A stretch of DNA of 64,000 nt from Fictibacillus terranigra. Its GTDB lineage: Bacteria > Bacillota > Bacilli > Bacillales > Fictibacillaceae. The notes beneath the pieces are model-generated. The model saw only the letters and a program-made list of their open reading frames with translations, searched no databases and had not been told where the DNA came from. The stretch is from assembly GCF_030412265.1 (NCBI RefSeq), contig NZ_JAUHLN010000001.1, positions 124,001 to 188,000 of the forward strand, read 5' to 3'. A program made the position numbers and the translations under genes. Shown here piece after piece: positions 1 through 64,000 of the stretch. The number at the start of each line of letters is the position of its first letter. Position 1 is the first letter of the stretch.

Positions 1-540
1 CCTTCCGTAGAGAAGGCAACGTTGGTTGAAATCGATGGAAAAGTGATCGAGTATTCCAAGCAATACCTCCCTGAAATTGCTGGTGATCTGGATAACCCGA
101 GGGTAGAAGTAAAAGTGGACGATGGCTTCATGCACATCGCAACTAGCGAGAACAAGTATGACGTCATCATGGTCGACTCTACTGAACCGGTAGGACCTGC
201 TGCGAAATTGTTCGAAAAAGGCTTTTACGAAGGGATTTCAAAGGCTTTGAAAGAAGACGGAATCTTTGTCGCCCAAACGGACAACCCTTGGTTCACACCG
301 GAACTCATTTCAAAAGTGTTCAAAGACGTTCGCGAAATCTTCCCGATCACGCGTCTTTATACAGCCAATATCCCGACATACCCAAGCGGACTTTGGACGT
401 TCACGATTGGTTCCAAACAATACGACCCGCTCGAAGTCAACGAAGAGCGTTTTCATGACATCGAGACCAAATACTGGACAAAAGATCTCCAGAAAGCAGC
501 TTTTGCACTTCCGAAGTTTGTAGGAGATCTGATTAAGTAA
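1..540 (+). CDS. speE: Spermidine synthase, C-terminal part
   Basis: The open frame runs in from the left edge, so the N-terminus lies outside the window; about 179 residues are visible. It would transfer the aminopropyl group of decarboxylated SAM to putrescine, giving spermidine in the cytoplasm. Visible signatures of the family are the cofactor-binding stretch [14 protein letters not shown] near the start, DDGFMHIA, and the catalytic-loop motif [10 protein letters not shown], followed by AQTDNPW. The gene ends 93 bp before an agmatinase gene in the same direction, the speE-speB arrangement of Bacillus, so agmatine-derived putrescine and its use are encoded together. The first Met-type codon visible (TTG at 22) is internal and not the real start. 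Confidence 0.95.
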
Positions 541-633
541 AAGAAAACTTCAAAGATATTAATAAACCGAGGCATTGCACATGTAAAGCCGGCAGCTGAA
601 GCCACACAGAAAGAGAAAGGGGCGACCACAGTC

Positions 634-1509
634 ATGCGATTTGACGAAGCCTATTCTGGAAATGTTTTTATTTTAAGCAAGCAGGATTATGAAACAGCCG
701 ATGCGGTTCTATACGGAATGCCGATGGACTGGACGGTATCCTTCCGTCCGGGTTCTCGTTTCGGCCCTGCAAGAATCCGTGAAGCCTCTTTAGGGCTTGA
801 GGAATACAGCCCATATGCGGATAAGCATCTTGAAGAAGTCAATTACTTTGATGCGGGTGATATCCCGCTTCCTTTCGGAAATCCGCAGCGCAGCCTTGAT
901 CTTATCGAAGAATATGTGACAACATTGCTGGATGCCGGGAAATTTCCACTGGGCATGGGCGGAGAGCACCTCGTTTCATGGCCGATCTTTAAGGCGTTAA
1001 AGAATAAATACGATGATTTTGCCATCATCCATATCGATGCCCACGCGGATCTGAGGGAGCAGTATGAGGGAGAGCCTCTTTCCCACTCTACTCCTATACG
1101 AAAAGCGTGCGGACTGATTGGTGCGGAGAATGTTTACTCTTTCGGTATTCGATCAGGAATGAGAGAAGAGTTTCAATTCGCCAGAGAGTCCGGTATGCAT
1201 ATGCATAAGTTCGATGTGGCGGAGCCTTTGAAGAAGGTATTACCGACGCTTGCTGGCCGCAATGTTTACGTAACGATCGACATTGATGTGCTTGATCCTG
1301 CCCATGCACCTGGAACGGGTACGGCTGAGGCAGGAGGGATTACATCCAAAGAATTGCTGGAGGCTATCCATTTAATCTCTGAGTCTGACATCAACATCAT
1401 TGGTGCTGACTTGGTTGAAGTAGCCCCAATCTATGATCCTTCTGAACAAACGCCAATCGCTGCGGGTAAATTCCTGAGGGAAATTCTTTTAGGCTGGGTG
1501 AACAAATAA
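634..1509 (+). CDS. speB: Agmatinase (agmatine ureohydrolase)
   Basis: This 291-residue ureohydrolase-fold protein would hydrolyse agmatine to putrescine and urea, supplying the substrate of the upstream spermidine synthase. The binuclear manganese site is visible as GGEHLVSWP (about residue 110), HIDAHADLR (about 132-140) and TIDIDVLDPAHAPGTG (about 214-229), the three conserved blocks of the arginase/agmatinase family. The ATG start has an AAAGGGG ribosome site about 11 nt upstream. It follows speE in the same direction and a rho-independent terminator follows directly, so the pair probably forms the end of one operon. Length and motifs are normal for the family. Confidence 0.95.
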   Translation: MRFDEAYSGNVFILSKQDYETADAVLYGMPMDWTVSFRPGSRFGPARIREASLGLEEYSPYADKHLEEVNYFDAGDIPLPFGNPQRSLDLIEEYVTTLLDAGKFPLGMGGEHLVSWPIFKALKNKYDDFAIIHIDAHADLREQYEGEPLSHSTPIRKACGLIGAENVYSFGIRSGMREEFQFARESGMHMHKFDVAEPLKKVLPTLAGRNVYVTIDIDVLDPAHAPGTGTAEAGGITSKELLEAIHLISESDINIIGADLVEVAPIYDPSEQTPIAAGKFLREILLGWVNK

Positions 1510-1520
1510 TAATGAATGAA

Positions 1521-1557
1521 AAAAGACTGAGCCAATTGTTGGTTTCAGTCTTTTTTT
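1521..1557 (+). terminator. Rho-independent terminator after speB
   Basis: A 10-bp stem (AAAAGACTGA paired with TCAGTCTTTT) encloses a smaller CCAA/TTGG stem and runs into a T tract. It closes the speE-speB unit. Confidence 0.85.
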
Positions 1558-1638
1558 GTCGAAAAAAAGTAACAATATTGTGTCTATTTTGATATAGTTA
1601 AAAAGGTGAATAGATGAAAGCGGAAAGGAGCAACAGAA

Positions 1639-3390
1639 ATGGGAAATGAGCTTACAAGGTCTCCGATGCCCTTTATGCATCAGCTGTCGGATGCGGTCAT
1701 CCTTCTTACACATGATTTTTGTATACACGAGATGAATTCAGAAGCAGTAAAAATGACAGGCTGCACTTTACCAGAGCTGAAGGGCCTTTCCATATCATGC
1801 CTCCTTCCAGACTTGAATAAAAAACGAAATGAACAGCAAACCATACTGTCTGGCGATACGCATGATCCGATGCTTGTAGATGTGAATATAGATGATTTAG
1901 GAACAGATGAAAAATATAAAGTGTGCATTCTCAAACCTGTAAAAACAGAAGCTACAGATGCTTTTCAGGAAGACCTGCTGGTTGCCTTAACAAATATTGT
2001 TCCAGACTTTATCGGGATTAAGGACGGAGATGGGAAATTTGTGTACGCCAATAAATTTTCTGGTGAAATGTTTGGCTATCCTCATACGGAATTTGTCGGA
2101 AAAACAGATGCTGAGCTTGGCCGATTAATTCCATATTTTAAACCGGTGTTCGATTATTGTATAGAAACCGATGAAGGTGTTTGGCAAGGAGGCAAACTTC
2201 AGCGTTGTGTTGAAAAAATTCCGGCTTCTTCGGGCGACAGAATTTTTGATGTATACAAAATTCCTGTCTTTGATGATGAAGGCAGTCGAAAAAACTTGCT
2301 TGTTTTTGGACGGGAGATCACGGATCAGGTATCTTCCCATGAAAAACTGCAGGAAAGCGAATCGAGATACAGACTGCTTGCTGAAAACTCTACCGACATA
2401 ATTTCTACTCATAACGTGGAGGGGGAAATGCTATACGTCTCACCTGCGTGCGAACAGCTGCTCGGATATACCCCTCAGGAATTGCTGTCCAAAAAAGCCT
2501 TTGCTTTATTTCATCCAAGCGATATGAGAGCTTCGCTACAGGTGCATGAACAGCTGTTAAGAGGGGGCGATATCAGCAACTTCCAATTCAGGCTGAAGAG
2601 CGTAAACGGAGAATACCGCTGGGTTGAAGCCACGTGCCGAGGAATTAAAGATGAGACGACCGGTACGGTGATTGAGATCATTGCCGTCACGCGGGATATT
2701 TCCGAACGTCTGGAGGCGGAAGAGCTGCTTCGCAAGTCTGATAAACTATCCATTGTCGGCCAGCTTGCTGCATCGGTTGCTCATGAAATACGAAACCCCC
2801 TGACCGCACTAAAGGGGTTTATCCAGCTCTTCCAGTCCAAAGGAATTGTGGACTGTGAAAAATATTATGGCATTATGCTGGATGAGCTGAACAGGATTGA
2901 GCAGATCATTACGGAGTTGCTCATCCTTGCGAAGCCTCAATCCAAAAAGGTGGAAAAAAAGGACATTAAAGAGCTCATCCATTATGTTGTCGATCTGCTG
3001 GACCGCCAGGCTCTTGTCCACAATGTCCATATCGTATGTGACCTGGGCGAGAATCTCCCATTGATTGATTGTGTGGAGAATGAATTGAAGCAGGTGTTCA
3101 TTAATTTAGTAAAAAATGCGATTGAAGCGATGCCGGATGGCGGAATCATACATATCGACAGTAAGCGCCAAGGCAGAAACATTGAAATTATTATTCAAGA
3201 CCAGGGATGCGGAATTCCGCCTGAAAGCCTTAAGAAACTGGGTGAACCATTCTATTCTACAAAAGAGAAGGGAACCGGGCTGGGATTGATGACCAGCTAT
3301 AAAATTATCCAGGAGCATAATGGCGAGATCATCATAGAGAGTCATCCCGGGAAAGGAACGGCTGTAAAAATAAGCCTTCCAATCCGTTGA
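1639..3390 (+). CDS. PAS-domain sensor histidine kinase, sporulation-kinase type
   Basis: A 583-residue kinase without obvious membrane segments. Three PAS-like regions can be placed at about 10-105, 110-232 and 240-360, then a HisKA domain with the phospho-acceptor His382 in AHEIRNPLTALKGF, and a HATPase domain with N box NLVKNAIEA and G boxes DQGCGIP and GTGLGL. The HEIRNPLTALKGF block is the form found in KinA/KinE-type kinases that phosphorylate Spo0F, and spo0F lies 21 kb downstream. No response regulator is adjacent, so it is an orphan kinase. The start has a GGAGC-type ribosome site and a terminator follows. Family assignment is firm; feeding the phosphorelay is inference, and the ligand is unknown. 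Confidence 0.85.
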   Translation: MGNELTRSPMPFMHQLSDAVILLTHDFCIHEMNSEAVKMTGCTLPELKGLSISCLLPDLNKKRNEQQTILSGDTHDPMLVDVNIDDLGTDEKYKVCILKPVKTEATDAFQEDLLVALTNIVPDFIGIKDGDGKFVYANKFSGEMFGYPHTEFVGKTDAELGRLIPYFKPVFDYCIETDEGVWQGGKLQRCVEKIPASSGDRIFDVYKIPVFDDEGSRKNLLVFGREITDQVSSHEKLQESESRYRLLAENSTDIISTHNVEGEMLYVSPACEQLLGYTPQELLSKKAFALFHPSDMRASLQVHEQLLRGGDISNFQFRLKSVNGEYRWVEATCRGIKDETTGTVIEIIAVTRDISERLEAEELLRKSDKLSIVGQLAASVAHEIRNPLTALKGFIQLFQSKGIVDCEKYYGIMLDELNRIEQIITELLILAKPQSKKVEKKDIKELIHYVVDLLDRQALVHNVHIVCDLGENLPLIDCVENELKQVFINLVKNAIEAMPDGGIIHIDSKRQGRNIEIIIQDQGCGIPPESLKKLGEPFYSTKEKGTGLGLMTSYKIIQEHNGEIIIESHPGKGTAVKISLPIR

Positions 3391-3419
3391 CGCACTTCGA
3401 GAGGAGAAGTGCGTTTTTC
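3390..3419 (+). terminator. Rho-independent terminator after the kinase gene
   Basis: ACGCACTTC pairs perfectly with GAAGTGCGT and is followed by TTTTTC; the stem begins at the stop codon. Confidence 0.85.
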
Positions 3420-3436
3420 TTTGTTTTAGGGTAAGG

Positions 3437-3466
3437 TTGAAGAAATAGGGAAGAATCCTTTATAAT
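3437..3466 (+). promoter_or_regulatory. Probable sigma-A promoter of ywiB-argS
   Basis: TTGAAG at 3437-3442 and a consensus TATAAT at 3461-3466 are separated by 18 nt. It lies about 100 bp before the DUF1934 gene and after a terminator, which fits a start point for the two-gene unit. Confidence 0.6.
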
Positions 3467-3563
3467 AGTTGAGTTATATACAATAAACACATGAGATCGA
3501 GGTACAGAAACAGATCAATGCTTCTGTATTTTTATAGAAACGATAAAAAGGACGGATCCGACA

Positions 3564-4007
3564 ATGGGTGGACAAGAAGCTGTGATTTCGGTCAATTTAA
3601 TAATGGAAACCGTCATACAGCATGCGAAGGAAAAGGATGTACATAAAGGCGAAGCAACAGGAACCCTGTACCGTAAGGGAGATAGCACATATCTTAAGTA
3701 TACGGAAGTTATAGAGGGCGCCGGTTCAGTCAACAATGTAGTTAAAATGAACCATGAAGGGATTGTCATCTTAAGGAGCGGCAGTGTGGCAATGCGTCAG
3801 AGGTTTTTGATCGGCCAGACGACGCAGGGAATGTACGATACTCCTTATGGCCAGCTATGGATGGAAACCACCACACATCAGATGAATTTCCGCTGGAACC
3901 AGCAGAGCAAAGAGGGCGACTTGCTCTTAAAGTACGGACTTGTGCTGCAGGGTGAAGACACAGGCAGCTATACAATAAAGATCAATTTTCAGGAGGCGAA
4001 GGCATGA
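3564..4007 (+). CDS. ywiB: DUF1934 beta-barrel protein (YwiB-like)
   Basis: A 147-residue protein of the DUF1934 family, whose members are small lipocalin-like beta-barrels of unknown role. Supporting features are its size, alternating beta-type sequence such as [17 protein letters not shown] and [25 protein letters not shown], and its place directly before argS, as ywiB in B. subtilis. Its stop overlaps the argS start by 4 nt (ATGA), which implies translational coupling with the arginyl-tRNA synthetase. No signal peptide or catalytic motif is seen. Confidence 0.85.
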
Positions 4008-5674
4008 ACGTTGTAGATCAGGTAAAGCTCCATTTAAAGCAAGAAATAGAAGAAGCGGTCATTAAGGCAGGATTGGCAGAAAGAGAACAGCTTCCAGAGG
4101 TTGTTCTTGAAATCCCAAAGGATAAGTCTCATGGAGACTACGCGACTAACATGGCGATGCAGCTGGCTCGCATTGCCAAAAAAGCACCAAAAGCGATCGC
4201 TGAGGAGATATTGAATCATTTCGATAAAAGTAAAGCTTCCATCAGTAAGCTTGAGATTGCAGGACCAGGATTCATTAACTTTTATATGGATAATGCCTAC
4301 TTGACCGACTTGGTTCCAGCGATCCTTCAAGCAGGGGAGAACTACGGCAGAACAGAATTCGGCGGTGGGAAGAAGGTGCAGGTAGAGTTTGTTTCGGCGA
4401 ATCCGACAGGAACCCTTCACCTTGGGCATGCGCGCGGAGCCGCTGTCGGGGATTCACTTTGCAACATTCTTGACCGTGCAGGTTATGATGTCTCCCGTGA
4501 ATATTATATAAATGATGCAGGAAACCAGATTAATAACCTTGCTTATTCCATCGAGGCGCGATATTTTCAGGCTCTTGGGCAAGAAAAAGAAATGCCGGAG
4601 GACGGATATTTCGGTAAAGATATTATCGAATTCGGAAAAGACCTCGCTGAAGCGTATGGTGACAAATGGGCTGCAGCTGATGAAAAGGAGCGTTTCAACT
4701 TCTTCCGCCAATACGGGCTCGAGAAGGAACTTGAGAAGATCAAACGCGATCTGGCTGAATTCAGGGTTGGTTTTGATGTATGGTACTCTGAAACGTCCCT
4801 ATATGAATCCGGAAAGATCGACAAAGCCCTCAAAAAGCTGAAAGACGCGGGGGTTGTATATGAGGAAGAGGGGGCAACCTGGTTCAGAACCACAGACTTT
4901 GGTGACGATAAGGACCGCGTGTTGATTAAGAATGACGGATCCTACACGTATCTTACACCGGACATCTCCTATCACCAGGATAAGCTTGACCGCGGTTTTG
5001 AGAAGCTGATCAACATTTGGGGAGCGGACCACCACGGGTATATCCCTCGGATGAAGGCGGCCATCGAGGCGCTCGGCTATAACCGTGAACAGCTCGATGT
5101 ATTGATTATCCAGCTTGTTTCCCTGTTCCAAAACGGGGAAAAAGTAAAGATGAGCAAACGTACAGGTAAAGCGGTAACCTTGAGGGATCTGATGGAAGAG
5201 GTTGGCATCGATGCGACTCGTTATTTCTTCGCGATGAGAAGCTCTGATACTCATCTGGATTTTGATATGGACTTAGCAGTTTCAAAATCAAACGAGAATC
5301 CGGTCTTCTATGTACAGTACGCGCATGCCCGCGTATGCAGCATGCTGCGCCAGGGCGCAGAGATGGGCTTATCGTACAGTGGAGAGCTCGATCTTTCTCA
5401 CATCTCATCAGAAAAAGAATTTGAACTGCTCAAAAAGCTGGGCGAATTCCCGGCTGCCATTGACGAGGCGGCAGACAAGATGCTGACGCACCGGATCACC
5501 AACTATGTCTTTGAACTTGCATCTGCCCTGCACAGCTTTTACAATGCAGAGCGAGTACTCGATGCTGAAAACAAAGAAAAATCTGCGGCGCGCTACGCGT
5601 TGATGAAAGCCACGCAAATTACGATTGAAAATGCATTGAAGGTTGTCGGTGTCTCCGCACCGGAGCGGATGTAA
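4004..5674 (+). CDS. argS: Arginyl-tRNA synthetase
   Basis: A 556-residue class Ia synthetase that charges tRNA-Arg. The HIGH-type signature appears as [15 protein letters not shown] around residue 130 and the KMSKS-type loop as [12 protein letters not shown] around residue 383. The N-terminal Add1 region (about 1-100) and the C-terminal anticodon-binding region with the DALR-type helix bundle are both present, and the length is normal. It overlaps the upstream DUF1934 gene by 4 nt and ends at a strong terminator. No T-box-like leader was seen upstream of the pair. Confidence 0.97.
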
Positions 5675-5681
5675 ATAGAGT

Positions 5682-5718
5682 AAGGCCTGCTGTTACTGAC
5701 ACAGCAGGCCTTTTTTTA
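5682..5718 (+). terminator. Rho-independent terminator after argS
   Basis: AAGGCCTGCTGT pairs perfectly with ACAGCAGGCCTT and leads into seven T residues. Confidence 0.92.
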
Positions 5719-5724
5719 TGTCCG

Positions 5725-5761
5725 GCGCTTGTCGCCCCTGATCAGTGCGCTTGCGCATTTC
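5725..5761 (+). repeat. Degenerate 37-nt intergenic element, copy A
   Basis: Begins GCGCTTGTCGCCCCTGA and ends TGCGCATTTC. Two other stretches in the window, at 21910-21946 and 28642-28676, share the pattern GCTTGTCG, then CTGA or TTGA, then a C-rich core and a TTTC end. All three lie between genes. The function is unknown; it looks like a decayed dispersed repeat. Confidence 0.45.
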
Positions 5762-5812
5762 TATGGATAAACACCGTGTTCCAGGAAACCATAAACGGAG
5801 GAGGAATGCATA

Positions 5813-5986
5813 ATGAAGCTAGTTGTTTTAGCACTGATCACAGGAGCAGCCGTAGGCCTCGTATTTGCTCTATTTAAGCTCCCCATTCCGGCTCCGCCTG
5901 CTTTGTCCGGCATTGCCGGAATCGTAGGGATCTATCTTGGTTACAAGATGTACACATGGTTATTTTCATTTTTTATAAAGCCATGA
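5813..5986 (+). CDS. XapX-domain small membrane protein
   Basis: This 57-residue gene was found by eye: ATG at 5813 with a strong GGAGGAGG ribosome site 5 nt upstream. The product has two hydrophobic stretches, one ending FALFKLPIPAPPALSG and one GIAGIVGIYLGYKM. The central KLPIPAPPALSG motif and the size fit the XapX (DUF1427) family of two-helix membrane proteins, whose role is unknown. It ends 19 bp before the alpha/beta hydrolase gene on the same strand, so the two could be co-transcribed. Confidence 0.8.
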   Translation: MKLVVLALITGAAVGLVFALFKLPIPAPPALSGIAGIVGIYLGYKMYTWLFSFFIKP

Positions 5987-6005
5987 TTAGAAAGGGGATG
6001 GCACC

Positions 6006-6764
6006 ATGGAAAGAAAGGACGTCAATACATTTTACAGGGAGTCAGGATCCGGTTTTCCGCTTGTTTTGATCCACCCTCCCGTACTGACTTCCCGTATTTT
6101 CAACTATCAGCATACGGAGCTAAGCCGATGTTTCAGAGTGATTACATACGATATACGGGGGCATGGAAACACACCTTGCGCCAATCCCTCTTTCTCCATC
6201 CAAACGTTGAGTGCCGACCTGCTCGCTTTGCTTGATGAGCTGGGAGTTGAAAAGGCTATTGTCTGCGGGTACTCTGCAGGCGGTACGATTGCACAGGATT
6301 TTGTTCTGCGTTATCCGGAGCGGGTGCACGCCCTTGTGATCAGCGGTGGTTTTCCAGAGGTGGCTTCCTGGTTTGTGGAACAAGAATTCCGGCTGGGGAT
6401 CCATTTCGCAAAACATCATCCACTGCTTCTGATCAATAGCTTAGCCTGGTCACATCAAGTGACTGCAACTGACAGGCATCAAATCGCAGAGGAATGCAAA
6501 AAAGGCAGCCCGAAATTCTGGCGCCGCTTTTATGAGGAATGTTTTGGCCAAAGCTGCACGAAAGCTCTGCCGCAGATCAAAGTACCTTTGTTATTGTTCT
6601 ATGGCTCACGGTGCTTTCATTTCCTGCCTTATCAAAAGATCTATCAAAGACTCGTCCCTCAAACAAAAACCGTTATTGTACCGGGTGTATTTCATCAGAT
6701 TCCGGTGAAAAAGCACCACTTCTTTAACCAAACCCTGACAACGTGGGCCAAATCCATCAGATGA
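6006..6764 (+). CDS. Alpha/beta hydrolase
   Basis: A 252-residue protein of the alpha/beta hydrolase fold. The nucleophile elbow GYSAGG puts the catalytic serine at residue 90; the oxyanion region is LIHPPV near residue 22, the DIRGHG motif lies at 49-54, and a C-terminal His in VPGVFHQIP completes the likely triad. The substrate cannot be told from sequence. The start has a GAAAGGGGATGG ribosome site. Its last 8 bp overlap the 3' end of uvsE on the opposite strand, so the two genes are convergent and share no separate terminator. Confidence 0.8.
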   Translation: MERKDVNTFYRESGSGFPLVLIHPPVLTSRIFNYQHTELSRCFRVITYDIRGHGNTPCANPSFSIQTLSADLLALLDELGVEKAIVCGYSAGGTIAQDFVLRYPERVHALVISGGFPEVASWFVEQEFRLGIHFAKHHPLLLINSLAWSHQVTATDRHQIAEECKKGSPKFWRRFYEECFGQSCTKALPQIKVPLLLFYGSRCFHFLPYQKIYQRLVPQTKTVIVPGVFHQIPVKKHHFFNQTLTTWAKSIR

Positions 6765-7710
6765 CCAAAGTGCCTCCCGTCATCCGTTTGATCCCCCTAA
6801 CCTTTGCAAGTTCACTGATCAATCGAATGAGCGCAAGATCTTTTTGTTTTGCCTCGATCATGACATCCAGCTCATCCGTAAATGGTTTGATCATTTTAAA
6901 AAAAGGCATCACATAATCCAGGCTTACGAAGTCATGATGGCTCCGATAGGCCTTTTCTGTTTTCGGGGAAGAAAGATGGACTTTGGGGGGGCGTCCGGTT
7001 CCTTTCCAAGTGGCAATAAAACGGGGAAGCAGGTCTTCCAGCGGGATGGAACCTGGATTTGACATGTGATGGTGGAAATCGAACATCATAGGAATTCCTT
7101 CTGCTTCACAAATTTCCAGCGTTTCTTCCGTCGTATACGTTTTATCATCATTCTCTAACGTCATGGCTTGTTTGATGAGAGGAGGCAGCCTTTTTATATT
7201 TTCATAGAAACGTGCAATAGAGGCTTCTTTGTCTCCATAGGTGCCGCCGACGTGGATGTTGATTCGGGCTTCTTTTTCCAGGCCCATGGCATTAAGCATA
7301 TTGTAATGATACTCCATGTCTTTCACTGCATTACGAGTGATATGCTCCTTGGCGCTTGTAAAGAGGGTGAACTGGTTGGGATGCAGGCTCACACGAAGGC
7401 CATGGTCTTTCACGAGGTCTCCAACCGCACGGAATTCATCGGCCGTATGCTTTAAATAATTCCAGTTGACGTCGGGATGGGTCGCCAGCGGAACGATTGA
7501 AGAAGACATCCGATATAAAGGAAATTGGGATGCGATATTATAGTGTATGATTCGAACTGTATTCTTTAAATTCGTTTTCGTAATGAAAATCAACCGCTGT
7601 TCCCGTTCCTTTTTTTCAAGCTTCGACCAAGTGGCAAACGTCATCGTTTTGGAAGGAGATGAATCGAAAAGGGAAAGCGCGGTGGACACATAACCGAAAG
7701 ATACAAGCAT
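6757..7710 (-). CDS. uvsE: UV DNA damage endonuclease UvsE
   Basis: A 317-residue protein of the UvsE/UVDE family, TIM-barrel endonucleases that nick DNA 5' to UV photoproducts and start the alternative excision repair pathway. Family blocks are the N-terminal LVSFGYVS, HYNIASQFPLYRMSS, LRVSLHPNQF, HVGGTYGDKEASI, LENDDKTYT and MFDFHHHMSNPG, which carry the metal-binding His, Glu and Asp residues. The ATG start has a run of seven G upstream as ribosome site. In B. subtilis the orthologue ywjD sits beside ywjE, as here. UvsE often contributes to spore UV resistance; that role is inference. Confidence 0.93.
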   Translation of the reverse strand: MLVSFGYVSTALSLFDSSPSKTMTFATWSKLEKKEREQRLIFITKTNLKNTVRIIHYNIASQFPLYRMSSSIVPLATHPDVNWNYLKHTADEFRAVGDLVKDHGLRVSLHPNQFTLFTSAKEHITRNAVKDMEYHYNMLNAMGLEKEARINIHVGGTYGDKEASIARFYENIKRLPPLIKQAMTLENDDKTYTTEETLEICEAEGIPMMFDFHHHMSNPGSIPLEDLLPRFIATWKGTGRPPKVHLSSPKTEKAYRSHHDFVSLDYVMPFFKMIKPFTDELDVMIEAKQKDLALIRLISELAKVRGIKRMTGGTLVI

Positions 7711-7781
7711 TCCAGAACCCCCCCTTGAAGTCTAGTCATTCTATTGTTTCTTTTACCTTATAAGCGTTATTTAAACAAAAC

Positions 7782-8984
7782 TTATAAAAAAGGTGCAAAG
7801 GACTTCGCTGTCTGCATTTTTATTTTAGTCCACAAGGAAGGCTTGTCCAGAGCAGACACGTCCATAATGACTGAACGGGCCAAGTCATCCTCAATGGTCT
7901 TCAATGCCGACCGAATCAGTTTCTGATCAGTGAAAACGCAGTTGACCTCTGAGTTGGTAAACAAGCTTCTCAGATCAAAATTGGCGGTTCCAATATCACA
8001 GATGTTTTCATCGGCCATAAAAACTTTGGCATGAAAAAAGCCTTCATAGTACTGATATACGTGCCCACCCGATTTTAACAGTTCCCGTATAAATGGATAG
8101 GAGGCTTCCTTTACAAGAGGATGGTCTGATTTCATCGGGACAAGCAGAGTGACCTCTACCCCTCGTTTCAGTGCATCTAGGAGAGCGTTTTGCAGCTTGG
8201 CGTCGGGTATGAAATAGGGTGATCCGATGAATATTTTCGTTTTGGCCTGTTCAATCTGCTGCAAGAAGAACAAGTAGATCTGTTTGGTTGAAAAAAGGGA
8301 GGTAAATGTCTGTGTCCCCTCATCAAGCGCCGGAAAGTAAGAATCACCGCTCAGTTTTTCCCCGCTGGCCGCTTCCCAATCAAGGAGGAACTGCTCCTGA
8401 AAGGCGTGAACAACAGGGCCATGCAGCTGCAGATGATAATCGCGCCAGTCGCCAAGCTTCGGATCTCTTCCTAAGTACTCATCTCCGACATTGAATCCCC
8501 CAGTAAATCCTTTTTTGCCATCGATGATCGTGATCTTCCGATGGTTTCGCCGGTTCAGCTTATAAAAAAAATAAGGAAATCCGGGCTTGAAGCTGTAGGC
8601 AAATTGAACGCCTGCCAGCTTCATTTCATGTATGGCCTTCTTTTTAAGAAAAAAACTGCCCAAATAGTCAACGAGAAGCCTTACCTTTACACCCTCTCTC
8701 GCCTTTCTTTTGAGAAGTGACGTCATCTCCTTGCCGATGCAGTCTTCATTGAAAATATAAAATTGAATATGTAGATGATGGGCTGCTTGTTCTATTTCTT
8801 CAAATAACGTATCGAAAAACTCAGTCCCGGTTGTAATAAGAGACGCTTCTCCAGTATAGATGGCAGGTTCGTCTAATTCCTTCTTCACCACATTTTTTTT
8901 GCCCAACCGAAAATCGAGCCAGATCAGCACCGCAATCATAGCGGCAGCAAGCAGAAGAATTAAAAACAAGGATAAGATGGCCAT
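7782..8984 (-). CDS. clsB: Cardiolipin synthase (phospholipase D family)
   Basis: The chosen start (CAT at 8982-8984) has an AAAGGAAG site 7 nt upstream and gives a 400-residue protein; the open frame extends 23 codons further up but without a ribosome site and into a REP-like repeat. One N-terminal membrane segment (about residues 2-22) is followed by two phospholipase D half-sites: HRKITIIDGKKGFTGG and HAKVFMADENICDIGTANFD. It would condense phosphatidylglycerol molecules to cardiolipin at the membrane. At 400 residues it is shorter than ClsA-type enzymes with two N-terminal helices and matches B. subtilis YwjE, which lies beside uvsE and fadF as here. Confidence 0.9.
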   Translation of the reverse strand: MAILSLFLILLLAAAMIAVLIWLDFRLGKKNVVKKELDEPAIYTGEASLITTGTEFFDTLFEEIEQAAHHLHIQFYIFNEDCIGKEMTSLLKRKAREGVKVRLLVDYLGSFFLKKKAIHEMKLAGVQFAYSFKPGFPYFFYKLNRRNHRKITIIDGKKGFTGGFNVGDEYLGRDPKLGDWRDYHLQLHGPVVHAFQEQFLLDWEAASGEKLSGDSYFPALDEGTQTFTSLFSTKQIYLFFLQQIEQAKTKIFIGSPYFIPDAKLQNALLDALKRGVEVTLLVPMKSDHPLVKEASYPFIRELLKSGGHVYQYYEGFFHAKVFMADENICDIGTANFDLRSLFTNSEVNCVFTDQKLIRSALKTIEDDLARSVIMDVSALDKPSLWTKIKMQTAKSFAPFL

Positions 8985-9041
8985 CGCGGTACTTCCTTTC
9001 TGATAGAAATTGAAATCAGTGTAAATAGTATCCCCAAATAC

Positions 9042-9054
9042 GGTGTCAGGCACC
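9042..9054 (+). repeat. REP-like palindrome (isolated copy)
   Basis: GGTGTCAGGCACC lies between clsB and fadF. It is a near match to four copies at 20861-21050. Confidence 0.6.
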
Positions 9055-9077
9055 CCAAAAAAATTTTTAAAATAATA

Positions 9078-9106
9078 TTGACTGAATGCTCATTCATTTC
9101 TATTAT
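9078..9106 (+). promoter_or_regulatory. fadF promoter with overlapping FadR-like box
   Basis: TTGACT (9078-9083) and TATTAT (9101-9106) are 17 nt apart, a good sigma-A promoter. Positions 9079-9096 read TGACTGAATGCTCATTCA, which matches the B. subtilis FadR box consensus (TGAATGA-MTAN-TCATTCA) at 16 of 18 positions. The box covers the -35 element and most of the spacer, so a bound acyl-CoA-responsive TetR repressor would block the polymerase. A second TATAAT lies at 9113-9118. Confidence 0.7.
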
Positions 9107-9207
9107 TTATGTTATAATGGTTTCAGAAAATTCCACCCTTTTTGAATAATCATTCTTGTTATAGACAGGAAAAGGGAGGGCAACAGACAATGATGAAGGG
9201 AGCATAA

Positions 9208-11358
9208 TTGATGAACGGTTTACAGATCTTGAACTGGATTGCCTTTATTCTTGTAACCGCTTACGCCATCTATTTGTTTGCATATGTGGTGAAAACTCGT
9301 TACGAATTCATCAAAATGGGTAAAAAAGTCGAATTTGACCATACCGTGCAGGAACGGATCCAAGCTGTGCTTGTCAATGTATTCGGTCAGAAGAAGCTTT
9401 TGAAAGATAAAAAGAGCGGAATCATCCATGTGTTATTTTTCTATGGGTTCCTCCTTGTCCAATTTGGTGCGATTGATTTTATTTGGAAAGGGCTAGCCCC
9501 TGGGTCGCATCTTCCGCTTGGTCCTCTTTATCCCGGATTTACCTTTTTTCAGGAAACCGTAACTTTCCTCATCCTAGCAGCGGTCGTTTGGGCATTTTAC
9601 CGCAGATATGTCGAAAAGCTAGTACGCCTTAAACGGGGATTTAAAGCAGGTCTCGTGTTACTGTTCATCGGAGGATTAATGATTTCCGTCCTCCTCGGCA
9701 ACGCCATGGAAATCCTTTGGCATGATCTGGAGCTCGAATGGACGGCGCCGATTGCTTCAAGCCTCGCCTATATCCTTGGCGGGCTGCCAGAGGCTGCGGC
9801 CGTCACCCTATTCTTTATCTCCTGGTGGATTCATCTACTGTTCCTTCTCACGTTCCTTGTCTATGTGCCTCAGTCCAAGCATGCTCACTTAATCGCGGGC
9901 CCGCTCAATGTATGGCTTGGGAGGAAGGATAAAGTTGGGAAACTTTCATCCATTAACTTCGAAGATGAAACTCAGGAAGTATTCGGAGTGGGCAAGGTAG
10001 AAGACTTTAACCAGAAGCAGCTTGTCGACTTGTATGCATGTGTAGAATGCGGCCGCTGTACAAATGTGTGTCCGGCAACCGGTACAGGCAAAATGCTCTC
10101 GCCGATGGATATGATAATTAAAGTAAGGGATCATCTCACTGAAAAAGGAGCAGCGGTTACTTCACGCACACCATGGATGCCATCTTTTGCTTTCGCGAAT
10201 ACAAAAGGCAACCAGATTGCTTTTGAAGCCGCAGCAAAAGGACAGGGCGCTAAAGAGATGGCTGCTGCAACAGACGGAAGCTCTGCGTTCAAGTTTGAAT
10301 ATAATATTGAACTGATCGGCGAGGTCATGACCGAAGAAGAGATCTGGGCATGTACTACTTGCCGAAACTGTGAGGATCAATGCCCGGTGATGAATGAGCA
10401 TGTGGATAAAATCATCGACATGCGCCGCTATCTTGTTCTGACGGAAGGAAAGATGGAGGCCGATGCCAAACGTGCCATCCAAAATATTGAAAAGCAAGGA
10501 AACCCATGGGGCATTTCCAAAAAAGAAAGAGAAAACTGGCGTGAGCTTCGGGAAGATGTTTCGATTCCTACCGTAAAAGAGATGGAGAAGGCCGGTGAAG
10601 AGCTTGAATACTTGTTCTGGGTCAGCTCCATGGGGGCCTACGACAACCGAAGCCAGAAAATCGCACTTGCTTTTGCAAAGATCATGAATGAGGCCGGCGT
10701 CAAGTTTGCCATCCTTGGTAACAAGGAAAAGAACTCCGGGGATACGCCTCGACGAATCGGAAACGAGTTCTTGTTCCAGGAAATCTGCAACAGCAACATC
10801 GCGTTATTTGAAAAACATAATGTGAAGAAGATCATCACGATTGATCCGCATGCCTATAATACCTTTAAAAATGAGTATCCGGAGTTTGGTTATGAAGGTG
10901 AGGTTTATCACCATACCGAGCTTTTGGCAGAGTGGATTCAAGAAGGCCGCATCACACCGAAGTTTGAAGTGGATGAAGTCATCACTTATCATGATTCCTG
11001 CTATCTCGGGCGCTATAACGAAGTGTATGAGCCGCCTCGTGAGATATTGAAGGCCATCCCTGGAGTAAAGCTTGTTGAGATGGACCGAAATCGGCAAAAC
11101 GGCATGTGCTGCGGTGCAGGCGGCGGTATGATGTGGATGGAAGAAAAGGCAGGACAGCGTGTTAACGTCGCAAGGACTGAGCAGGCACTGGCGGTTAATC
11201 CGACGATGATCGGAAGCGGCTGCCCATACTGCTTAACCATGCTGAGCGATGGAACAAAAGCCAAAGAAGCAGAAGATCAGGTTCAAACATTGGATGTCGT
11301 TGAAATTCTTGAACGTTCCTTGTTTGGCTCATCAAAAGAAAAAGAATTGGTGCAATAA
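9208..11358 (+). CDS. fadF: FadF-type membrane iron-sulfur oxidoreductase of acyl-CoA oxidation
   Basis: A 716-residue membrane protein thought to pass electrons from acyl-CoA dehydrogenases through ETF to the quinone pool. The first third (about 1-235) holds several hydrophobic helices with a NarI-like character. Two ferredoxin-type motifs follow, CVECGRCTNVCP (about 276) and CTTCRNCEDQCP (about 384), for 4Fe-4S clusters. The C-terminal half has two heterodisulfide-reductase-type CCG modules, with HDSCYLGR, CCGAGGG and GCPYCLTM. ATG at 9208 is used; the ribosome site there is weak (GGGAG). The position after uvsE-clsB equals B. subtilis ywjF/fadF. A FadR-like box lies in its promoter. Confidence 0.9.
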   Translation: MMNGLQILNWIAFILVTAYAIYLFAYVVKTRYEFIKMGKKVEFDHTVQERIQAVLVNVFGQKKLLKDKKSGIIHVLFFYGFLLVQFGAIDFIWKGLAPGSHLPLGPLYPGFTFFQETVTFLILAAVVWAFYRRYVEKLVRLKRGFKAGLVLLFIGGLMISVLLGNAMEILWHDLELEWTAPIASSLAYILGGLPEAAAVTLFFISWWIHLLFLLTFLVYVPQSKHAHLIAGPLNVWLGRKDKVGKLSSINFEDETQEVFGVGKVEDFNQKQLVDLYACVECGRCTNVCPATGTGKMLSPMDMIIKVRDHLTEKGAAVTSRTPWMPSFAFANTKGNQIAFEAAAKGQGAKEMAAATDGSSAFKFEYNIELIGEVMTEEEIWACTTCRNCEDQCPVMNEHVDKIIDMRRYLVLTEGKMEADAKRAIQNIEKQGNPWGISKKERENWRELREDVSIPTVKEMEKAGEELEYLFWVSSMGAYDNRSQKIALAFAKIMNEAGVKFAILGNKEKNSGDTPRRIGNEFLFQEICNSNIALFEKHNVKKIITIDPHAYNTFKNEYPEFGYEGEVYHHTELLAEWIQEGRITPKFEVDEVITYHDSCYLGRYNEVYEPPREILKAIPGVKLVEMDRNRQNGMCCGAGGGMMWMEEKAGQRVNVARTEQALAVNPTMIGSGCPYCLTMLSDGTKAKEAEDQVQTLDVVEILERSLFGSSKEKELVQ

Positions 11359-11360
11359 GA

Positions 11361-11394
11361 GGTTAACCTGCTGTCGATTGGCAGCAGGTTAACC
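11361..11394 (+). other. Perfect 13-bp hairpin without T tract between fadF and the thiolase gene
   Basis: GGTTAACCTGCTG pairs perfectly with CAGCAGGTTAACC around an 8-nt loop. No run of T follows (CATGAATCTTTG), so it is not a classical terminator; it may stabilise or delimit the fadF mRNA end. Confidence 0.6.
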
Positions 11395-11406
11395 CATGAA
11401 TCTTTG

Positions 11407-11436
11407 TTGACCGAGCGTTCGCTCGGGACATCTTGT
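11407..11436 (+). promoter_or_regulatory. Candidate promoter with palindromic TetR-type operator before the thiolase operon
   Basis: CCGAGCG-TT-CGCTCGG (11411-11426) is a perfect 7-bp inverted repeat around TT. It lies between TTGACC (11407-11412) and a poor -10 candidate TCTTGT (11431-11436, 18-nt spacer). A 16-bp GC-rich palindrome of this form is typical for a TetR-family dimer, and a TetR gene is encoded in the operon that follows. Operator assignment is inference. Confidence 0.55.
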
Positions 11437-11488
11437 AAGCGTTTTAATCAATCCAGCTTCAGCTTTTTAATAAAAGGAGTGATTTTGC

Positions 11489-12685
11489 ATGGGTAAAACA
11501 GTCATTGTCAGCGGTGTACGTACACCAATCGGTAAGTTTGGCGGAGCTTTAAGCACTTTATCTGCATCTGATCTTGGTGCAGCAGCGATTAAAGAAGCGC
11601 TGCAAAGAGCGGATGTCAATGCGGGCCAGGTAGATGAACTGATCATGGGCTGTGTGCTGCAGGGCGGACAGGGTCAGATTCCTTCCCGTCAGGCTGCCCG
11701 GAAGGCAGGCTTGCCATGGGAAGTGAAAACAGAAACCATCAACAAAGTCTGTGCTTCCGGAATGAGGAGCGTAACCTTAGCTGATCAGATCATCCGTGCC
11801 GGTGATGAAGAAGTGGTTGTAGCCGGCGGGATGGAGTCGATGAGCAATACACCTTATATTCTTCCAAAAGCTCGCTGGGGCTATCGTATGGGAGACGGGC
11901 AGGTGAAGGACTTGATGACACATGACGGACTCACTTGCTCCTTTACAGGCGTTCACATGGGAACATACGGCAATGAAGTGGCGCAGGAGCTTGAAATTTC
12001 ACGTGAGAAACAGGATGAGTGGGCATTAAGGAGCCATCAAAGAGCGGTTTCCGCCACTGATGATGGCACGTTTGCTGAAGAAATCGTAGCGATACAGGTG
12101 CCTCAGCGCAAAGGAGAGCCGATTTCTGTAACAGCGGATGAAGCACCAAGAAAAGATACAACTTCTGAACGTCTGGCTAAACTGGCCCCTGTTTTCTCCT
12201 CAACAGGAACCATTACAGCAGGAAATGCACCTGGAGTAAACGACGGTGCTGCAGCGCTGGTCCTCATGTCTGAAGAGCGGGCACATAAAGAAGGAAAAGA
12301 AGTGATGGCCACTATCCTCGGAGCTGCGGCAATTGCCCTTGAAGCGAAGGATTTTCCAAAAACACCGGGCTTAGTCATCAATGAATTGCTGAAGAAAACA
12401 GGAAGAACCCTTGAAGAAATCGACTTATTTGAGATTAACGAAGCTTTTGCAGCAGTAGCGTTGGCCAGTGCAGAGCTTGCGAACCTTGATCTGGAAAAAG
12501 TAAACGTGAACGGCGGAGCGGTAGCCTTAGGGCATCCGATCGGAGCAAGCGGAGCGAGAATCATTGTTTCATTGATTCATGAACTGAAAAGGCGCGGAGG
12601 CGGCCTGGGGATCGCATCCATCTGTTCAGGCGGCGGCCAGGGCGATGCTGTATTGATTGAAGTGAATTCATCAAAGGGGGAATAA
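11489..12685 (+). CDS. Acetyl-CoA acetyltransferase (thiolase)
   Basis: A 398-residue thiolase. The acylated cysteine is in [10 protein letters not shown] (about residue 88), and the other catalytic blocks are [11 protein letters not shown] (His) and CSGGGQGDA (second Cys), both near the C-terminus, with NEAFAA before them. It either cleaves acetoacetyl-CoA/3-ketoacyl-CoA with CoA or condenses two acetyl-CoA. It is the first gene of a cluster running to 20770, ends 2 bp before the hydroxyacyl-CoA dehydrogenase start, and resembles B. subtilis MmgA in context. The ribosome site AAAGGAGTGA is strong. Chain-length preference cannot be read from sequence. Confidence 0.93.
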
Positions 12686-12687
12686 GA

Positions 12688-13539
12688 ATGAACGTCAAAA
12701 CCATCATGGTAATTGGAGCCGGGCAAATGGGCTCAGGTATTGCTCAAGTATGTGCGATGGCAAACTACAAGGTTTACCTTCACGACCTAAAGGAAGAGTT
12801 TGTCCAAAAAGGCATGGAATCTATTTCACGGCAGCTAGCCCGCCAAGTGGAAAAAGGAAAGATGGCAGCAGATGAAAGGAAGGCTGTTTTAGAGCGCCTC
12901 CACCCTTCAACGGACATTCAAAATGCTGCAGATGCGGATTTGGTCATTGAAGCAGTCATCGAAAATATGGACGTGAAAACCCAGGTGTTTAAGATGCTGG
13001 ATGAAATGGCGCCGGAACATGCCATTTTGGCCAGTAACACCTCTTCCCTTCCCATTACTGAGATCGCCGCTGTCACGAATCGGCCGGAACGTGTCATCGG
13101 CATGCATTTCATGAATCCTGTGCCGGTAATGAAGCTGGTTGAAATTATCCGGGGGCTCCAAACGAGCGATGGGGTCTATCAGCTCATTGAAGAAGTGACG
13201 AAACAAGTGGGCAAGGTTCCGGTGGAAGTGAATGATTTTCCAGGCTTTATTTCCAACAGGATTTTAATGCCGATGATCAATGAAGCGATTTTTGCCCTCT
13301 ATGAAGGTGTAGCGGAGCCGGAAGCGATCGATGAAATTATGAAACTGGGAATGAATCATCCGATGGGTCCCCTGACATTGGCGGACTTTATCGGCCTCGA
13401 TACATGCCTTTACATCATGGAGACACTCCAGGAAGGCTTTGGCGATGATAAATACCGGCCTTGCCCGCTTCTCCGCAAGTATGTGAAGGCAGGCTGGCTT
13501 GGCAAGAAATCGGGCAAAGGGTTCTACACCTATAACTGA
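12688..13539 (+). CDS. 3-hydroxybutyryl-CoA (3-hydroxyacyl-CoA) dehydrogenase
   Basis: A 283-residue short-form enzyme that oxidises 3-hydroxyacyl-CoA with NAD. The N-terminal Rossmann motif is [13 protein letters not shown] (residues 8-20). The catalytic His is in [16 protein letters not shown] (about residue 138) and the C-terminal dimerisation domain contains [15 protein letters not shown] and [16 protein letters not shown]. Length and motifs match Hbd/MmgB. It sits between the thiolase and two acyl-CoA dehydrogenases, so the operon encodes several consecutive steps of short-chain beta-oxidation; an enoyl-CoA hydratase gene is not present in the window. Confidence 0.93.
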
Positions 13540-13570
13540 TGCAGGAACGCTTGAACAGGGGGGATGAGAC

Positions 13571-14713
13571 GTGAACCTCACGTTTACAGAAGAACAGCTC
13601 ATGATGCAAAAAATGGTGCGTGATTTTGCTCAAAAAGAAATTGCGCCTATCGTGGATAAAATGGATGAGACCGATCAGTTTCCAGCAGAGGCCGTCAAAA
13701 AAATGGGCGAGCTCGGACTAATGGGCATACCCATCCCGGAAAAATATGGCGGTGCAGGCATGGACTTCACCTCCTATATTATTGCCATTAATGAATTGTC
13801 AAAGGTGAGTGCGACGGTCGGCGTCATTCTTTCTGTTCATACAAGCTTAGTGGCTAATTCCATCTATTATTTTGGAAATGAAGAGCAAAAGCAAAGGCTT
13901 ATCCCTAAACTGGCCGGCGGGGATTATCTTGGTGCTTTCGGCCTGACAGAACCGGGTGCCGGATCCGATGCCGCTGCTCTGAAAACGAAAGCTGTGAAAA
14001 AGGGTGATAAGTACATCCTGAACGGGTCTAAAATCTTCATCACCAATGCGGGTGCGGCACATCTATACATCGTTTTTGCTTCGACCCATCCTGAGGCTGG
14101 CCCAAAAGGAATAGCAGCGTTTATTGTCGAAAAAGGCACACCGGGCTTTTCCGTCGGAAAAAAAGAAAAAAAGATGGGGCTGAACGGATCCAACACATGT
14201 GAGATTATCTTTGACCAGGCCGAGGTTCCAGCAGAAAACCTGCTGGGTGCAGAAGGGGAAGGCTTCAAAATTGCAATGAGCAACCTGGAAGCGGGACGGA
14301 TAGGAATTGCTGCACAATCGCTTGGAATTGCGGAAGCAGGGCTTCAGCATTCTCTGGAATACGCGAAAACCCGCAAACAGTTCGGAAAGCCGATCGGCGC
14401 CCAGCAAGGCTTGGCGTTCATGCTCTCCGATATGGCCACAAGAGTGGAAGCTGCCAAACTATTAACCTATCGTGCAGCACATATGCGTACGATGAACCAG
14501 CCGTGCGGAAAAGAAGCTTCAATGGCCAAACTGTACGCTTCACAGGCAGCGATGAAAACGGCCATCGATGCTATACAAGTACACGGGGGATACGGCTATA
14601 CGAAAGAGTATCCGGTGGAGCGGCTGTTCAGGGATGCCAAAGTATGTGAGATCTATGAAGGAACAAGTGAGATCCAACGGCTCGTGCTGAGTAAGCACTT
14701 AATACAAGACTAA
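13571..14713 (+). CDS. Acyl-CoA dehydrogenase (first paralogue)
   Basis: A 380-residue FAD enzyme introducing the 2,3 double bond into acyl-CoA. The start is GTG at 13571 with a GGGGGGATGAG stretch upstream. Visible signatures are [18 protein letters not shown] (flavin/substrate region, about 128-145), [33 protein letters not shown], and the catalytic-base segment [14 protein letters not shown] at the C-terminus. It is followed after 19 bp by a close paralogue. Substrate chain length is unknown; the context suggests butyryl-, isobutyryl- or 2-methylbutyryl-CoA. Confidence 0.92.
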
Positions 14714-14732
14714 ACAGGGAGGCAAGAGAAAC

Positions 14733-15875
14733 ATGCAATTTCAACTATCTGAAGAACACGAAATGATCCGCAAAATGGTGCGTGACTTTGCAAAAAATGA
14801 AGTAGAACCGACAGCTGCAGAAAGGGATGAAGAAGAACGGTTTGACCGCAGCCTTTTTGACAAGATGGCTGAGCTCGGGCTTGCAGGTATCCCTTGGCCG
14901 GAAGAATACGGCGGAATCGGAGGAGACTATCTTGGATATGTAATTGCGGTGGAGGAGCTTTCCCGCGTGTGTGCATCAACAGGTGTAACTTTGTCCGCGC
15001 ATACCTCGCTTGCCGGCTGGCCGATCTTTAAATTCGGTAGTGAAGAGCAAAAACAAAAGTTTCTTCGCCCGATGGCAGAAGGGCAAAAAATGGGAGCCTA
15101 TGGCCTGACAGAACCGGGATCCGGATCTGATGCCTCCAATATGAGAACAACAGCGCGAAAAGATGGCGGCGATTATATTATCAACGGGTCTAAGATATTC
15201 ATCACCAATGCAGGAGAAGCTGAAATTAATGTGGTGTTTGCGATGACCGACCAATCCGCAGGACACCGCGGCATTTCTGCATTCATCATTGAAAAAGGTA
15301 CACCGGGCTTTTCCTTCGGCAAAAAAGAGAAAAAGCTAGGGATCCGCTCTTCACCGACATTGGAGCTCATTATGGAAGACTGCAGAGTTCCTGCAGAAAA
15401 CTTGCTCGGCAAAGAAGGAGAAGGCTTCAAGATTGCCATGATGACGCTTGACGGCGGAAGGAACGGAATCGCTGCACAGGCAGTCGGTATTGCTCAGGGA
15501 GCGCTGGATGCCGCGGTTACCTATGCCAAAGAAAGAAAGCAGTTTGGAAAGTCCATCGGCCAGAATCAAGGAATTGGATTTAAATTAGCCGACATGGCAA
15601 CGAAGGTCGAAGCGGCAAGGCTTTTAACCTATCAAGCTGCATGGCGTGAAAGCCAAGGGCTTCCATATGGAAAAGAATCTGCGATGTCCAAACTTTTTGC
15701 AGGTGACATTGCCATGGAAGTAACGACTGATGCTGTGCAAGTATTCGGGGGATACGGGTATACAAAAGAGTATCCCGTTGAACGGTATATGCGAGATGCG
15801 AAAATCACTCAAATCTACGAAGGAACACAGGAAATCCAGCGATTGGTTATCTCCAAAATGCTGCTGAAGGATTAA
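14733..15875 (+). CDS. acdA: Acyl-CoA dehydrogenase AcdA-like (second paralogue)
   Basis: Also 380 residues and clearly homologous to the preceding gene along its whole length, probably by an old tandem duplication. Signatures are [61 protein letters not shown] and the base-containing [15 protein letters not shown]. In B. subtilis acdA directly follows fadF; here the thiolase, dehydrogenase and a second acyl-CoA dehydrogenase have been placed between them. Electrons would pass to ETF and then to FadF. The two paralogues probably differ in acyl preference, for example straight against branched chains (inference). Confidence 0.9.
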
Positions 15876-15885
15876 GGAGGAGAAC

Positions 15886-16839
15886 ATGCACCCATTGGCC
15901 GAACGCATTAAAAATAAAGATGAACGAGCGCTTGCGAAAGCCATTTCCTATGTTGAGAACGACCACCCTGAGAAGCTTGAACTGTTAAAAGACATTCATA
16001 GCCTTCGGAAAAAGGCCCATTTTGTCGGACTTACCGGTTCTCCAGGTGCAGGCAAGAGCTCCCTGGTCAACCGGCTGATGACCTTTTTGCGCAGCCGGGG
16101 CATGACGATAGGAGTGGTGGCGGTTGATCCGACCAGTCCGTTTAGCGGCGGAGCCATTCTCGGTGACCGGGTGAGGATGAGTGAACATTTTACAGATCCA
16201 GATGTGTTCATCCGGAGCATGGGAACAAGGGGAAGCCTGGGCGGTCTTGCCAGGACAACAAAGGAAACCGTTCGGCTGATGGATGCCTATGGCTTTGACG
16301 TGATCCTCATCGAAACAGTGGGGGTTGGGCAGTCTGAGCTTGACATTATGAAGATTGCCGACAGCATTGCTGTAGTATTAAACCCGGGTAGCGGAGATGT
16401 TGTTCAAGTTTTCAAGGCTGGAATTATGGAAATTGCCGACCTGTTTGTCGTTAACAAAGCCGATCTCCCCGGTGTGCCTAAGCTTTTATCTGAAATTGAA
16501 GCGATGCTTGATCTAGTGAAGCATGATGCACCCTATCGTCCGCCGATCGTTCAGACGATATCTGTACAAAATAAGGGGATGGAGGACGTATGGGATCAGC
16601 TGAGTGCCCACCGCCGATATTTGGAGGCAAGCGGTGAAGGAGAAGAGCGGCGGGTACGCAGCCTCAAACAGGAAGTGATCGAAGTTGTGCATTACGAACT
16701 GATGCGCAGCCTCTTAATAGAAGAAGAGAGTAAGGGATATCCATGGCTGGCTGATGTCCAGCGGGGAAAGCTGGATCCGTATTCGGCGGCCGAAAAGGTC
16801 CTTGAGGATTGGTATAGAAACCAGGACGGAAAAGAGTGA
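15886..16839 (+). CDS. meaB: MeaB/ArgK-family GTPase, mutase chaperone
   Basis: A 317-residue P-loop GTPase of the MeaB (ArgK) family, which guards B12-dependent acyl-CoA mutases by controlling cofactor loading and replacement. The Walker A motif is GLTGSPGAGKSSLVNRL (about 46-62); VVAVDPTSPFSGGAILGDRVRM, ETVGVGQSE and the base-recognition motif VNKADL follow, then the C-terminal dimerisation arm. It overlaps the TetR gene by one base (TGATG). The mutase encoded two genes downstream already contains a MeaB-like domain, so a free copy beside it is noteworthy; see findings. Confidence 0.93.
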   Translation: MHPLAERIKNKDERALAKAISYVENDHPEKLELLKDIHSLRKKAHFVGLTGSPGAGKSSLVNRLMTFLRSRGMTIGVVAVDPTSPFSGGAILGDRVRMSEHFTDPDVFIRSMGTRGSLGGLARTTKETVRLMDAYGFDVILIETVGVGQSELDIMKIADSIAVVLNPGSGDVVQVFKAGIMEIADLFVVNKADLPGVPKLLSEIEAMLDLVKHDAPYRPPIVQTISVQNKGMEDVWDQLSAHRRYLEASGEGEERRVRSLKQEVIEVVHYELMRSLLIEEESKGYPWLADVQRGKLDPYSAAEKVLEDWYRNQDGKE

Positions 16840-17489
16840 TGGTTTTGGGAAGAAAGGAAGTACCCTCGCTTGTAAAGGATGAAAAGCTGATCGAAAAAAG
16901 GCGCGGAGAAATGGTTAAGGCAGCAGTGAACCTATTTAAGGAAAACGGCTTTCACCGTACAACCACCCGGGAAATCGCAAAAGCGTCCGGGTTCAGCATA
17001 GGAACGCTGTATGAGTATATCCGCTCGAAGGAAGATATTCTATACCTCGTCTGTGACAGCATCTATGAAGGGGTAAAGGAAAAGCTCCATGAACAGATCT
17101 CTCTGGCAGAGGGAAGCATCGAACATGTGAAAAAGGCCATCGCTGTCTATTTTAATGTGGTTGATGAGATGCAGGATGAAGTGCTCGTCATGTACCAGGA
17201 AGCCAAGTCACTTTCACGCGAAGCACTGCCTTATGTGCTGAAAAAAGAGCTGGAGATGACAGCGATCTTCGAGGACCTACTGCATCGGACAGTGGCACAA
17301 GGGGAACTGGAATTGAACGAAGAGGAAGTAAAACTTCTCGCCCACAACATCCTGGTTCATGGGCAGATGTGGACCTTCCGACGCTGGAGCCTCAGAAAGG
17401 AATACACATTGGAAGAGTATACCCAAATGCAGATCAATCTGCTTTTATACGGAGTTCTAAACCGCAGCCTGACAGGCAAAACAAGTTAA
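16839..17489 (+). CDS. TetR/AcrR family transcriptional regulator
   Basis: A 216-residue regulator starting at the ATG that overlaps the meaB stop (TGATG); a GTG one codon upstream is possible. The N-terminal helix-turn-helix is AAVNLFKENGFHRTTTREIAKASGFSIGTLYEYIRSKEDIL (about 27-67), the classic TetR pattern, followed by an alpha-helical ligand domain. Its place inside the acyl-CoA operon suggests an acyl-CoA-sensing repressor of the cluster, with the palindrome at 11411-11426 and perhaps the FadR-like box at 9079-9096 as targets. Regulator class is firm, ligand and targets are inference. Confidence 0.88.
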   Translation: MVLGRKEVPSLVKDEKLIEKRRGEMVKAAVNLFKENGFHRTTTREIAKASGFSIGTLYEYIRSKEDILYLVCDSIYEGVKEKLHEQISLAEGSIEHVKKAIAVYFNVVDEMQDEVLVMYQEAKSLSREALPYVLKKELEMTAIFEDLLHRTVAQGELELNEEEVKLLAHNILVHGQMWTFRRWSLRKEYTLEEYTQMQINLLLYGVLNRSLTGKTS

Positions 17490-17509
17490 GTTAGAGAGGA
17501 GAAGGGAAA

Positions 17510-20500
17510 ATGAGTAATCCGGAAGTATATCAGCCGAAGAACCATATTCGTTTTGTAACCGCTTCCAGTCTGTTTGACGGACATGACGCGTCCATTAACA
17601 TTATGAGGCGAATTTTGCAGTCAAGCGGAGCTGAAGTCATCCATCTTGGGCATAACCGTTCAGTAGACGAGGTCGTCAGTGCAGCCATTCAGGAAGATGT
17701 TCAGGGTATTGCGATTTCTTCCTATCAAGGCGGCCATGTCGAATATTTTAAGTACATGATCGATCTTTTAAAGGAACGCGGAGCGAGCCATATCAAAGTA
17801 TTTGGCGGAGGCGGAGGCGTTATTATTCCGCCGGAAATAAAAGAACTGCACAGCTACGGCGTCACCCGCCTGTTCTCTCCCGAGGACGGCAGGATCAACG
17901 GCCTTCAGGGGATGATCAACTTCATGCTTCAGGAATGCGATTTTCAGACAGTGACCGAACTCACGGATGAACTGGAGAAGCTCCATGAAAAAGAAAGCCG
18001 TGCCGTCGCACGCCTGATCACGGTTGCCGAGAACGGACAGTTCGCTCCAAAGGAAACCGCAGCCACAGTTGAACACGTGCTCCAGCAAGTCAAAAGCACA
18101 CAGCAAAACGTACCTGTACTCGGAATCACAGGAACAGGAGGCGCAGGAAAAAGCTCATTGACCGATGAACTTGTGCGCCGTTACGTGAATGAATTTGAAG
18201 ATAAAACGGTAGCCATCATTTCTATCGATCCGACGAAGCAAAAAACGGGCGGCGCCTTGCTCGGTGACCGCATCCGCATGAACTCCATCTACAATCCCCG
18301 TGTATACATGCGAAGTCTTGCAACTAGGGGCTCCCGCTCAGAGATTTCGGCAGCAACCCGCGATGCACTCTCTGTGGTAAAGGCCGCAGGTTATGATCTG
18401 GTCATTGTGGAAACGAGCGGAATTGGGCAAGGAGACGCGGAAATCGTGGATATTTCAGATGTTTCCATGTACGTGATGACGAGTGAATTCGGCGCGCCTT
18501 CACAGCTTGAGAAAATTGATATGATCGATTACGCCGATCTCATCGCCATCAACAAGTTTGAACGAAAAGGTTCGGAAGACGCGCTGCGTGATGTAAAGAA
18601 ACAGTATCAGCGCTCACGCCAATGGTTTGAAAAAGAGCTTGATGAAATGCCGGTATACGGAACGATCGCAAGCCAATTCAACGATGCAGGAACGAACATT
18701 CTTTTCCGGGCATTGATCCAATCCTTAAATGATAAATGTGGACTCGATTGGGAGCTCAAGCCCCTGGCGGAAGAAACGGTCGCCAAAAAGAACGTGATCA
18801 TTCCAGGTGAGCGCAGCCAGTATCTAAACGATCTCGTCTATACAATGAAAGATTACTATAAGACGATGAATGAACAAGTAAAGTATGCAAGGAAGAGCTA
18901 CCAGCTCAAAGGTTCAATAGAAACGATACAGGAGATCAATGCGAGCGGAGAGGCCGTCTCTACCCTTGAAGAAGCAAGAGATCTAATAGAGGAGAATCTT
19001 CTACCATATACGAGAAAAACAATCGAAAACTGGCCGAAGCTGAGGGAGCAGTACAGCGGCACAGAATTTGTAACGAAGATCAGGGACAAAGAAATCGTTA
19101 CAGAGATCACAACAAAAAGTCTTTCAGGATTAAACATTCCGAAAGTCTCTCTTCCTAAGTTTGAAGACTGGGGAGAAATTGTAAAATGGGTCATGAAAGA
19201 AAATGTCCCTGGAGCCTTCCCTTACACAGCAGGGGTATTCCCGTTTAAACGAAAGGGTGAAGATCCGAAGCGCCAATTTGCCGGAGAAGGAACGCCGGCA
19301 CGAACCAACCGGCGTTTTCACTATCTTTCAAAAGACGATGATGCGAAGCGTTTGAGTACAGCTTTTGACTCCGTTACTTTGTATGGCGAGGATCCGGATT
19401 ACCGCCCGGACATTTATGGAAAAGTGGGGGAAAGCGGTGTCAGCATCTGTACGCTGGATGATATGAAAAAGCTATACGACGGCTTTGATTTGATCGCGCC
19501 GAGCACATCCGTCTCCATGACGATCAATGGTCCTGCTCCGATTATTCTTGCGATGTTCATGAATACGGCCATCGATCAGCAGGTTCAAATTTTTGAAGAG
19601 GAGCACCAACGCTTTCCAAATGAAGCGGAATACAAGGAGATTGCCGCTATGACGCTCGCGAGTGTACGCGGAACGGTTCAGGCAGATATTCTGAAGGAAG
19701 ACCAGGGGCAAAATACGTGTATTTTCTCAACTGAATTTGCGTTGCGCATGATGGGAGACATTCAGCAATATTTCATCGATCACAATGTGCGTAATTATTA
19801 TTCCGTATCCATCTCCGGCTACCATATCGCTGAAGCGGGTGCTAACCCGATTACTCAGCTGGCCTTTACGCTGGCGAACGGCTTTACGTATGTTGAATAT
19901 TATTTAAGCCGCGGCATGCATATCGATGATTTTGCGCCGAACCTTTCGTTCTTCTTCAGCAACGGCCTGGATCCGGAATATGCGGTGATCGGCCGGGTTG
20001 CACGAAGAATTTGGGCGACGGTGATGAAGAATAAATACGGTGCTAACGAACGCAGCCAGAAGCTGAAGTATCATGTCCAAACATCCGGCCGTTCGCTTCA
20101 TGCCCAGGAAATCGACTTTAACGACATCCGTACAACACTTCAGGCTCTGATGGCGCTCTATGATAACTGCAATTCGCTCCATACCAACTCTTATGACGAG
20201 GCCATTACGACTCCGACAGAGGAATCTGTCCGCCGTGCGATGGCGATCCAGTTGATCATCACAAAGGAAATGGGTCTTGCCCGTAATGAAAATTCCCTAC
20301 AAGGATCGTTTATTATTGAGGAGCTGACCGACCTTGTGGAGGAAGCGGTTCTTCAGGAATTCGAAAGGCTGAATGCACGAGGCGGCGTTTTAGGCTCCAT
20401 GGAGACGCAATATCAGCGAGGAAAAATCCAGGAAGAATCCATGTATTATGAGATGAAAAAACATAATGGAGAGTTGCCGATCATTGGGGTGAACACGTAC

Positions 20501-20770
20501 CTGAATCCGAATCCTCCTAAAGATGAAGAATTTAACATGCAGCTCGCACGTGCAACGAAGGAAGAGAAGGAACAGCAGATCGCCAGCCTTAATGAGTTCA
20601 AGAACAGACATGCCGAGCATTCGGCGCAAGCGCTGCGCAAGCTGCAGGAAACGGCCTTGAACGGAGGCAATATATTTGAAGAGCTGATGAAAACCGTCAG
20701 AGTAGCGAGTCTCGGTCAAATCACATCCGCTTTATATGAAGTCGGCGGAAAATACCGCAGGAATATGTAA
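17510..20770 (+). CDS. icmF: Fused isobutyryl-CoA mutase IcmF
   Basis: A 1086-residue adenosylcobalamin enzyme that interconverts isobutyryl-CoA and n-butyryl-CoA, linking valine or branched-acid breakdown to beta-oxidation. Domain order is diagnostic: N-terminal B12-binding domain with the DGHDASI motif (about 24-30) and [11 protein letters not shown]; a MeaI-type GTPase domain with [17 protein letters not shown] (about 204-220), [24 protein letters not shown] and INKFER; a linker; and a C-terminal mutase barrel with [42 protein letters not shown] and [19 protein letters not shown] replaces the Tyr-containing motif of methylmalonyl-CoA mutase, which supports isobutyryl specificity. Last gene of the operon. 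Confidence 0.93.
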
Positions 20771-20775
20771 AAATG

Positions 20776-20815
20776 AAAAATAGAAAAAGAGGGTTAACCC
20801 TCTTTTTCTATTTTT
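20776..20815 (+). terminator. Bidirectional terminator after icmF (40-nt perfect palindrome)
   Basis: The two 20-nt halves are exact reverse complements: an A-rich end, TAGAAAAAGAGGG, then TTAA at the centre. T tracts at both ends would stop transcription from either side. Confidence 0.9.
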
Positions 20816-20860
20816 AGCCTACTCAATGTTGCAAAATCCTCTTTGAAAGCCTCGCTGAAC

Positions 20861-21050
20861 GGGTGTCTGGCACCCGCAGTTAACCCAAAGGTGCCTGACA
20901 CCCAAATAATAGAACTAATTGCTTCGAAGTAAAGAAATATGGCATTTTAGCCAAATATGGCTAAAGAACCAGGCTTTTGTGCTGTGCAGCAATTAGTCCA
21001 TTTAGGGGGTGCCAGGCACCTTTAGGGTGAAAAGATAGTGCCAGGCACCC
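20861..21050. repeat. Cluster of four REP-like palindromes flanking a mini-inverted-repeat element
   Basis: Copies are GGGTGTCTGGCACCC (20861-20875), GGTGCCTGACACCC (20890-20903), GGTGCCAGGCACC (21008-21020, perfect 6-bp arms) and GTGCCAGGCACCC (21038-21050). The first two face each other. Between pairs two and three lie inverted repeats ACTAATTGC (20914-20922) and GCAATTAGT (20989-20997), with an inner hairpin TTTAGCCA/TGGCTAAA (20946-20965). The icmF-rpoE gap of 429 bp holds only these repeats and the icmF terminator before the rpoE start region; no gene is seen. Confidence 0.6.
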
Positions 21051-21199
21051 TTGCAGTGATGTTGATTTTAAAAAAAAGATATCATTCATCTAGCATATCC
21101 TTGAAAGATTTGTTTATAATGAAGAGTATAATTCTTCTAGAACAAAACTTGTGCATCTATGACATAAATAGATTTATTGATTTGAAAGGAAGTGCCAAC

Positions 21200-21769
21200 T
21201 TGAGTTTAATCAAATCTTATTCAAAAGAAGAGATCGTGGAAATGGCCATGGTTGAGATCGCTTTTGAAATTTTAAAAGAGGAAAAACAGACTGTTCCCTT
21301 TTATGAGCTTGTACAGCGCATTAAGGATATGAAAGGATTGTCTGATGCTGCTGTTGAACGCCGTCTATCTCATTTTTATACAGACATGAATATCGATGGC
21401 CGTTTTGTTTCCCTTGGCGACAATAAATGGGGACTTAAAGCTTGGTATCCGATCGAGAGCAGTGAAGAAGAGCTTGGGAACACCAACAAGCCTACGAAAC
21501 GCAAAAAGGCTGTCGCAGATGATAACGACTTTGATGACTACGATGAAGATTTTGAAGAAGACTTCGATGCTCTCGATGTTGAAGATGAGTTTGCGAAAGC
21601 AAGCAGCGATGAAGATGATGGGGACGAGGACGAAGAAGAATTGGATGAGGACTTCGACGAATTCGCAGACAGCGACGAAGAGCTGGATGAAGACATGGAA
21701 GACGAAGAAGACGTTGCCGCTGAAGAGGAATTATACGAAGTGGAAAATGAAGACGAAGAGGACAAGTAA
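21200..21769 (+). CDS. rpoE: RNA polymerase delta subunit
   Basis: The real start is the TTG at 21200, with AAAGGAAG upstream and an N-terminus (SLIKSYSKEEIVEMAMVEIAFEILKEE) that aligns with RpoE of Bacillus; the open frame further upstream runs through REP repeats. The 189-residue product has the globular HARE-HTH-like N-terminal domain (about 1-90, including GRFVSLGDNKWGLKAWYP) and a long disordered C-terminus made almost wholly of Asp and Glu. Delta displaces nucleic acids from RNA polymerase and raises promoter selectivity and recycling. As in B. subtilis it lies just before pyrG. Confidence 0.95.
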   Translation: MSLIKSYSKEEIVEMAMVEIAFEILKEEKQTVPFYELVQRIKDMKGLSDAAVERRLSHFYTDMNIDGRFVSLGDNKWGLKAWYPIESSEEELGNTNKPTKRKKAVADDNDFDDYDEDFEEDFDALDVEDEFAKASSDEDDGDEDEEELDEDFDEFADSDEELDEDMEDEEDVAAEEELYEVENEDEEDK

Positions 21770-21787
21770 GAGTTGTAAGACCGACTG

Positions 21788-21831
21788 CCCGGTGTGCGCC
21801 TGAGAAACGGTGCCCACCGGGTTGTTTTTTT
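21788..21831 (+). terminator. Probable terminator after rpoE
   Basis: CCCGGTG (21788-21794) pairs with CACCGGG (21815-21821) around a 20-nt loop, followed by TTGTTTTTTT. Confidence 0.7.
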
Positions 21832-21909
21832 GATGTCCGGCTCGCCCAGGGCGAAAATGGATTACAATTTCCCCTCAAACAAAAATCGTGTTGCTGAGTA
21901 AGAGTTCCA

Positions 21910-21946
21910 CCGCTTGTCGGACGTTGACAGGCAGCTGCCGCTTTTC
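21910..21946 (+). repeat. Degenerate 37-nt intergenic element, copy B
   Basis: Starts CCGCTTGTCGG and ends GCCGCTTTTC, with TTGACAGGCAGC inside. It resembles copies A (5725) and C (28642) and lies in the 426-bp rpoE-pyrG gap, upstream of the pyrG promoter. Confidence 0.45.
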
Positions 21947-21983
21947 CAGTCTTTTCTTACTTTTGCAAATTTCCTTATGGTTC

Positions 21984-22012
21984 TTGACATTCCAGCGGAA
22001 AGCCGATAGAAT
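21984..22012 (+). promoter_or_regulatory. Sigma-A promoter of pyrG with GGGCT start
   Basis: A consensus TTGACA (21984-21989) and TAGAAT (22007-22012) are exactly 17 nt apart. Seven nucleotides after the -10 begins GGGCT (22020-22024), the initially transcribed sequence at which B. subtilis pyrG transcripts slip and add extra G residues when CTP is low. Confidence 0.85.
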
Positions 22013-22019
22013 CATTTTT

Positions 22020-22108
22020 GGGCTAAACGTATATATAAATAATTTTTTGCAGATAAAAACAAAAGTGCCCCCTTTAATGGGGAGGAGTCACTTTTGTTTT
22101 TTTTTATT
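22020..22108 (+). promoter_or_regulatory. pyrG CTP-sensing leader and attenuator
   Basis: The leader starts GGGCT. The attenuator pairs AACAAAAGTG (22058-22067) with CACTTTTGTT (22089-22098), with CCCCC (22068-22072) and GGGG (22079-22082) inside, then a long T run. In B. subtilis, CTP shortage makes polymerase reiterate G at the start, and the poly-G end pairs with the C run of the attenuator to prevent termination. Every required element is present here; the mechanism itself is transferred from that species. Confidence 0.85.
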
Positions 22109-22123
22109 TTTTAAGCTTCTTAA

Positions 22124-23800
<1,677 letters not shown>

Positions 23801-23803
23801 AAT

Positions 23804-23832
23804 AAACCCGGCTGATTTCAGCCGGGTTTTTT
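23804..23832 (+). terminator. Rho-independent terminator after pyrG
   Basis: AAACCCGGCTGA pairs with TCAGCCGGGTTT around a 2-nt gap (functional loop slightly larger) and ends in six T residues. Confidence 0.92.
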
Positions 23833-24200
23833 GATTGAAGATTGGTTCATCCGTTTTAAACCCAGCATTACCGGCCCTAGATGGTTCTTTGCATGCGGTT
23901 TGAGAGGGGGGCGACCGCAGGACAGTGGACAAATAGGGCCAAGCATGCTGAACGCGCTCTGACTTGCTGTTGACCTTGGCTGCAAGCACTTCGTTAAAGG
24001 GGATTGTGACGGAGGCTTCTGTTTGCTCGAAAATCTGGTTGAAAATATTAAGGGGCTGGATAAGGATTAGGACGCTGTCCCTCCTCATCTGGAAATTCGG
24101 CAAAAATTGACATATCCCTTCAATGTTTTCAAAAAATTTAAAGTAGTTTATTCATACATTCGCTTTTTGGACCGTTTCTGCACGATTGTATATTTGCCAA
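23833..24200. other. 368-bp gap between pyrG and ywjG without a recognised gene
   Basis: A minus-strand frame of 105 codons (23786-24103) crosses the pyrG terminator, begins with TTG and has no ribosome site, so it is not called. No repeat shared with other intergenic regions was noticed. The sequence close to 24200 is AT-rich and lies at the 3' end of ywjG. Confidence 0.5.
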
Positions 24201-24731
24201 TTAATCTTCATACTCTTCGAGGATTTCTTTGGCGGTGATAAACAGGGCATGATACGCAAAAATGCCTGCCATGGCAGAAGGCATTCCAATACGCTCACCA
24301 TTCTCGGTTGGAACCAGGCCTCTTTTTACCATCAAATCAATAAATACATCACAAAAGGGTACGGCTTCTTCCCCTTTTTCTTTTCGTGAGGCAAGGAAAA
24401 TGGTGTTCGCTTCTGTATGTTGTTTTATTTCCCGGAGCAGGCTGATCGTGGGCTCATCGTTATGAAAACGTGCGGAAGCGATCACAGTATCTACACTTGT
24501 TAATCCGCTGATTTCTGAAGCGTCCAGGTGCTTCGCATTTGAAAAGGCCTCTTGTCCGAGCAAACCTTCTGCACATACTGCCTTCATCTCGTCTTTTCCT
24601 GTAAAATAGACAGTGCCCTGCGAAAGGACGGTTTGTGCAAGAAGTCTTGCTCCGTCTTCAAAGGCAAACTCATTATCCTGCTGTATTTTAGAAAAAATTC
24701 CGCTGAGCTGGGTGGCAAATATTTTTAACAT
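24201..24731 (-). CDS. ywjG: DUF2529 protein (YwjG-like)
   Basis: A 176-residue protein beginning MLKIFATQLSGIFSKIQ, the form of the DUF2529 family. The start has AAGGGGAA upstream. It contains TVYFTGKDEMKAVCAEGLLGQEAF and a central SGLTSVDTVIASARFHND stretch that resembles sugar-isomerase (SIS)-type folds, but no catalytic site is assigned. As in B. subtilis it lies between pyrG and spo0F, here on the opposite strand and divergent from spo0F with a shared 140-bp promoter region. Function unknown. Confidence 0.85.
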   Translation of the reverse strand: MLKIFATQLSGIFSKIQQDNEFAFEDGARLLAQTVLSQGTVYFTGKDEMKAVCAEGLLGQEAFSNAKHLDASEISGLTSVDTVIASARFHNDEPTISLLREIKQHTEANTIFLASRKEKGEEAVPFCDVFIDLMVKRGLVPTENGERIGMPSAMAGIFAYHALFITAKEILEEYED

Positions 24732-24799
24732 AAGATTCCCCTTCGTTTCAGTAGTATGATTTAGTATAACGCATTGGTTTTTTTATTTCACTTGAGGCA

Positions 24800-24826
24800 G
24801 CAGGAAAACGACAGGTTTCACAGAAT
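24800..24826 (+). promoter_or_regulatory. Sigma-H promoter of spo0F
   Basis: GCAGGAAAA (24800-24808) and ACAGAAT (24820-24826) are 11 nt apart and match the Bacillus sigma-H consensus RNAGGAWWW-N11-12-RNNGAAT at every defined position. Transcription would start near 24835, about 40 bp before the spo0F start, in line with sigma-H control of spo0F in B. subtilis. Confidence 0.8.
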
Positions 24827-24874
24827 TAGTTAGAATATGGAATTGAACGAAAAAATATGACAGAGGTGAGCGAA

Positions 24875-25243
24875 TTGAGTAAGATATTGATTGTTGATGA
24901 CCAATATGGAATTCGAATTCTTCTTAATGAGATTTTTCAGAAAGAGGGTTATGAGACTTTTCAGGCGGCGAACGGGGTTCAGGCTCTTGCAATCGTCGAA
25001 GAGGAAACACCCGATCTCGTAATTTTAGACATGAAGATCCCAGGAATGGACGGATTGGAAATCTTGCGCCGCGTCAAAAAATTAAACGCTTCGATTCAGG
25101 TTATTATTATGACGGCTTATGGCGAATTGGACATGATACATGAAGCGATTAAACTCGGGGCGATCACTCATTTTGCGAAACCTTTCGACATTGATGAGAT
25201 CCGCGCAGCGGTAAGGAAAGAATTACCAATCAGCGCAGGGTAG
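24875..25243 (+). CDS. spo0F: Sporulation phosphorelay response regulator Spo0F
   Basis: The TTG at 24875, 5 nt after GAGGTGA, is preferred over an ATG 18 nt upstream that lacks a ribosome site and would extend the N-terminus beyond known Spo0F. The 122-residue single-domain receiver takes phosphate from sporulation kinases and passes it to Spo0B. The acidic pair is Asp8-Asp9 in [16 protein letters not shown], the phospho-acceptor is Asp52 in [10 protein letters not shown], and the switch residues are Thr in [11 protein letters not shown] and Lys in [11 protein letters not shown]. There is no output domain. The [10 protein letters not shown] helix that contacts kinases is intact. Confidence 0.97.
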
Positions 25244-25337
25244 ACAAAAAATCTTCAAAACATTGACAGATCGGCATTGGTAGCGCTTGCACGCAAAAAG
25301 CCTGATTTATTGCGGTTTTCAAGCGCTATTGGTATGC

Positions 25338-25343
25338 TATAAT
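25338..25343 (+). promoter_or_regulatory. Extended -10 promoter of fbaA
   Basis: TATAAT at 25338-25343 is preceded by TGC (25335-25337), an extended -10. The -35 region 17 nt upstream (GTTTTC) is weak. It lies about 110 bp before the aldolase start. Confidence 0.5.
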
Positions 25344-25453
25344 AGGTTTGAAAAAAGACTAAGTAATGTTTAACATATGGCATTTTCGGAAAAAGAACCA
25401 CGATCATTCTTTTTTCGTTTTTTTGTGCCAATAGTAAAGGGAGGACATGAAAC

Positions 25454-26317
25454 ATGCCTTTAGTGTCAATGAAGGAAATGCTCGAAAAAGGAAAAGCGGA
25501 AGGATATGCTGTCGGTCAATTCAACATCAATAATCTTGAATTTACCCAAGCGATTCTCCAAGCGGCTCAAGAAGAAAAATCTCCGGTAATTCTTGGCGTT
25601 TCAGAAGGCGCTGCACGTTACATGGGTGGTTTTAAACTTGTCGTCAGCATGGTTAAAGCATTAATTGAAGAATATAAAGTAACTGTACCGGTTGCGATCC
25701 ACTTGGATCATGGATCCAGCTACCAAAAATGTGCGGAAGCCATTCATGCCGGTTTCACTTCCGTTATGATTGATGGATCACATTTCCCGCTTGAGGAAAA
25801 CATCGCCTTAACGAAAAAGGTAGTAGAACTTGCACACTTCCATGGTGTATCAGTTGAAGCTGAGCTTGGCCGTATCGGCGGACAGGAAGACGATCTTGTC
25901 GTGGATGATGCAGAAGCAGCTTACGCTATTCCTTCTGAATGTGATCAGCTTGTGCGCGAAACGGGTGTAGATTGCTTTGCTCCTGCACTAGGAAGCGTAC
26001 ACGGGCCTTACAAAGGTGAGCCGAACCTTGGTTTTGACCGCATGAAAGAAGTAAATGAACTAACTGGTGTTCCTCTTGTGCTACACGGCGGAACTGGAAT
26101 CCCAACACACGATATTCAAAAAGCAATCTCTCTAGGTACAGCCAAAATCAACGTAAACACAGAAAACCAAATTGCGTCTTTCAATGCAGTAAAAGAATAC
26201 ATTGCTGCTAACCCGGATAAATACGATCCGCGTAAATACCTTACTGCTGCCCGCGATGCGATCAAGGAAACAGTGAAAGGGAAAATCCGCGAGTTCGGTT
26301 CTTCCAACAAGGCGTAA
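25454..26317 (+). CDS. fbaA: Class II fructose-bisphosphate aldolase
   Basis: A 287-residue zinc aldolase of glycolysis and gluconeogenesis, cleaving fructose-1,6-bisphosphate to dihydroxyacetone phosphate and glyceraldehyde-3-phosphate. Zinc ligands lie in [11 protein letters not shown] (about 82-85), [13 protein letters not shown] and VLHGGTGIP; the catalytic Asp is in the HLDH motif. It starts [24 protein letters not shown] as in Bacillus FbaA, with a GGGAGGA ribosome site. Two terminators follow before the transaldolase gene, so it is probably transcribed alone. Confidence 0.96.
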
Positions 26318-26328
26318 CAATGATATGG

Positions 26329-26360
26329 AAATAAAACGGCTCATGCCGTTTTATTTCTCT
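26329..26360 (+). terminator. First terminator after fbaA
   Basis: AAATAAAACGGC pairs perfectly with GCCGTTTTATTT around TCAT. The A and T tracts make it usable in both directions. Confidence 0.9.
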
Positions 26361-26368
26361 GCCATGAA

Positions 26369-26399
26369 GCCGCCTATAACATTATAGGCGGTTTTCTTT
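26369..26399 (+). terminator. Second terminator after fbaA
   Basis: CCGCCTATA pairs with TATAGGCGG around a 4-nt loop, followed by TTTTCTTT. It stands in tandem with the preceding terminator. Confidence 0.85.
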
Positions 26400-26518
26400 A
26401 CAATCAGATGCAAAAAAGGGTTATAATATGGGGTATGAAAGTTGTTGTGTGGAAGAGACTAAAAGGGGAATTAGACATCGTGTCTATACAACCACTTTAT
26501 TATAGGAGTGAATGAATA

Positions 26519-27169
26519 ATGAAATTTTTTATCGATACTGCAAATATTGACGAAATCCGCGAAGCCCACGATCTTGGCATTTTATCAGGGGTTACAACAA
26601 ACCCAACGCTAGTGGCGAAAGAAGGCGTTGACTTCCACGACCGCATTCGTGAAATCACTGCTCTTGTACCGGGTTCTGTCAGTGCTGAAGTTGTTTCGCT
26701 TAAAGCGGAAGAAATGATCGAAGAAGGCAAGGAGCTTGCTGCGATCGCACCAAACGTGACCGTTAAAGTTCCGATGACAACAGAAGGTCTTAAAGCGGTT
26801 AAAGCTTTCAGTGACTTGAACATTAAAACAAACGTTACATTAATCTTTAATGCCAACCAGGCATTGCTTGCCGCAAGAGCGGGTGCAACGTACGTGTCCC
26901 CATTCTTAGGAAGACTGGATGATATCGGACAGGATGGGTTGAAGCTCATTAGCGAGATCGCTGAAATCTTTGCGATTCATGGTATCCCAACCGAGATCAT
27001 CGCAGCATCTGTTCGTCATCCGATCCACGTGACACAGGCAGCACTTGGCGGAGCACATATCGCGACTATTCCGCTTAAGGTCATCAAGAGCCTGGTGAAT
27101 CATCCATTAACTGATCAAGGGATTGAACGATTCCTAAGCGATTGGGAAGCTGTAAAAACCCGCGGATAG
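26519..27169 (+). CDS. tal: Transaldolase (TalC/YwjH type)
   Basis: A 216-residue short transaldolase (fructose-6-phosphate aldolase-like, subfamily 3). It begins [31 protein letters not shown], typical for this type, and the Schiff-base lysine lies in [12 protein letters not shown] (about residue 85). It exchanges the dihydroxyacetone unit between sedoheptulose-7-phosphate and glyceraldehyde-3-phosphate in the non-oxidative pentose phosphate pathway. The RBS TAGGAGTG is close to the ATG. It keeps the fba-tal-murA2 order of B. subtilis (ywjH) and ends in a terminator. Confidence 0.95.
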
Positions 27170-27186
27170 ACGATACCATAACTTAT

Positions 27187-27217
27187 ACAAGCACCACCTC
27201 CCGTGGTGCTTGTTTTT
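27187..27217 (+). terminator. Rho-independent terminator after tal
   Basis: ACAAGCACCAC pairs perfectly with GTGGTGCTTGT around CTCCC, then TTTTT. Confidence 0.92.
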
Positions 27218-27324
27218 GGTTTTTTGCCATAAAACACCAAAAATTAGCATGATATTCCAGTGGTTGAGAATACTAAAAAGTACAACAACAGCTGTAGACC
27301 GCTTGATGCAGAAGGGAGCAAATC

Positions 27325-28617
27325 ATGGAACAAAAGCTTATGATTGAAGGGGGATTTCCCCTCGAAGGAACCGTTCATATTAGCGGAGCCAAGAACAGTG
27401 CGGTTGCATTAATCCCAGCTACCATTCTTGCAGAATCCCAAGTCATCATAGATCAGTTGCCTAATATATCAGATGTCCGTTTGTTAAGAGATTTGCTGGA
27501 AGAGATCGGCGGAGAAGCCGAATTGGATGAAAACAATACATTAACGGTGAATCCCGAAAAAATGATTGCTATGCCGCTTCCAAATGGAAAGGTTAAGAAA
27601 TTAAGAGCCTCTTATTACCTGATGGGTGCTATGCTTGGCCGCTTCAAAAAAGCAGTCATTGGCCTTCCGGGAGGCTGTAATCTCGGCCCAAGGCCTATTG
27701 ATCAGCACATCAAAGGCTTTGAGGCATTAGGTGCAAAAGTTACCAATGAGCAAGGTGCGATCTATCTACGTGCAGATGAGCTCATCGGCGCACGAATCTA
27801 TTTGGATGTAGTAAGTGTTGGTGCTACGATTAATATTATGCTGGCGTCCGTTCGGGCCAAGGGCCAAACGATCATTGAAAACGCTGCAAAAGAACCAGAA
27901 ATTATCGACGTTGCCACTCTTTTGACAAGCATGGGCGCGAAAATTAAAGGTGCAGGTACGGATGTCATTCGAATCGACGGAGTCGACCATCTGCATGGAT
28001 GCCGCCACTCTATCATCCCAGACCGTATTGAAGCAGGCACGTACATGATATTGGCCGCAGCCGTTGGCCAGCAAGTGTTAATTGATAATGTCATACCTCT
28101 CCACTTGGAGTCATTGATTGCCAAGCTCCGTGAAATGGGTGTTCATATCGAAACAAAAGACGATCAGGTACTCATTCACAACAGTGGGAACCCGTTAAAG
28201 AGTGTAGATATTAAGACCTTGGTTTATCCTGGTTTTCCGACAGATCTTCAACAGCCGTTCACTTCATTGCTTACGAAGGCAGAGGGAACGAGCATCGTTA
28301 CGGATACCATTTACTCTGCTCGATTTAAGCATATCGATGAGTTGAGGAGAATGGGTGCGAACATGAAGGTAGAAGGACGATCCGCCATTATTAATGGACA
28401 GGCCCGCCTTGAGGGAGCGAAAGTAAAAGCCAGTGATCTGCGTGCAGGAGCAGCTCTTGTCGTTGCCGGACTTATGGCAGAAGGCATCACCGAAGTTTCC
28501 GGGCTTGAGCACATCGACCGCGGCTACGAATCCTTAGTCGATAAACTGTTAGGCCTTGGCGCGAAAATATGGCGTGAAAACCTTGATGTGGAGGAAAAGG
28601 AAGAGGTCGAGAAGTAG
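27325..28617 (+). CDS. murZ: UDP-N-acetylglucosamine 1-carboxyvinyltransferase, MurZ (second MurA) type
   Basis: A 430-residue enzyme of the first committed step of peptidoglycan synthesis, transferring enolpyruvate from PEP to UDP-GlcNAc. The active-site Cys, the fosfomycin target, is in [21 protein letters not shown] (about residue 117). Other family blocks are the N-terminal [19 protein letters not shown] and [20 protein letters not shown]. Its position between tal and glpX/rho matches the MurAB (MurZ) paralogue of B. subtilis rather than the main MurAA, which is usually in the atp/spoIID area downstream. The final residues are rich in Glu and Lys. Confidence 0.92.
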
Positions 28618-28641
28618 GCAACATCAAGTTAAAGAGTTTCA

Positions 28642-28676
28642 GTGCTTGTCGCCTCTGACAGGCATCTCACGATTTC
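28642..28676 (+). repeat. Degenerate intergenic element, copy C
   Basis: Starts GTGCTTGTCGCCTCTGA and ends TCACGATTTC, 35 nt. It is related to copies A (5725) and B (21910) and lies between murZ and glpX. Confidence 0.4.
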
Positions 28677-28715
28677 AATTTTTTGTAAGCGTTTAACAAG
28701 GGGGATGTTATTTCA

Positions 28716-29684
28716 ATGGAACGTAGTTTATCAATGGAACTAGTACGTGTAACAGAAGCCGCTGCACTTGCTTCAGCTCGATGGATGGGCCGGGGCGTAA
28801 AGGATGAAGCGGATGACGCAGCAACCACTGCCATGCGCGATGTTTTTGATACTGTCCCGATGAAAGGAACCGTTGTCATTGGAGAGGGAGAAATGGACGA
28901 GGCTCCAATGCTTTATATTGGTGAAAAGCTCGGGACAGGCTATGGTCCGCGCGTGGATGTAGCGGTAGACCCTCTCGAAGGAACGAACATCGTGGCTTCC
29001 GGAACTTGGAATGCTTTAGCTGTGTTAGCTGTGGCGGACCATGGAAACCTTCTCCATGCACCGGACATGTATATGGATAAAATCGCTGTAGGGCCGGAAG
29101 CCGTGGGCAAGATCGACATCAATGCACCGACCATCGACAACCTAAAGGCGGTGGCTAAAGCGCGGAATAAGGACATTGAAGATCTTGTCGCGATCATTCT
29201 TAACCGCCCGAGGCATGAGAAAGTCATCCAGGAAATCAGAGAAGCGGGTGCAAGAATCAAGCTGATCTCTGATGGTGATGTGGCAGCCGCCATTAATACT
29301 GCATTTGAAGGAACAGGCGTGGATATATTATTCGGATCAGGCGGTGCTCCCGAAGGTGTCATTGCCGCAGTTGCCTTGAAGTGCCTTGGAGGAGAAATAC
29401 AAGGGAAATTGCTTCCCCAAAATGAGGCTGAGCTAGAACGCTGCCGCAAAATGGGAATCACTGATATTAACAAAGTGCTTCGTATGGAGGATCTTGTAAA
29501 AGGTGATGATGCCATCTTCGCTGCGACAGGTGTAACAGACGGAGAACTACTGAAAGGCGTACAGTTTAAGGGGACGATCGGTACGACCCACTCTGTCGTC
29601 ATGCGTGCAAAGTCCGGTACGGTTCGATTTATCGATGGCCGCCACAGCCTGAAGAAGAAACCTGATCTCGTCATTAAACCATAA
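28716..29684 (+). CDS. glpX: Class II fructose-1,6-bisphosphatase
   Basis: A 322-residue GlpX-type phosphatase of gluconeogenesis, hydrolysing fructose-1,6-bisphosphate to fructose-6-phosphate. It starts [27 protein letters not shown] as in Bacillus GlpX. Metal and substrate motifs are [15 protein letters not shown] (about 50-64) and [13 protein letters not shown] (about 86-98), with the nucleophile-activating Asp and Glu of the inositol-phosphatase-like fold. It lies between murZ and rho, as in B. subtilis. A hairpin with a T run follows. Confidence 0.95.
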
Positions 29685-29698
29685 TCATTATTAAATAG

Positions 29699-29772
29699 TC
29701 CGGCGCTTAACTCTTCAGCATGTTGCTTTGAAAAAAAGGATGCGGAAGAGGAAGCGTCCGGCATTTTTTCTT
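29699..29772 (+). terminator. Terminator after glpX with GTCCGGC arms
   Basis: TCCGGCGCTT near 29699 pairs imperfectly with AAGCGTCCGG (29752-29761), and inner CTCTTC pairs with GAAGAG; a TTTTTTCTTTTTT tract follows. The arm GTCCGGCGCTT is also how the element at 5725 begins, so this terminator may have been built from two inverted copies of that repeat. Confidence 0.65.
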
Positions 29773-29985
29773 TTTTCATCCTTCTTTATCTAAGACTTGA
29801 TTAAACCCACATTTTGTGGTTAAAATATGAAGTACTGTTTAATTTATATTATAAATTTCCACTTCTGGTTTACTTACTTCAAAAGTATCCTTCCAATCCT
29901 TCATTTCTGTTGCCCTGTTCTTTCAAAAAACGATTAAAAACAGAAAACACAATGTGTAGAAAATAGAATAAAGTGTGGTGTTATT

Positions 29986-31275
29986 ATGGGCTTAGTATTA
30001 TCTGAATTAGAAACGAAAAAACTAAAAGAATTATATGAACTTGCAAGACAATATAGAGTTCCGTATTACGGAAAATTGACGAAAAGAGAATTAATGTTCT
30101 CCATTCTTAAAGCGCAGGCTGAGCAGGATGGATATTCATTTATGGAAGGCATTCTCGAAGTTATTCCGAACGAAGGTTTTGGCTTTTTGCGTCCGATCAA
30201 CTACTCTCCAAGTTCTCAGGATATTTATATTTCAGCCTCGCAGATCCGCAGGTTTGATCTGAGAAATGGGGACAAGGTATCCGGTAAGGTAAGGCCGCCA
30301 AAGGAAAATGAACGGTATTACGGATTGCTTCAGGTGGAAGCAGTAAACGGCGAGGATCCGGACACAGCAAAAGAACGTGTTCACTTCCCGGCGTTAACGG
30401 CTCTTTATCCGGAAAAGAAAATGGTGCTTGAAACCGAGCGCACAAACCTTTCAACCCGTATTATGGACATGATTGCGCCGGTTGGTTTCGGCCAGCGCGG
30501 ATTGATTGTTGCGCCGCCAAAAGCCGGTAAAACCAGCCTCTTGAAAGAAGTCGCACACAGTATTTCAACGAACCACCCGGATACTGAACTGATCGTTCTG
30601 CTCATTGATGAGCGTCCGGAAGAAGTAACAGACATCGAGCGGTCTGTGAAAGGTGATGTAGTCAGTTCTACGTTTGACGAGGTGCCGGAAAACCATATTA
30701 AAGTGGCGGAGCTTGTATTAGAGCGTGCGATGCGCCTGGTGGAGCATAAAAAGGATGTAGTGATCCTGCTGGACAGCATCACACGTCTTGCACGTGCGTA
30801 TAACCTCGTAATTCCTCCGAGCGGACGTACATTGTCCGGCGGGATCGACCCGGCCGCGTTCCATCGTCCGAAGCGCTTTTTCGGGGCTGCCAGAAACATC
30901 GAAGAAGGCGGCAGCCTGACGATTTTGGCGACAGCTCTTGTGGAGACAGGCTCCCGTATGGATGACGTAATCTACGAAGAGTTCAAAGGAACAGGAAATA
31001 TGGAGCTTCATCTTGACCGTAAGCTTGCTGAACGCCGAATCTTCCCAGCGATTGATATCCGTCGTTCCGGAACGCGAAAAGAAGAGATGCTTATCCAGAA
31101 AGATCACCTTGAATCATTATGGGCGATCCGAAAAACAATGGACGATTCGTATGATTTCGTAGATACATTTATGAAGCGATTGCGAAAAACAACCAACAAC
31201 GAAGAATTTTTCGCGATGTTCGAAGCCGAGAAGTCAGGCACGAACAAGCGTGTGAAATCCCTGTCGAATTCCTGA
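29986..31275 (+). CDS. rho: Transcription termination factor Rho
   Basis: A 429-residue hexameric RNA helicase. The N-terminal helical Rho_N region (about 1-50) and the RNA-binding cold-shock domain with EGFGFLRPINYSPSSQDIYISASQIRRF are followed by the RecA-like motor: Walker A VAPPKAGKTSLLKEV (about 175-189), Walker B VVILLDSITRLARAYN, and the Q/R loop RTLSGGIDPAAFHRPKRFFGAARN. Length and motifs are normal. It is preceded by 200 bp of AT-rich leader with a small hairpin (ACCACA type at 29808-29823); Rho is autoregulated in other bacteria but no such signal can be assigned here. Confidence 0.96.
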   Translation: MGLVLSELETKKLKELYELARQYRVPYYGKLTKRELMFSILKAQAEQDGYSFMEGILEVIPNEGFGFLRPINYSPSSQDIYISASQIRRFDLRNGDKVSGKVRPPKENERYYGLLQVEAVNGEDPDTAKERVHFPALTALYPEKKMVLETERTNLSTRIMDMIAPVGFGQRGLIVAPPKAGKTSLLKEVAHSISTNHPDTELIVLLIDERPEEVTDIERSVKGDVVSSTFDEVPENHIKVAELVLERAMRLVEHKKDVVILLDSITRLARAYNLVIPPSGRTLSGGIDPAAFHRPKRFFGAARNIEEGGSLTILATALVETGSRMDDVIYEEFKGTGNMELHLDRKLAERRIFPAIDIRRSGTRKEEMLIQKDHLESLWAIRKTMDDSYDFVDTFMKRLRKTTNNEEFFAMFEAEKSGTNKRVKSLSNS

Positions 31276-31295
31276 AGAATATAAGGGAAATGCTG

Positions 31296-31324
31296 TTGCA
31301 AAATAAATAGCACCCTGTTATACT
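31296..31324 (+). promoter_or_regulatory. Sigma-A promoter of rpmE
   Basis: TTGCAA (31296-31301) and TATACT (31319-31324) are exactly 17 nt apart, directly after rho and 65 bp before the ribosomal protein gene. Confidence 0.7.
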
Positions 31325-31388
31325 ACTGCTATGTGCTTATTTTAACTCTGGGTCCTCAGGATTCAGGGCAGAAGGAGTTGAGAACGAA

Positions 31389-31634
31389 ATGAAACCAAAT
31401 TTACATCCGAATTATAATAAAGTTGTATTTATGGATGCGAGCAGCGGTTATAAGTTCTTGTCCGGCTCAACGATGTCTTCTAACGAGACCATTGAATGGG
31501 AAGATGGAAATACTTATCCAGTAATCAAAGTGGATGTTAGTTCCGATACACACCCTTTCTACACTGGCCGTCAGAAGTTTACTGATGTTGGTGGACGTGT
31601 TGACCGTTTCAAAAAGAAATACAATCTTAAGTAA
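31389..31634 (+). CDS. rpmE2: Ribosomal protein bL31, type B (zinc-free)
   Basis: An 81-residue bL31 of type [32 protein letters not shown], then [28 protein letters not shown] and [11 protein letters not shown]. It contains no cysteine at all, so it cannot bind zinc. In B. subtilis the gene at this spot (between rho and tdk) is the zinc-containing 66-residue RpmE, while the type B protein YtiA is encoded elsewhere under Zur control. Here the type B form occupies the housekeeping locus with an ordinary sigma-A promoter. Ribosome site AGAAGGAGTTG precedes the ATG. Confidence 0.92.
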
Positions 31635-31650
31635 TATGCTGCAAGTTGTA

Positions 31651-31682
31651 AGGGGCAAGAGAACTTCTTGCTCCTTTTTTTT
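31651..31682 (+). terminator. Rho-independent terminator after rpmE2
   Basis: AGGGGCAAGA pairs with TCTTGCTCCT (one G-U) around GAAC and runs into eight T. Confidence 0.9.
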
Positions 31683-31823
31683 GTAATTGAAGAGAATTTT
31701 GCCGTCTTTGTAAAAGGCGTTAGCTCAATAGATGAGTACATAATAAATGTAAATACCATGTAGGATTCTTGCTGGAAAGACTGATGACATGAAAGCCAAG
31801 GATCTAGGAAGGGGAACAGAAAC

Positions 31824-32441
31824 ATGTACGTAATGAAGCAGAATGGCTGGGTTGAGGTCATTTGCGGAAGCATGTTTTCAGGAAAATCAGAAGAATTGAT
31901 TCGCAGGGTCCGGCGTGCGAAATACGGAAAGCTTGAAGTTCAAGTCTTTAAACCGCTCATCGACGACCGCTACAGTGAAGAATCGGTGGTTTCTCATAAC
32001 GGTACGGCAGTTATTGCACAACCCGTTGGGAAATCTGTTGATATCCTGAAAAACGTCTCTCCTGACACTGAAGTGGTAGCCATTGACGAGGTTCAGTTCT
32101 TTGATGAGGACGTCATTTCGGTCGTTCAGGAATTAGCCGATCATGGGATTCGAGTGATCGTTGCTGGCCTTGACCAGGATTTCAGGGGCGAGCCTTTTGG
32201 CCCGATGCCAAAACTCATGGCGCTTGCTGAAAGTGTGACGAAGCTGCACGCGATCTGCATGGTATGCGGTTCTCCTGCCAGCCGTACACAAAGACTGATC
32301 GACGGAAAACCGGCTTCTTATGATGATCCGATTATTTTGGTTGGCGCATCCGAATCATATGAACCGCGCTGCCGCCATTGTCATGAAGTACCGGGAAAGC
32401 CGAATAATCTGCTCGCAAGCCTGGCAGATCACACTGAATAA
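31824..32441 (+). CDS. tdk: Thymidine kinase
   Basis: A 205-residue type II thymidine kinase that phosphorylates thymidine in the salvage pathway. The P-loop is [15 protein letters not shown] (about 14-28), the Walker [10 protein letters not shown] (about 88-96), the lasso region with [12 protein letters not shown], and a four-cysteine zinc site from CMVCGSPA and CRHCHE. It follows rpmE with its own ribosome site (GGAAGGGGAAC), in the same rho-rpmE-tdk order as B. subtilis. A second in-frame ATG four codons in is possible but further from the ribosome site. Confidence 0.95.
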
Positions 32442-32446
32442 ATAAT

Positions 32447-32483
32447 GGATGATTCTTCTCATGGAGGGAATCATCCTTTTTTT
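32447..32483 (+). terminator. Rho-independent terminator after tdk
   Basis: GGATGATTC pairs perfectly with GAATCATCC around a 12-nt loop, then seven T. Confidence 0.9.
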
Positions 32484-32538
32484 GTCTGTATTTTTTATCG
32501 CAGAACACAAACCCTAATACGTACAGGAGGTGTTTTCT

Positions 32539-32991
32539 GTGAAAAAAGCAGGCGTTTTCCTTATCCTTTCTGCTTTGCTGGCAGCCTGTTCACCTACGTC
32601 AAAAGATCATTTTGAACCGACGGCGAATGAATCAGCCCAGAATAGAAAAGACAACATGTGGGGCCATGGCATCATTAATTACCATGTGACAAAAAACAAT
32701 CCGAAATTCAATTATAGCTCCGAAACCAATAAGAACCCGCATGATTATCAGAAGCTGAACACAGCTCGGTTTGACATATCTGATGATCAGGATAAGATCC
32801 GGCAGGCAGTGGTCAGTGAGACAGGCATCAACCCTCAGATGGTGACCATAAATGGAAACTACGCACATATCCATTTGAACGTCCCGCCGAACGTGTCTGA
32901 CCGCAAGAAAGCAAAGATGCGCCGGGAAATTAAAGCGGCAGCAGAGCAGGCAGTGCCACGCTATAAGTTTTCAGTTAAAGTGGACAGTTAA
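32539..32991 (+). CDS. Small lipoprotein, YhcN/YlaJ-like
   Basis: The GTG at 32539 lies 7 nt after a perfect AGGAGG, which decides the start; the product has 150 residues. The N-terminus KKAGVFLILSALLAACS is a lipoprotein signal with lipobox LAAC, so the mature protein would be anchored to the outer face of the membrane by Cys. After a polar linker, the C-terminal half (DKIRQAVVSETGINPQMVTINGNYAHIHLNV...KKAKMRREIKAAAEQAVP) resembles the fold of YhcN/YlaJ sporulation lipoproteins, in which a short domain asks whether a residue pattern of charged helices alternates with strands. Family link is tentative; no function is assigned. Confidence 0.7.
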   Translation: MKKAGVFLILSALLAACSPTSKDHFEPTANESAQNRKDNMWGHGIINYHVTKNNPKFNYSSETNKNPHDYQKLNTARFDISDDQDKIRQAVVSETGINPQMVTINGNYAHIHLNVPPNVSDRKKAKMRREIKAAAEQAVPRYKFSVKVDS

Positions 32992-33010
32992 GAAGAGTGC
33001 ATGCGCCCTT

Positions 33011-33110
33011 GCTCAGCAACACGCTTTTTGTGTTGAGGGGAAAGAGTGAAGCCATCTGGGATGAAAAGAAGATCTTACTTTTCATCCTCCGGGGACCTAT
33101 GCTGAAAACA
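33011..33110 (+). repeat. Dispersed hairpin element, copy 1
   Basis: The core at 33043-33105 (63 nt) matches the reverse complement of 50574-50636 at 52 of 63 positions without gaps. It begins AGAGTGAAGC, contains an inverted repeat GATGAAAAG/CTTTTCATC, and ends ACCTATGCTGA. A further hairpin CAACAC/GTGTTG (33017-33035) lies just upstream and recurs near 62413. No open frame is conserved, so it is a non-coding repeat. Confidence 0.7.
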
Positions 33111-33173
33111 AGAAACCCGTGTTCAGCCCGGGGCGCTGGAACAGGACAATACACCACTGACATACATCAGGTG

Positions 33174-33220
33174 AAAAAACGGCAAATGTCCGTGCTCCCG
33201 CACAGACAAATGCCGTTATT
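33174..33220 (-). terminator. Terminator of the disulfide reductase gene
   Basis: On the minus strand AACGGCA, then GTCTGTGC, pair with GCACGGAC and TGCCGTT, followed by TTTTTT. The 3' stop of the gene at 33216 lies within the element. Confidence 0.85.
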
Positions 33221-34550
33221 TTTTGGCCCTTCTTGCTGCTTGCTGGATCGGGTCCCACACCCCATTATACGGAGGGGCATAACAAAGATCCAAATCCTCC
33301 AGTTCATGCAGATCCATTCCGTGATACATCGCTGTGGCCAATACATCGACTCTTTTGTCAACTCCGTGTTTGCCGATAAACTGCCCGCCAAGAATGCGCT
33401 GGTTGTTGGCATCAAATATGATTTTCACGTGCAGCGGTTCTACCCCGGGAAAATAGCCGGCAATATCTTTTGCGCGTGTCATCACCGTTTCGACCGGAAA
33501 TTGAAGCTTCTCCGCTTCTCTTACGGAAATTCCCGTTTTTCCAAGAGAAAGATCCATGAATCTAATGATGGAGGAGCCCACGATCCCTTTGAACGTCTGC
33601 CTCTTGCCGGACATGTTCAAACCGGCAATCCGGCCTTGTTTGTTCGCGGTGGTGCCAAGAGGGATATGGTCATCCATTTCTTTGATCAGATGGTAATGGC
33701 TCGCGCAATCACCAGCAGCATAGATATCTTCTACATTGGTCTCCATGTACCGGTTAACAAGGATTGCACCGCTCTCATGCAGCCTGATGTCCGTATTTTG
33801 GATCAATGCTGTATTCGGTTTTGCACCTGCAGCGACGATTACCATGTCCGTTGGATAGTCACGTTTATCTGTCTTCACGAATTGAACCCGGTCATCCCCT
33901 TTAAAACGCTGAACTTCCTCATTTAGACAGACCTCTATGCCGTGTTTTTTGGCTTCTTCATGGATCAGCTCCGCCATATCCGAATCAAAGATTTTGCCCA
34001 GCTGGGCCCCTCTTTGGATGATTCTTACCTTTTTTCCTAGAAACTTGAGATTCTCAGCCATCTCAAGACCAATATAGCCTCCCCCGATAATCGTAACATC
34101 CTGAATGGATGAGTCTAGTTCCTTTTTGATCTTCTCCGCATCGGGAATGGTTTTCACAACATGGATACCCGGAAGGTGCCTTCCTTCCCATGCTGGTATA
34201 ATCGGGCTCACTCCTGTTGCGATCAAAAGCTTGTCATATGAAAAAATAAATTCATCCTGCGTTTTTGTATGTATGCCGTGAATGGTTTTTTCCTTGGGAT
34301 CCACCCGTGTTACTTCATGAAAGGTTCTTGCATCCATTCCATATTTGTCTCTGAAAATGCTGACGTCACGGGCGATCAGATCTTCGGAGGAAGGTATGAG
34401 CCCGCTGACTACATAGGGGAGGCCGCATTGGCCGTATGAGTAAATCCCGCCCTTTTCGAAAATGGTGACGCTCGCCTGCGGATCATTGCGGACAATTTGC
34501 ATGGCAGCACTCATTCCGGCTGCATCTCCGCCAATAATACAATAGTTCAT
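33216..34550 (-). CDS. cdr: CoA-disulfide reductase-like FAD/NAD(P) oxidoreductase
   Basis: A 444-residue two-dinucleotide-domain flavoprotein. The FAD motif is [15 protein letters not shown] (about 4-18); the single redox Cys lies in [13 protein letters not shown] (about residue 43), the pattern of CoA-disulfide reductases and NADH oxidases of the single-Cys class. The NAD(P) motif is [13 protein letters not shown] (about 153-165), then AAGDCASH, and the dimer-interface end has [15 protein letters not shown]. It would reduce CoA disulfide or a related low-molecular-weight disulfide; NADH oxidase or polysulfide reductase activity is the main alternative. No rhodanese domain is fused. Start has AAAGGGG upstream on the minus strand. 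Confidence 0.82.
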
Positions 34551-34721
34551 ATTTTATCCCCTTTCTGTTCCTCTATAGTATTCCACTGTGCTAGATTTTA
34601 GTCATCGTTAACAGGGTGTTCGCTATTTCTGCGCCGTATCCTTTTTTTGCTTTAGCGCTTTCTGTACCAACAATAATTCCCGGCCCCCGTCGAACAATCA
34701 TAGTATAGAGAGGTGTAGAAA

Positions 34722-35051
34722 ATGCTGGATATCTTATCGAATGGAACGGACTGGAACGACCAGCCTGTACCACTCACCACACTTATCAAAAAGCTAAAAG
34801 AGAAGCCGCTGGATCCCATCTATGAATCCATGGGAAACTTTATCGTGAAGGTCAATCCGGTGACTGATACGCAGCACGACATTCGGCACAAAGGATGTAC
34901 ACAGTTCTTTGGCCACTTTGCTACCATTCCCTTTGTGTTCAATATCATAACCGATGAAAAAGTCGTGATCGAAGAACTGACAAAGGCTATCCGTATGAAC
35001 CAGCAGCGCCTGGATTATGAAGCGCTGAAAAACCATACATCCATGTATTAA
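34722..35051 (+). CDS. Hypothetical protein, 109 residues
   Basis: Not recognised. The ATG has a GAGAGGTG ribosome site 6 nt upstream and the frame is unbroken. The product is soluble and mixed alpha/beta: PLTTLIKKLKEKPLDPIYESMGNF, then a strand-rich FIVKVNPVTDTQ and GCTQFFGHFATIPFVFNIITDE, and a C-terminal helix EELTKAIRMNQQRLDYEALKN. It lies between the divergent disulfide reductase gene and the MOSC gene, 59 bp ahead of the latter, and might share its transcript. One Cys, no signal peptide. Confidence 0.6.
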   Translation: MLDILSNGTDWNDQPVPLTTLIKKLKEKPLDPIYESMGNFIVKVNPVTDTQHDIRHKGCTQFFGHFATIPFVFNIITDEKVVIEELTKAIRMNQQRLDYEALKNHTSMY

Positions 35052-35110
35052 AATCCTTTGCCCGGCGCATCCGTTTAGAGTACGATAAAAGAAAAAGCGG
35101 GGGTGCCATC

Positions 35111-35770
35111 GTGGAAGGATCCATAATAGCTTTAAATGTTGGACAGGCAGATTTTCTATCGTGGCAGGGAAAAGAAATAAGCTCGGCGATCAATAAGAAG
35201 CCGTCTCAGGGCCCTTTATACCTGTCTAACCTTCAATTCGAGGGTGATGTACAGGCTGACACTGTGCATCATGGCGGGCCGGATAAAGCCGTCTGTGTCT
35301 ATTCTCATGCCCATTACCCGTATTGGGAGAACGGTTTGGGAATGTCTCTGGTCGTTCCTTCTTTCGGTGAGAATCTTACCGTTGAAGGGCTTACTGAAAA
35401 AGAGGTCTGTATCGGTGACATCTACCGGCTGGGGGAGGCATTGGTGCAGGTGAGCCAGCCGCGTCAGCCTTGTTTTAAAGTCGCCGCCAAGCTTAATCAG
35501 CCGCTGATGGTTAAATATATTCAGGATACGAGTTACTCGGGCTATTACTTGAGGGTACTGAAAGAAGGCATAGTCAGACCGGAAGACAAGCTTGTTATCG
35601 AAAAAAAGCACCAGGGCGGAATCACAGTCGAATTTGTAAACCGAATCACGTACATAGATAAGGAAAACAGAGAAGGCCTTACCCTTCTTGCCAATCTCGT
35701 TGAACTGGCAGAAGGCTGGCGCTCAGCTATGAAAAAGCGGTTAGAAACTCTCCCCGGGCAGAACCTGTAG
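35111..35770 (+). CDS. MOSC-domain protein (YiiM-like)
   Basis: A 219-residue protein starting with GTG after GGGGGTG. It has the MOSC core: VHHGGPDKAVCVYSHAHYPYWE (about 55-76), GENLTVEGLTEKEVCIGDIYRLG, and the conserved cysteine region VSQPRQPCFKVAAK (about residue 122), which binds sulfur or molybdopterin-type cofactors. The C-terminal part (about 160-219) fits the YiiM three-helix extension. YiiM-type proteins reduce N-hydroxylated compounds with a molybdenum cofactor; whether this one does is inference. A GC-rich hairpin terminator follows. Confidence 0.82.
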   Translation: MEGSIIALNVGQADFLSWQGKEISSAINKKPSQGPLYLSNLQFEGDVQADTVHHGGPDKAVCVYSHAHYPYWENGLGMSLVVPSFGENLTVEGLTEKEVCIGDIYRLGEALVQVSQPRQPCFKVAAKLNQPLMVKYIQDTSYSGYYLRVLKEGIVRPEDKLVIEKKHQGGITVEFVNRITYIDKENREGLTLLANLVELAEGWRSAMKKRLETLPGQNL

Positions 35771-35786
35771 CCCCGGGGTTTCTTTT
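35745..35786 (+). terminator. Terminator after the MOSC gene
   Basis: CCCCGGG (35752-35758) pairs with CCCGGGG (35772-35778) around a 13-nt loop, with flanking AAAC/TTTC and then TTTTTG. Confidence 0.75.
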
Positions 35787-35887
35787 TGCCTTTCAATCCA
35801 TAAAAAAACATGCATGAAGCCTTTTTGACGGGTGCCTTCCCCTGTATTATAATTAGAATGTTATGCCATTAAAATGAGGTGAAAAGC

Positions 35888-36961
35888 GTGTTAGAACGTT
35901 TAGAAACGATAGAAGCCCGATACAACAAACTAAATGATCTTTTAAGTGACCCAGAAGTCATTAGCGATACGAATAAACTAAGAGAATATTCTAAAGAACA
36001 GTCTTCTCTTCAAGATACGGTAGCCGTTTACCGTGAGTATAAAGAAGCGAAAGAAGGCCTCGACGAAGCGAAATCGATGCTCGAAGAAAAGCTGGATGCT
36101 GAGATGACGGCCATGGTAAAAGAAGAAATTTCTGAGCTGGAAGACAAGATCGAAGAGTATACGCAGCAGCTGAAGATTTTGCTTCTTCCAAAAGACCCGA
36201 ACGATGATAAAAACGTTATCGTCGAGGTACGCGGGGCAGCAGGCGGTGACGAAGCCGCACTATTTGCCGGCGACCTTTACAAAATGTACAGCCGTTATGC
36301 CGAGCTGCAAGGCTGGAAAACCGAAGTCATTGAAGCAAGCTACACAGAGCTTGGCGGCTACAAAGAGATTATCTTCATGATCAACGGGAACGGGGCATAT
36401 TCCAAGCTGAAGTATGAAAACGGAGCTCACCGCGTACAGCGTGTACCTGCCACTGAATCCGGCGGCCGTATCCATACGTCCACCGCGACGGTTGCGATTC
36501 TTCCGGAAGCAGAAGAAGTCGAAGTTGAAATTCATGAGAAGGACGTTCGTGTAGATACGTTTACGTCCAGCGGACCGGGTGGACAATCCGTTAACACGAC
36601 TCAATCCGCTGTTCGTCTGACTCATATTCCAACAGGGACGGTAGTCTCCTGCCAGGATGAAAAATCACAGATCAAGAACAAAGAAAAAGCCATGAAAGTT
36701 CTTCGTGCCCGTGTCTATGATAAAATTCAGCAGGAAAAGCAGAAAGAATACGATGAGAACCGTAAATCAGCAGTCGGAACCGGAGACCGCTCAGAGCGTA
36801 TCCGTACGTATAACTTCCCGCAGAACCGTGTCACGGATCACCGGATCGGGCTGACTCTTCAAAAACTGGATCAAATTTTACTCGGCAAACTGGACGAGTT
36901 CATTGAAGCTTTGATTACAGAAGACCAAACGAGCAAAATGAAGGCCCAGACGGAAGCGTAG
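35888..36961 (+). CDS. prfA: Peptide chain release factor 1
   Basis: The GTG at 35888 lies 5 nt after GAGGTGA and gives 357 residues beginning [24 protein letters not shown], matching RF1 of Bacillus; a GTG nine bases upstream is inside the ribosome site. RF1 reads UAA and UAG stop codons. The catalytic GGQ motif is in [21 protein letters not shown] (about residue 230), and the region for codon recognition contains the usual surrounding blocks. The gene ends one base before prmC, whose product methylates the GGQ glutamine, so enzyme and substrate are co-expressed. Confidence 0.96.
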
Positions 36962-36962
36962 G

Positions 36963-37832
36963 ATGACAAAGATGAAACGGCATGAAGCCCTGAATTGGGC
37001 TTCATCTTTTTTAACAGAAATAGGGCGTGAACCCCAGGCCGGGGAGCTTCTGCTGCGGCACGCACTTGGCGATCTGAGCCGGACGGAGATGCTTCTTGGT
37101 TTGAATGAAGAGCTTCCTCCACAGCAGCAAGAGGTCTTTATGGAAGCTGTGCAAAAGCATGGCGAAGGAGTCCCTGTCCAGTACATTACTGGTTTTGAAG
37201 AGTTTTACGGAAGACGTTTTTTTGTAAATAAAGAGGTTCTCATTCCTCGGCCGGAAACAGAAGAGCTTGTATACGAAGTACTTCAGCGTTCCAGCATGAG
37301 GTTTCAGGATGCACAAGAGATGAAGACAATCGACGTTGGGACGGGAAGCGGTGCCATTGCCGTTACGCTCGCCTTGGAAAATCCGCGTCTTACGGTCTCT
37401 GCGGTTGACATCGCCGAGGAATCACTGGAGGTTGCCAGAAAAAATGCGGCAGACCTTGGGGCACCGGTTCGTTTTATTCATGGCGACCTTCTTCAGCCTC
37501 TGATCGAGACCGGAGAAAAAGTCGATATCGTGGTGTCCAATCCTCCTTACATTCCTGACCGTGAAATCATGGAGCTTGAAACGATCGTGAAAGATCAGGA
37601 GCCTTTCCGTGCGCTGAGCGGCGGTCAGGACGGCTACGTCTTTTACAGAAGATTTATGGAGGAGCTCCCCCTCGTCTTGAACAAACGAAGCATAGCAGCC
37701 TTTGAGGTCGGGCATGACCAAGGGCAGACAGTAGCGGAAATGCTTCGGATTACCTTCCCAGGATCATTCGTATCGGTCATAATGGACATCAGTCAAAAAG
37801 AACGGATGGTTATCGCAGAGATTGGTTTTTAA
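36963..37832 (+). CDS. prmC: Release-factor glutamine N5-methyltransferase
   Basis: A 289-residue SAM-dependent methyltransferase acting on the GGQ glutamine of release factors. The N-terminal helical substrate-binding domain (about 1-85, with VPVQYITGFEEFYGRRF) leads into a Rossmann methyltransferase with motif I TIDVGTGSGAIAVTLAL (about 121-137) and the catalytic VSNPPYIPDRE (about 190-200). Length is normal. It lies one base after prfA and ahead of a terminator, so prfA-prmC is a compact operon. A second Met (fourth codon) could also be used. Confidence 0.95.
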   Translation: MTKMKRHEALNWASSFLTEIGREPQAGELLLRHALGDLSRTEMLLGLNEELPPQQQEVFMEAVQKHGEGVPVQYITGFEEFYGRRFFVNKEVLIPRPETEELVYEVLQRSSMRFQDAQEMKTIDVGTGSGAIAVTLALENPRLTVSAVDIAEESLEVARKNAADLGAPVRFIHGDLLQPLIETGEKVDIVVSNPPYIPDREIMELETIVKDQEPFRALSGGQDGYVFYRRFMEELPLVLNKRSIAAFEVGHDQGQTVAEMLRITFPGSFVSVIMDISQKERMVIAEIGF

Positions 37833-37846
37833 TAAGCAGAAAAGGT

Positions 37847-37875
37847 AGCCCTCAGCTGTGCTGGGGGCTTTTTTT
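37847..37875 (+). terminator. Rho-independent terminator after prmC
   Basis: AGCCCTCAGC pairs with GCTGGGGGCT (one G-U) around TGT and ends in seven T. Confidence 0.88.
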
Positions 37876-38009
37876 GTGGTTAGGAGTGAGAAATTGAGTG
37901 GATTGTCGCCGAATGGAGCCTAATTCAAAATAATTGAACCAAACTAAATCTTCAGACTTCTACCCTGTATTTACACCAATCATTCCCAACTATTCTCTTA
38001 TCCATAAAA

Positions 38010-38039
38010 TTGACGGAATGCCTACTTTTAGTGTAGGAT
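38010..38039 (+). promoter_or_regulatory. Promoter of the SAM-riboswitch operon
   Basis: TTGACG (38010-38015) and TAGGAT (38034-38039) are 18 nt apart, about 12 nt before the expected transcript start and 18 nt before the aptamer. Confidence 0.6.
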
Positions 38040-38056
38040 TACTTTAATTAAATAAA

Positions 38057-38196
38057 TCTTATCCAGAGTGGTGGAGGGACTGGCCCGATGAAACCCGGCA
38101 ACCTATTTATCAAGGTGCTAAATCCAGCAGGAGTTGATCCTGGAAGATAAGATGGAGCGGTCTGAAACTTCCTCTTATCCGAGAGGAGGTTTTTTT
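38057..38196 (+). promoter_or_regulatory. SAM-I (S-box) riboswitch with transcription terminator
   Basis: The aptamer 38057-38152 has the S-box core: CCAGAGTGGTGGAGGGAC, GGCCC, ATGAAACCCGGCAACC and the distal AAGGTGCTAAATCC, closed by P1 TCTTATC (38057-38063) with GATAAGA (38146-38152). The terminator pairs AACTTCCTCT (38166-38175) with AGAGGAGGTT (38182-38191) before a T run. The terminator's own TCTTATC (38173-38179) is an exact copy of the 5' P1 strand and can pair with GATAAGA, forming the antiterminator. SAM would thus switch off the monooxygenase/ATP-grasp genes. Confidence 0.95.
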
Positions 38197-38321
38197 GTGG
38201 GGTTTTTCGGGTTAGTCGGAGGGTCAGGACTTTGTCCTGACCGCTCCTCGCCTGAAGGGATAGCCTTCGAGGTTCCTTTCAGCGGCAGCAGGTGTTTAAA
38301 GCAGAGGGGAGAAGGAAGCAG

Positions 38322-39368
38322 ATGAGATTTGGATTTTGGTTGCCGATTTTTGGCGGATGGTTGAGAAATGTGGAAGATGAGAACATGCCGCCCACGTTTG
38401 ATTATGCAAAAAAGGTCATTGAGTCCGCGGAACAGTGGGGGTTTGATACTACGCTGATCGCAGAGCTGTATTTGAATGATATTAAAGGGCCGGATCAGGA
38501 TTCCCTTGAGGCTTGGTCAACGGCTGCGGGACTCGCCGCTGTAACAGAGAAAATTGAAATCATGACAGCAGTCAGACCGGGATTCCATAACCCTGCCGTC
38601 ACTGCCAAAATGGCAGCGAACATCGATCAGATCAGTGGAGGAAGGTTTACACTTAATGTCGTTTCCGCCTGGTGGGAAGAAGAAGCGAGGCAGTATGGAG
38701 GCATTTTTACCGCTCATGATGAGCGGTATGAGCGTACGCAGGAATTTATTGATGTTCTCAAAGGGCTGTGGACGGAGGAAACGTTTAATTATTCCGGGAA
38801 GTTTTATGAGTTAAGCAACACAAAGCTCTTCCCTAAACCTCTTCAGCGTCCGAATCCTATCCTATATGCAGGCGGTGAAAGTGAGCGAGGAAAACAAGTG
38901 ATCTCTTCCTCCTGTGACGCCTATGTGATGCACGGCGGAACTGTCGAAGAGATCGCGGTTAAGATCGAAGACATGAAGAACCGCCGAGAGCAGACAGGCA
39001 AAGAACCTTTATCTTCGTTTGGAATGGCCGCCTATGTGATCTGCAGAGACACTGAAGAGGAGGCACAGGCTGAACTGCAAAGGATTACAGAGGTCAAGGA
39101 ATCGAGCGCTTATGCAGGATTTAAAGATTTCACGAGCAAATCACAGCTTGAGCAGCAGATACAGCTGCAGGACTATTCTGTTTCAAACCGTGGATTGCGG
39201 CCTAATCTGATCGGTACGCCTGTGCAGATTGCGGAGCGCATTGCTGCGTATGATGAGGCTGGCCTCGGACTTCTTTTATTGCAATTCTCCCCTCAGTTAG
39301 AGGAGATGGAACGTTTTTCAAAACAGGTAATGCCATTAGTGGAGAGCTTTAGGAAAGAACGTGTGTAA
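38322..39368 (+). CDS. LLM-class flavin-dependent monooxygenase, sulfur-related
   Basis: The ATG at 38322 after GAGGGGAGAAGG gives a 348-residue luciferase-like (TIM-barrel) monooxygenase. Family blocks are the N-terminal RFGFWLPIFGGW, EKIEIMTAVRPGFHNPAVTAKMAANIDQISGGRFTLNVVSAWWEEE (about 75-120), HDERYERTQEFIDVLKGLW, and NPILYAGGESERGK. It resembles the SsuD/SfnG group, which use FMNH2 and oxygen to release sulfite from alkanesulfonates or oxidise dimethyl sulfone. The SAM-I riboswitch upstream ties it to sulfur or methionine supply. The exact substrate is not determined, and no flavin reductase or sulfonate transporter is adjacent. Confidence 0.82.
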   Translation: MRFGFWLPIFGGWLRNVEDENMPPTFDYAKKVIESAEQWGFDTTLIAELYLNDIKGPDQDSLEAWSTAAGLAAVTEKIEIMTAVRPGFHNPAVTAKMAANIDQISGGRFTLNVVSAWWEEEARQYGGIFTAHDERYERTQEFIDVLKGLWTEETFNYSGKFYELSNTKLFPKPLQRPNPILYAGGESERGKQVISSSCDAYVMHGGTVEEIAVKIEDMKNRREQTGKEPLSSFGMAAYVICRDTEEEAQAELQRITEVKESSAYAGFKDFTSKSQLEQQIQLQDYSVSNRGLRPNLIGTPVQIAERIAAYDEAGLGLLLLQFSPQLEEMERFSKQVMPLVESFRKERV

Positions 39369-39413
39369 AAGCTTTGCCTGCAGATACTCACCTAGGATAT
39401 AAGGAGGATGACC

Positions 39414-40367
39414 ATGAAAAAAGTTTACATTATACACGAGAATGATGAGTGGACAAATCATTTAATCAAGAGGCTGGACGAACTGCAGGTGCCATATGAG
39501 GCTTGGCATCTTGATCAAGGCACGGTCAATCTGGCAGAAGCACCTCCCGAGGGCATTTTCTATAGCCGTATGAGTGCTTCCTCTCATACAAGAGGACACC
39601 GTTATGCACCGGAACTGGCTGCCAGTGTAATCGCCTGGTTGGAGGCACATGGCCGAAAAGTACTGAACGGCAGCCGGGCGCTTCAGCTGGAGGTAAGCAA
39701 GGTGGCTCAATATCTGGAGCTTGAGGCTCATGGAGTGAGGACACCGAAAACGATTGCAGCTGTCGGCAAGGATCAGATTCTTCAGGCGGCAGAACAGTTC
39801 AGCGGAAAACCGTTTATCACCAAGCATAACCGTGCAGGAAAAGGTCTTGGTGTACAGCTTTTTCATTCGTATCAAGGCTTGAAGGAATATGTTCTCGGAC
39901 CTGACTTTGAAGAGCCGGTAGACGGCGTGACACTGGTTCAGGAATACATTGATTCTCCGGAATCTTATATTACACGCTGTGAATTTGTCGGAGGTAAGTT
40001 TGTATATGCGGTTCGGGTGGATACTTCTGAAGGATTTGAACTCTGTCCGGCCGATGCCTGCCAAATCGGGGATCTTTTTTGTCCCGTGGGAGAGGAAACG
40101 CCGGCGAAGCCAAAATTTCAGATCGTGGAGAATTTCCATGAAGAGGTCATTGAAAACTATGAGAGCGTTCTGGCAGACAACCAAATCCATGTTGCCGGTA
40201 TAGAGTTTATAAAAGATATAGACGGTACTATTTTTACGTATGATATTAATACGAATACCAATTACAACTCGGATGCTGAAGCGGCGGCAGGAAAATATGG
40301 CATGCTTGAGCTTGCAAGGTTTTTGCGGCAGGAGCTTGATTCATTGACAACGGCATCGGTATCATGA
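39414..40367 (+). CDS. ATP-grasp (RimK-type) protein
   Basis: The ATG at 39414, 6 nt after a perfect AAGGAGG, is preferred to one that abuts the site at 39408. The 317-residue product has the ATP-grasp layout: a pre-ATP domain with FYSRMSASSHTRGHRY, the nucleotide lobe KPFITKHNRAGKGLGVQLFHS (about 128-148), VTLVQEYIDSPESYITRCEFVGG, and the metal-binding end VAGIEFIKDIDGTIFTYDINTNTNYNSDAE, where Glu and Asn ligands are intact. RimK relatives ligate amino acids to carboxylates. It lies 45 bp after the flavin monooxygenase under the same SAM riboswitch, so its substrate may be sulfur-linked; that is inference. Confidence 0.82.
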   Translation: MKKVYIIHENDEWTNHLIKRLDELQVPYEAWHLDQGTVNLAEAPPEGIFYSRMSASSHTRGHRYAPELAASVIAWLEAHGRKVLNGSRALQLEVSKVAQYLELEAHGVRTPKTIAAVGKDQILQAAEQFSGKPFITKHNRAGKGLGVQLFHSYQGLKEYVLGPDFEEPVDGVTLVQEYIDSPESYITRCEFVGGKFVYAVRVDTSEGFELCPADACQIGDLFCPVGEETPAKPKFQIVENFHEEVIENYESVLADNQIHVAGIEFIKDIDGTIFTYDINTNTNYNSDAEAAAGKYGMLELARFLRQELDSLTTASVS

Positions 40368-40373
40368 GACAGA

Positions 40374-40411
40374 AAGAGCCTCCCGCGGGTAACGGGAGGC
40401 TCTTCGTTTTC
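40374..40411 (+). terminator. Rho-independent terminator after the ATP-grasp gene
   Basis: AAGAGCCTCCCG pairs perfectly with CGGGAGGCTCTT around a 7-nt loop; CGTTTTC follows. Confidence 0.88.
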
Positions 40412-40561
40412 ATTATCTACATGAAAAAGGGGGTGATAGGGATGTCCTTACTATAGCAGACACACTCCTTTGTGGAGGAATTATGTGACCTTTTTGATAT
40501 GTTTAATAAATTTGTGACAAAGTATGCAGTTTTCACAGCCGCTTGCTGTCATATTTTTTCG

Positions 40562-40592
40562 GTATTTGTTTACTAGATTCATAGTATGATTT
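40562..40592 (+). promoter_or_regulatory. Possible sigma-F promoter of spoIIR
   Basis: GTATT (40562-40566) and AGTATGATTT (40583-40592) are 16 nt apart, a partial match to the sigma-F consensus GYWTA-N15-16-GGNRANANTT. spoIIR is a sigma-F gene in B. subtilis; the match here is imperfect. Confidence 0.35.
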
Positions 40593-40642
40593 CTCCTTTC
40601 CATGACCACACTGTGGATAGAAAAGGAAAGGGGAGCTTTAAA

Positions 40643-41317
40643 ATGAACCGTTCAAAAAAATCTCTTATGACTATACTATTTCTGTCGCTGATCGCGATGC
40701 TGCTGTTTTTTGAAACCCAAACGAAGGTAGCCAATGCTACGATGAATGCGTCTGTAAAAATCCCGAGTGACGCGATCAGACTTCGGATTCTTGCAAACAG
40801 TGATGCTGATAAGGATCAGACACTAAAGAGAAGAATCAGGGATAAAGTGAACCAACAGATCACAACCTGGGTGGGGGGATTGGACTCTCATGATCAGGCC
40901 GAAAAAGTGATCAGAAAACATTTGCCTGAGGTTGAAAACGTGGTAAAGTCCTATTTGAAGGATGCCGGGCTTGACATTCCCTATAAAGTTCAATTCAACA
41001 ATGACGTTGCCTTCCCGACAAAAATGTACGGAAATTACATCTACCCTGCTGGAAAATATGAAGCGGTACTGATCACACTTGGAAAAGGAGAAGGAGCCAA
41101 CTGGTGGTGCGTATTGTTCCCTCCTCTATGTTTCCTTGATTTTGAAAACGGTGATGCTGTTAAAGCCGACCAGAAGAATGTAAAGGAAGTAGCCTCAGCT
41201 TCAGAACAGGAAGCTCCGGCGATGCAAAAACCCGATGAAGAAACGGTGCATGTTAAGTTCTTTCTGGCAGACTTGTTCACCACCATTGCGGATAAGATAG
41301 GGGGTCTCTTCTCTTAA
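40643..41317 (+). CDS. spoIIR: Stage II sporulation protein R
   Basis: The ATG at 40643 after AAAGGGGAG gives 224 residues; an upstream in-frame start lacks a ribosome site. An N-terminal signal/anchor segment (about 8-30, SLMTILFLSLIAMLLFF) precedes the secreted domain with IRLRILANSDADKDQTLKRRIRDKVN, GNYIYPAGKYEAVLITLGKGEGANWWCVLFPPLCFLD, the hallmark of SpoIIR. Made in the forespore, it crosses to the intermembrane space and triggers SpoIIGA to process pro-sigma-E in the mother cell. In B. subtilis it also lies between prmC and the ywl genes. Confidence 0.95.
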   Translation: MNRSKKSLMTILFLSLIAMLLFFETQTKVANATMNASVKIPSDAIRLRILANSDADKDQTLKRRIRDKVNQQITTWVGGLDSHDQAEKVIRKHLPEVENVVKSYLKDAGLDIPYKVQFNNDVAFPTKMYGNYIYPAGKYEAVLITLGKGEGANWWCVLFPPLCFLDFENGDAVKADQKNVKEVASASEQEAPAMQKPDEETVHVKFFLADLFTTIADKIGGLFS

Positions 41318-41379
41318 TTCCCTGCATAACTTTCATGGTTGTTTCATAGACTTTAAAAAATGCTAGAGGGGTGAACGCC

Positions 41380-41823
41380 ATGACCATTCGATTACGGGCG
41401 GCTATGCCGCATGAGGCTGGAAGCCTCGGTGACCTGGTCAAGCAGGCCGGTCTTGGAACCGATGGAATCAGAGAGGGGATCGAGAACTATCTCGTCGTGG
41501 AAAATGATCAAGGTGAAACGATCGGGACGGTGGGGCTTGAAAGGGTCGAAAACGATGGGTTGCTGCGATCTTTTGTGATGAAGAAAGAATACTCGAACGA
41601 ACATCTATTTCTGCGATTGATTCAAAGAATTTTGCTATACTGTAAGGAAAAAGGAGTAGAAACCTTATACCTGCTTACGAAAGCTGTCCACCTTTTTGAA
41701 CCGCTGTCGTTTCAGCCGGTATCCGCAACAGGAACTCCTTCCCATATCGAGAATACCGCCCATTATAAAAAAACGGCTGAAAAAGATGTTGTGCTGCTGT
41801 ACTGCACGCTGAACGAAAAGTAA
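41380..41823 (+). CDS. ywlB: GNAT-type acetyltransferase (YwlB-like)
   Basis: The ATG at 41380 follows AGAGGGGTGA and gives 147 residues; a GTG nine bases upstream is inside the ribosome site. The N-terminus TIRLRAAMPHEAGSLGDLVKQAG, the strand pair NYLVVENDQGETIGTVGLERV, the cofactor-side helix LLRSFVMKKEY and LIQRILLYCKEKGVETLYLLTKAVHLFEPLSFQPV are the order of a GNAT fold, although the usual pyrophosphate loop is weakened. Its place between spoIIR and sua5 is that of ywlB in B. subtilis. Substrate unknown. Its stop codon is next to the first DnaA box of the cluster that follows. Confidence 0.75.
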   Translation: MTIRLRAAMPHEAGSLGDLVKQAGLGTDGIREGIENYLVVENDQGETIGTVGLERVENDGLLRSFVMKKEYSNEHLFLRLIQRILLYCKEKGVETLYLLTKAVHLFEPLSFQPVSATGTPSHIENTAHYKKTAEKDVVLLYCTLNEK

Positions 41824-42720
41824 TTATCCACAAGTTATGCACATTACTGGAGCATTTGTGTGTAACTTGTGGATGATGTGCGTTGTAAGCTTACGAACAC
41901 ATTTCGGGCGGTTTGAAAGGATTTTTTACATGCTGGAATATAAAACTGAAGTTTGGCCTGTGGATAAAAAAATAGCGGAAGATGAAAATTGTCCACAAAT
42001 TACGCAGGCTTCCCTGTGGATAAAGAAAAATGAAGTGATCGCTTTTCCGACAGAAACCGTGTACGGACTCGGCGGAAACGCGAAGAGTGATGCAGCCATC
42101 GAGAAGATTTTTCTGGCGAAGGGACGGCCGAGCGATAATCCGCTGATCGTCCACGTGGCAAGCCGTGAGCAGCTTATCGGAATGGTTTCCTCCATTCCTG
42201 AACGGGCAAAAAAACTGATGGATGCGTTCTGGCCAGGTCCGTTGACATTGGTTCTTCCCAAGGGAGAGGATGTGTCCGAACGGGTGACCGCAGGGTTATC
42301 CACAGTGGCTGTTCGGATGCCTGATCATCCCGTTGCTCTAAAACTCATTAAAGAATGCGGTCTCCCCTTGGCGGCTCCCAGCGCGAATGTCTCGGGAAGG
42401 CCTTCTCCTACAACGGCCCAGCACGTCCATGAGGATTTAAATGGGAGAATACCCGGCATCCTGGATGGCGGGGTCACAGGGGTAGGAGTGGAATCCACAG
42501 TAGTCGACTGCACAGCTGAAACACTGGTCATCCTTCGGCCAGGAGGTGTCACAAAAGAGCAGCTGGAGGTGGTTGCAGGTGAGACCATGATGGATCCAGG
42601 CCTCCTCAATGAGCAGGCCGCCCCAAAATCTCCGGGGATGAAATACACCCATTATGCTCCGAATGCTCCTCTTTTCCTTGTGGATGGATCCCCTTCTTTC
42701 CTGCAGGAGCTTGTGGATAA
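41824..42720. promoter_or_regulatory. DnaA-box cluster across the ywlB-sua5 junction and sua5
   Basis: Five exact TTATCCACA boxes or their complements lie at 41824-41832, 41959-41967, 42015-42023, 42296-42304 and 42712-42720. Close variants are TTATGCACA at 41835, TGTGGATGA at 41868 and TTGTCCACA at 41989. About 0.5 exact 9-mer would be expected by chance in the whole 64 kb. In B. subtilis a non-origin DnaA-box cluster is known at ywlC, the sua5 orthologue, so position and density both agree. Confidence 0.85.
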
Positions 42721-42979
42721 GCAAAAAGGAGCCGGTTTAAAAACCGGGGTGCTCACCACGGAAGAAAATGCTCCCTTTTACAAAGCGGATGCGGTCATTC
42801 CTTGCGGATCACGAGGAAAGCTGGAAAGTGTAGCACATCACCTATATGACGCATTGAGGGCATTTAATGAGAGTGGTGTCGATATCATTTACGGAGAAGT
42901 TTTTCCGAAATCGGGTGTAGGCGCAGCGATTATGAACAGGCTCGAGAAATCTGCCGGCGGGCAGATCATCAAAGAATAA
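41930..42979 (+). CDS. sua5: Threonylcarbamoyl-AMP synthase (Sua5/YwlC)
   Basis: The ATG at 41930 has GAAAGG 9 nt upstream and gives 349 residues; the open frame upstream lacks a ribosome site. The N-terminal YrdC-like domain contains VIAFPTETVYGLGGNAKSDAAIEKIFLAKGRPSDNPLIVHV (about 38-78) and LPLAAPSANVSGRPSPTTAQHV, binding threonine, bicarbonate and ATP; the C-terminal Sua5 domain (about 240-349) begins after SPGMKYTHYAP. It makes threonylcarbamoyl-AMP for t6A37 of ANN-decoding tRNAs. Its first 30 codons and later parts contain several exact DnaA boxes, which places a coding constraint on the N-terminal extension. Confidence 0.94.
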   Translation: MLEYKTEVWPVDKKIAEDENCPQITQASLWIKKNEVIAFPTETVYGLGGNAKSDAAIEKIFLAKGRPSDNPLIVHVASREQLIGMVSSIPERAKKLMDAFWPGPLTLVLPKGEDVSERVTAGLSTVAVRMPDHPVALKLIKECGLPLAAPSANVSGRPSPTTAQHVHEDLNGRIPGILDGGVTGVGVESTVVDCTAETLVILRPGGVTKEQLEVVAGETMMDPGLLNEQAAPKSPGMKYTHYAPNAPLFLVDGSPSFLQELVDKQKGAGLKTGVLTTEENAPFYKADAVIPCGSRGKLESVAHHLYDALRAFNESGVDIIYGEVFPKSGVGAAIMNRLEKSAGGQIIKE

Positions 42980-42991
42980 CCCCTGAAAGAA

Positions 42992-43019
42992 CAGGACAGC
43001 TTGCTGTCCTGCTTTTTTT
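42992..43019 (+). terminator. Rho-independent terminator after sua5
   Basis: CAGGACAGC pairs with GCTGTCCTG around TT (effective loop CTTG) and ends in seven T. Confidence 0.9.
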
Positions 43020-43084
43020 ATGGACAGAAAACAAGAGTGAATATATGGTAAAAGGAAATGGATCTCAGGTTTGGGGGTGTTTAG

Positions 43085-43591
43085 ATGGAAAGCAGAATGA
43101 TATACGCTTCAGAAAAAGAGATGGTGCTCGAGGATGCTTTTGGAAGAATTTCTCTTAAAATGAAAAACCCTGAATCAGTGGTGATGCTCGCCAGAAAAGA
43201 GGATAGTTTGATCTTGATCAGCCAGTATCGGCAGCCGGTGGACAGCAAAGTGATCCAGCTGCCAGGGGGAAGAGTAAATGAAGGAGAGCAGCTGGATCAT
43301 GCGGCCCGGAGAGAGCTTCGCGAAGAAACAGGTTATGAATGCGGCCGAATTCATTATCTTGGAAAATTGATTCTTGCCTCATGGAAAACGAATGAAGAAG
43401 CACATGTTTTTTATACGGAAGAGCTGATCGATCATCATCAACAGAGCCTTGAAACCCATGAGAAAATTACGATTCTTGAAATGAGCCTGGAAGTGTGTCT
43501 GCGGCAGATCGAAGAAAACACAATAAATGATACAGAACTGTGCTATGCTGTTCTGCAAGCGATTCTGAAGGGCTTCATCCGACCAGAATAA
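43085..43591 (+). CDS. NUDIX hydrolase (ADP-ribose pyrophosphatase-like)
   Basis: A 168-residue NUDIX protein. The NUDIX box is complete in GGRVNEGEQLDHAARRELREETGYE (about 60-84), giving the metal-binding Glu residues, and the preceding ILISQYRQPVDSKVIQLPGG is the form of the ADP-ribose pyrophosphatase subgroup. Likely substrate is ADP-ribose or another nucleoside diphosphate derivative. It lies between sua5 and a convergent kinase gene, 27 bp from the latter's end, with no clear terminator between them. The start follows a GGGTGTTTAG stretch; ribosome site is modest. Confidence 0.85.
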   Translation: MESRMIYASEKEMVLEDAFGRISLKMKNPESVVMLARKEDSLILISQYRQPVDSKVIQLPGGRVNEGEQLDHAARRELREETGYECGRIHYLGKLILASWKTNEEAHVFYTEELIDHHQQSLETHEKITILEMSLEVCLRQIEENTINDTELCYAVLQAILKGFIRPE

Positions 43592-43618
43592 AGAGGAAGG
43601 GAGAGTATGACCTTTCTC

Positions 43619-45832
43619 CTATCCCCCTAAACGCGGGAGCGTAACAGGAAGCGCTACCTTGAAAGTGCTCCCTTTCCCTGGTTCGCTTTTTACCTGGATC
43701 CTTCCGCCATGGTCCTCAATGATCTTGTAGCAGACCATGAGACCGAGCCCCGTCCCTTTTTCCTTTGTGGTAAAGAACGGTTCACCGAGTGAAGGGAGCT
43801 TTTCAAAAGGAATGCCGCAGCCTTCATCCTTGAACGACACCACTAATTCATCGTCTTCTGTTTTGATGGAGATATACACGTTTCCGCCATCCGGCATCGC
43901 TTCGATCGCATTTTTAAGCAAGTTGATAAATACCTGTTTCAGCTGACTGTCTACACATGAGACCAAAGGCAAGTCCTCGTGTGCCTTAAAATAAATCTGC
44001 ACGTTCATCAAGATAGCCTGTGTTTCAATCAGGGAGATGACATGGTGCAGCAGCCCTGTGATGCTGGTGGGCACCATATCGATCACCTGCGGCTTGGCCA
44101 GTACCATAAATTCACTGACGATGGAGTTGATCCTGTCGATCTCTGAAAGCATGATATCATAGTACTCATAATGGTCCTTTGCTTTCGATTGCAGCAGCTG
44201 AAGGAATCCCTTGATGGAGGTTAAAGGATTTCGAACCTCATGGGCGACACCGGCAGCCAGCTGGCCAAGAACGGAAAGTTTATCAGATTTTCTGAGCATT
44301 TCTTCTGTTTTTTTCCGTTCGGTCAGATCTCTGGAGACGAAGACAATGCTTTCCACCTGATTCTTTTCATTGATGACAGGTGTTGCATTTGTTTCCAATA
44401 CAACGTAAGAGCCGTTTTTATGTTTCCATCGTGCTTCATATTTGACAGGCTTTCTAGCTTCAATCATTTGCCGCAGGATGTGAGTCACTCGTTTTTTGTC
44501 CTCATCATGAAGAAAATCCACTGCATTTTTTCCGATATAATCTGCAGGCTCCGTACCCAGGATCAGCTTGTTGGAAGGGGAAGCATAGGTAATTTTTCCT
44601 TGTATGTCGGACGTTGCGATGAGATCCATAGTATTTTCAGCGATGATTCTGTATTTTTCCTCGCTCTCCCGCAATGCTTTTTCTTGGCGTTTTTTTTCGG
44701 TGATGTCACGTGAAATACCCGAGTAGGCGTATACTCGGCCGTTTTGATCGAATATGGGAAACAGTGTCACACTGGAATTCAGCAAGGTTCCGTCTTTGCG
44801 CTGGCAGATCATCTCGTGGCCTTTAATGGGGATTCCCTTTTTCACCGTCTGGATCATCTGTACGGATTCTTGTAAATATTGATCAAGGACAATAGGGAAA
44901 ATCGGATTTCTGCAATCTTTTAAATCTTCTTCTGTCCACCCGAATGTGTTTTCGAAAGCCGGGTTCAGCTTGATCGTTTGTTTGTCAAAATCATAGATGG
45001 AAATCATGTCTGCAGAATGTGTAAAAAGCGACTCCAGTGTTTCTTTTGTTTCCTTCAGCTCGGCTTCCTGCTTCTTCTTTTCTGTGATGTCTTTTCCGAT
45101 GCAATACAGGCCGAGGACGTCCCCGCTGACGATAATGGGGGTAATGGTCACATTGACATATCGGATTTCCCCGTCTTTTCTTCTCAGCATAATATCGTGG
45201 GTTTTTGGAGTGCCCCTCAGCGCTTCCTCAAAGCCGCGCACTGAAGTTTCCAGGTGTTCTTTCATGAGCAAAGGATGAAAGGTCATGCTGAGCAGTTCTT
45301 TGCCCGAGTAACCGGTCAGCTGTTCTGCTGCGACATTAACGGTCGTGAACTTACCTTGAAAATCCAGGGAAAATAGAGCATCGATGTTATGCTCGATCAG
45401 TGAACGGTACCTTTGTTCACTTTCTTCCAACTGCCTTTCCACCATGACACGGTGAATGAGATCGATGCTTAAGCCCCTGACTTCCACCACCTTTCCGTTT
45501 TCGAAGACTGGAATTAATGATACAAGAAAGGGCACCTGGTTGATTTGGGCTTCATATGTAATATGCTCACCTTTCCAAGCCCGTTCGTAGCAATCAATTT
45601 TAAATTCAGCGAGCTCTTTCGAAAAAATTTCTTCAGGAGTCTTCCCCACCACCCATTCTTCCTTAAAGCCCAGGGAATCAGAGAGTTCGCCGCCGCATCC
45701 GGTCATAATGAACTGTTGGCCGGACTTAACAAACCTGAACGTCATGCTCATTTGTTTAGTAACTTCCATGCGGTGTGCTTTAAAGTTTGATTCAGCAACT
45801 GCCGGATGAATCGATCTATCGTCATCTGCCAT
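43619..45832 (-). CDS. Multi-PAS sensor histidine kinase, sporulation-kinase type
   Basis: A 737-residue kinase with four PAS regions at about 35-130, 138-252, 260-380 and 392-505, the later ones with the PAC end motif (GxxxDITEKK). HisKA has the phospho-acceptor His531 in AHEVRNPLTSIKGFLQLLQ, and the HATPase domain has NLLKNAIEAMPDGG, DEGCGIP and GTGLGL. No membrane segment is seen, so the sensed signal is probably intracellular. The HEVRNPLTSIKGF motif is the form of KinA-type kinases. ATG at 45832 follows GGAGGGG. It has no partner regulator nearby and is very similar in its catalytic half to the kinase at 1639. Confidence 0.85.
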   Translation of the reverse strand: MADDDRSIHPAVAESNFKAHRMEVTKQMSMTFRFVKSGQQFIMTGCGGELSDSLGFKEEWVVGKTPEEIFSKELAEFKIDCYERAWKGEHITYEAQINQVPFLVSLIPVFENGKVVEVRGLSIDLIHRVMVERQLEESEQRYRSLIEHNIDALFSLDFQGKFTTVNVAAEQLTGYSGKELLSMTFHPLLMKEHLETSVRGFEEALRGTPKTHDIMLRRKDGEIRYVNVTITPIIVSGDVLGLYCIGKDITEKKKQEAELKETKETLESLFTHSADMISIYDFDKQTIKLNPAFENTFGWTEEDLKDCRNPIFPIVLDQYLQESVQMIQTVKKGIPIKGHEMICQRKDGTLLNSSVTLFPIFDQNGRVYAYSGISRDITEKKRQEKALRESEEKYRIIAENTMDLIATSDIQGKITYASPSNKLILGTEPADYIGKNAVDFLHDEDKKRVTHILRQMIEARKPVKYEARWKHKNGSYVVLETNATPVINEKNQVESIVFVSRDLTERKKTEEMLRKSDKLSVLGQLAAGVAHEVRNPLTSIKGFLQLLQSKAKDHYEYYDIMLSEIDRINSIVSEFMVLAKPQVIDMVPTSITGLLHHVISLIETQAILMNVQIYFKAHEDLPLVSCVDSQLKQVFINLLKNAIEAMPDGGNVYISIKTEDDELVVSFKDEGCGIPFEKLPSLGEPFFTTKEKGTGLGLMVCYKIIEDHGGRIQVKSEPGKGSTFKVALPVTLPRLGG

Positions 45833-46009
45833 GAAATTCCCCTCCGATTCTTTCCGTTATTCTATAATCTTTATTTACGGTAAAAAAAACCATATCCCTG
45901 CTAAAGTCGAAAATTGCTTTTATTTGAAATTTTCTTCGGTTGTAAACGCAGAGTCTAATCATGGCTGGACGTGCATATGGTTGTACTAGCGGAGTGAGGG
46001 GGAAACGAA

Positions 46010-46567
46010 ATGGACGTCGTAACAATCGGTGAGTGGCTGACGCTTTGGCTCATGTCCTTTGCGCTGGGAATGGATGCCTTTTCCATCGGCCTTGGCATGG
46101 GCATGCTGCAGCTTAGACTGAGGCAGATCGTAAAAATCGGTGTTGTCATCGGACTGTTTCACATTGGAATGCCTCTGGCAGGATTGATGCTCGGCAAGCA
46201 GATTTCCTCTCATTTTGGCGGGATTGCAGCGATCATAGGCGGCTGTTTGCTGCTTCTTCTTGGCTTGCAGATGATCCGCTCCTCCTTCAAGCCTGAGAAT
46301 GAGCCGTTCGTAAATCCTGTCGGGTTCGGTCTCCTGCTGTTTGCTGTCAGTGCGAGTCTTGACAGTTTCTCTGTCGGTTTAAGCCTGGGGATTTATGGAG
46401 CCCGCACGTTTCTCACCATCTTCATGTTTGGAATCATGAGCATGATGCTGACATGGGGGGGGCTGATGATGGGTAGAAAAGTTCAAAATTGGCTCGGCTC
46501 CTACAGTGAGGCTCTGGGTGGATTAATTTTGCTTGCGTTCGGAATCAAACTGCTGTTTCCTTTATAA
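46010..46567 (+). CDS. mntP: Manganese efflux pump MntP
   Basis: A 185-residue membrane protein with six hydrophobic helices, arranged as two repeats of three. The conserved acidic site of the first repeat is in [16 protein letters not shown] (Asp about 24) and of the second in [14 protein letters not shown] (Asp about 121), the DAFS/DSFS motifs typical of MntP. It exports Mn(II) and protects against manganese excess. Ribosome site GAGGGGGAAAC. It is the B. subtilis ywlD position. No yybP-ykoY manganese riboswitch structure was recognised upstream. Confidence 0.93.
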
Positions 46568-46588
46568 TGGCAAAAACGATGAATGAAC

Positions 46589-46615
46589 GATTGGCGCTCC
46601 AGCCAATCTTTTTTT
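46589..46615 (+). terminator. Rho-independent terminator after mntP
   Basis: GATTGGC pairs with GCCAATC around a 6-nt loop and leads into seven T. Confidence 0.88.
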
Positions 46616-46656
46616 ATACTTGAATATAAAGACATTGATGATGAAGGTGGGAAATC

Positions 46657-47274
46657 ATGAAAAAGATCCTGTTTGTTTGTACCGGAAACACTTGCAGAAG
46701 CCCGATGGCGGCGGCACTGCTCAAATATCTTGGCAAAGGAAAGGTCGAAGTCAGATCAGCAGGCGTCTTTGCTGCTGAAGGGGCGGGAGCCAGTTCCCAT
46801 GTAGTAACGGCGATGTCGGAAAAAGGCATTCCCTTCAGCCATGAATCCAAACCGATCACGGGGACGCTCGTTCGTTGGGCGGATCTGATCCTGACGATGA
46901 CCGAAAGCCATAAGCATACCGTTTTCCATCAATATCCAGAGGCTGTAGACAAAGTTTACACGCTTAAAGAATATATCTATCAGAATGAAGGCTATGAAAA
47001 ACAGCTGTCAGAGCTTCATCAGGCTTATGCTGAGATCGAAACCATCAGGGCGTTCTACCACAATAAATGGGAACAGGCCGATGCTAAAGACAAGCCTGGG
47101 GTTTCTGAGGAATTCGAAGCGGAGATCCAGCCATTTAAAGAAAAAATTTTTTCTCTGGAAAACAGCCTGCCCTCACTGGACATCATCGACCCGTTTGGCG
47201 GCAGTATCGAGCTCTACCGTGAAACAAGAGGCGAGCTTGAAAGCCTGATTGAAAAACTGCTGGAAAAGATATAA
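46657..47274 (+). CDS. ywlE: Low-molecular-weight protein arginine phosphatase-like, with insertion
   Basis: A 205-residue protein of the LMW phosphatase family. The P-loop CTGNTCRSP (residues 7-15) has Thr at the position that selects phosphoarginine in YwlE, followed by RSAGVFAAEGAGASSHVV. The general-acid motif DPFGGSIELYRETRGELE lies near the C-terminus. B. subtilis YwlE has about 150 residues; here about 55 extra residues, mostly helical and charged (YQNEGYEKQLSEL...FSLENSLPSLDI), lie between the KVYTLKEYI strand and the DPFG motif. It would remove the McsB-type arginine mark on proteins. It sits before rpiB, as in B. subtilis. Confidence 0.85.
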   Translation: MKKILFVCTGNTCRSPMAAALLKYLGKGKVEVRSAGVFAAEGAGASSHVVTAMSEKGIPFSHESKPITGTLVRWADLILTMTESHKHTVFHQYPEAVDKVYTLKEYIYQNEGYEKQLSELHQAYAEIETIRAFYHNKWEQADAKDKPGVSEEFEAEIQPFKEKIFSLENSLPSLDIIDPFGGSIELYRETRGELESLIEKLLEKI

Positions 47275-47350
47275 ATAGATGGTCTTCCTTGAAACAATAG
47301 AAAAATGGCTTTAAAATCGTAATAGACTACCGAACTTACAGGAGGATCAG

Positions 47351-47800
47351 ATGAGAGTAGCGATTGGTTCAGACCATGCAGGAGTTGAACTGCGTCAAGA
47401 AGTGGTAAACATGATGCAGGAGATGGGAATTGAAGTGAAAGATGCAGGCTGCGAATGCAGCACCTCGGTAGATTATCCGGATTACGCCATACCGGTTGCT
47501 GAAATGGTGGCAAACGGAGAGGCTGATCGGGGAATATTAATCTGCGGTACGGGAATAGGTATGAGTATAGCGGCAAACAAAGTAAAAGGAATCCGCTGTG
47601 CCCTTGTACACGACTTGTTCAGTGCGAAAGCCACACGTCTTCACAATGACAGCAATGTGCTGGCCATGGGTGAGAGAATCATCGGGCCTGGACTGGCCTT
47701 GGAAATTGCAAGGGTCTGGCTGACGACAGAATATGAAGGCGGCCGCCACAGCAAACGAGTCGGAAAAATTTCTGATTACGAGGCAAAGGGCACAAAATAG
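47351..47800 (+). CDS. rpiB: Ribose-5-phosphate isomerase B
   Basis: A 149-residue RpiB/LacAB-type isomerase interconverting ribose-5-phosphate and ribulose-5-phosphate. It begins MRVAIGSDHAGVELRQEVVNMM, where Asp8 and His9 are characteristic, and the base Cys lies in ILICGTGIGMSIAANKVKGIRCAL (about 65-66). ALVHDLFSAKATRLHNDSNVLAMGERIIGPGLA holds the phosphate-binding residues. The AGGAGG ribosome site is perfect. It lies between the arginine phosphatase and ywlG (B. subtilis ywlF). Confidence 0.95.
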   Translation: MRVAIGSDHAGVELRQEVVNMMQEMGIEVKDAGCECSTSVDYPDYAIPVAEMVANGEADRGILICGTGIGMSIAANKVKGIRCALVHDLFSAKATRLHNDSNVLAMGERIIGPGLALEIARVWLTTEYEGGRHSKRVGKISDYEAKGTK

Positions 47801-47878
47801 GCAGCAGTACCGCAACGAAAAGGTGACAGAAGCGGCAGGATGCCGATTCTCACCTTTAAAGAAGGGGCGATTCAACCG

Positions 47879-48451
47879 ATGAGTGACCAGCTGCAAACTG
47901 TGGAGAAGCAGGTCTTTCATGCATTATCAGATTTACAGAAGCAAGCCCAATTAAAGCCGGGGCAGCTGCTGGTCGTCGGGGCCAGCACGAGCGAAGTGAC
48001 CGGCGGCAAAATTGGCACTTCAGGAACGATGGAAGCCGCTCAATCCCTATATAACGGGGTGATGGCGTTTCAGGAGGAAACACAGGTGTCTCTTGCCTTC
48101 CAATGCTGTGAGCATTTGAACAGAGCACTGGTTGTGGAGAGAGAAACAGCCGACCGGCTTCGATATGAAGAAGTCCGTGTGGTTCCTGCCCGTTCGGCAG
48201 GAGGCGCGCTCGCAACCTATGCCTTTCATCATTTAAAGGATCCAGTCGTCGTTGAATACATTAAAGCAGATGCTGGAATTGATATTGGGGACACATTTAT
48301 CGGCATGCACCTGAAGCATGTGGCTGTCCCTGTGAGAACGGAAGTAAAAAGCATCGGCGAGGCTCATGTCACCCTGGCCAAAACACGGCCAAAGCTGATT
48401 GGCGGAGAACGTGCTGTATATCCATCCAAAGAAGATATCCGCTGCTTTTAA
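47879..48451 (+). CDS. ywlG: YwlG (UPF0340/TIGR01440) protein
   Basis: A protein of the UPF0340 family, function unknown. The ATG at 47879 is chosen because GAAGGGGCG lies upstream, giving 190 residues starting [20 protein letters not shown]; an ATG at 47840 with a weak site is the alternative. Conserved parts are [50 protein letters not shown] and [24 protein letters not shown]. It follows rpiB at 78 bp as in B. subtilis. Terminator follows. Confidence 0.85.
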
Positions 48452-48462
48452 TAGATAGAGAA

Positions 48463-48490
48463 AAACCGCCTGCATCAGGGCGGTTTTTTT
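48463..48490 (+). terminator. Rho-independent terminator after ywlG
   Basis: AAACCGCC pairs with GGCGGTTT around a 7-8-nt loop (TGCATCAG) and ends in T7. Confidence 0.88.
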
Positions 48491-48531
48491 GTGCTGGAGC
48501 GGATCGCTTTTTTATGAAAATGGCGGGTTTT

Positions 48532-48605
48532 GCAAGTAACCCAAGCAGTTTCGCAAGTAAGTGAGCGGTTTTCGCAAGTAACTCATGTCGCACCGCAAGA
48601 TAACT
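48532..48605. repeat. Short tandem array with exact 21-nt period
   Basis: GCAAGTAA occurs at 48532, 48553 and 48574, and GCAAGATAA at 48595, each start 21 nt after the last. Between them lie CAGTTTC-, GCGGTTTTC- and CACC-type spacers. The units are about 21 nt, too short for CRISPR repeat plus spacer. It lies between convergent ywlG and the RpiR-type gene. A similar array, with another core, is at 57132. Confidence 0.7.
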
Positions 48606-48630
48606 AGCTCTTCACCACTGCAGATACCCG

Positions 48631-49479
48631 CTAGAACTTCTTCTCCGAAATCGCTGAGCGCATGCGCTGCAGCGATTTTTGTGCTGCTTCTTTTCCGGCC
48701 ATCATGACATTGACATAGAGTGCGTCGATAATACTGAGCTGCGCAATCCGGGAAGAGAGCGCCTCAGAACGGAATTCTGTCTCCCTCGAGATCGTGTGCA
48801 GGGAGATGTCCGCCTTCTCGCTAAGCGGAGACTTCGCATAATCGGTCAGAGAAATGGTGCGGCAGCCATTATCTTTGGCCACTCTCATCACGTGCAGCAA
48901 GTCCTTATTCGTCCCGGAATGGGAGATAAAGAGAGCCACATCCCATTCCGTAAGCTGAGACGCAGACATTAGCTGGAAGTGTGTATCTGTATAAGCGATG
49001 CTCGGTTTGCCCGTTCGGATAAATTTATGATGCGCGTCCATGGCGATGATGCCTGAGCCGCCGTTTCCGTAGAATTCGATCTTTCGTGCAGCAAGCAGGC
49101 TATCGACGGCGGCCTGAAAACTTTTTTCATCGAGCATCTGCCGGGTATCCTCCAGTGTGCCGATGTTGGACTGAAACACTTTTTCGGCGATCTGTGCAGG
49201 CGTGTCGCTTTCCAGAATCGTCTCATGAATATCCTGAAGCGGACCGACGATATCAGAGGCGAGAGCAATTTTTAGAGCCTGAAAGCCTTTAAAGCCGAGC
49301 CTTTTGCAGAACCGGAAGACTGTCGCATCGGCCACTTCCAGATGGTCTGCGACTTCATTGATGCTCGAATGAATAATATTTTGGGGATCTTCCAGGATAA
49401 AGTCAGCGATCTTTTTTTCTTTTTCGCTTAATATGCCATAAGAAGAGCGAATTTTAGATAAACAGTTAGATGCTGCCAT
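48631..49479 (-). CDS. RpiR/MurR-family regulator of gluconate genes
   Basis: CAT at 49477-49479 follows AAAGGAAG on the minus strand and is preferred over a start 14 codons further out. The 282-residue protein has an N-terminal RpiR-type helix-turn-helix (LSEKEKKIADFILEDPQNIIHSSINEVADHLEVADATVFRFCKRLGFKGFQALK, about 14-67) and a C-terminal SIS sugar-phosphate-binding domain (about 110-250, with IEFYGNGGSGIIAMDAHHKF and DVALFISHSGTNKDLLHVMRVAKDNGC). It is divergent from gnd-gntK, so it probably senses 6-phosphogluconate or a related sugar phosphate. In B. subtilis the gnt operon uses a GntR-family protein instead. Confidence 0.88.
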   Translation of the reverse strand: MAASNCLSKIRSSYGILSEKEKKIADFILEDPQNIIHSSINEVADHLEVADATVFRFCKRLGFKGFQALKIALASDIVGPLQDIHETILESDTPAQIAEKVFQSNIGTLEDTRQMLDEKSFQAAVDSLLAARKIEFYGNGGSGIIAMDAHHKFIRTGKPSIAYTDTHFQLMSASQLTEWDVALFISHSGTNKDLLHVMRVAKDNGCRTISLTDYAKSPLSEKADISLHTISRETEFRSEALSSRIAQLSIIDALYVNVMMAGKEAAQKSLQRMRSAISEKKF

Positions 49480-49526
49480 GTTCGTTCTTCCTTTCTTTTC
49501 CTTGACGTCTGGCTCTATCATAATAT

Positions 49527-49592
49527 GAAATTTATTTTCTTGTAAACGGAAAAAATTTTAGTATATAATGATTTTGGAAGAAAAAAATTTTC
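49527..49592 (+). promoter_or_regulatory. gnd promoter with three AT-rich palindromes
   Basis: TTGTAA (49540-49545) and TATAAT (49564-49569) are 18 nt apart. Around them lie GAAATTTATTTTC (49527-49539), GGAAAAAATTTTAG (49548-49561) and GAAAAAAATTTTC (49580-49592), all of the form GAAA-N5-TTTC or close to it. One overlaps the -35, one the spacer, one follows the -10. They are the natural candidates for the divergent RpiR regulator. Confidence 0.6.
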
Positions 49593-49617
49593 ATAAATTT
49601 GAAAGGGGCATATCGAT

Positions 49618-50514
49618 ATGCAAATCGGAATGATCGGCCTTGGTAAAATGGGTTACAACCTTGTTCTTAATCTTCTCGACCACGGCCACGAAGTCGCAGC
49701 GACAGACGTGAATAAGGAACAGGTGAAAAATATTGCGAACGACGGAGCAACAGGCGTTGAATCCATTAAAGAGCTCGTCATCGGATTAAACACACCGCGT
49801 GTAGTTTGGATGATGGTACCTGCGGGAAACATTACGGAAGATGTTCTTTCTGAACTGAAAAACGTACTGGAGCCAGGAGATATTGTTATCGACGGCGGAA
49901 ACTCCAACTATAAAGATACATTGCGCCGTGCAGAAGAGCTGAAAGAAAAAGGGCTTCATTTTGTCGATGTTGGGACAAGCGGCGGAACGGAAGGAGCACG
50001 AAACGGTGCTTGTACAATGATTGGCGCAGAGCCGGAAGTATTTGACATCATTGAACCGGTCTTTAAAGACCTTTCCGTGGAAAACGGCTATCTTTATACA
50101 GGAAAAGTCGGAAGCGGACATTTCTTGAAAATGGTTCATAACGGAATCGAATACGGCATGATGCAAGCAATTGCTGAAGGATTCGAAGTTCTGGAGAAAA
50201 GCCAGTTTGATTATGACTATGAAGCGGTTGCGAAAATGTGGAACCACGGTTCTGTGGTCCGTTCATGGCTCATGGAATTGACTCAGAACGCATTCTCTAA
50301 AGATCCTAAGCTTGAAGGCATTAAAGGTGTGATGAACTCTTCTGGAGAAGGAAAATGGACAGTTGAAGCTGCTCTTGACCTCCAAGTTCCGGCACCGGTT
50401 ATCGCGCTTTCCTTGATGATGCGCTACCGTTCTCTTGAGGACGATACGTTCACAGGTAAAGTAGTTGCTGCTCTCCGCAATGAATTCGGCGGCCATGCAG
50501 TGGTAAAAAAATAA
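49618..50514 (+). CDS. gnd: 6-phosphogluconate dehydrogenase, short form
   Basis: A 298-residue decarboxylating 6-phosphogluconate dehydrogenase of the short (GntZ/YqeC-like) class. The nucleotide-binding motif is IGMIGLGKMGYNLVLNL (3-19); substrate residues are in VDVGTSGGTEGARNGACTMIGAE (about 116-138) and SGHFLKMVHNGIEYGMMQAIAEGF (about 163-186), where Lys and Asn are catalytic. The form of the N-terminal fold suggests NAD use, as in the short class, but this is inference. It is followed by gluconokinase after 235 bp, which includes a terminator and a dispersed repeat copy, so the two genes may be on separate transcripts. Confidence 0.92.
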   Translation: MQIGMIGLGKMGYNLVLNLLDHGHEVAATDVNKEQVKNIANDGATGVESIKELVIGLNTPRVVWMMVPAGNITEDVLSELKNVLEPGDIVIDGGNSNYKDTLRRAEELKEKGLHFVDVGTSGGTEGARNGACTMIGAEPEVFDIIEPVFKDLSVENGYLYTGKVGSGHFLKMVHNGIEYGMMQAIAEGFEVLEKSQFDYDYEAVAKMWNHGSVVRSWLMELTQNAFSKDPKLEGIKGVMNSSGEGKWTVEAALDLQVPAPVIALSLMMRYRSLEDDTFTGKVVAALRNEFGGHAVVKK

Positions 50515-50526
50515 TCTCGTAGCCAA

Positions 50527-50565
50527 GGGGGTGACTGATTCTAAAATTGTCACCCTCTCTTTTTG
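50527..50565 (+). terminator. Rho-independent terminator after gnd
   Basis: GGGTGAC (50529-50535) pairs with GTCACCC (50549-50555) around a 13-nt loop; CTCTCTTTTT follows. Confidence 0.8.
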
Positions 50566-50573
50566 AGTCTGGC

Positions 50574-50665
50574 TCAGCATAGGTTCTCGATAGATGAAAA
50601 GTATGATCTTCTTTTCATCATTGGTCGCTTCACTCTTGTCGAACCTTAGCAGGGCGCTCGCGCTT
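50574..50665 (-). repeat. Dispersed hairpin element, copy 2
   Basis: Read on the minus strand, 50636 to 50574 equals copy 1 (33043-33105) at 52 of 63 positions, including the GATGAAAAG/CTTTTCATC hairpin and the end ACCTATGCTGA. Sequence before it on that strand (GCGCCCTGCT) also resembles that before copy 1 (GCGCCCTTGCT). It lies between gnd and gntK. Confidence 0.75.
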
Positions 50666-50749
50666 TTCTTTTTATCGTAATTTCTAATCAATCTTGGTAA
50701 CATACTAAGCTATAGGCAGGCAAGTGCAAGATCGGAAAGGATGGTACGT

Positions 50750-52297
50750 ATGGATTCAAAAAAGTACTTGATGGGTGTAGACATCGGGACGACGAGCACA
50801 AAAGCGGTTATATTTGACCGAAAAGGAACGGTCGTCTCACAGCATACAGTTGGCTATCCGCTGCTAAGCCCCACGCCGTCAACTGCAGAGCAGGAGCCGG
50901 AGGAGATTTTAAGGGCTGTGATTACTTGTATAAAACAGAATATGGCGGAAAGTCTCATTTCTCCGGATGATCTTGAACTGATTTCCTTCAGTTCAGCGAT
51001 GCACAGTGTCATTGCGGTGGACGCTAAAGGAAACGCATTGACGAGGAGCATTACGTGGGCAGATAACAGAAGCGCTTCCTACGCGGAAATCATTAAGAAC
51101 GAATTGAACGGGCATGAGGTTTACTTAAGGACCGGTACACCGATTCATCCGATGTCCCCGCTTTCGAAGCTGCTTTGGATGAAGCATGAACTGAATGAAG
51201 CGTATTCGCTTGCCCACAAGTTCATCGGGATTAAGGAGTACGTCTTTTACAAGCTTTTCGGTGAGTTTCTGATCGACCATTCCATCGCTTCATCAACAGG
51301 AATGATGAATCTGGAAAAATTGAAATGGGATGAGGAAGCGTTGAATATTGCCGGCATTACGAGTGAAAAACTCTCAACCCTCGTTCCAACGACCCATGCT
51401 GTGAAAGGGCTTGCGCCTGAACTTGCCGACAGTCTGGGCATCCGAACGGAAACTCCTTTTATCATCGGTGCCAGTGACGGTGTCCTTTCCAACCTTGGGG
51501 TGAACGCCATCGAGCCGGGTGTTGTCGCCGTTACGATCGGCACGAGCGGTGCCATCCGTACGGTAAGTGACAAGCCGGTCACCGACCAAAAAGGAAGAAC
51601 ATTCTGTTATGCCCTGACAGATAAGCATTGGGTGATTGGTGGTCCTGTAAACAACGGAGGAATGACGTTCCGCTGGGTGAGAGACCAGTTCGGCGCTGCT
51701 GAGGCAGAGACGGCTATGCGCCTTGGAGTGGATCCGTACGAAATGCTGACAGGGATTGCAGAAAAGGTCTCTCCAGGTGCTGACGGACTTTTATTTCATC
51801 CGTACATGGCAGGAGAAAGGGCACCGCTATGGAACGCTGATGCGCGAGGGTCGTTTTTCGGGCTGGCGCTCTACCATAAAAAAGAGCATATGATTCGAGC
51901 GGTGCTTGAAGGAGTTATTTTTAACCTGTACAGTGTGATGCTTGCCCTTCAAGAACTGATTGGCATTCCAAAAGGAGTGCAGGCAACAGGAGGTTTTGCC
52001 CGTTCTGAGCTTTGGCGCCAGATGATGGCTGACATCTTCAATCAGGATGTGACCATTCCGGAAAGCTTTGAAAGCTCATGCCTTGGTGCGGTCATCCTTG
52101 GATTATATGCGTTGGAAGAAATTGATGATTTCTCCATCGTGTCTGAGATGGTCGGCAGCACACATCAGCATAAGCCTAATCCTGACAATGTCGAAACGTA
52201 TCAGGAGCTCATGTCCATCTTCCTCTCTGTATCACGCAGCCTGGAGGACGATTATAAAAAAATCGCAGATTTCCAAAGAAAAAGGCTCGAACAATAA
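50750..52297 (+). CDS. gntK: Gluconokinase (FGGY family)
   Basis: The ATG at 50750 follows GGAAAGGA by about 8 nt and gives 515 residues; an in-frame ATG nine bases upstream lies in the ribosome site. The N-terminal FGGY nucleotide/sugar domain begins KYLMGVDIGTTSTKAVIFDRKG (about 6-27), with SFSSAMHSVIAVD, TWADNRS and TPIHPMSPLSKLLWM, the form of gluconate kinases; the C-terminal lobe has ATGGFARSELWRQMMADIFNQDV (about 420). It phosphorylates gluconate to 6-phosphogluconate for the dehydrogenase encoded before it. A gluconate permease (GntP) is not found in the window. Confidence 0.92.
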   Translation: MDSKKYLMGVDIGTTSTKAVIFDRKGTVVSQHTVGYPLLSPTPSTAEQEPEEILRAVITCIKQNMAESLISPDDLELISFSSAMHSVIAVDAKGNALTRSITWADNRSASYAEIIKNELNGHEVYLRTGTPIHPMSPLSKLLWMKHELNEAYSLAHKFIGIKEYVFYKLFGEFLIDHSIASSTGMMNLEKLKWDEEALNIAGITSEKLSTLVPTTHAVKGLAPELADSLGIRTETPFIIGASDGVLSNLGVNAIEPGVVAVTIGTSGAIRTVSDKPVTDQKGRTFCYALTDKHWVIGGPVNNGGMTFRWVRDQFGAAEAETAMRLGVDPYEMLTGIAEKVSPGADGLLFHPYMAGERAPLWNADARGSFFGLALYHKKEHMIRAVLEGVIFNLYSVMLALQELIGIPKGVQATGGFARSELWRQMMADIFNQDVTIPESFESSCLGAVILGLYALEEIDDFSIVSEMVGSTHQHKPNPDNVETYQELMSIFLSVSRSLEDDYKKIADFQRKRLEQ

Positions 52298-52304
52298 TCA
52301 CAGA

Positions 52305-52337
52305 AGCAGTTCACTCTTTTTGGAGGGGACTGTTTTT
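52305..52337 (+). terminator. Possible terminator after gntK
   Basis: CAGTTCAC pairs imperfectly with GGGGACTG across CTCTTTTTGGAG, then TTTTTGC. Weak stem. Confidence 0.5.
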
Positions 52338-52460
52338 GCTGTACTAAAAAAATTGGAAGCGCCTACTCCGTTTTAAATTAAAAGAGACATAACAAATCCC
52401 CTGGAGGCTGTGTTACAATGGGTTTGAATTAGGACTTTTACACGAGGGGGATGCACACAC

Positions 52461-53696
52461 TTGGAAAAGCTAGCTGTTCAAGATCAAGAAGTTTTTGCTG
52501 CTATACAGGACGAACTAGGTCGTCAGCGGAATAAAATTGAACTTATTGCATCAGAAAACTTTGTAAGTCAAGCGGTAATGGAGGCTCAAGGGTCCGTACT
52601 GACCAATAAGTACGCAGAAGGATATCCAGGTCGCCGTTATTACGGAGGATGCGAATATGTTGACGTAGCCGAAGATTTAGCAAGAGACCGTGCCAAGAAG
52701 CTCTTTGGAGCGGAACATGTCAACGTTCAGCCTCACTCCGGTGCACAGGCAAACATGGCTGTGTATTTTACCGTATTAGAACCAGGTGATACGGTTCTCG
52801 GTATGAATCTTTCCCACGGAGGTCATTTGACCCACGGAAGCCCGGTTAACTTTTCCGGCGTATTGTATAACTTTGTCGAGTACGGAGTGGACAAAGACAC
52901 TCATTTGATCAACTATGAGGATGTCCGCCAAAAAGCGCTTGAGCACAAGCCGAAGGTCATTGTTGCAGGTGCGAGCGCATATCCACGAGCAATTGATTTC
53001 AAAAAGTTCCGTGAGATCGCCGATGAAGTTGGAGCCTACCTCATGGTAGATATGGCTCATATCGCTGGGTTAGTGGCAGCGGGACTTCATGAGAATCCGG
53101 TGCCTTACGCTGATTTTGTAACAACAACTACACATAAAACATTGCGCGGTCCACGAGGCGGAATGATTTTGTGTAAAGAAGAGTTTGCCAAGAAGATTGA
53201 TAAGTCCATTTTCCCTGGAATCCAGGGGGGACCTCTTATGCACGTGATTGCGGCTAAAGCTGTCGCGTTCGGTGAAGCGTTGAGCGAGGACTTCAATGCC
53301 TATGCAGGACAAATTGTTGATAATGCAAAAAGGCTGGCTGAATCCCTTGAAAAACAAGGAATCACTCTTGTCTCCGGAGGCACGGATAATCACTTGATTC
53401 TGATCGACGTCAGCAAGCTGGGCATTACCGGCAAGATTGCGGAAAAAGCATTGGATGATGTTGGGATTACCGTTAACAAAAACACCATTCCATTCGATCA
53501 AGAAAGCCCGTTTGTCACCAGCGGAATCCGTATCGGAACAGCTGCTGTTACATCCCGCGGCTTCGGACTTGAAGACATGGATGAAATTGCATCCCTGATT
53601 GCTCTCGTTGTGAAAAATCCTGAAGATGAAGGAACATTGAAGGAAGCGAGCGATCGTGTAGCAGCCCTTGCCGGAAAGTATAAACTTTACGAGTAA
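52461..53696 (+). CDS. glyA: Serine hydroxymethyltransferase
   Basis: A 411-residue PLP enzyme interconverting serine and glycine with tetrahydrofolate, the main source of one-carbon units. It starts with TTG at 52461, about 10 nt after GAGGGGG; the ATG at 52451 is out of frame. Blocks are [60 protein letters not shown], and the PLP lysine in [17 protein letters not shown] (about residue 227). Length is normal. It precedes bdbD-bdbC rather than upp; no PurR box was recognised upstream. Confidence 0.96.
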
Positions 53697-53711
53697 GAAA
53701 AGAGAATGGAG

Positions 53712-53740
53712 AAAGGCGTCCTGGAGAGGGCGTCTTTTTT
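53712..53740 (+). terminator. Rho-independent terminator after glyA
   Basis: AAAGGCGTCCT pairs over 11 bp with AGGGCGTCTTT (two G-U pairs) around GGAG, then T6. Confidence 0.82.
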
Positions 53741-53889
53741 GATCTTAAAGAACGGCACCCCCACCCAAAATCCTATAAAAGTTAAGAGAATGTTCATTTG
53801 TAAATTGCAGAAAACTTGTATACTCTTAAGTAGAACTGGTCTTTGATTGAATAGTTAGTAAATAAATTTAAGGCAGTAGAGGTGAAAAG

Positions 53890-54630
53890 ATGGCTAAGCA
53901 AAAACCAAAATCAAAAGGCAAGGCAAAACCGAGGAATTATGTGCGCAGCAAAAACCAAAAATCTTCAAGCTGGATTTTCTGGGTGATCGGCATTATTGCT
54001 GCAGGTATCATTGTCGTCTTATTTGCAGGGAATTTTGGCGATAAGGGGAAAGACTCCGATCAGAGTGCCTCGATTGATTATAAAGGCCAGCCTTTCCTGG
54101 GTGATGAGTCGGCCGATGTAAAAGTCATCGAATTTGGAGATTATAAATGTCCGGTATGTAAAAACTTCAACATGACATTCTTCCCGGAAGTCGATAAAGA
54201 TTTAATTAAAACGGGAAAAATTAAGTTTTATTTTATCCATTATCCGTTCATTAACGTGGATTCAAGGCGTTCGGCGCAGTTTGCGGAAACCGTTTATTCA
54301 GAACTTGGCAACGACAGCTTCTGGAAGTTCCATGAGCTGCTTTACAAAAAACAGCCGATAGACCACAAATATGAAAAACAGGACATTTTTACAGAGGACT
54401 TCCTGGTGAAGACGCTGGCGGAGGCTACCTCTGAGAAGGATGCGGCCAAGGTGAAAAAGGCATTCGGCAGCTCCAATCATGATGAGGATGTAAAAACGGA
54501 CGAGGCGCTCGTAAGCAAGCTTGGCGTGGACTCCACCCCGACGCTGTTTGTGAACGGCAAGAAGTTCACGGGAAGCACGTACGGCGATTTTAAGAAACAA
54601 GTAGAAGAAGCCGCTAAGGGGAAAAAGTAA
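53890..54630 (+). CDS. bdbD: Thiol-disulfide oxidoreductase BdbD (DsbA family)
   Basis: A 246-residue membrane-anchored thioredoxin-fold protein. A strongly basic N-terminus (about 1-26, rich in Lys) precedes one membrane segment SSWIFWVIGIIAAGIIVVLFAG (about 26-47), so the catalytic domain lies outside the membrane. The active site is CPVC in FGDYKCPVCKNFNMTFFPE (about residue 91), and the cis-Pro loop is VDSTPTLFVNGKKF near the C-terminus. It introduces disulfides into exported proteins and is reoxidised by BdbC, whose gene starts 1 bp after its stop. The pair is a typical BdbDC operon. Confidence 0.92.
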   Translation: MAKQKPKSKGKAKPRNYVRSKNQKSSSWIFWVIGIIAAGIIVVLFAGNFGDKGKDSDQSASIDYKGQPFLGDESADVKVIEFGDYKCPVCKNFNMTFFPEVDKDLIKTGKIKFYFIHYPFINVDSRRSAQFAETVYSELGNDSFWKFHELLYKKQPIDHKYEKQDIFTEDFLVKTLAEATSEKDAAKVKKAFGSSNHDEDVKTDEALVSKLGVDSTPTLFVNGKKFTGSTYGDFKKQVEEAAKGKK

Positions 54631-54631
54631 G

Positions 54632-55036
54632 ATGAACAAGCCACTGTTGCTGAGCTGGCTCGCTGCCCTCATCGCGGTGATCGGCTCACTTTATTTCAGT
54701 GAGGTACTGCATTACATCCCGTGTACGCTTTGCTGGTACCAGAGAATTTTAATGTACCCGCTTGCCGTCATTCTCGGTGTAGCGTTCTATACCCATGACA
54801 GCAGAATTGCACGTTATGTGCTGCCTCTCTCTGGTTTAGGTGTCATTGTGTCAGGCTATCATATCGCACTGCAGAAAATTCCTGCACTCCAGGAGTTTGA
54901 AGTGTGCACATCGGGTGTGCCGTGCTCACAGGACTACATCAACTGGCTTGGGTTCGTCACGATCCCCATGCTTGCCTTTGCCGCTTTTGCTGTCATCACT
55001 GTCAGTATGATCATGCTAAAAAAGCAATCCGTTTAA
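54632..55036 (+). CDS. bdbC: Disulfide oxidoreductase BdbC (DsbB family)
   Basis: A 134-residue membrane protein with four hydrophobic segments. The first cysteine pair, CTLC in YIPCTLCWYQRILMYP (about 31-34), faces quinone; the second pair is in FEVCTSGVPCSQDYINW (about 92-98). It passes electrons from BdbD to menaquinone. The ATG starts 1 bp after the bdbD stop, implying coupled translation. The last codons overlap the stem of the terminator that closes the unit. Length is that of the Gram-positive BdbC type. Confidence 0.93.
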   Translation: MNKPLLLSWLAALIAVIGSLYFSEVLHYIPCTLCWYQRILMYPLAVILGVAFYTHDSRIARYVLPLSGLGVIVSGYHIALQKIPALQEFEVCTSGVPCSQDYINWLGFVTIPMLAFAAFAVITVSMIMLKKQSV

Positions 55037-55053
55037 AAGGATTGCTTTTTTTC
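55019..55053 (+). terminator. Terminator overlapping the bdbC stop
   Basis: AAAAAGCAATCC pairs perfectly with GGATTGCTTTTT around GTTTAAAA. The stop codon TAA is in the loop, so the 5' stem is coding sequence. Confidence 0.9.
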
Positions 55054-55077
55054 GTATTGACGGCTTGTTTTAAAGGG

Positions 55078-56169
55078 TTAAGCCGCGTCTCTTCGCATAT
55101 GATGGAGCTTTCCTTTTGGCCGTGGTACGGGGATCACATATTGATGGAAAGGCATCAGCTGAATCAGTTTTACAAGAAATACAGTGAGGGCCAAAACAAG
55201 TACAAACATGAGCGGCAGGGTTTCGGTTTGCCAGCCCTGTTTCGGCATCACTTTGCTCACAAAAAGAATAACAACCGGGTGAACAAGATAAATACCCATA
55301 GAAAGGGTCCCTACTGTATATAAACGGTCACGTATAAAGGGCAGCTTTTGAATAATGACATATAGACCAATACTAGCAAGGCATAATACCGGAATGTTGA
55401 TTAAATTGGTCATGCGCTTTGAGGCGACAGATCCCATGATTTTATATTCCATAATAGCTCCTGCATAGACGAGGACGCTGAGTGCAGAAAGAAGCAGCAG
55501 CCGATTTTTCGTAAATCGTACTACGCTGTCCCAGTGGTAGGCCATGAAGCCTCCAAACATAAAGAAAAAAATCCAGGATAGCAGAAAAACCCGGTCCATG
55601 ATGAGCATATCCATCCTGTTTTCAAAGAAAGAAAAATCTTTCAGTCTGGAAAAATAAGCGTTGATACAAAAGGTTGCGAAAAGCGTAATCCCCCATGCCT
55701 TTGTGGACTTAATAAGCTGAAATACGGGAAATAACAGATAAAACTGGATGACGATTGCCATGAAATAAAGGTGGTAGAACGACTCGCCGAGAGTAAACTT
55801 TATAAGAAATTCTTTAGGGTCAGCCGGAATGGAGCCATGAACTACATACTTGGTGATCAATAAATAGAATAGACTCCAAATCAAAAAGGGCATAATGATT
55901 TTTGCCGTCCTCGATTTGATAAACGATTTTGCATAAAAACCCCTTCTCCTGACCTGAAAAAACAGCAAAAATCCGCTGATCACTGCAAAAGTCGGCGTTC
56001 CAAAACGTGCAAGCTGGTTGATGCCGAACGTAAACCAGTTAAAGACTTGTCCATGATGGTTATAATAAGCAGCCGAAATATGGACAAGGAGCACCCCGAT
56101 GCATGCAAAAGCTCTTAAAAAGTGAATTTCATTAAAATAGACAGGATCGCGAGGCTGATTGTTGTTCAC
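55078..56169 (-). CDS. Membrane acyltransferase (acyltransferase 3 family)
   Basis: A 363-residue integral membrane protein with about ten hydrophobic segments. The family signature is at the N-terminus, FNEIHFLRAFACIGVLLVHISAAYYNH, with Arg and His in the usual places, and PTFAVISGFLLFF later. Such proteins O-acetylate cell-surface polysaccharides or other extracellular acceptors. There is no fused SGNH esterase domain, so it is the membrane-only form. The acceptor cannot be deduced and neighbours do not help. It lies convergent with bdbDC and divergent from upp. Confidence 0.8.
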   Translation of the reverse strand: MNNNQPRDPVYFNEIHFLRAFACIGVLLVHISAAYYNHHGQVFNWFTFGINQLARFGTPTFAVISGFLLFFQVRRRGFYAKSFIKSRTAKIIMPFLIWSLFYLLITKYVVHGSIPADPKEFLIKFTLGESFYHLYFMAIVIQFYLLFPVFQLIKSTKAWGITLFATFCINAYFSRLKDFSFFENRMDMLIMDRVFLLSWIFFFMFGGFMAYHWDSVVRFTKNRLLLLSALSVLVYAGAIMEYKIMGSVASKRMTNLINIPVLCLASIGLYVIIQKLPFIRDRLYTVGTLSMGIYLVHPVVILFVSKVMPKQGWQTETLPLMFVLVLALTVFLVKLIQLMPFHQYVIPVPRPKGKLHHMRRDAA

Positions 56170-56354
56170 CTTATCATTCCTTTCTCCGTGTTAATACTTC
56201 AATGGTAACAAGGTAAGGAACCAGTTTGAGGGAACTCTTGCAATCTTTATACGATCTTTACAATGACATTTTTTACTGGAAGTTTTTTAGAACTTGAAGT
56301 AGTCCTTCTTTTTCTGTAAAATGCTGAAGAGGTTATGTGCAAAGAAAAGAAGCT

Positions 56355-56370
56355 CGGGTTGTAGAACCCG
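56355..56370 (+). other. Leader hairpin before upp
   Basis: CGGGTT (56355-56360) pairs with AACCCG (56365-56370) around GTAG, just before the ribosome site AAAGGAGAGG. No known riboswitch fits. Confidence 0.4.
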
Positions 56371-56394
56371 TTGTCAAAAAGGAGAGGTAGCAGG

Positions 56395-57024
56395 ATGGGT
56401 AATGTTTTGGTTTTGGATCATCCATTGATACAGCATAAATTAACACATATTCGTGACGTTGGAACAGGAACAAAGGAATTTCGTGAGCTTGTAGATGAAG
56501 TAGCGGGGTTGATGGCTTTTGAAATCACGCGTGATCTTCCGCTTGAAGAGGTTACGATTCAAACTCCGGTAGCCGAAGCACGGATGAAAGTCATCGCTGG
56601 GAAAAAGCTCGGACTTGTACCGATTCTTCGTGCCGGCCTTGGAATGGTAGACGGCATCTTAAAATTGATTCCTGCAGCGAAAGTAGGGCATGTCGGTTTA
56701 TACCGCGACCCTGAAACCCTTTTGCCTGTTGAATACTACGTCAAGCTTCCTTCCGATGTAGAAGAGCGCGACTTTATCGTAATCGATCCGATGCTCGCAA
56801 CTGGAGGCTCAGCCGCTGCAGCCATCACTTCCCTTAAGAGCCGTGGAGCGAAAAGCATCAAGCTGATGTGTCTCGTTGCAGCTCCAGAAGGAATCGAACT
56901 GATCCATAAAGACCATCCGGAAGTTGATATCTATTTGGCAGCCCTCGATGAGAAACTCAATGATCACGGTTACATCGTTCCTGGGCTGGGTGACGCAGGG
57001 GACCGCCTTTTCGGAACAAAATAA
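56395..57024 (+). CDS. upp: Uracil phosphoribosyltransferase
   Basis: The ATG at 56395 follows AAAGGAGAGGTAGCAGG and gives 209 residues starting [21 protein letters not shown]. The PRPP-binding loop is [30 protein letters not shown] (about 128-157), and the uracil-binding end is [19 protein letters not shown], both standard for UPRTases. It salvages uracil to UMP with PRPP. In B. subtilis upp lies between glyA and the atp operon; here bdbDC, an acyltransferase and a lipoprotein gene also occur in that interval. Confidence 0.96.
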
Positions 57025-57033
57025 TTGAAGTTG

Positions 57034-57070
57034 AAGAAGCGTCTGGGAAGTCTCCGGTTGCTTCTTTTTT
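57034..57070 (+). terminator. Terminator after upp
   Basis: AAGAAGC (57034-57040) pairs with GCTTCTT (57060-57066), with an imperfect inner stem, then T7. Confidence 0.75.
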
Positions 57071-57131
57071 TGCCCGTCAGGCAAAATGAATGTACCGAAT
57101 GTGTCGATGGGGGGCGTGTATCACCGTTACA

Positions 57132-57220
57132 ATAATAAATGCGTCCGTTTCGATAATAGATCGGTTTTTTCAATATTAAAAAGAGATTTTTGATAATAAA
57201 ATCAGGAATTTCATAATAAA
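57132..57220. repeat. Short tandem array, AATAATAAA type, 20-21-nt period
   Basis: ATAATAAA or close variants begin at 57132, 57153, 57173, 57193 and 57213, so spacings are 21, 20, 20 and 20 nt. Spacers contain GTTTCG-, TTTTTTCA- and ATTTTTG-type sequence. The 303-bp interval between upp and the lipoprotein gene holds only this array and the upp terminator. It is similar in design to the array at 48532. Confidence 0.65.
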
Positions 57221-57327
57221 AGCTTAAGTTGGCCCCACCGTCACTTTATTGTCCAGAAAACGCAAAAATACCCCTCCGCTCACTCCTGGGCATCCAGAAA
57301 CAAACGAAAGGGCCGTTTTTAACAAAA

Positions 57328-57735
57328 TCAGCTGATCTCCTCAAACCCCACGGAAATAAGTTTTCCGTTGTCCGGATCATGCAGTACCTTCACTTTCACG
57401 TCTTTTTCCACTCTGTTCTCCGTTACGATGAAGTCAAAGAAATCAATGACCGTACCATCGGCATTGACACGGCGTGTGTCGTACTGGTAGTCGCTGATCG
57501 TGCTGTTTGGATACTTTTCCTTCGTGCGCTCCAGGGCAATTTTTCCCCATTTCGCATAATCCTGGCGCATCGGCTCGGTAGACATGTTGGTCCCGTTGTT
57601 CCGGTTTTGGTCTTCGTAATAGCCTGTCTGATGGGGTTCAACATTGTTTTTCCGATCGGTTGCATTATTATTCATGCATGCCCCTAAAATCATCAGAAAA
57701 AAAGCAAATAAAAATCCAGTTTTATTGAGCTTCAA
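57328..57735 (-). CDS. Small lipoprotein, possibly DUF3889-like
   Basis: The start is TTG at 57733-57735, 7 nt after a perfect GAGGAGG on the minus strand. The 135-residue product has a lipoprotein signal KTGFLFAFFLMILGACMNN with lipobox LGAC (Cys20), followed by an Asn-rich linker and then QDYAKWGKIALERTKEKYPNSTISDYQYDTRRV...VLHDPDNGKLISVGF. The KWGKIA-KEKYP pattern is reminiscent of DUF3889/PepSY-like extracytoplasmic domains, but this is a loose resemblance. Would be anchored outside the membrane. It is convergent with upp and divergent from the atp operon. Confidence 0.72.
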   Translation of the reverse strand: MKLNKTGFLFAFFLMILGACMNNNATDRKNNVEPHQTGYYEDQNRNNGTNMSTEPMRQDYAKWGKIALERTKEKYPNSTISDYQYDTRRVNADGTVIDFFDFIVTENRVEKDVKVKVLHDPDNGKLISVGFEEIS

Positions 57736-57933
57736 GTGATAGCCTCCTCAGGAATCGATTATCACTCAAAAGTGTTTGCAAAAACATAAAAATTATACAT
57801 AAATGAACAATTAATAAGGTGAAATATCCCGCGATTTTCCTAAGGAAAAGCAATATTATAGAGCATTTGAATAAACATATAGGAATTGTGACAGATTTTC
57901 CACAATTTATACGATATTTAACCCCTAATTGCG

Positions 57934-57962
57934 TTGACACCGAGGTACCGCTATTGTATCCT
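57934..57962 (+). promoter_or_regulatory. Sigma-A promoter of the atp operon
   Basis: A consensus TTGACA (57934-57939) and TATCCT (57957-57962) are exactly 17 nt apart, about 95 bp before the first atp gene. The 320-bp gap between the lipoprotein and atp genes otherwise shows only AT-rich sequence. Confidence 0.8.
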
Positions 57963-58056
57963 TACAAAGGGAATATGGTAAGGTTTTCATACTAGGAGAC
58001 TAGCGCGTTTCCTAATATTTTGAACTCTTGCTTATATTTCGGAAGGAGTCCATGCG

Positions 58057-58281
58057 ATGAGCACCGGGAAACGGCCTTATAAAGCAATGGCATTAATGTC
58101 AGGTATATTGTCAACACTAGTTGGAGGTATATTGCTTGGACTTTTCGGCGGTATGTGGCTGGATCGCTTCACGGGAACAAGTCCTTTGTTCCTCATCATT
58201 GGCTTGTTTCTAGGGCTTGGAGCCGGCGTTTATGGCATGATCCGTTTATTATCCAACCAATCAGGAGAAGAACGCAAATGA
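58057..58281 (+). CDS. atpZ: AtpZ-like small subunit of the atp operon
   Basis: A 74-residue membrane protein with two hydrophobic segments (about 10-32 and 43-62), rich in Gly: SGILSTLVGGILLGLFGGMWLDRFTGTSPLFLIIGLFLGLGAGVYGMIRLL. The WLDRFTGTSPLFLIIGLFLGLGAG form is that of AtpZ, the small partner of AtpI, which in alkaliphilic Bacillus has been linked to Mg/Ca movement and assembly of the c ring. Ribosome site AAGGAG(T). Its stop overlaps the atpI start by ATGA. B. subtilis lacks atpZ at this position, as far as I recall. Confidence 0.85.
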   Translation: MSTGKRPYKAMALMSGILSTLVGGILLGLFGGMWLDRFTGTSPLFLIIGLFLGLGAGVYGMIRLLSNQSGEERK

Positions 58282-58661
58282 CCGAGTACACCATGACCTA
58301 CAGAAGATACATAAAGTATACACTCTTTATGCTCTCTTTTTTTGTCCTCGGATACGGAGTAACGTCCTACAAATCCATCTTCCTCGGTTTATCATTCGGC
58401 ACCCTGTTCGGTCTATTTAATCTCTGGAGTATGTACTCCAGTATCGAGCGGCTCGGACAAGCAGTCATTAACCAGCAGAAAGTCAGGACAATGGGCTCAT
58501 TATCAAGACTTCTCATGGGAGGTCTCGCGGCGCTAATTGCCATGAGATTCCCGCAATTCTTCAATTTGTTAAGTGTGGTAATTGGATTGATGACGGTCTA
58601 TATTATCATGTTAATAGATTCACTAACTAAAACCATACGTACTCCAAAGGAAAAGAGGTGA
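58278..58661 (+). CDS. atpI: ATP synthase operon protein AtpI
   Basis: The ATG at 58278 overlaps the previous stop (ATGA), the deciding argument against a longer frame that begins within atpZ. The 127-residue product has four hydrophobic segments and the sequence KSIFLGLSFGTLFGLFNLWSMYSSIERLGQAV, typical of Bacillus AtpI, which assists assembly of the c-ring. It lies before atpB as in B. subtilis. Translational coupling with atpZ supports a joint role. Confidence 0.9.
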   Translation: MTEYTMTYRRYIKYTLFMLSFFVLGYGVTSYKSIFLGLSFGTLFGLFNLWSMYSSIERLGQAVINQQKVRTMGSLSRLLMGGLAALIAMRFPQFFNLLSVVIGLMTVYIIMLIDSLTKTIRTPKEKR

Positions 58662-59378
<717 letters not shown>

Positions 59379-59382
59379 TTAA

Positions 59383-59673
<291 letters not shown>

Positions 59674-59703
59674 TAACAGCAAGATTTAAAAAGATCTCAA
59701 TAA

Positions 59704-62361
<2,658 letters not shown>

Positions 62362-62410
62362 GAAAAACTGAAGCCGCTGTTTAAGGACGAAAAGCACTGG
62401 AACTCTTGTG

Positions 62411-62476
62411 CTTCAACACGGTTTTTGTGTCGGGGTGAGAGAGTGAAGTGTCTCGAGTCCCTGGCGGCTGAAGCTG
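62411..62476 (+). repeat. Dispersed hairpin element, shortened copy 3 (inside the atp operon)
   Basis: TCAACACGGTTTTTGTGTCG, then GGGGTGAGAGAGTGAAG and CTCGAGTCCCTGGCGGCTGAAG correspond to the left and right parts of copies 1 and 2, without the central GATGAAAAG hairpin. It lies in the atpA-atpG spacer. Relationship by eye; weaker than copies 1 and 2. Confidence 0.5.
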
Positions 62477-62519
62477 GATCCGGTGTTAACAGTAAAATAA
62501 TGTTTTCTAATAGATAACT

Positions 62520-62542
62520 GCAGGATGCTGTATGCATCCTGC
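62520..62542 (+). other. Perfect hairpin in the atpA-atpG spacer
   Basis: GCAGGATGC (62520-62528) pairs with GCATCCTGC (62534-62542) around TGTAT. No T run follows, so read-through to atpG is expected; the atpG ribosome site begins 18 nt later. Confidence 0.65.
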
Positions 62543-62567
62543 AACCAGCTTAAATAAAAGGTGGTGA

Positions 62568-63431
<864 letters not shown>

Positions 63432-63493
63432 ATTTTTATGCCTCATTCAGGCATGCCGGCACAAACCAGTGCCAGAAGTTAGGAGGGGAAACG

Positions 63494-64000
63494 ATGAATA
63501 AAGGTTATATAACTCAGATTCTAGGACCTGTTGTTGACGTTAAATTTGATGACAGTCTTCCGGAACTTTTGAATGCATTAACTGTTGACGCTGAAGGCGT
63601 TCAATTAACTCTAGAAGTAGCCCTTCACCTAGGTGACAACACTGTCCGTACCATCGCGATGGATTCTACAGACGGTCTTGTACGTGGAATGGCAATCAAT
63701 GATACAGGCAAACCGATCTCCGTTCCTGTAGGAAGTGCGACACTAGGCCGTGTATTTAACGTGCTTGGTGACCACATCGACCTTGGTGAACCGGTTCCTG
63801 CCGACGTTCGCCGTGATCCGATTCACCGCGGAGCACCAAGCTTTGAAAACCTTACAACTCGTACTGAAATCCTTGAAACAGGAATTAAAGTCGTTGACCT
63901 TATCGCTCCTTACGTTAAGGGTGGTAAGATCGGTCTTTTCGGTGGTGCGGGTGTAGGTAAAACTGTACTCATCCAGGAATTGATCAACAACATCGCACAA
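63494..64000 (+). CDS. atpD: ATP synthase subunit beta, N-terminal part
   Basis: The gene runs off the right edge; 169 codons are visible from ATG at 63494 (ribosome site AGGAGGGG). It begins [31 protein letters not shown], and the visible end has [24 protein letters not shown], the Walker A P-loop of the catalytic beta subunit. The rest, including the catalytic Glu and DELSEED loop, is outside the window; atpC would follow. Confidence 0.95.

Follow-up and report, generated by a model that had tools for sequence, protein, structure and literature searches.

The junction of ywlB and tsaC (the latter also known as ywlC or sua5) raises the question of why copies of the DnaA box TTATCCACA are gathered there, outside the replication origin, and what keeps them in a stretch that is largely protein-coding. 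The sequence analysed, hereafter the window, is the whole stretch of 64,000 nucleotides. A first-pass annotation of the window had reported five exact and three one-mismatch boxes within about 900 bp, most of them overlapping the coding sequence of tsaC. Our recount agrees on both points: the boxes stand between 41824 and 42720 at the positions claimed (Table 1), and five of the eight, including four of the five exact ones, lie in tsaC, with the other three in the 106-bp gap between the two genes. The sixth exact box of the window stands alone at 10401-10409 (minus strand).

The locus and its neighbourhood

The start codon of tsaC was set by eye, using the RBS-like sequence GAAAGGA and the N-termini of homologues, within a frame that is open from 41837. 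The name ywlB was given to the upstream gene because of its position and of 22% identity to the gene that precedes tsaC in genome G162. Among the 80 tsaC loci that we compared, from Bacillaceae and near relatives, the closest named TsaC is that of Fictibacillus fluitans (79%), followed by other Fictibacillus (71%).

Table 1 DnaA boxes and genes around the ywlB-tsaC junction. Positions are those of the window. Offsets in tsaC are counted from its start codon.
Feature	Position	Strand	Remarks
spoIIR	40586-41317		TIGR02837 above cut-off
ywlB-like GNAT acetyltransferase	41371..41823	+	PF00583, just over cut-off
Exact DnaA box	41824..41832	+	Intergenic, directly 3' of ywlB stop codon
One-mismatch DnaA box TTATGCACA (fits TTATNCACA)	41835..41843	+	Intergenic, 11 bp after first box
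One-mismatch DnaA box TCATCCACA	41868..41876	-	ywlB-tsaC intergenic gap
tsaC (ywlC/sua5), L-threonylcarbamoyladenylate synthase	41930..42979	+	TIGR00057 214 bits (cut-off 123); PF01300, PF03481
Exact DnaA box	41959..41967	-	In tsaC, offset +29
One-mismatch DnaA box TTGTCCACA	41989..41997	+	In tsaC, offset +59
Exact DnaA box	42015..42023	-	In tsaC, offset +85
Exact DnaA box	42296..42304	+	In tsaC, offset +366, codons L-S-T
Exact DnaA box	42712..42720	-	In tsaC, offset +782
Nudix-type gene	43085-43591		Match below NCBIfam equivalog cut-off
PAS histidine kinase	43619-45832	-	Match below NCBIfam equivalog cut-off
mntP-like gene	46010-46567		Match below NCBIfam equivalog cut-off

The annotation had also taken the neighbouring genes to be rearranged, and had seen in this a sign of selection for location. 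This part finds little support. Matches to spoIIR, ywlB and mntP were found near tsaC in 77, 54 and 79 of the 80 loci, respectively, some of these loci being cut short, and the neighbourhood is conserved except for extra genes that separate tsaC from mntP or precede spoIIR. Of the two that separate tsaC from mntP here, the PAS histidine kinase was matched in four of the 80 loci, all Fictibacillus, and the Nudix gene at none of them. Upstream of spoIIR (38292-40367) lie genes of the luciferase-like monooxygenase and ATP-grasp types, named by eye, with a nearby match only at the F. fluitans locus L001 among the 80. The distance from tsaC to dnaA is about 2-18% of genome length in the 15 single-contig genomes of 22 searched for dnaA (circularity assumed, sizes partly rounded); these include G001 and G021, where tsaC is near the origin although both have no TTATNCACA box at the gene. 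Since gene order around tsaC is conserved in any case, location is no independent evidence of selection on the cluster.

Density and conservation of the boxes

The six exact boxes of the window compare with a mean of 0.41 and a maximum of 4 in 100 dinucleotide shuffles. The draft genome (4,967,627 bases in 16 contigs) holds 64 exact boxes, and 33 copies of the reversed control word. Ranking 1-kb stretches genome-wide by exact boxes (places within one mismatch number 1470), which the annotation had proposed as a check, puts ywlB-tsaC first with five, the genome maximum, followed by the dnaA promoter with four and tsaD-ydiF with three; 64 boxes placed randomly never gave more than three in 1 kb in 2000 draws. 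If TTATNCACA boxes per kb are counted, for which just five genome regions were compared, tsaD-ydiF (8) exceeds ywlB-tsaC (6). The shuffles and the random placement lead us to reject chance or composition as the origin of the cluster.

The same concentration is seen in relatives. Across the 80 loci, the region from -350 to +1068 of tsaC holds 267 exact boxes in 113 kb, and the remaining 733 kb hold 32. At least two TTATNCACA boxes occur in this region in 76 of the loci, and one in the other four.

Could the coding boxes simply follow from the protein that is encoded and the codons in use? Boxes are indeed compatible with the peptides W-x-V-D-K/N and Y-P-Q, and an exact one is possible at +29 in 51 and at +59 in 47 of the 77 tsaC genes used for this question (the window plus 76 of the 80 loci, with L046, L050, L051 and L053 left out). 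However, these genes carry 140 exact coding boxes (1.73 per kb, counted as related sequences and not as events), compared to a mean of 23 and a maximum of 35 in 200 synonymous shuffles that keep the protein and the codon counts. The tsaC gene of the window alone has four, where 2000 such shuffles give 0.25 on average and at most 3. The 593 flanking frames hold 30 exact boxes (0.063 per kb, about 27-fold fewer than tsaC; their own shuffles give 7), a control count that is if anything too high because the tsaC frames of the four omitted loci remain among them. Ordinary genes thus do not show the equal density that the annotation had named as grounds for giving up its claim. In six of the 77 tsaC genes the coding sequence contains no exact box.

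In a codon alignment of the 77 genes, with expectations calculated from protein and codon use, the box is exact at +29 in 38 genes (67 within one mismatch; 6.4 exact expected), at +41 in 26 (47; 6.4), at +59 in 33 (66; 5.3), at +85 in 8 (8; 0.7), at +366 in 10 (15; 0.4) and at +782 in 4 (12; 0.4). Of the three best-kept coding sites, the tsaC of the window has +29 exact and +59 with one mismatch, and it has no box at +41.

After thinning the 77 genes to 64 at less than 85% nucleotide identity, excess synonymous identity averaged +0.29 over the 12 codons that make up the +29, +41 and +59 boxes and -0.01 over the 328 others, and none of 20000 random codon sets reached +0.29. The nine codons with the highest excess, out of 340, all fall in codons 10-25; seven are part of these three boxes, and the other two, codons 19 and 25, lie directly beside them. 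We counted 115 copies of the box word in the thinned genes, whereas 1680 permuted words average 0.66, the next-highest count (44) being that of a shifted word overlapping the box. Moreover, the box-less locus L107 still encodes W-x-V-D and P-Q, using the codons GTA GAC and CCT CAA, which form no box. We therefore reject the protein and codon artefact on the basis of the shuffles, the per-site expectations and the codon-level excess, and consider it extremely improbable; the annotation's view that the boxes are kept beyond protein and codon needs is borne out.

One further association was set aside as evidence. Residue 13 is K or N in 103 of 108 sequences with a +29 box at one mismatch or fewer and in 3 of 30 without (39 of 177 rows were gapped, and L076 and L096, with internal stops, and the duplicates L081 and L161 were left out), which is largely true by construction because an exact box forces K or N. 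The tsaC match of L096 (genome G051) has one internal TAA.

Within the genus, six loci (L151-L156), whose genomes may overlap the named Fictibacillus loci, all have exact boxes at +29 and +85; three have the +366 box and four a box at +782 or +785. At +59 none is exact and three are within one mismatch. The box next to the ywlB stop codon is exact in F. fluitans (L001) and in five of the six, TTATGCACA is kept in all six, and the site at 41868..41876 is exact in three and has one mismatch in the other three. The +59 site, widely kept elsewhere, has decayed in this genus, and +85 has been fixed in it.

Spread over the class and companion clusters

For the wider class we sampled 66 loci, 30 automatically and 36 picked for family spread, which cover 41 of 45 families (all except f34, f40, f44 and f45). 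In this sample, boxes are 17 times as dense at tsaC as elsewhere in the loci. Of the 41 families, 26 have a member with two or more TTATNCACA boxes at tsaC; one family has a single box, 14 have none, and family f8 is mixed for the cluster. Absence of box conservation in relatives, which the annotation had offered as a possible refutation, is thus not what was found. High G+C may explain some of the box-less families, though not f7, f18 and f26 (G+C 0.42-0.48). Outside the class, 27 loci of the same phylum, which were best matches and no random draw, showed no TTATNCACA box at tsaC, so that the cluster count is 0 of 27; seven of them have one to three scattered one-mismatch words there.

On a protein tree of 92 rows, 46 with the cluster and 46 without, the label changes 12 times, and 32 of 88 inner branches are open. 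We take this as only a hint that the cluster may have been gained once, early, and lost repeatedly. One case of loss is G129, a genome of the same order in which no box at one mismatch or fewer occurs in 4 kb around tsaC (L107/L187). Altered DnaA specificity is rejected as the cause, since exact TTATCCACA arrays are still present at its oriC and at tsaD-ydiF: G129 has kept the box word and lost the cluster at tsaC. This loss indicates that the protein does not dictate the codons, and also that the tsaC cluster is dispensable.

The genome of the window encodes a DnaA with the helix-turn-helix domain that reads the box (TIGR00362, PF08299), and it has further box groups at the dnaA promoter, between dnaA and dnaN, at jag-trmE (jag named by eye), upstream of rlmH and at tsaD-ydiF. 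We take rlmH and tsaD to be the genes called yydA and gcp in Bacillus subtilis. The five groups match, in that order, regions 1, 2, 5, 8 and 4 of B. subtilis as given in excerpts of PMC4447404. The counterpart of gcp-ydiF is the dense group between the convergent genes tsaD and ydiF (ABC-F), with three exact and eight TTATNCACA boxes within 1 kb (L149:5040-5394; G000:C14:7039-7393). Smaller groups correspond to jag-trmE (mnmE), with one exact and two one-mismatch boxes (L147:13780-13820), and to yydA, with two exact boxes upstream of rlmH (L148:4495-4731). These three differ from the ywlB-tsaC cluster in the genes that they accompany. Four of the clusters border RNA-modification genes, namely tsaC, tsaD, trmE (mnmE) and rlmH.

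Two other arrangements were noted. Close to genes for a DJ-1/PfpI and a DUF2621 protein, a stretch of 35 bp holds two exact boxes and TTATTCACA (L150:5668-5702; G000:C9:399667-399701); the region has no equivalent in the top-20 table of PMC4447404. Near the dnaA promoter there is an inverted pair of exact boxes at a 12-bp offset (L147:10864-10884). Such a pair also stands upstream of tsaC in many relatives, and is absent from the window.

Function of the cluster and its meaning

In B. subtilis, few regions outside the origin bind DnaA as strongly as the ywlB-ywlC junction. IDAP-seq region 6, upstream of ywlC and downstream of ywlB, has nine predicted sites in 300 bp, and the ywlC region binds in vitro with an apparent Kd of 0.25 uM for ATP-DnaA and 0.45 uM for ADP-DnaA (PMC4447404, Smith and Grossman 2015, in excerpt). 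What the annotation had stated of the B. subtilis orthologue, that ywlC is a known non-origin cluster, agrees with this source. The cluster described here likewise sits between ywlB and tsaC, uses the same box word, has several boxes in about 300 bp (six at one mismatch or fewer from 41824 to 42023, of which three are exact and one is TTATGCACA) and belongs to a genome with other clusters beside the same genes. It differs in having four exact boxes inside tsaC (+29, +85, +366, +782).

We consider it highly probable that the cluster is the orthologue of the B. subtilis ywlB-ywlC cluster and would act as a DnaA sink that also represses tsaC. The boxes, their density, their DNA-level conservation in coding sequence, their spread over the class and the companion clusters, next to the genes that they accompany in B. 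subtilis, are established here. Binding, repression of tsaC and an effect on initiation would carry over from B. subtilis, and a role in DnaA titration and initiation timing is inferred for this genome in the same way. DnaA would bind the array cooperatively; the bound molecules would be kept from oriC, with the array as one sink among several, and premature re-initiation would be damped. With DnaA lying over the tsaC promoter region and the first 100 nt of the gene, tsaC expression would go down when DnaA is plentiful. No sigma-70-like promoter was found on the plus strand of the ywlB-tsaC gap in the window; in several relatives, as judged by eye, a -35/-10-like sequence upstream of tsaC is immediately preceded by two boxes in inverted orientation. 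Excerpts of reviews (PMC5295017, PMC13220808) report that deleting six clusters in B. subtilis leads to early initiation, strongly only with all six gone. Against this explanation speak the negative promoter search in the gap, the incomplete set of the three best-kept coding sites in the window, the 14 box-less families and the one with a single box, the loss in G129 and the six genes with no exact coding box.

A less likely but still serious candidate is that the boxes serve as an operator only, by which DnaA would repress tsaC while titration would be a side effect with no selective weight. Excerpts of PMC4447404, PMC8203912 and PMC12112137 list B. subtilis ywlC as repressed or directly regulated by DnaA, and PywlC-lacZ drops in a mutant whose DnaA level is roughly doubled (PMC12112137, in excerpt). 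The best conserved boxes extend from about -125 to +67 of tsaC, and the placing of the inverted pair ahead of promoter-like sequence in some relatives, again by eye, fits an operator as well. However, the +366 and +782 boxes exceed chance although they lie deep in the gene, a less usual place for an operator, and the comparable tsaD-ydiF cluster is downstream of both its genes.

It is rather improbable that the array goes beyond holding DnaA and would alter its nucleotide state, as the remodelling loci datA and DARS of E. coli do. The likeness to these, drawn here from the boxes, is that both would be non-origin box groups tuning initiation, and oriented arrays with inverted pairs at the 12-bp offset recur in many relatives; datA itself acts via IHF and DnaA-ATP hydrolysis (PMC5295017, in excerpt). 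A second or former replication origin, which a number of exact boxes equal to or above that of the dnaA promoter part of oriC might suggest, is considered very unlikely: G+C never falls below 0.35 between 41200 and 43100 (on a 100-bp scale, coarser than short unwinding elements and DnaA-trios), and dnaA and dnaN with their box arrays lie on the same contig, with 155 kb between the ywlB-tsaC and the dnaA promoter boxes.

Both this type of feature and its place at the homologous junction are already known. Conservation at ywlC may already be in print and we claim no priority for it; neither the codon-level conservation of the boxes in tsaC nor the spread over the class is described in the literature matches listed, as excerpted, older work on cluster deletion and on the transcriptional response to DnaA being outside this comparison.

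A bolder joint reading, which we regard as doubtful, is that the array at the start of tsaC, within its first 25 codons, arose early in the history of the class and has since constrained the codons used, and perhaps also the amino acids, in many lineages. DnaA bound in the open reading frame would then be a transcription brake tying t6A tRNA modification to replication status. Because tsaD (the second t6A gene), trmE (mnmE) and rlmH also border clusters, the clusters may link genes for RNA modification to the replication cycle, beyond soaking up DnaA.

For the interpretation of box clusters outside the origin, the cluster described here, most probably the orthologue of the B. subtilis one, matters in several ways. 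PMC5295017, in excerpt, treats the B. subtilis non-origin clusters as weak because a strong effect required removal of all six. Conservation at codon level over much of the class is independent evidence of usefulness in many lineages. Three B. subtilis-like genomes used as stand-ins for B. subtilis, L069 (B. haynesii), L090 and L091, have no box within one mismatch at +29 or +59; their coding boxes are at +48 in all three, at +662 in L090 and L091 and at +345 in L069. B. subtilis may therefore represent the coding part poorly. Lineages that have lost the cluster, such as G129, are natural knock-outs, and the codon sites permit synonymous removal of boxes with TsaC unaltered, which makes for a clean experiment.
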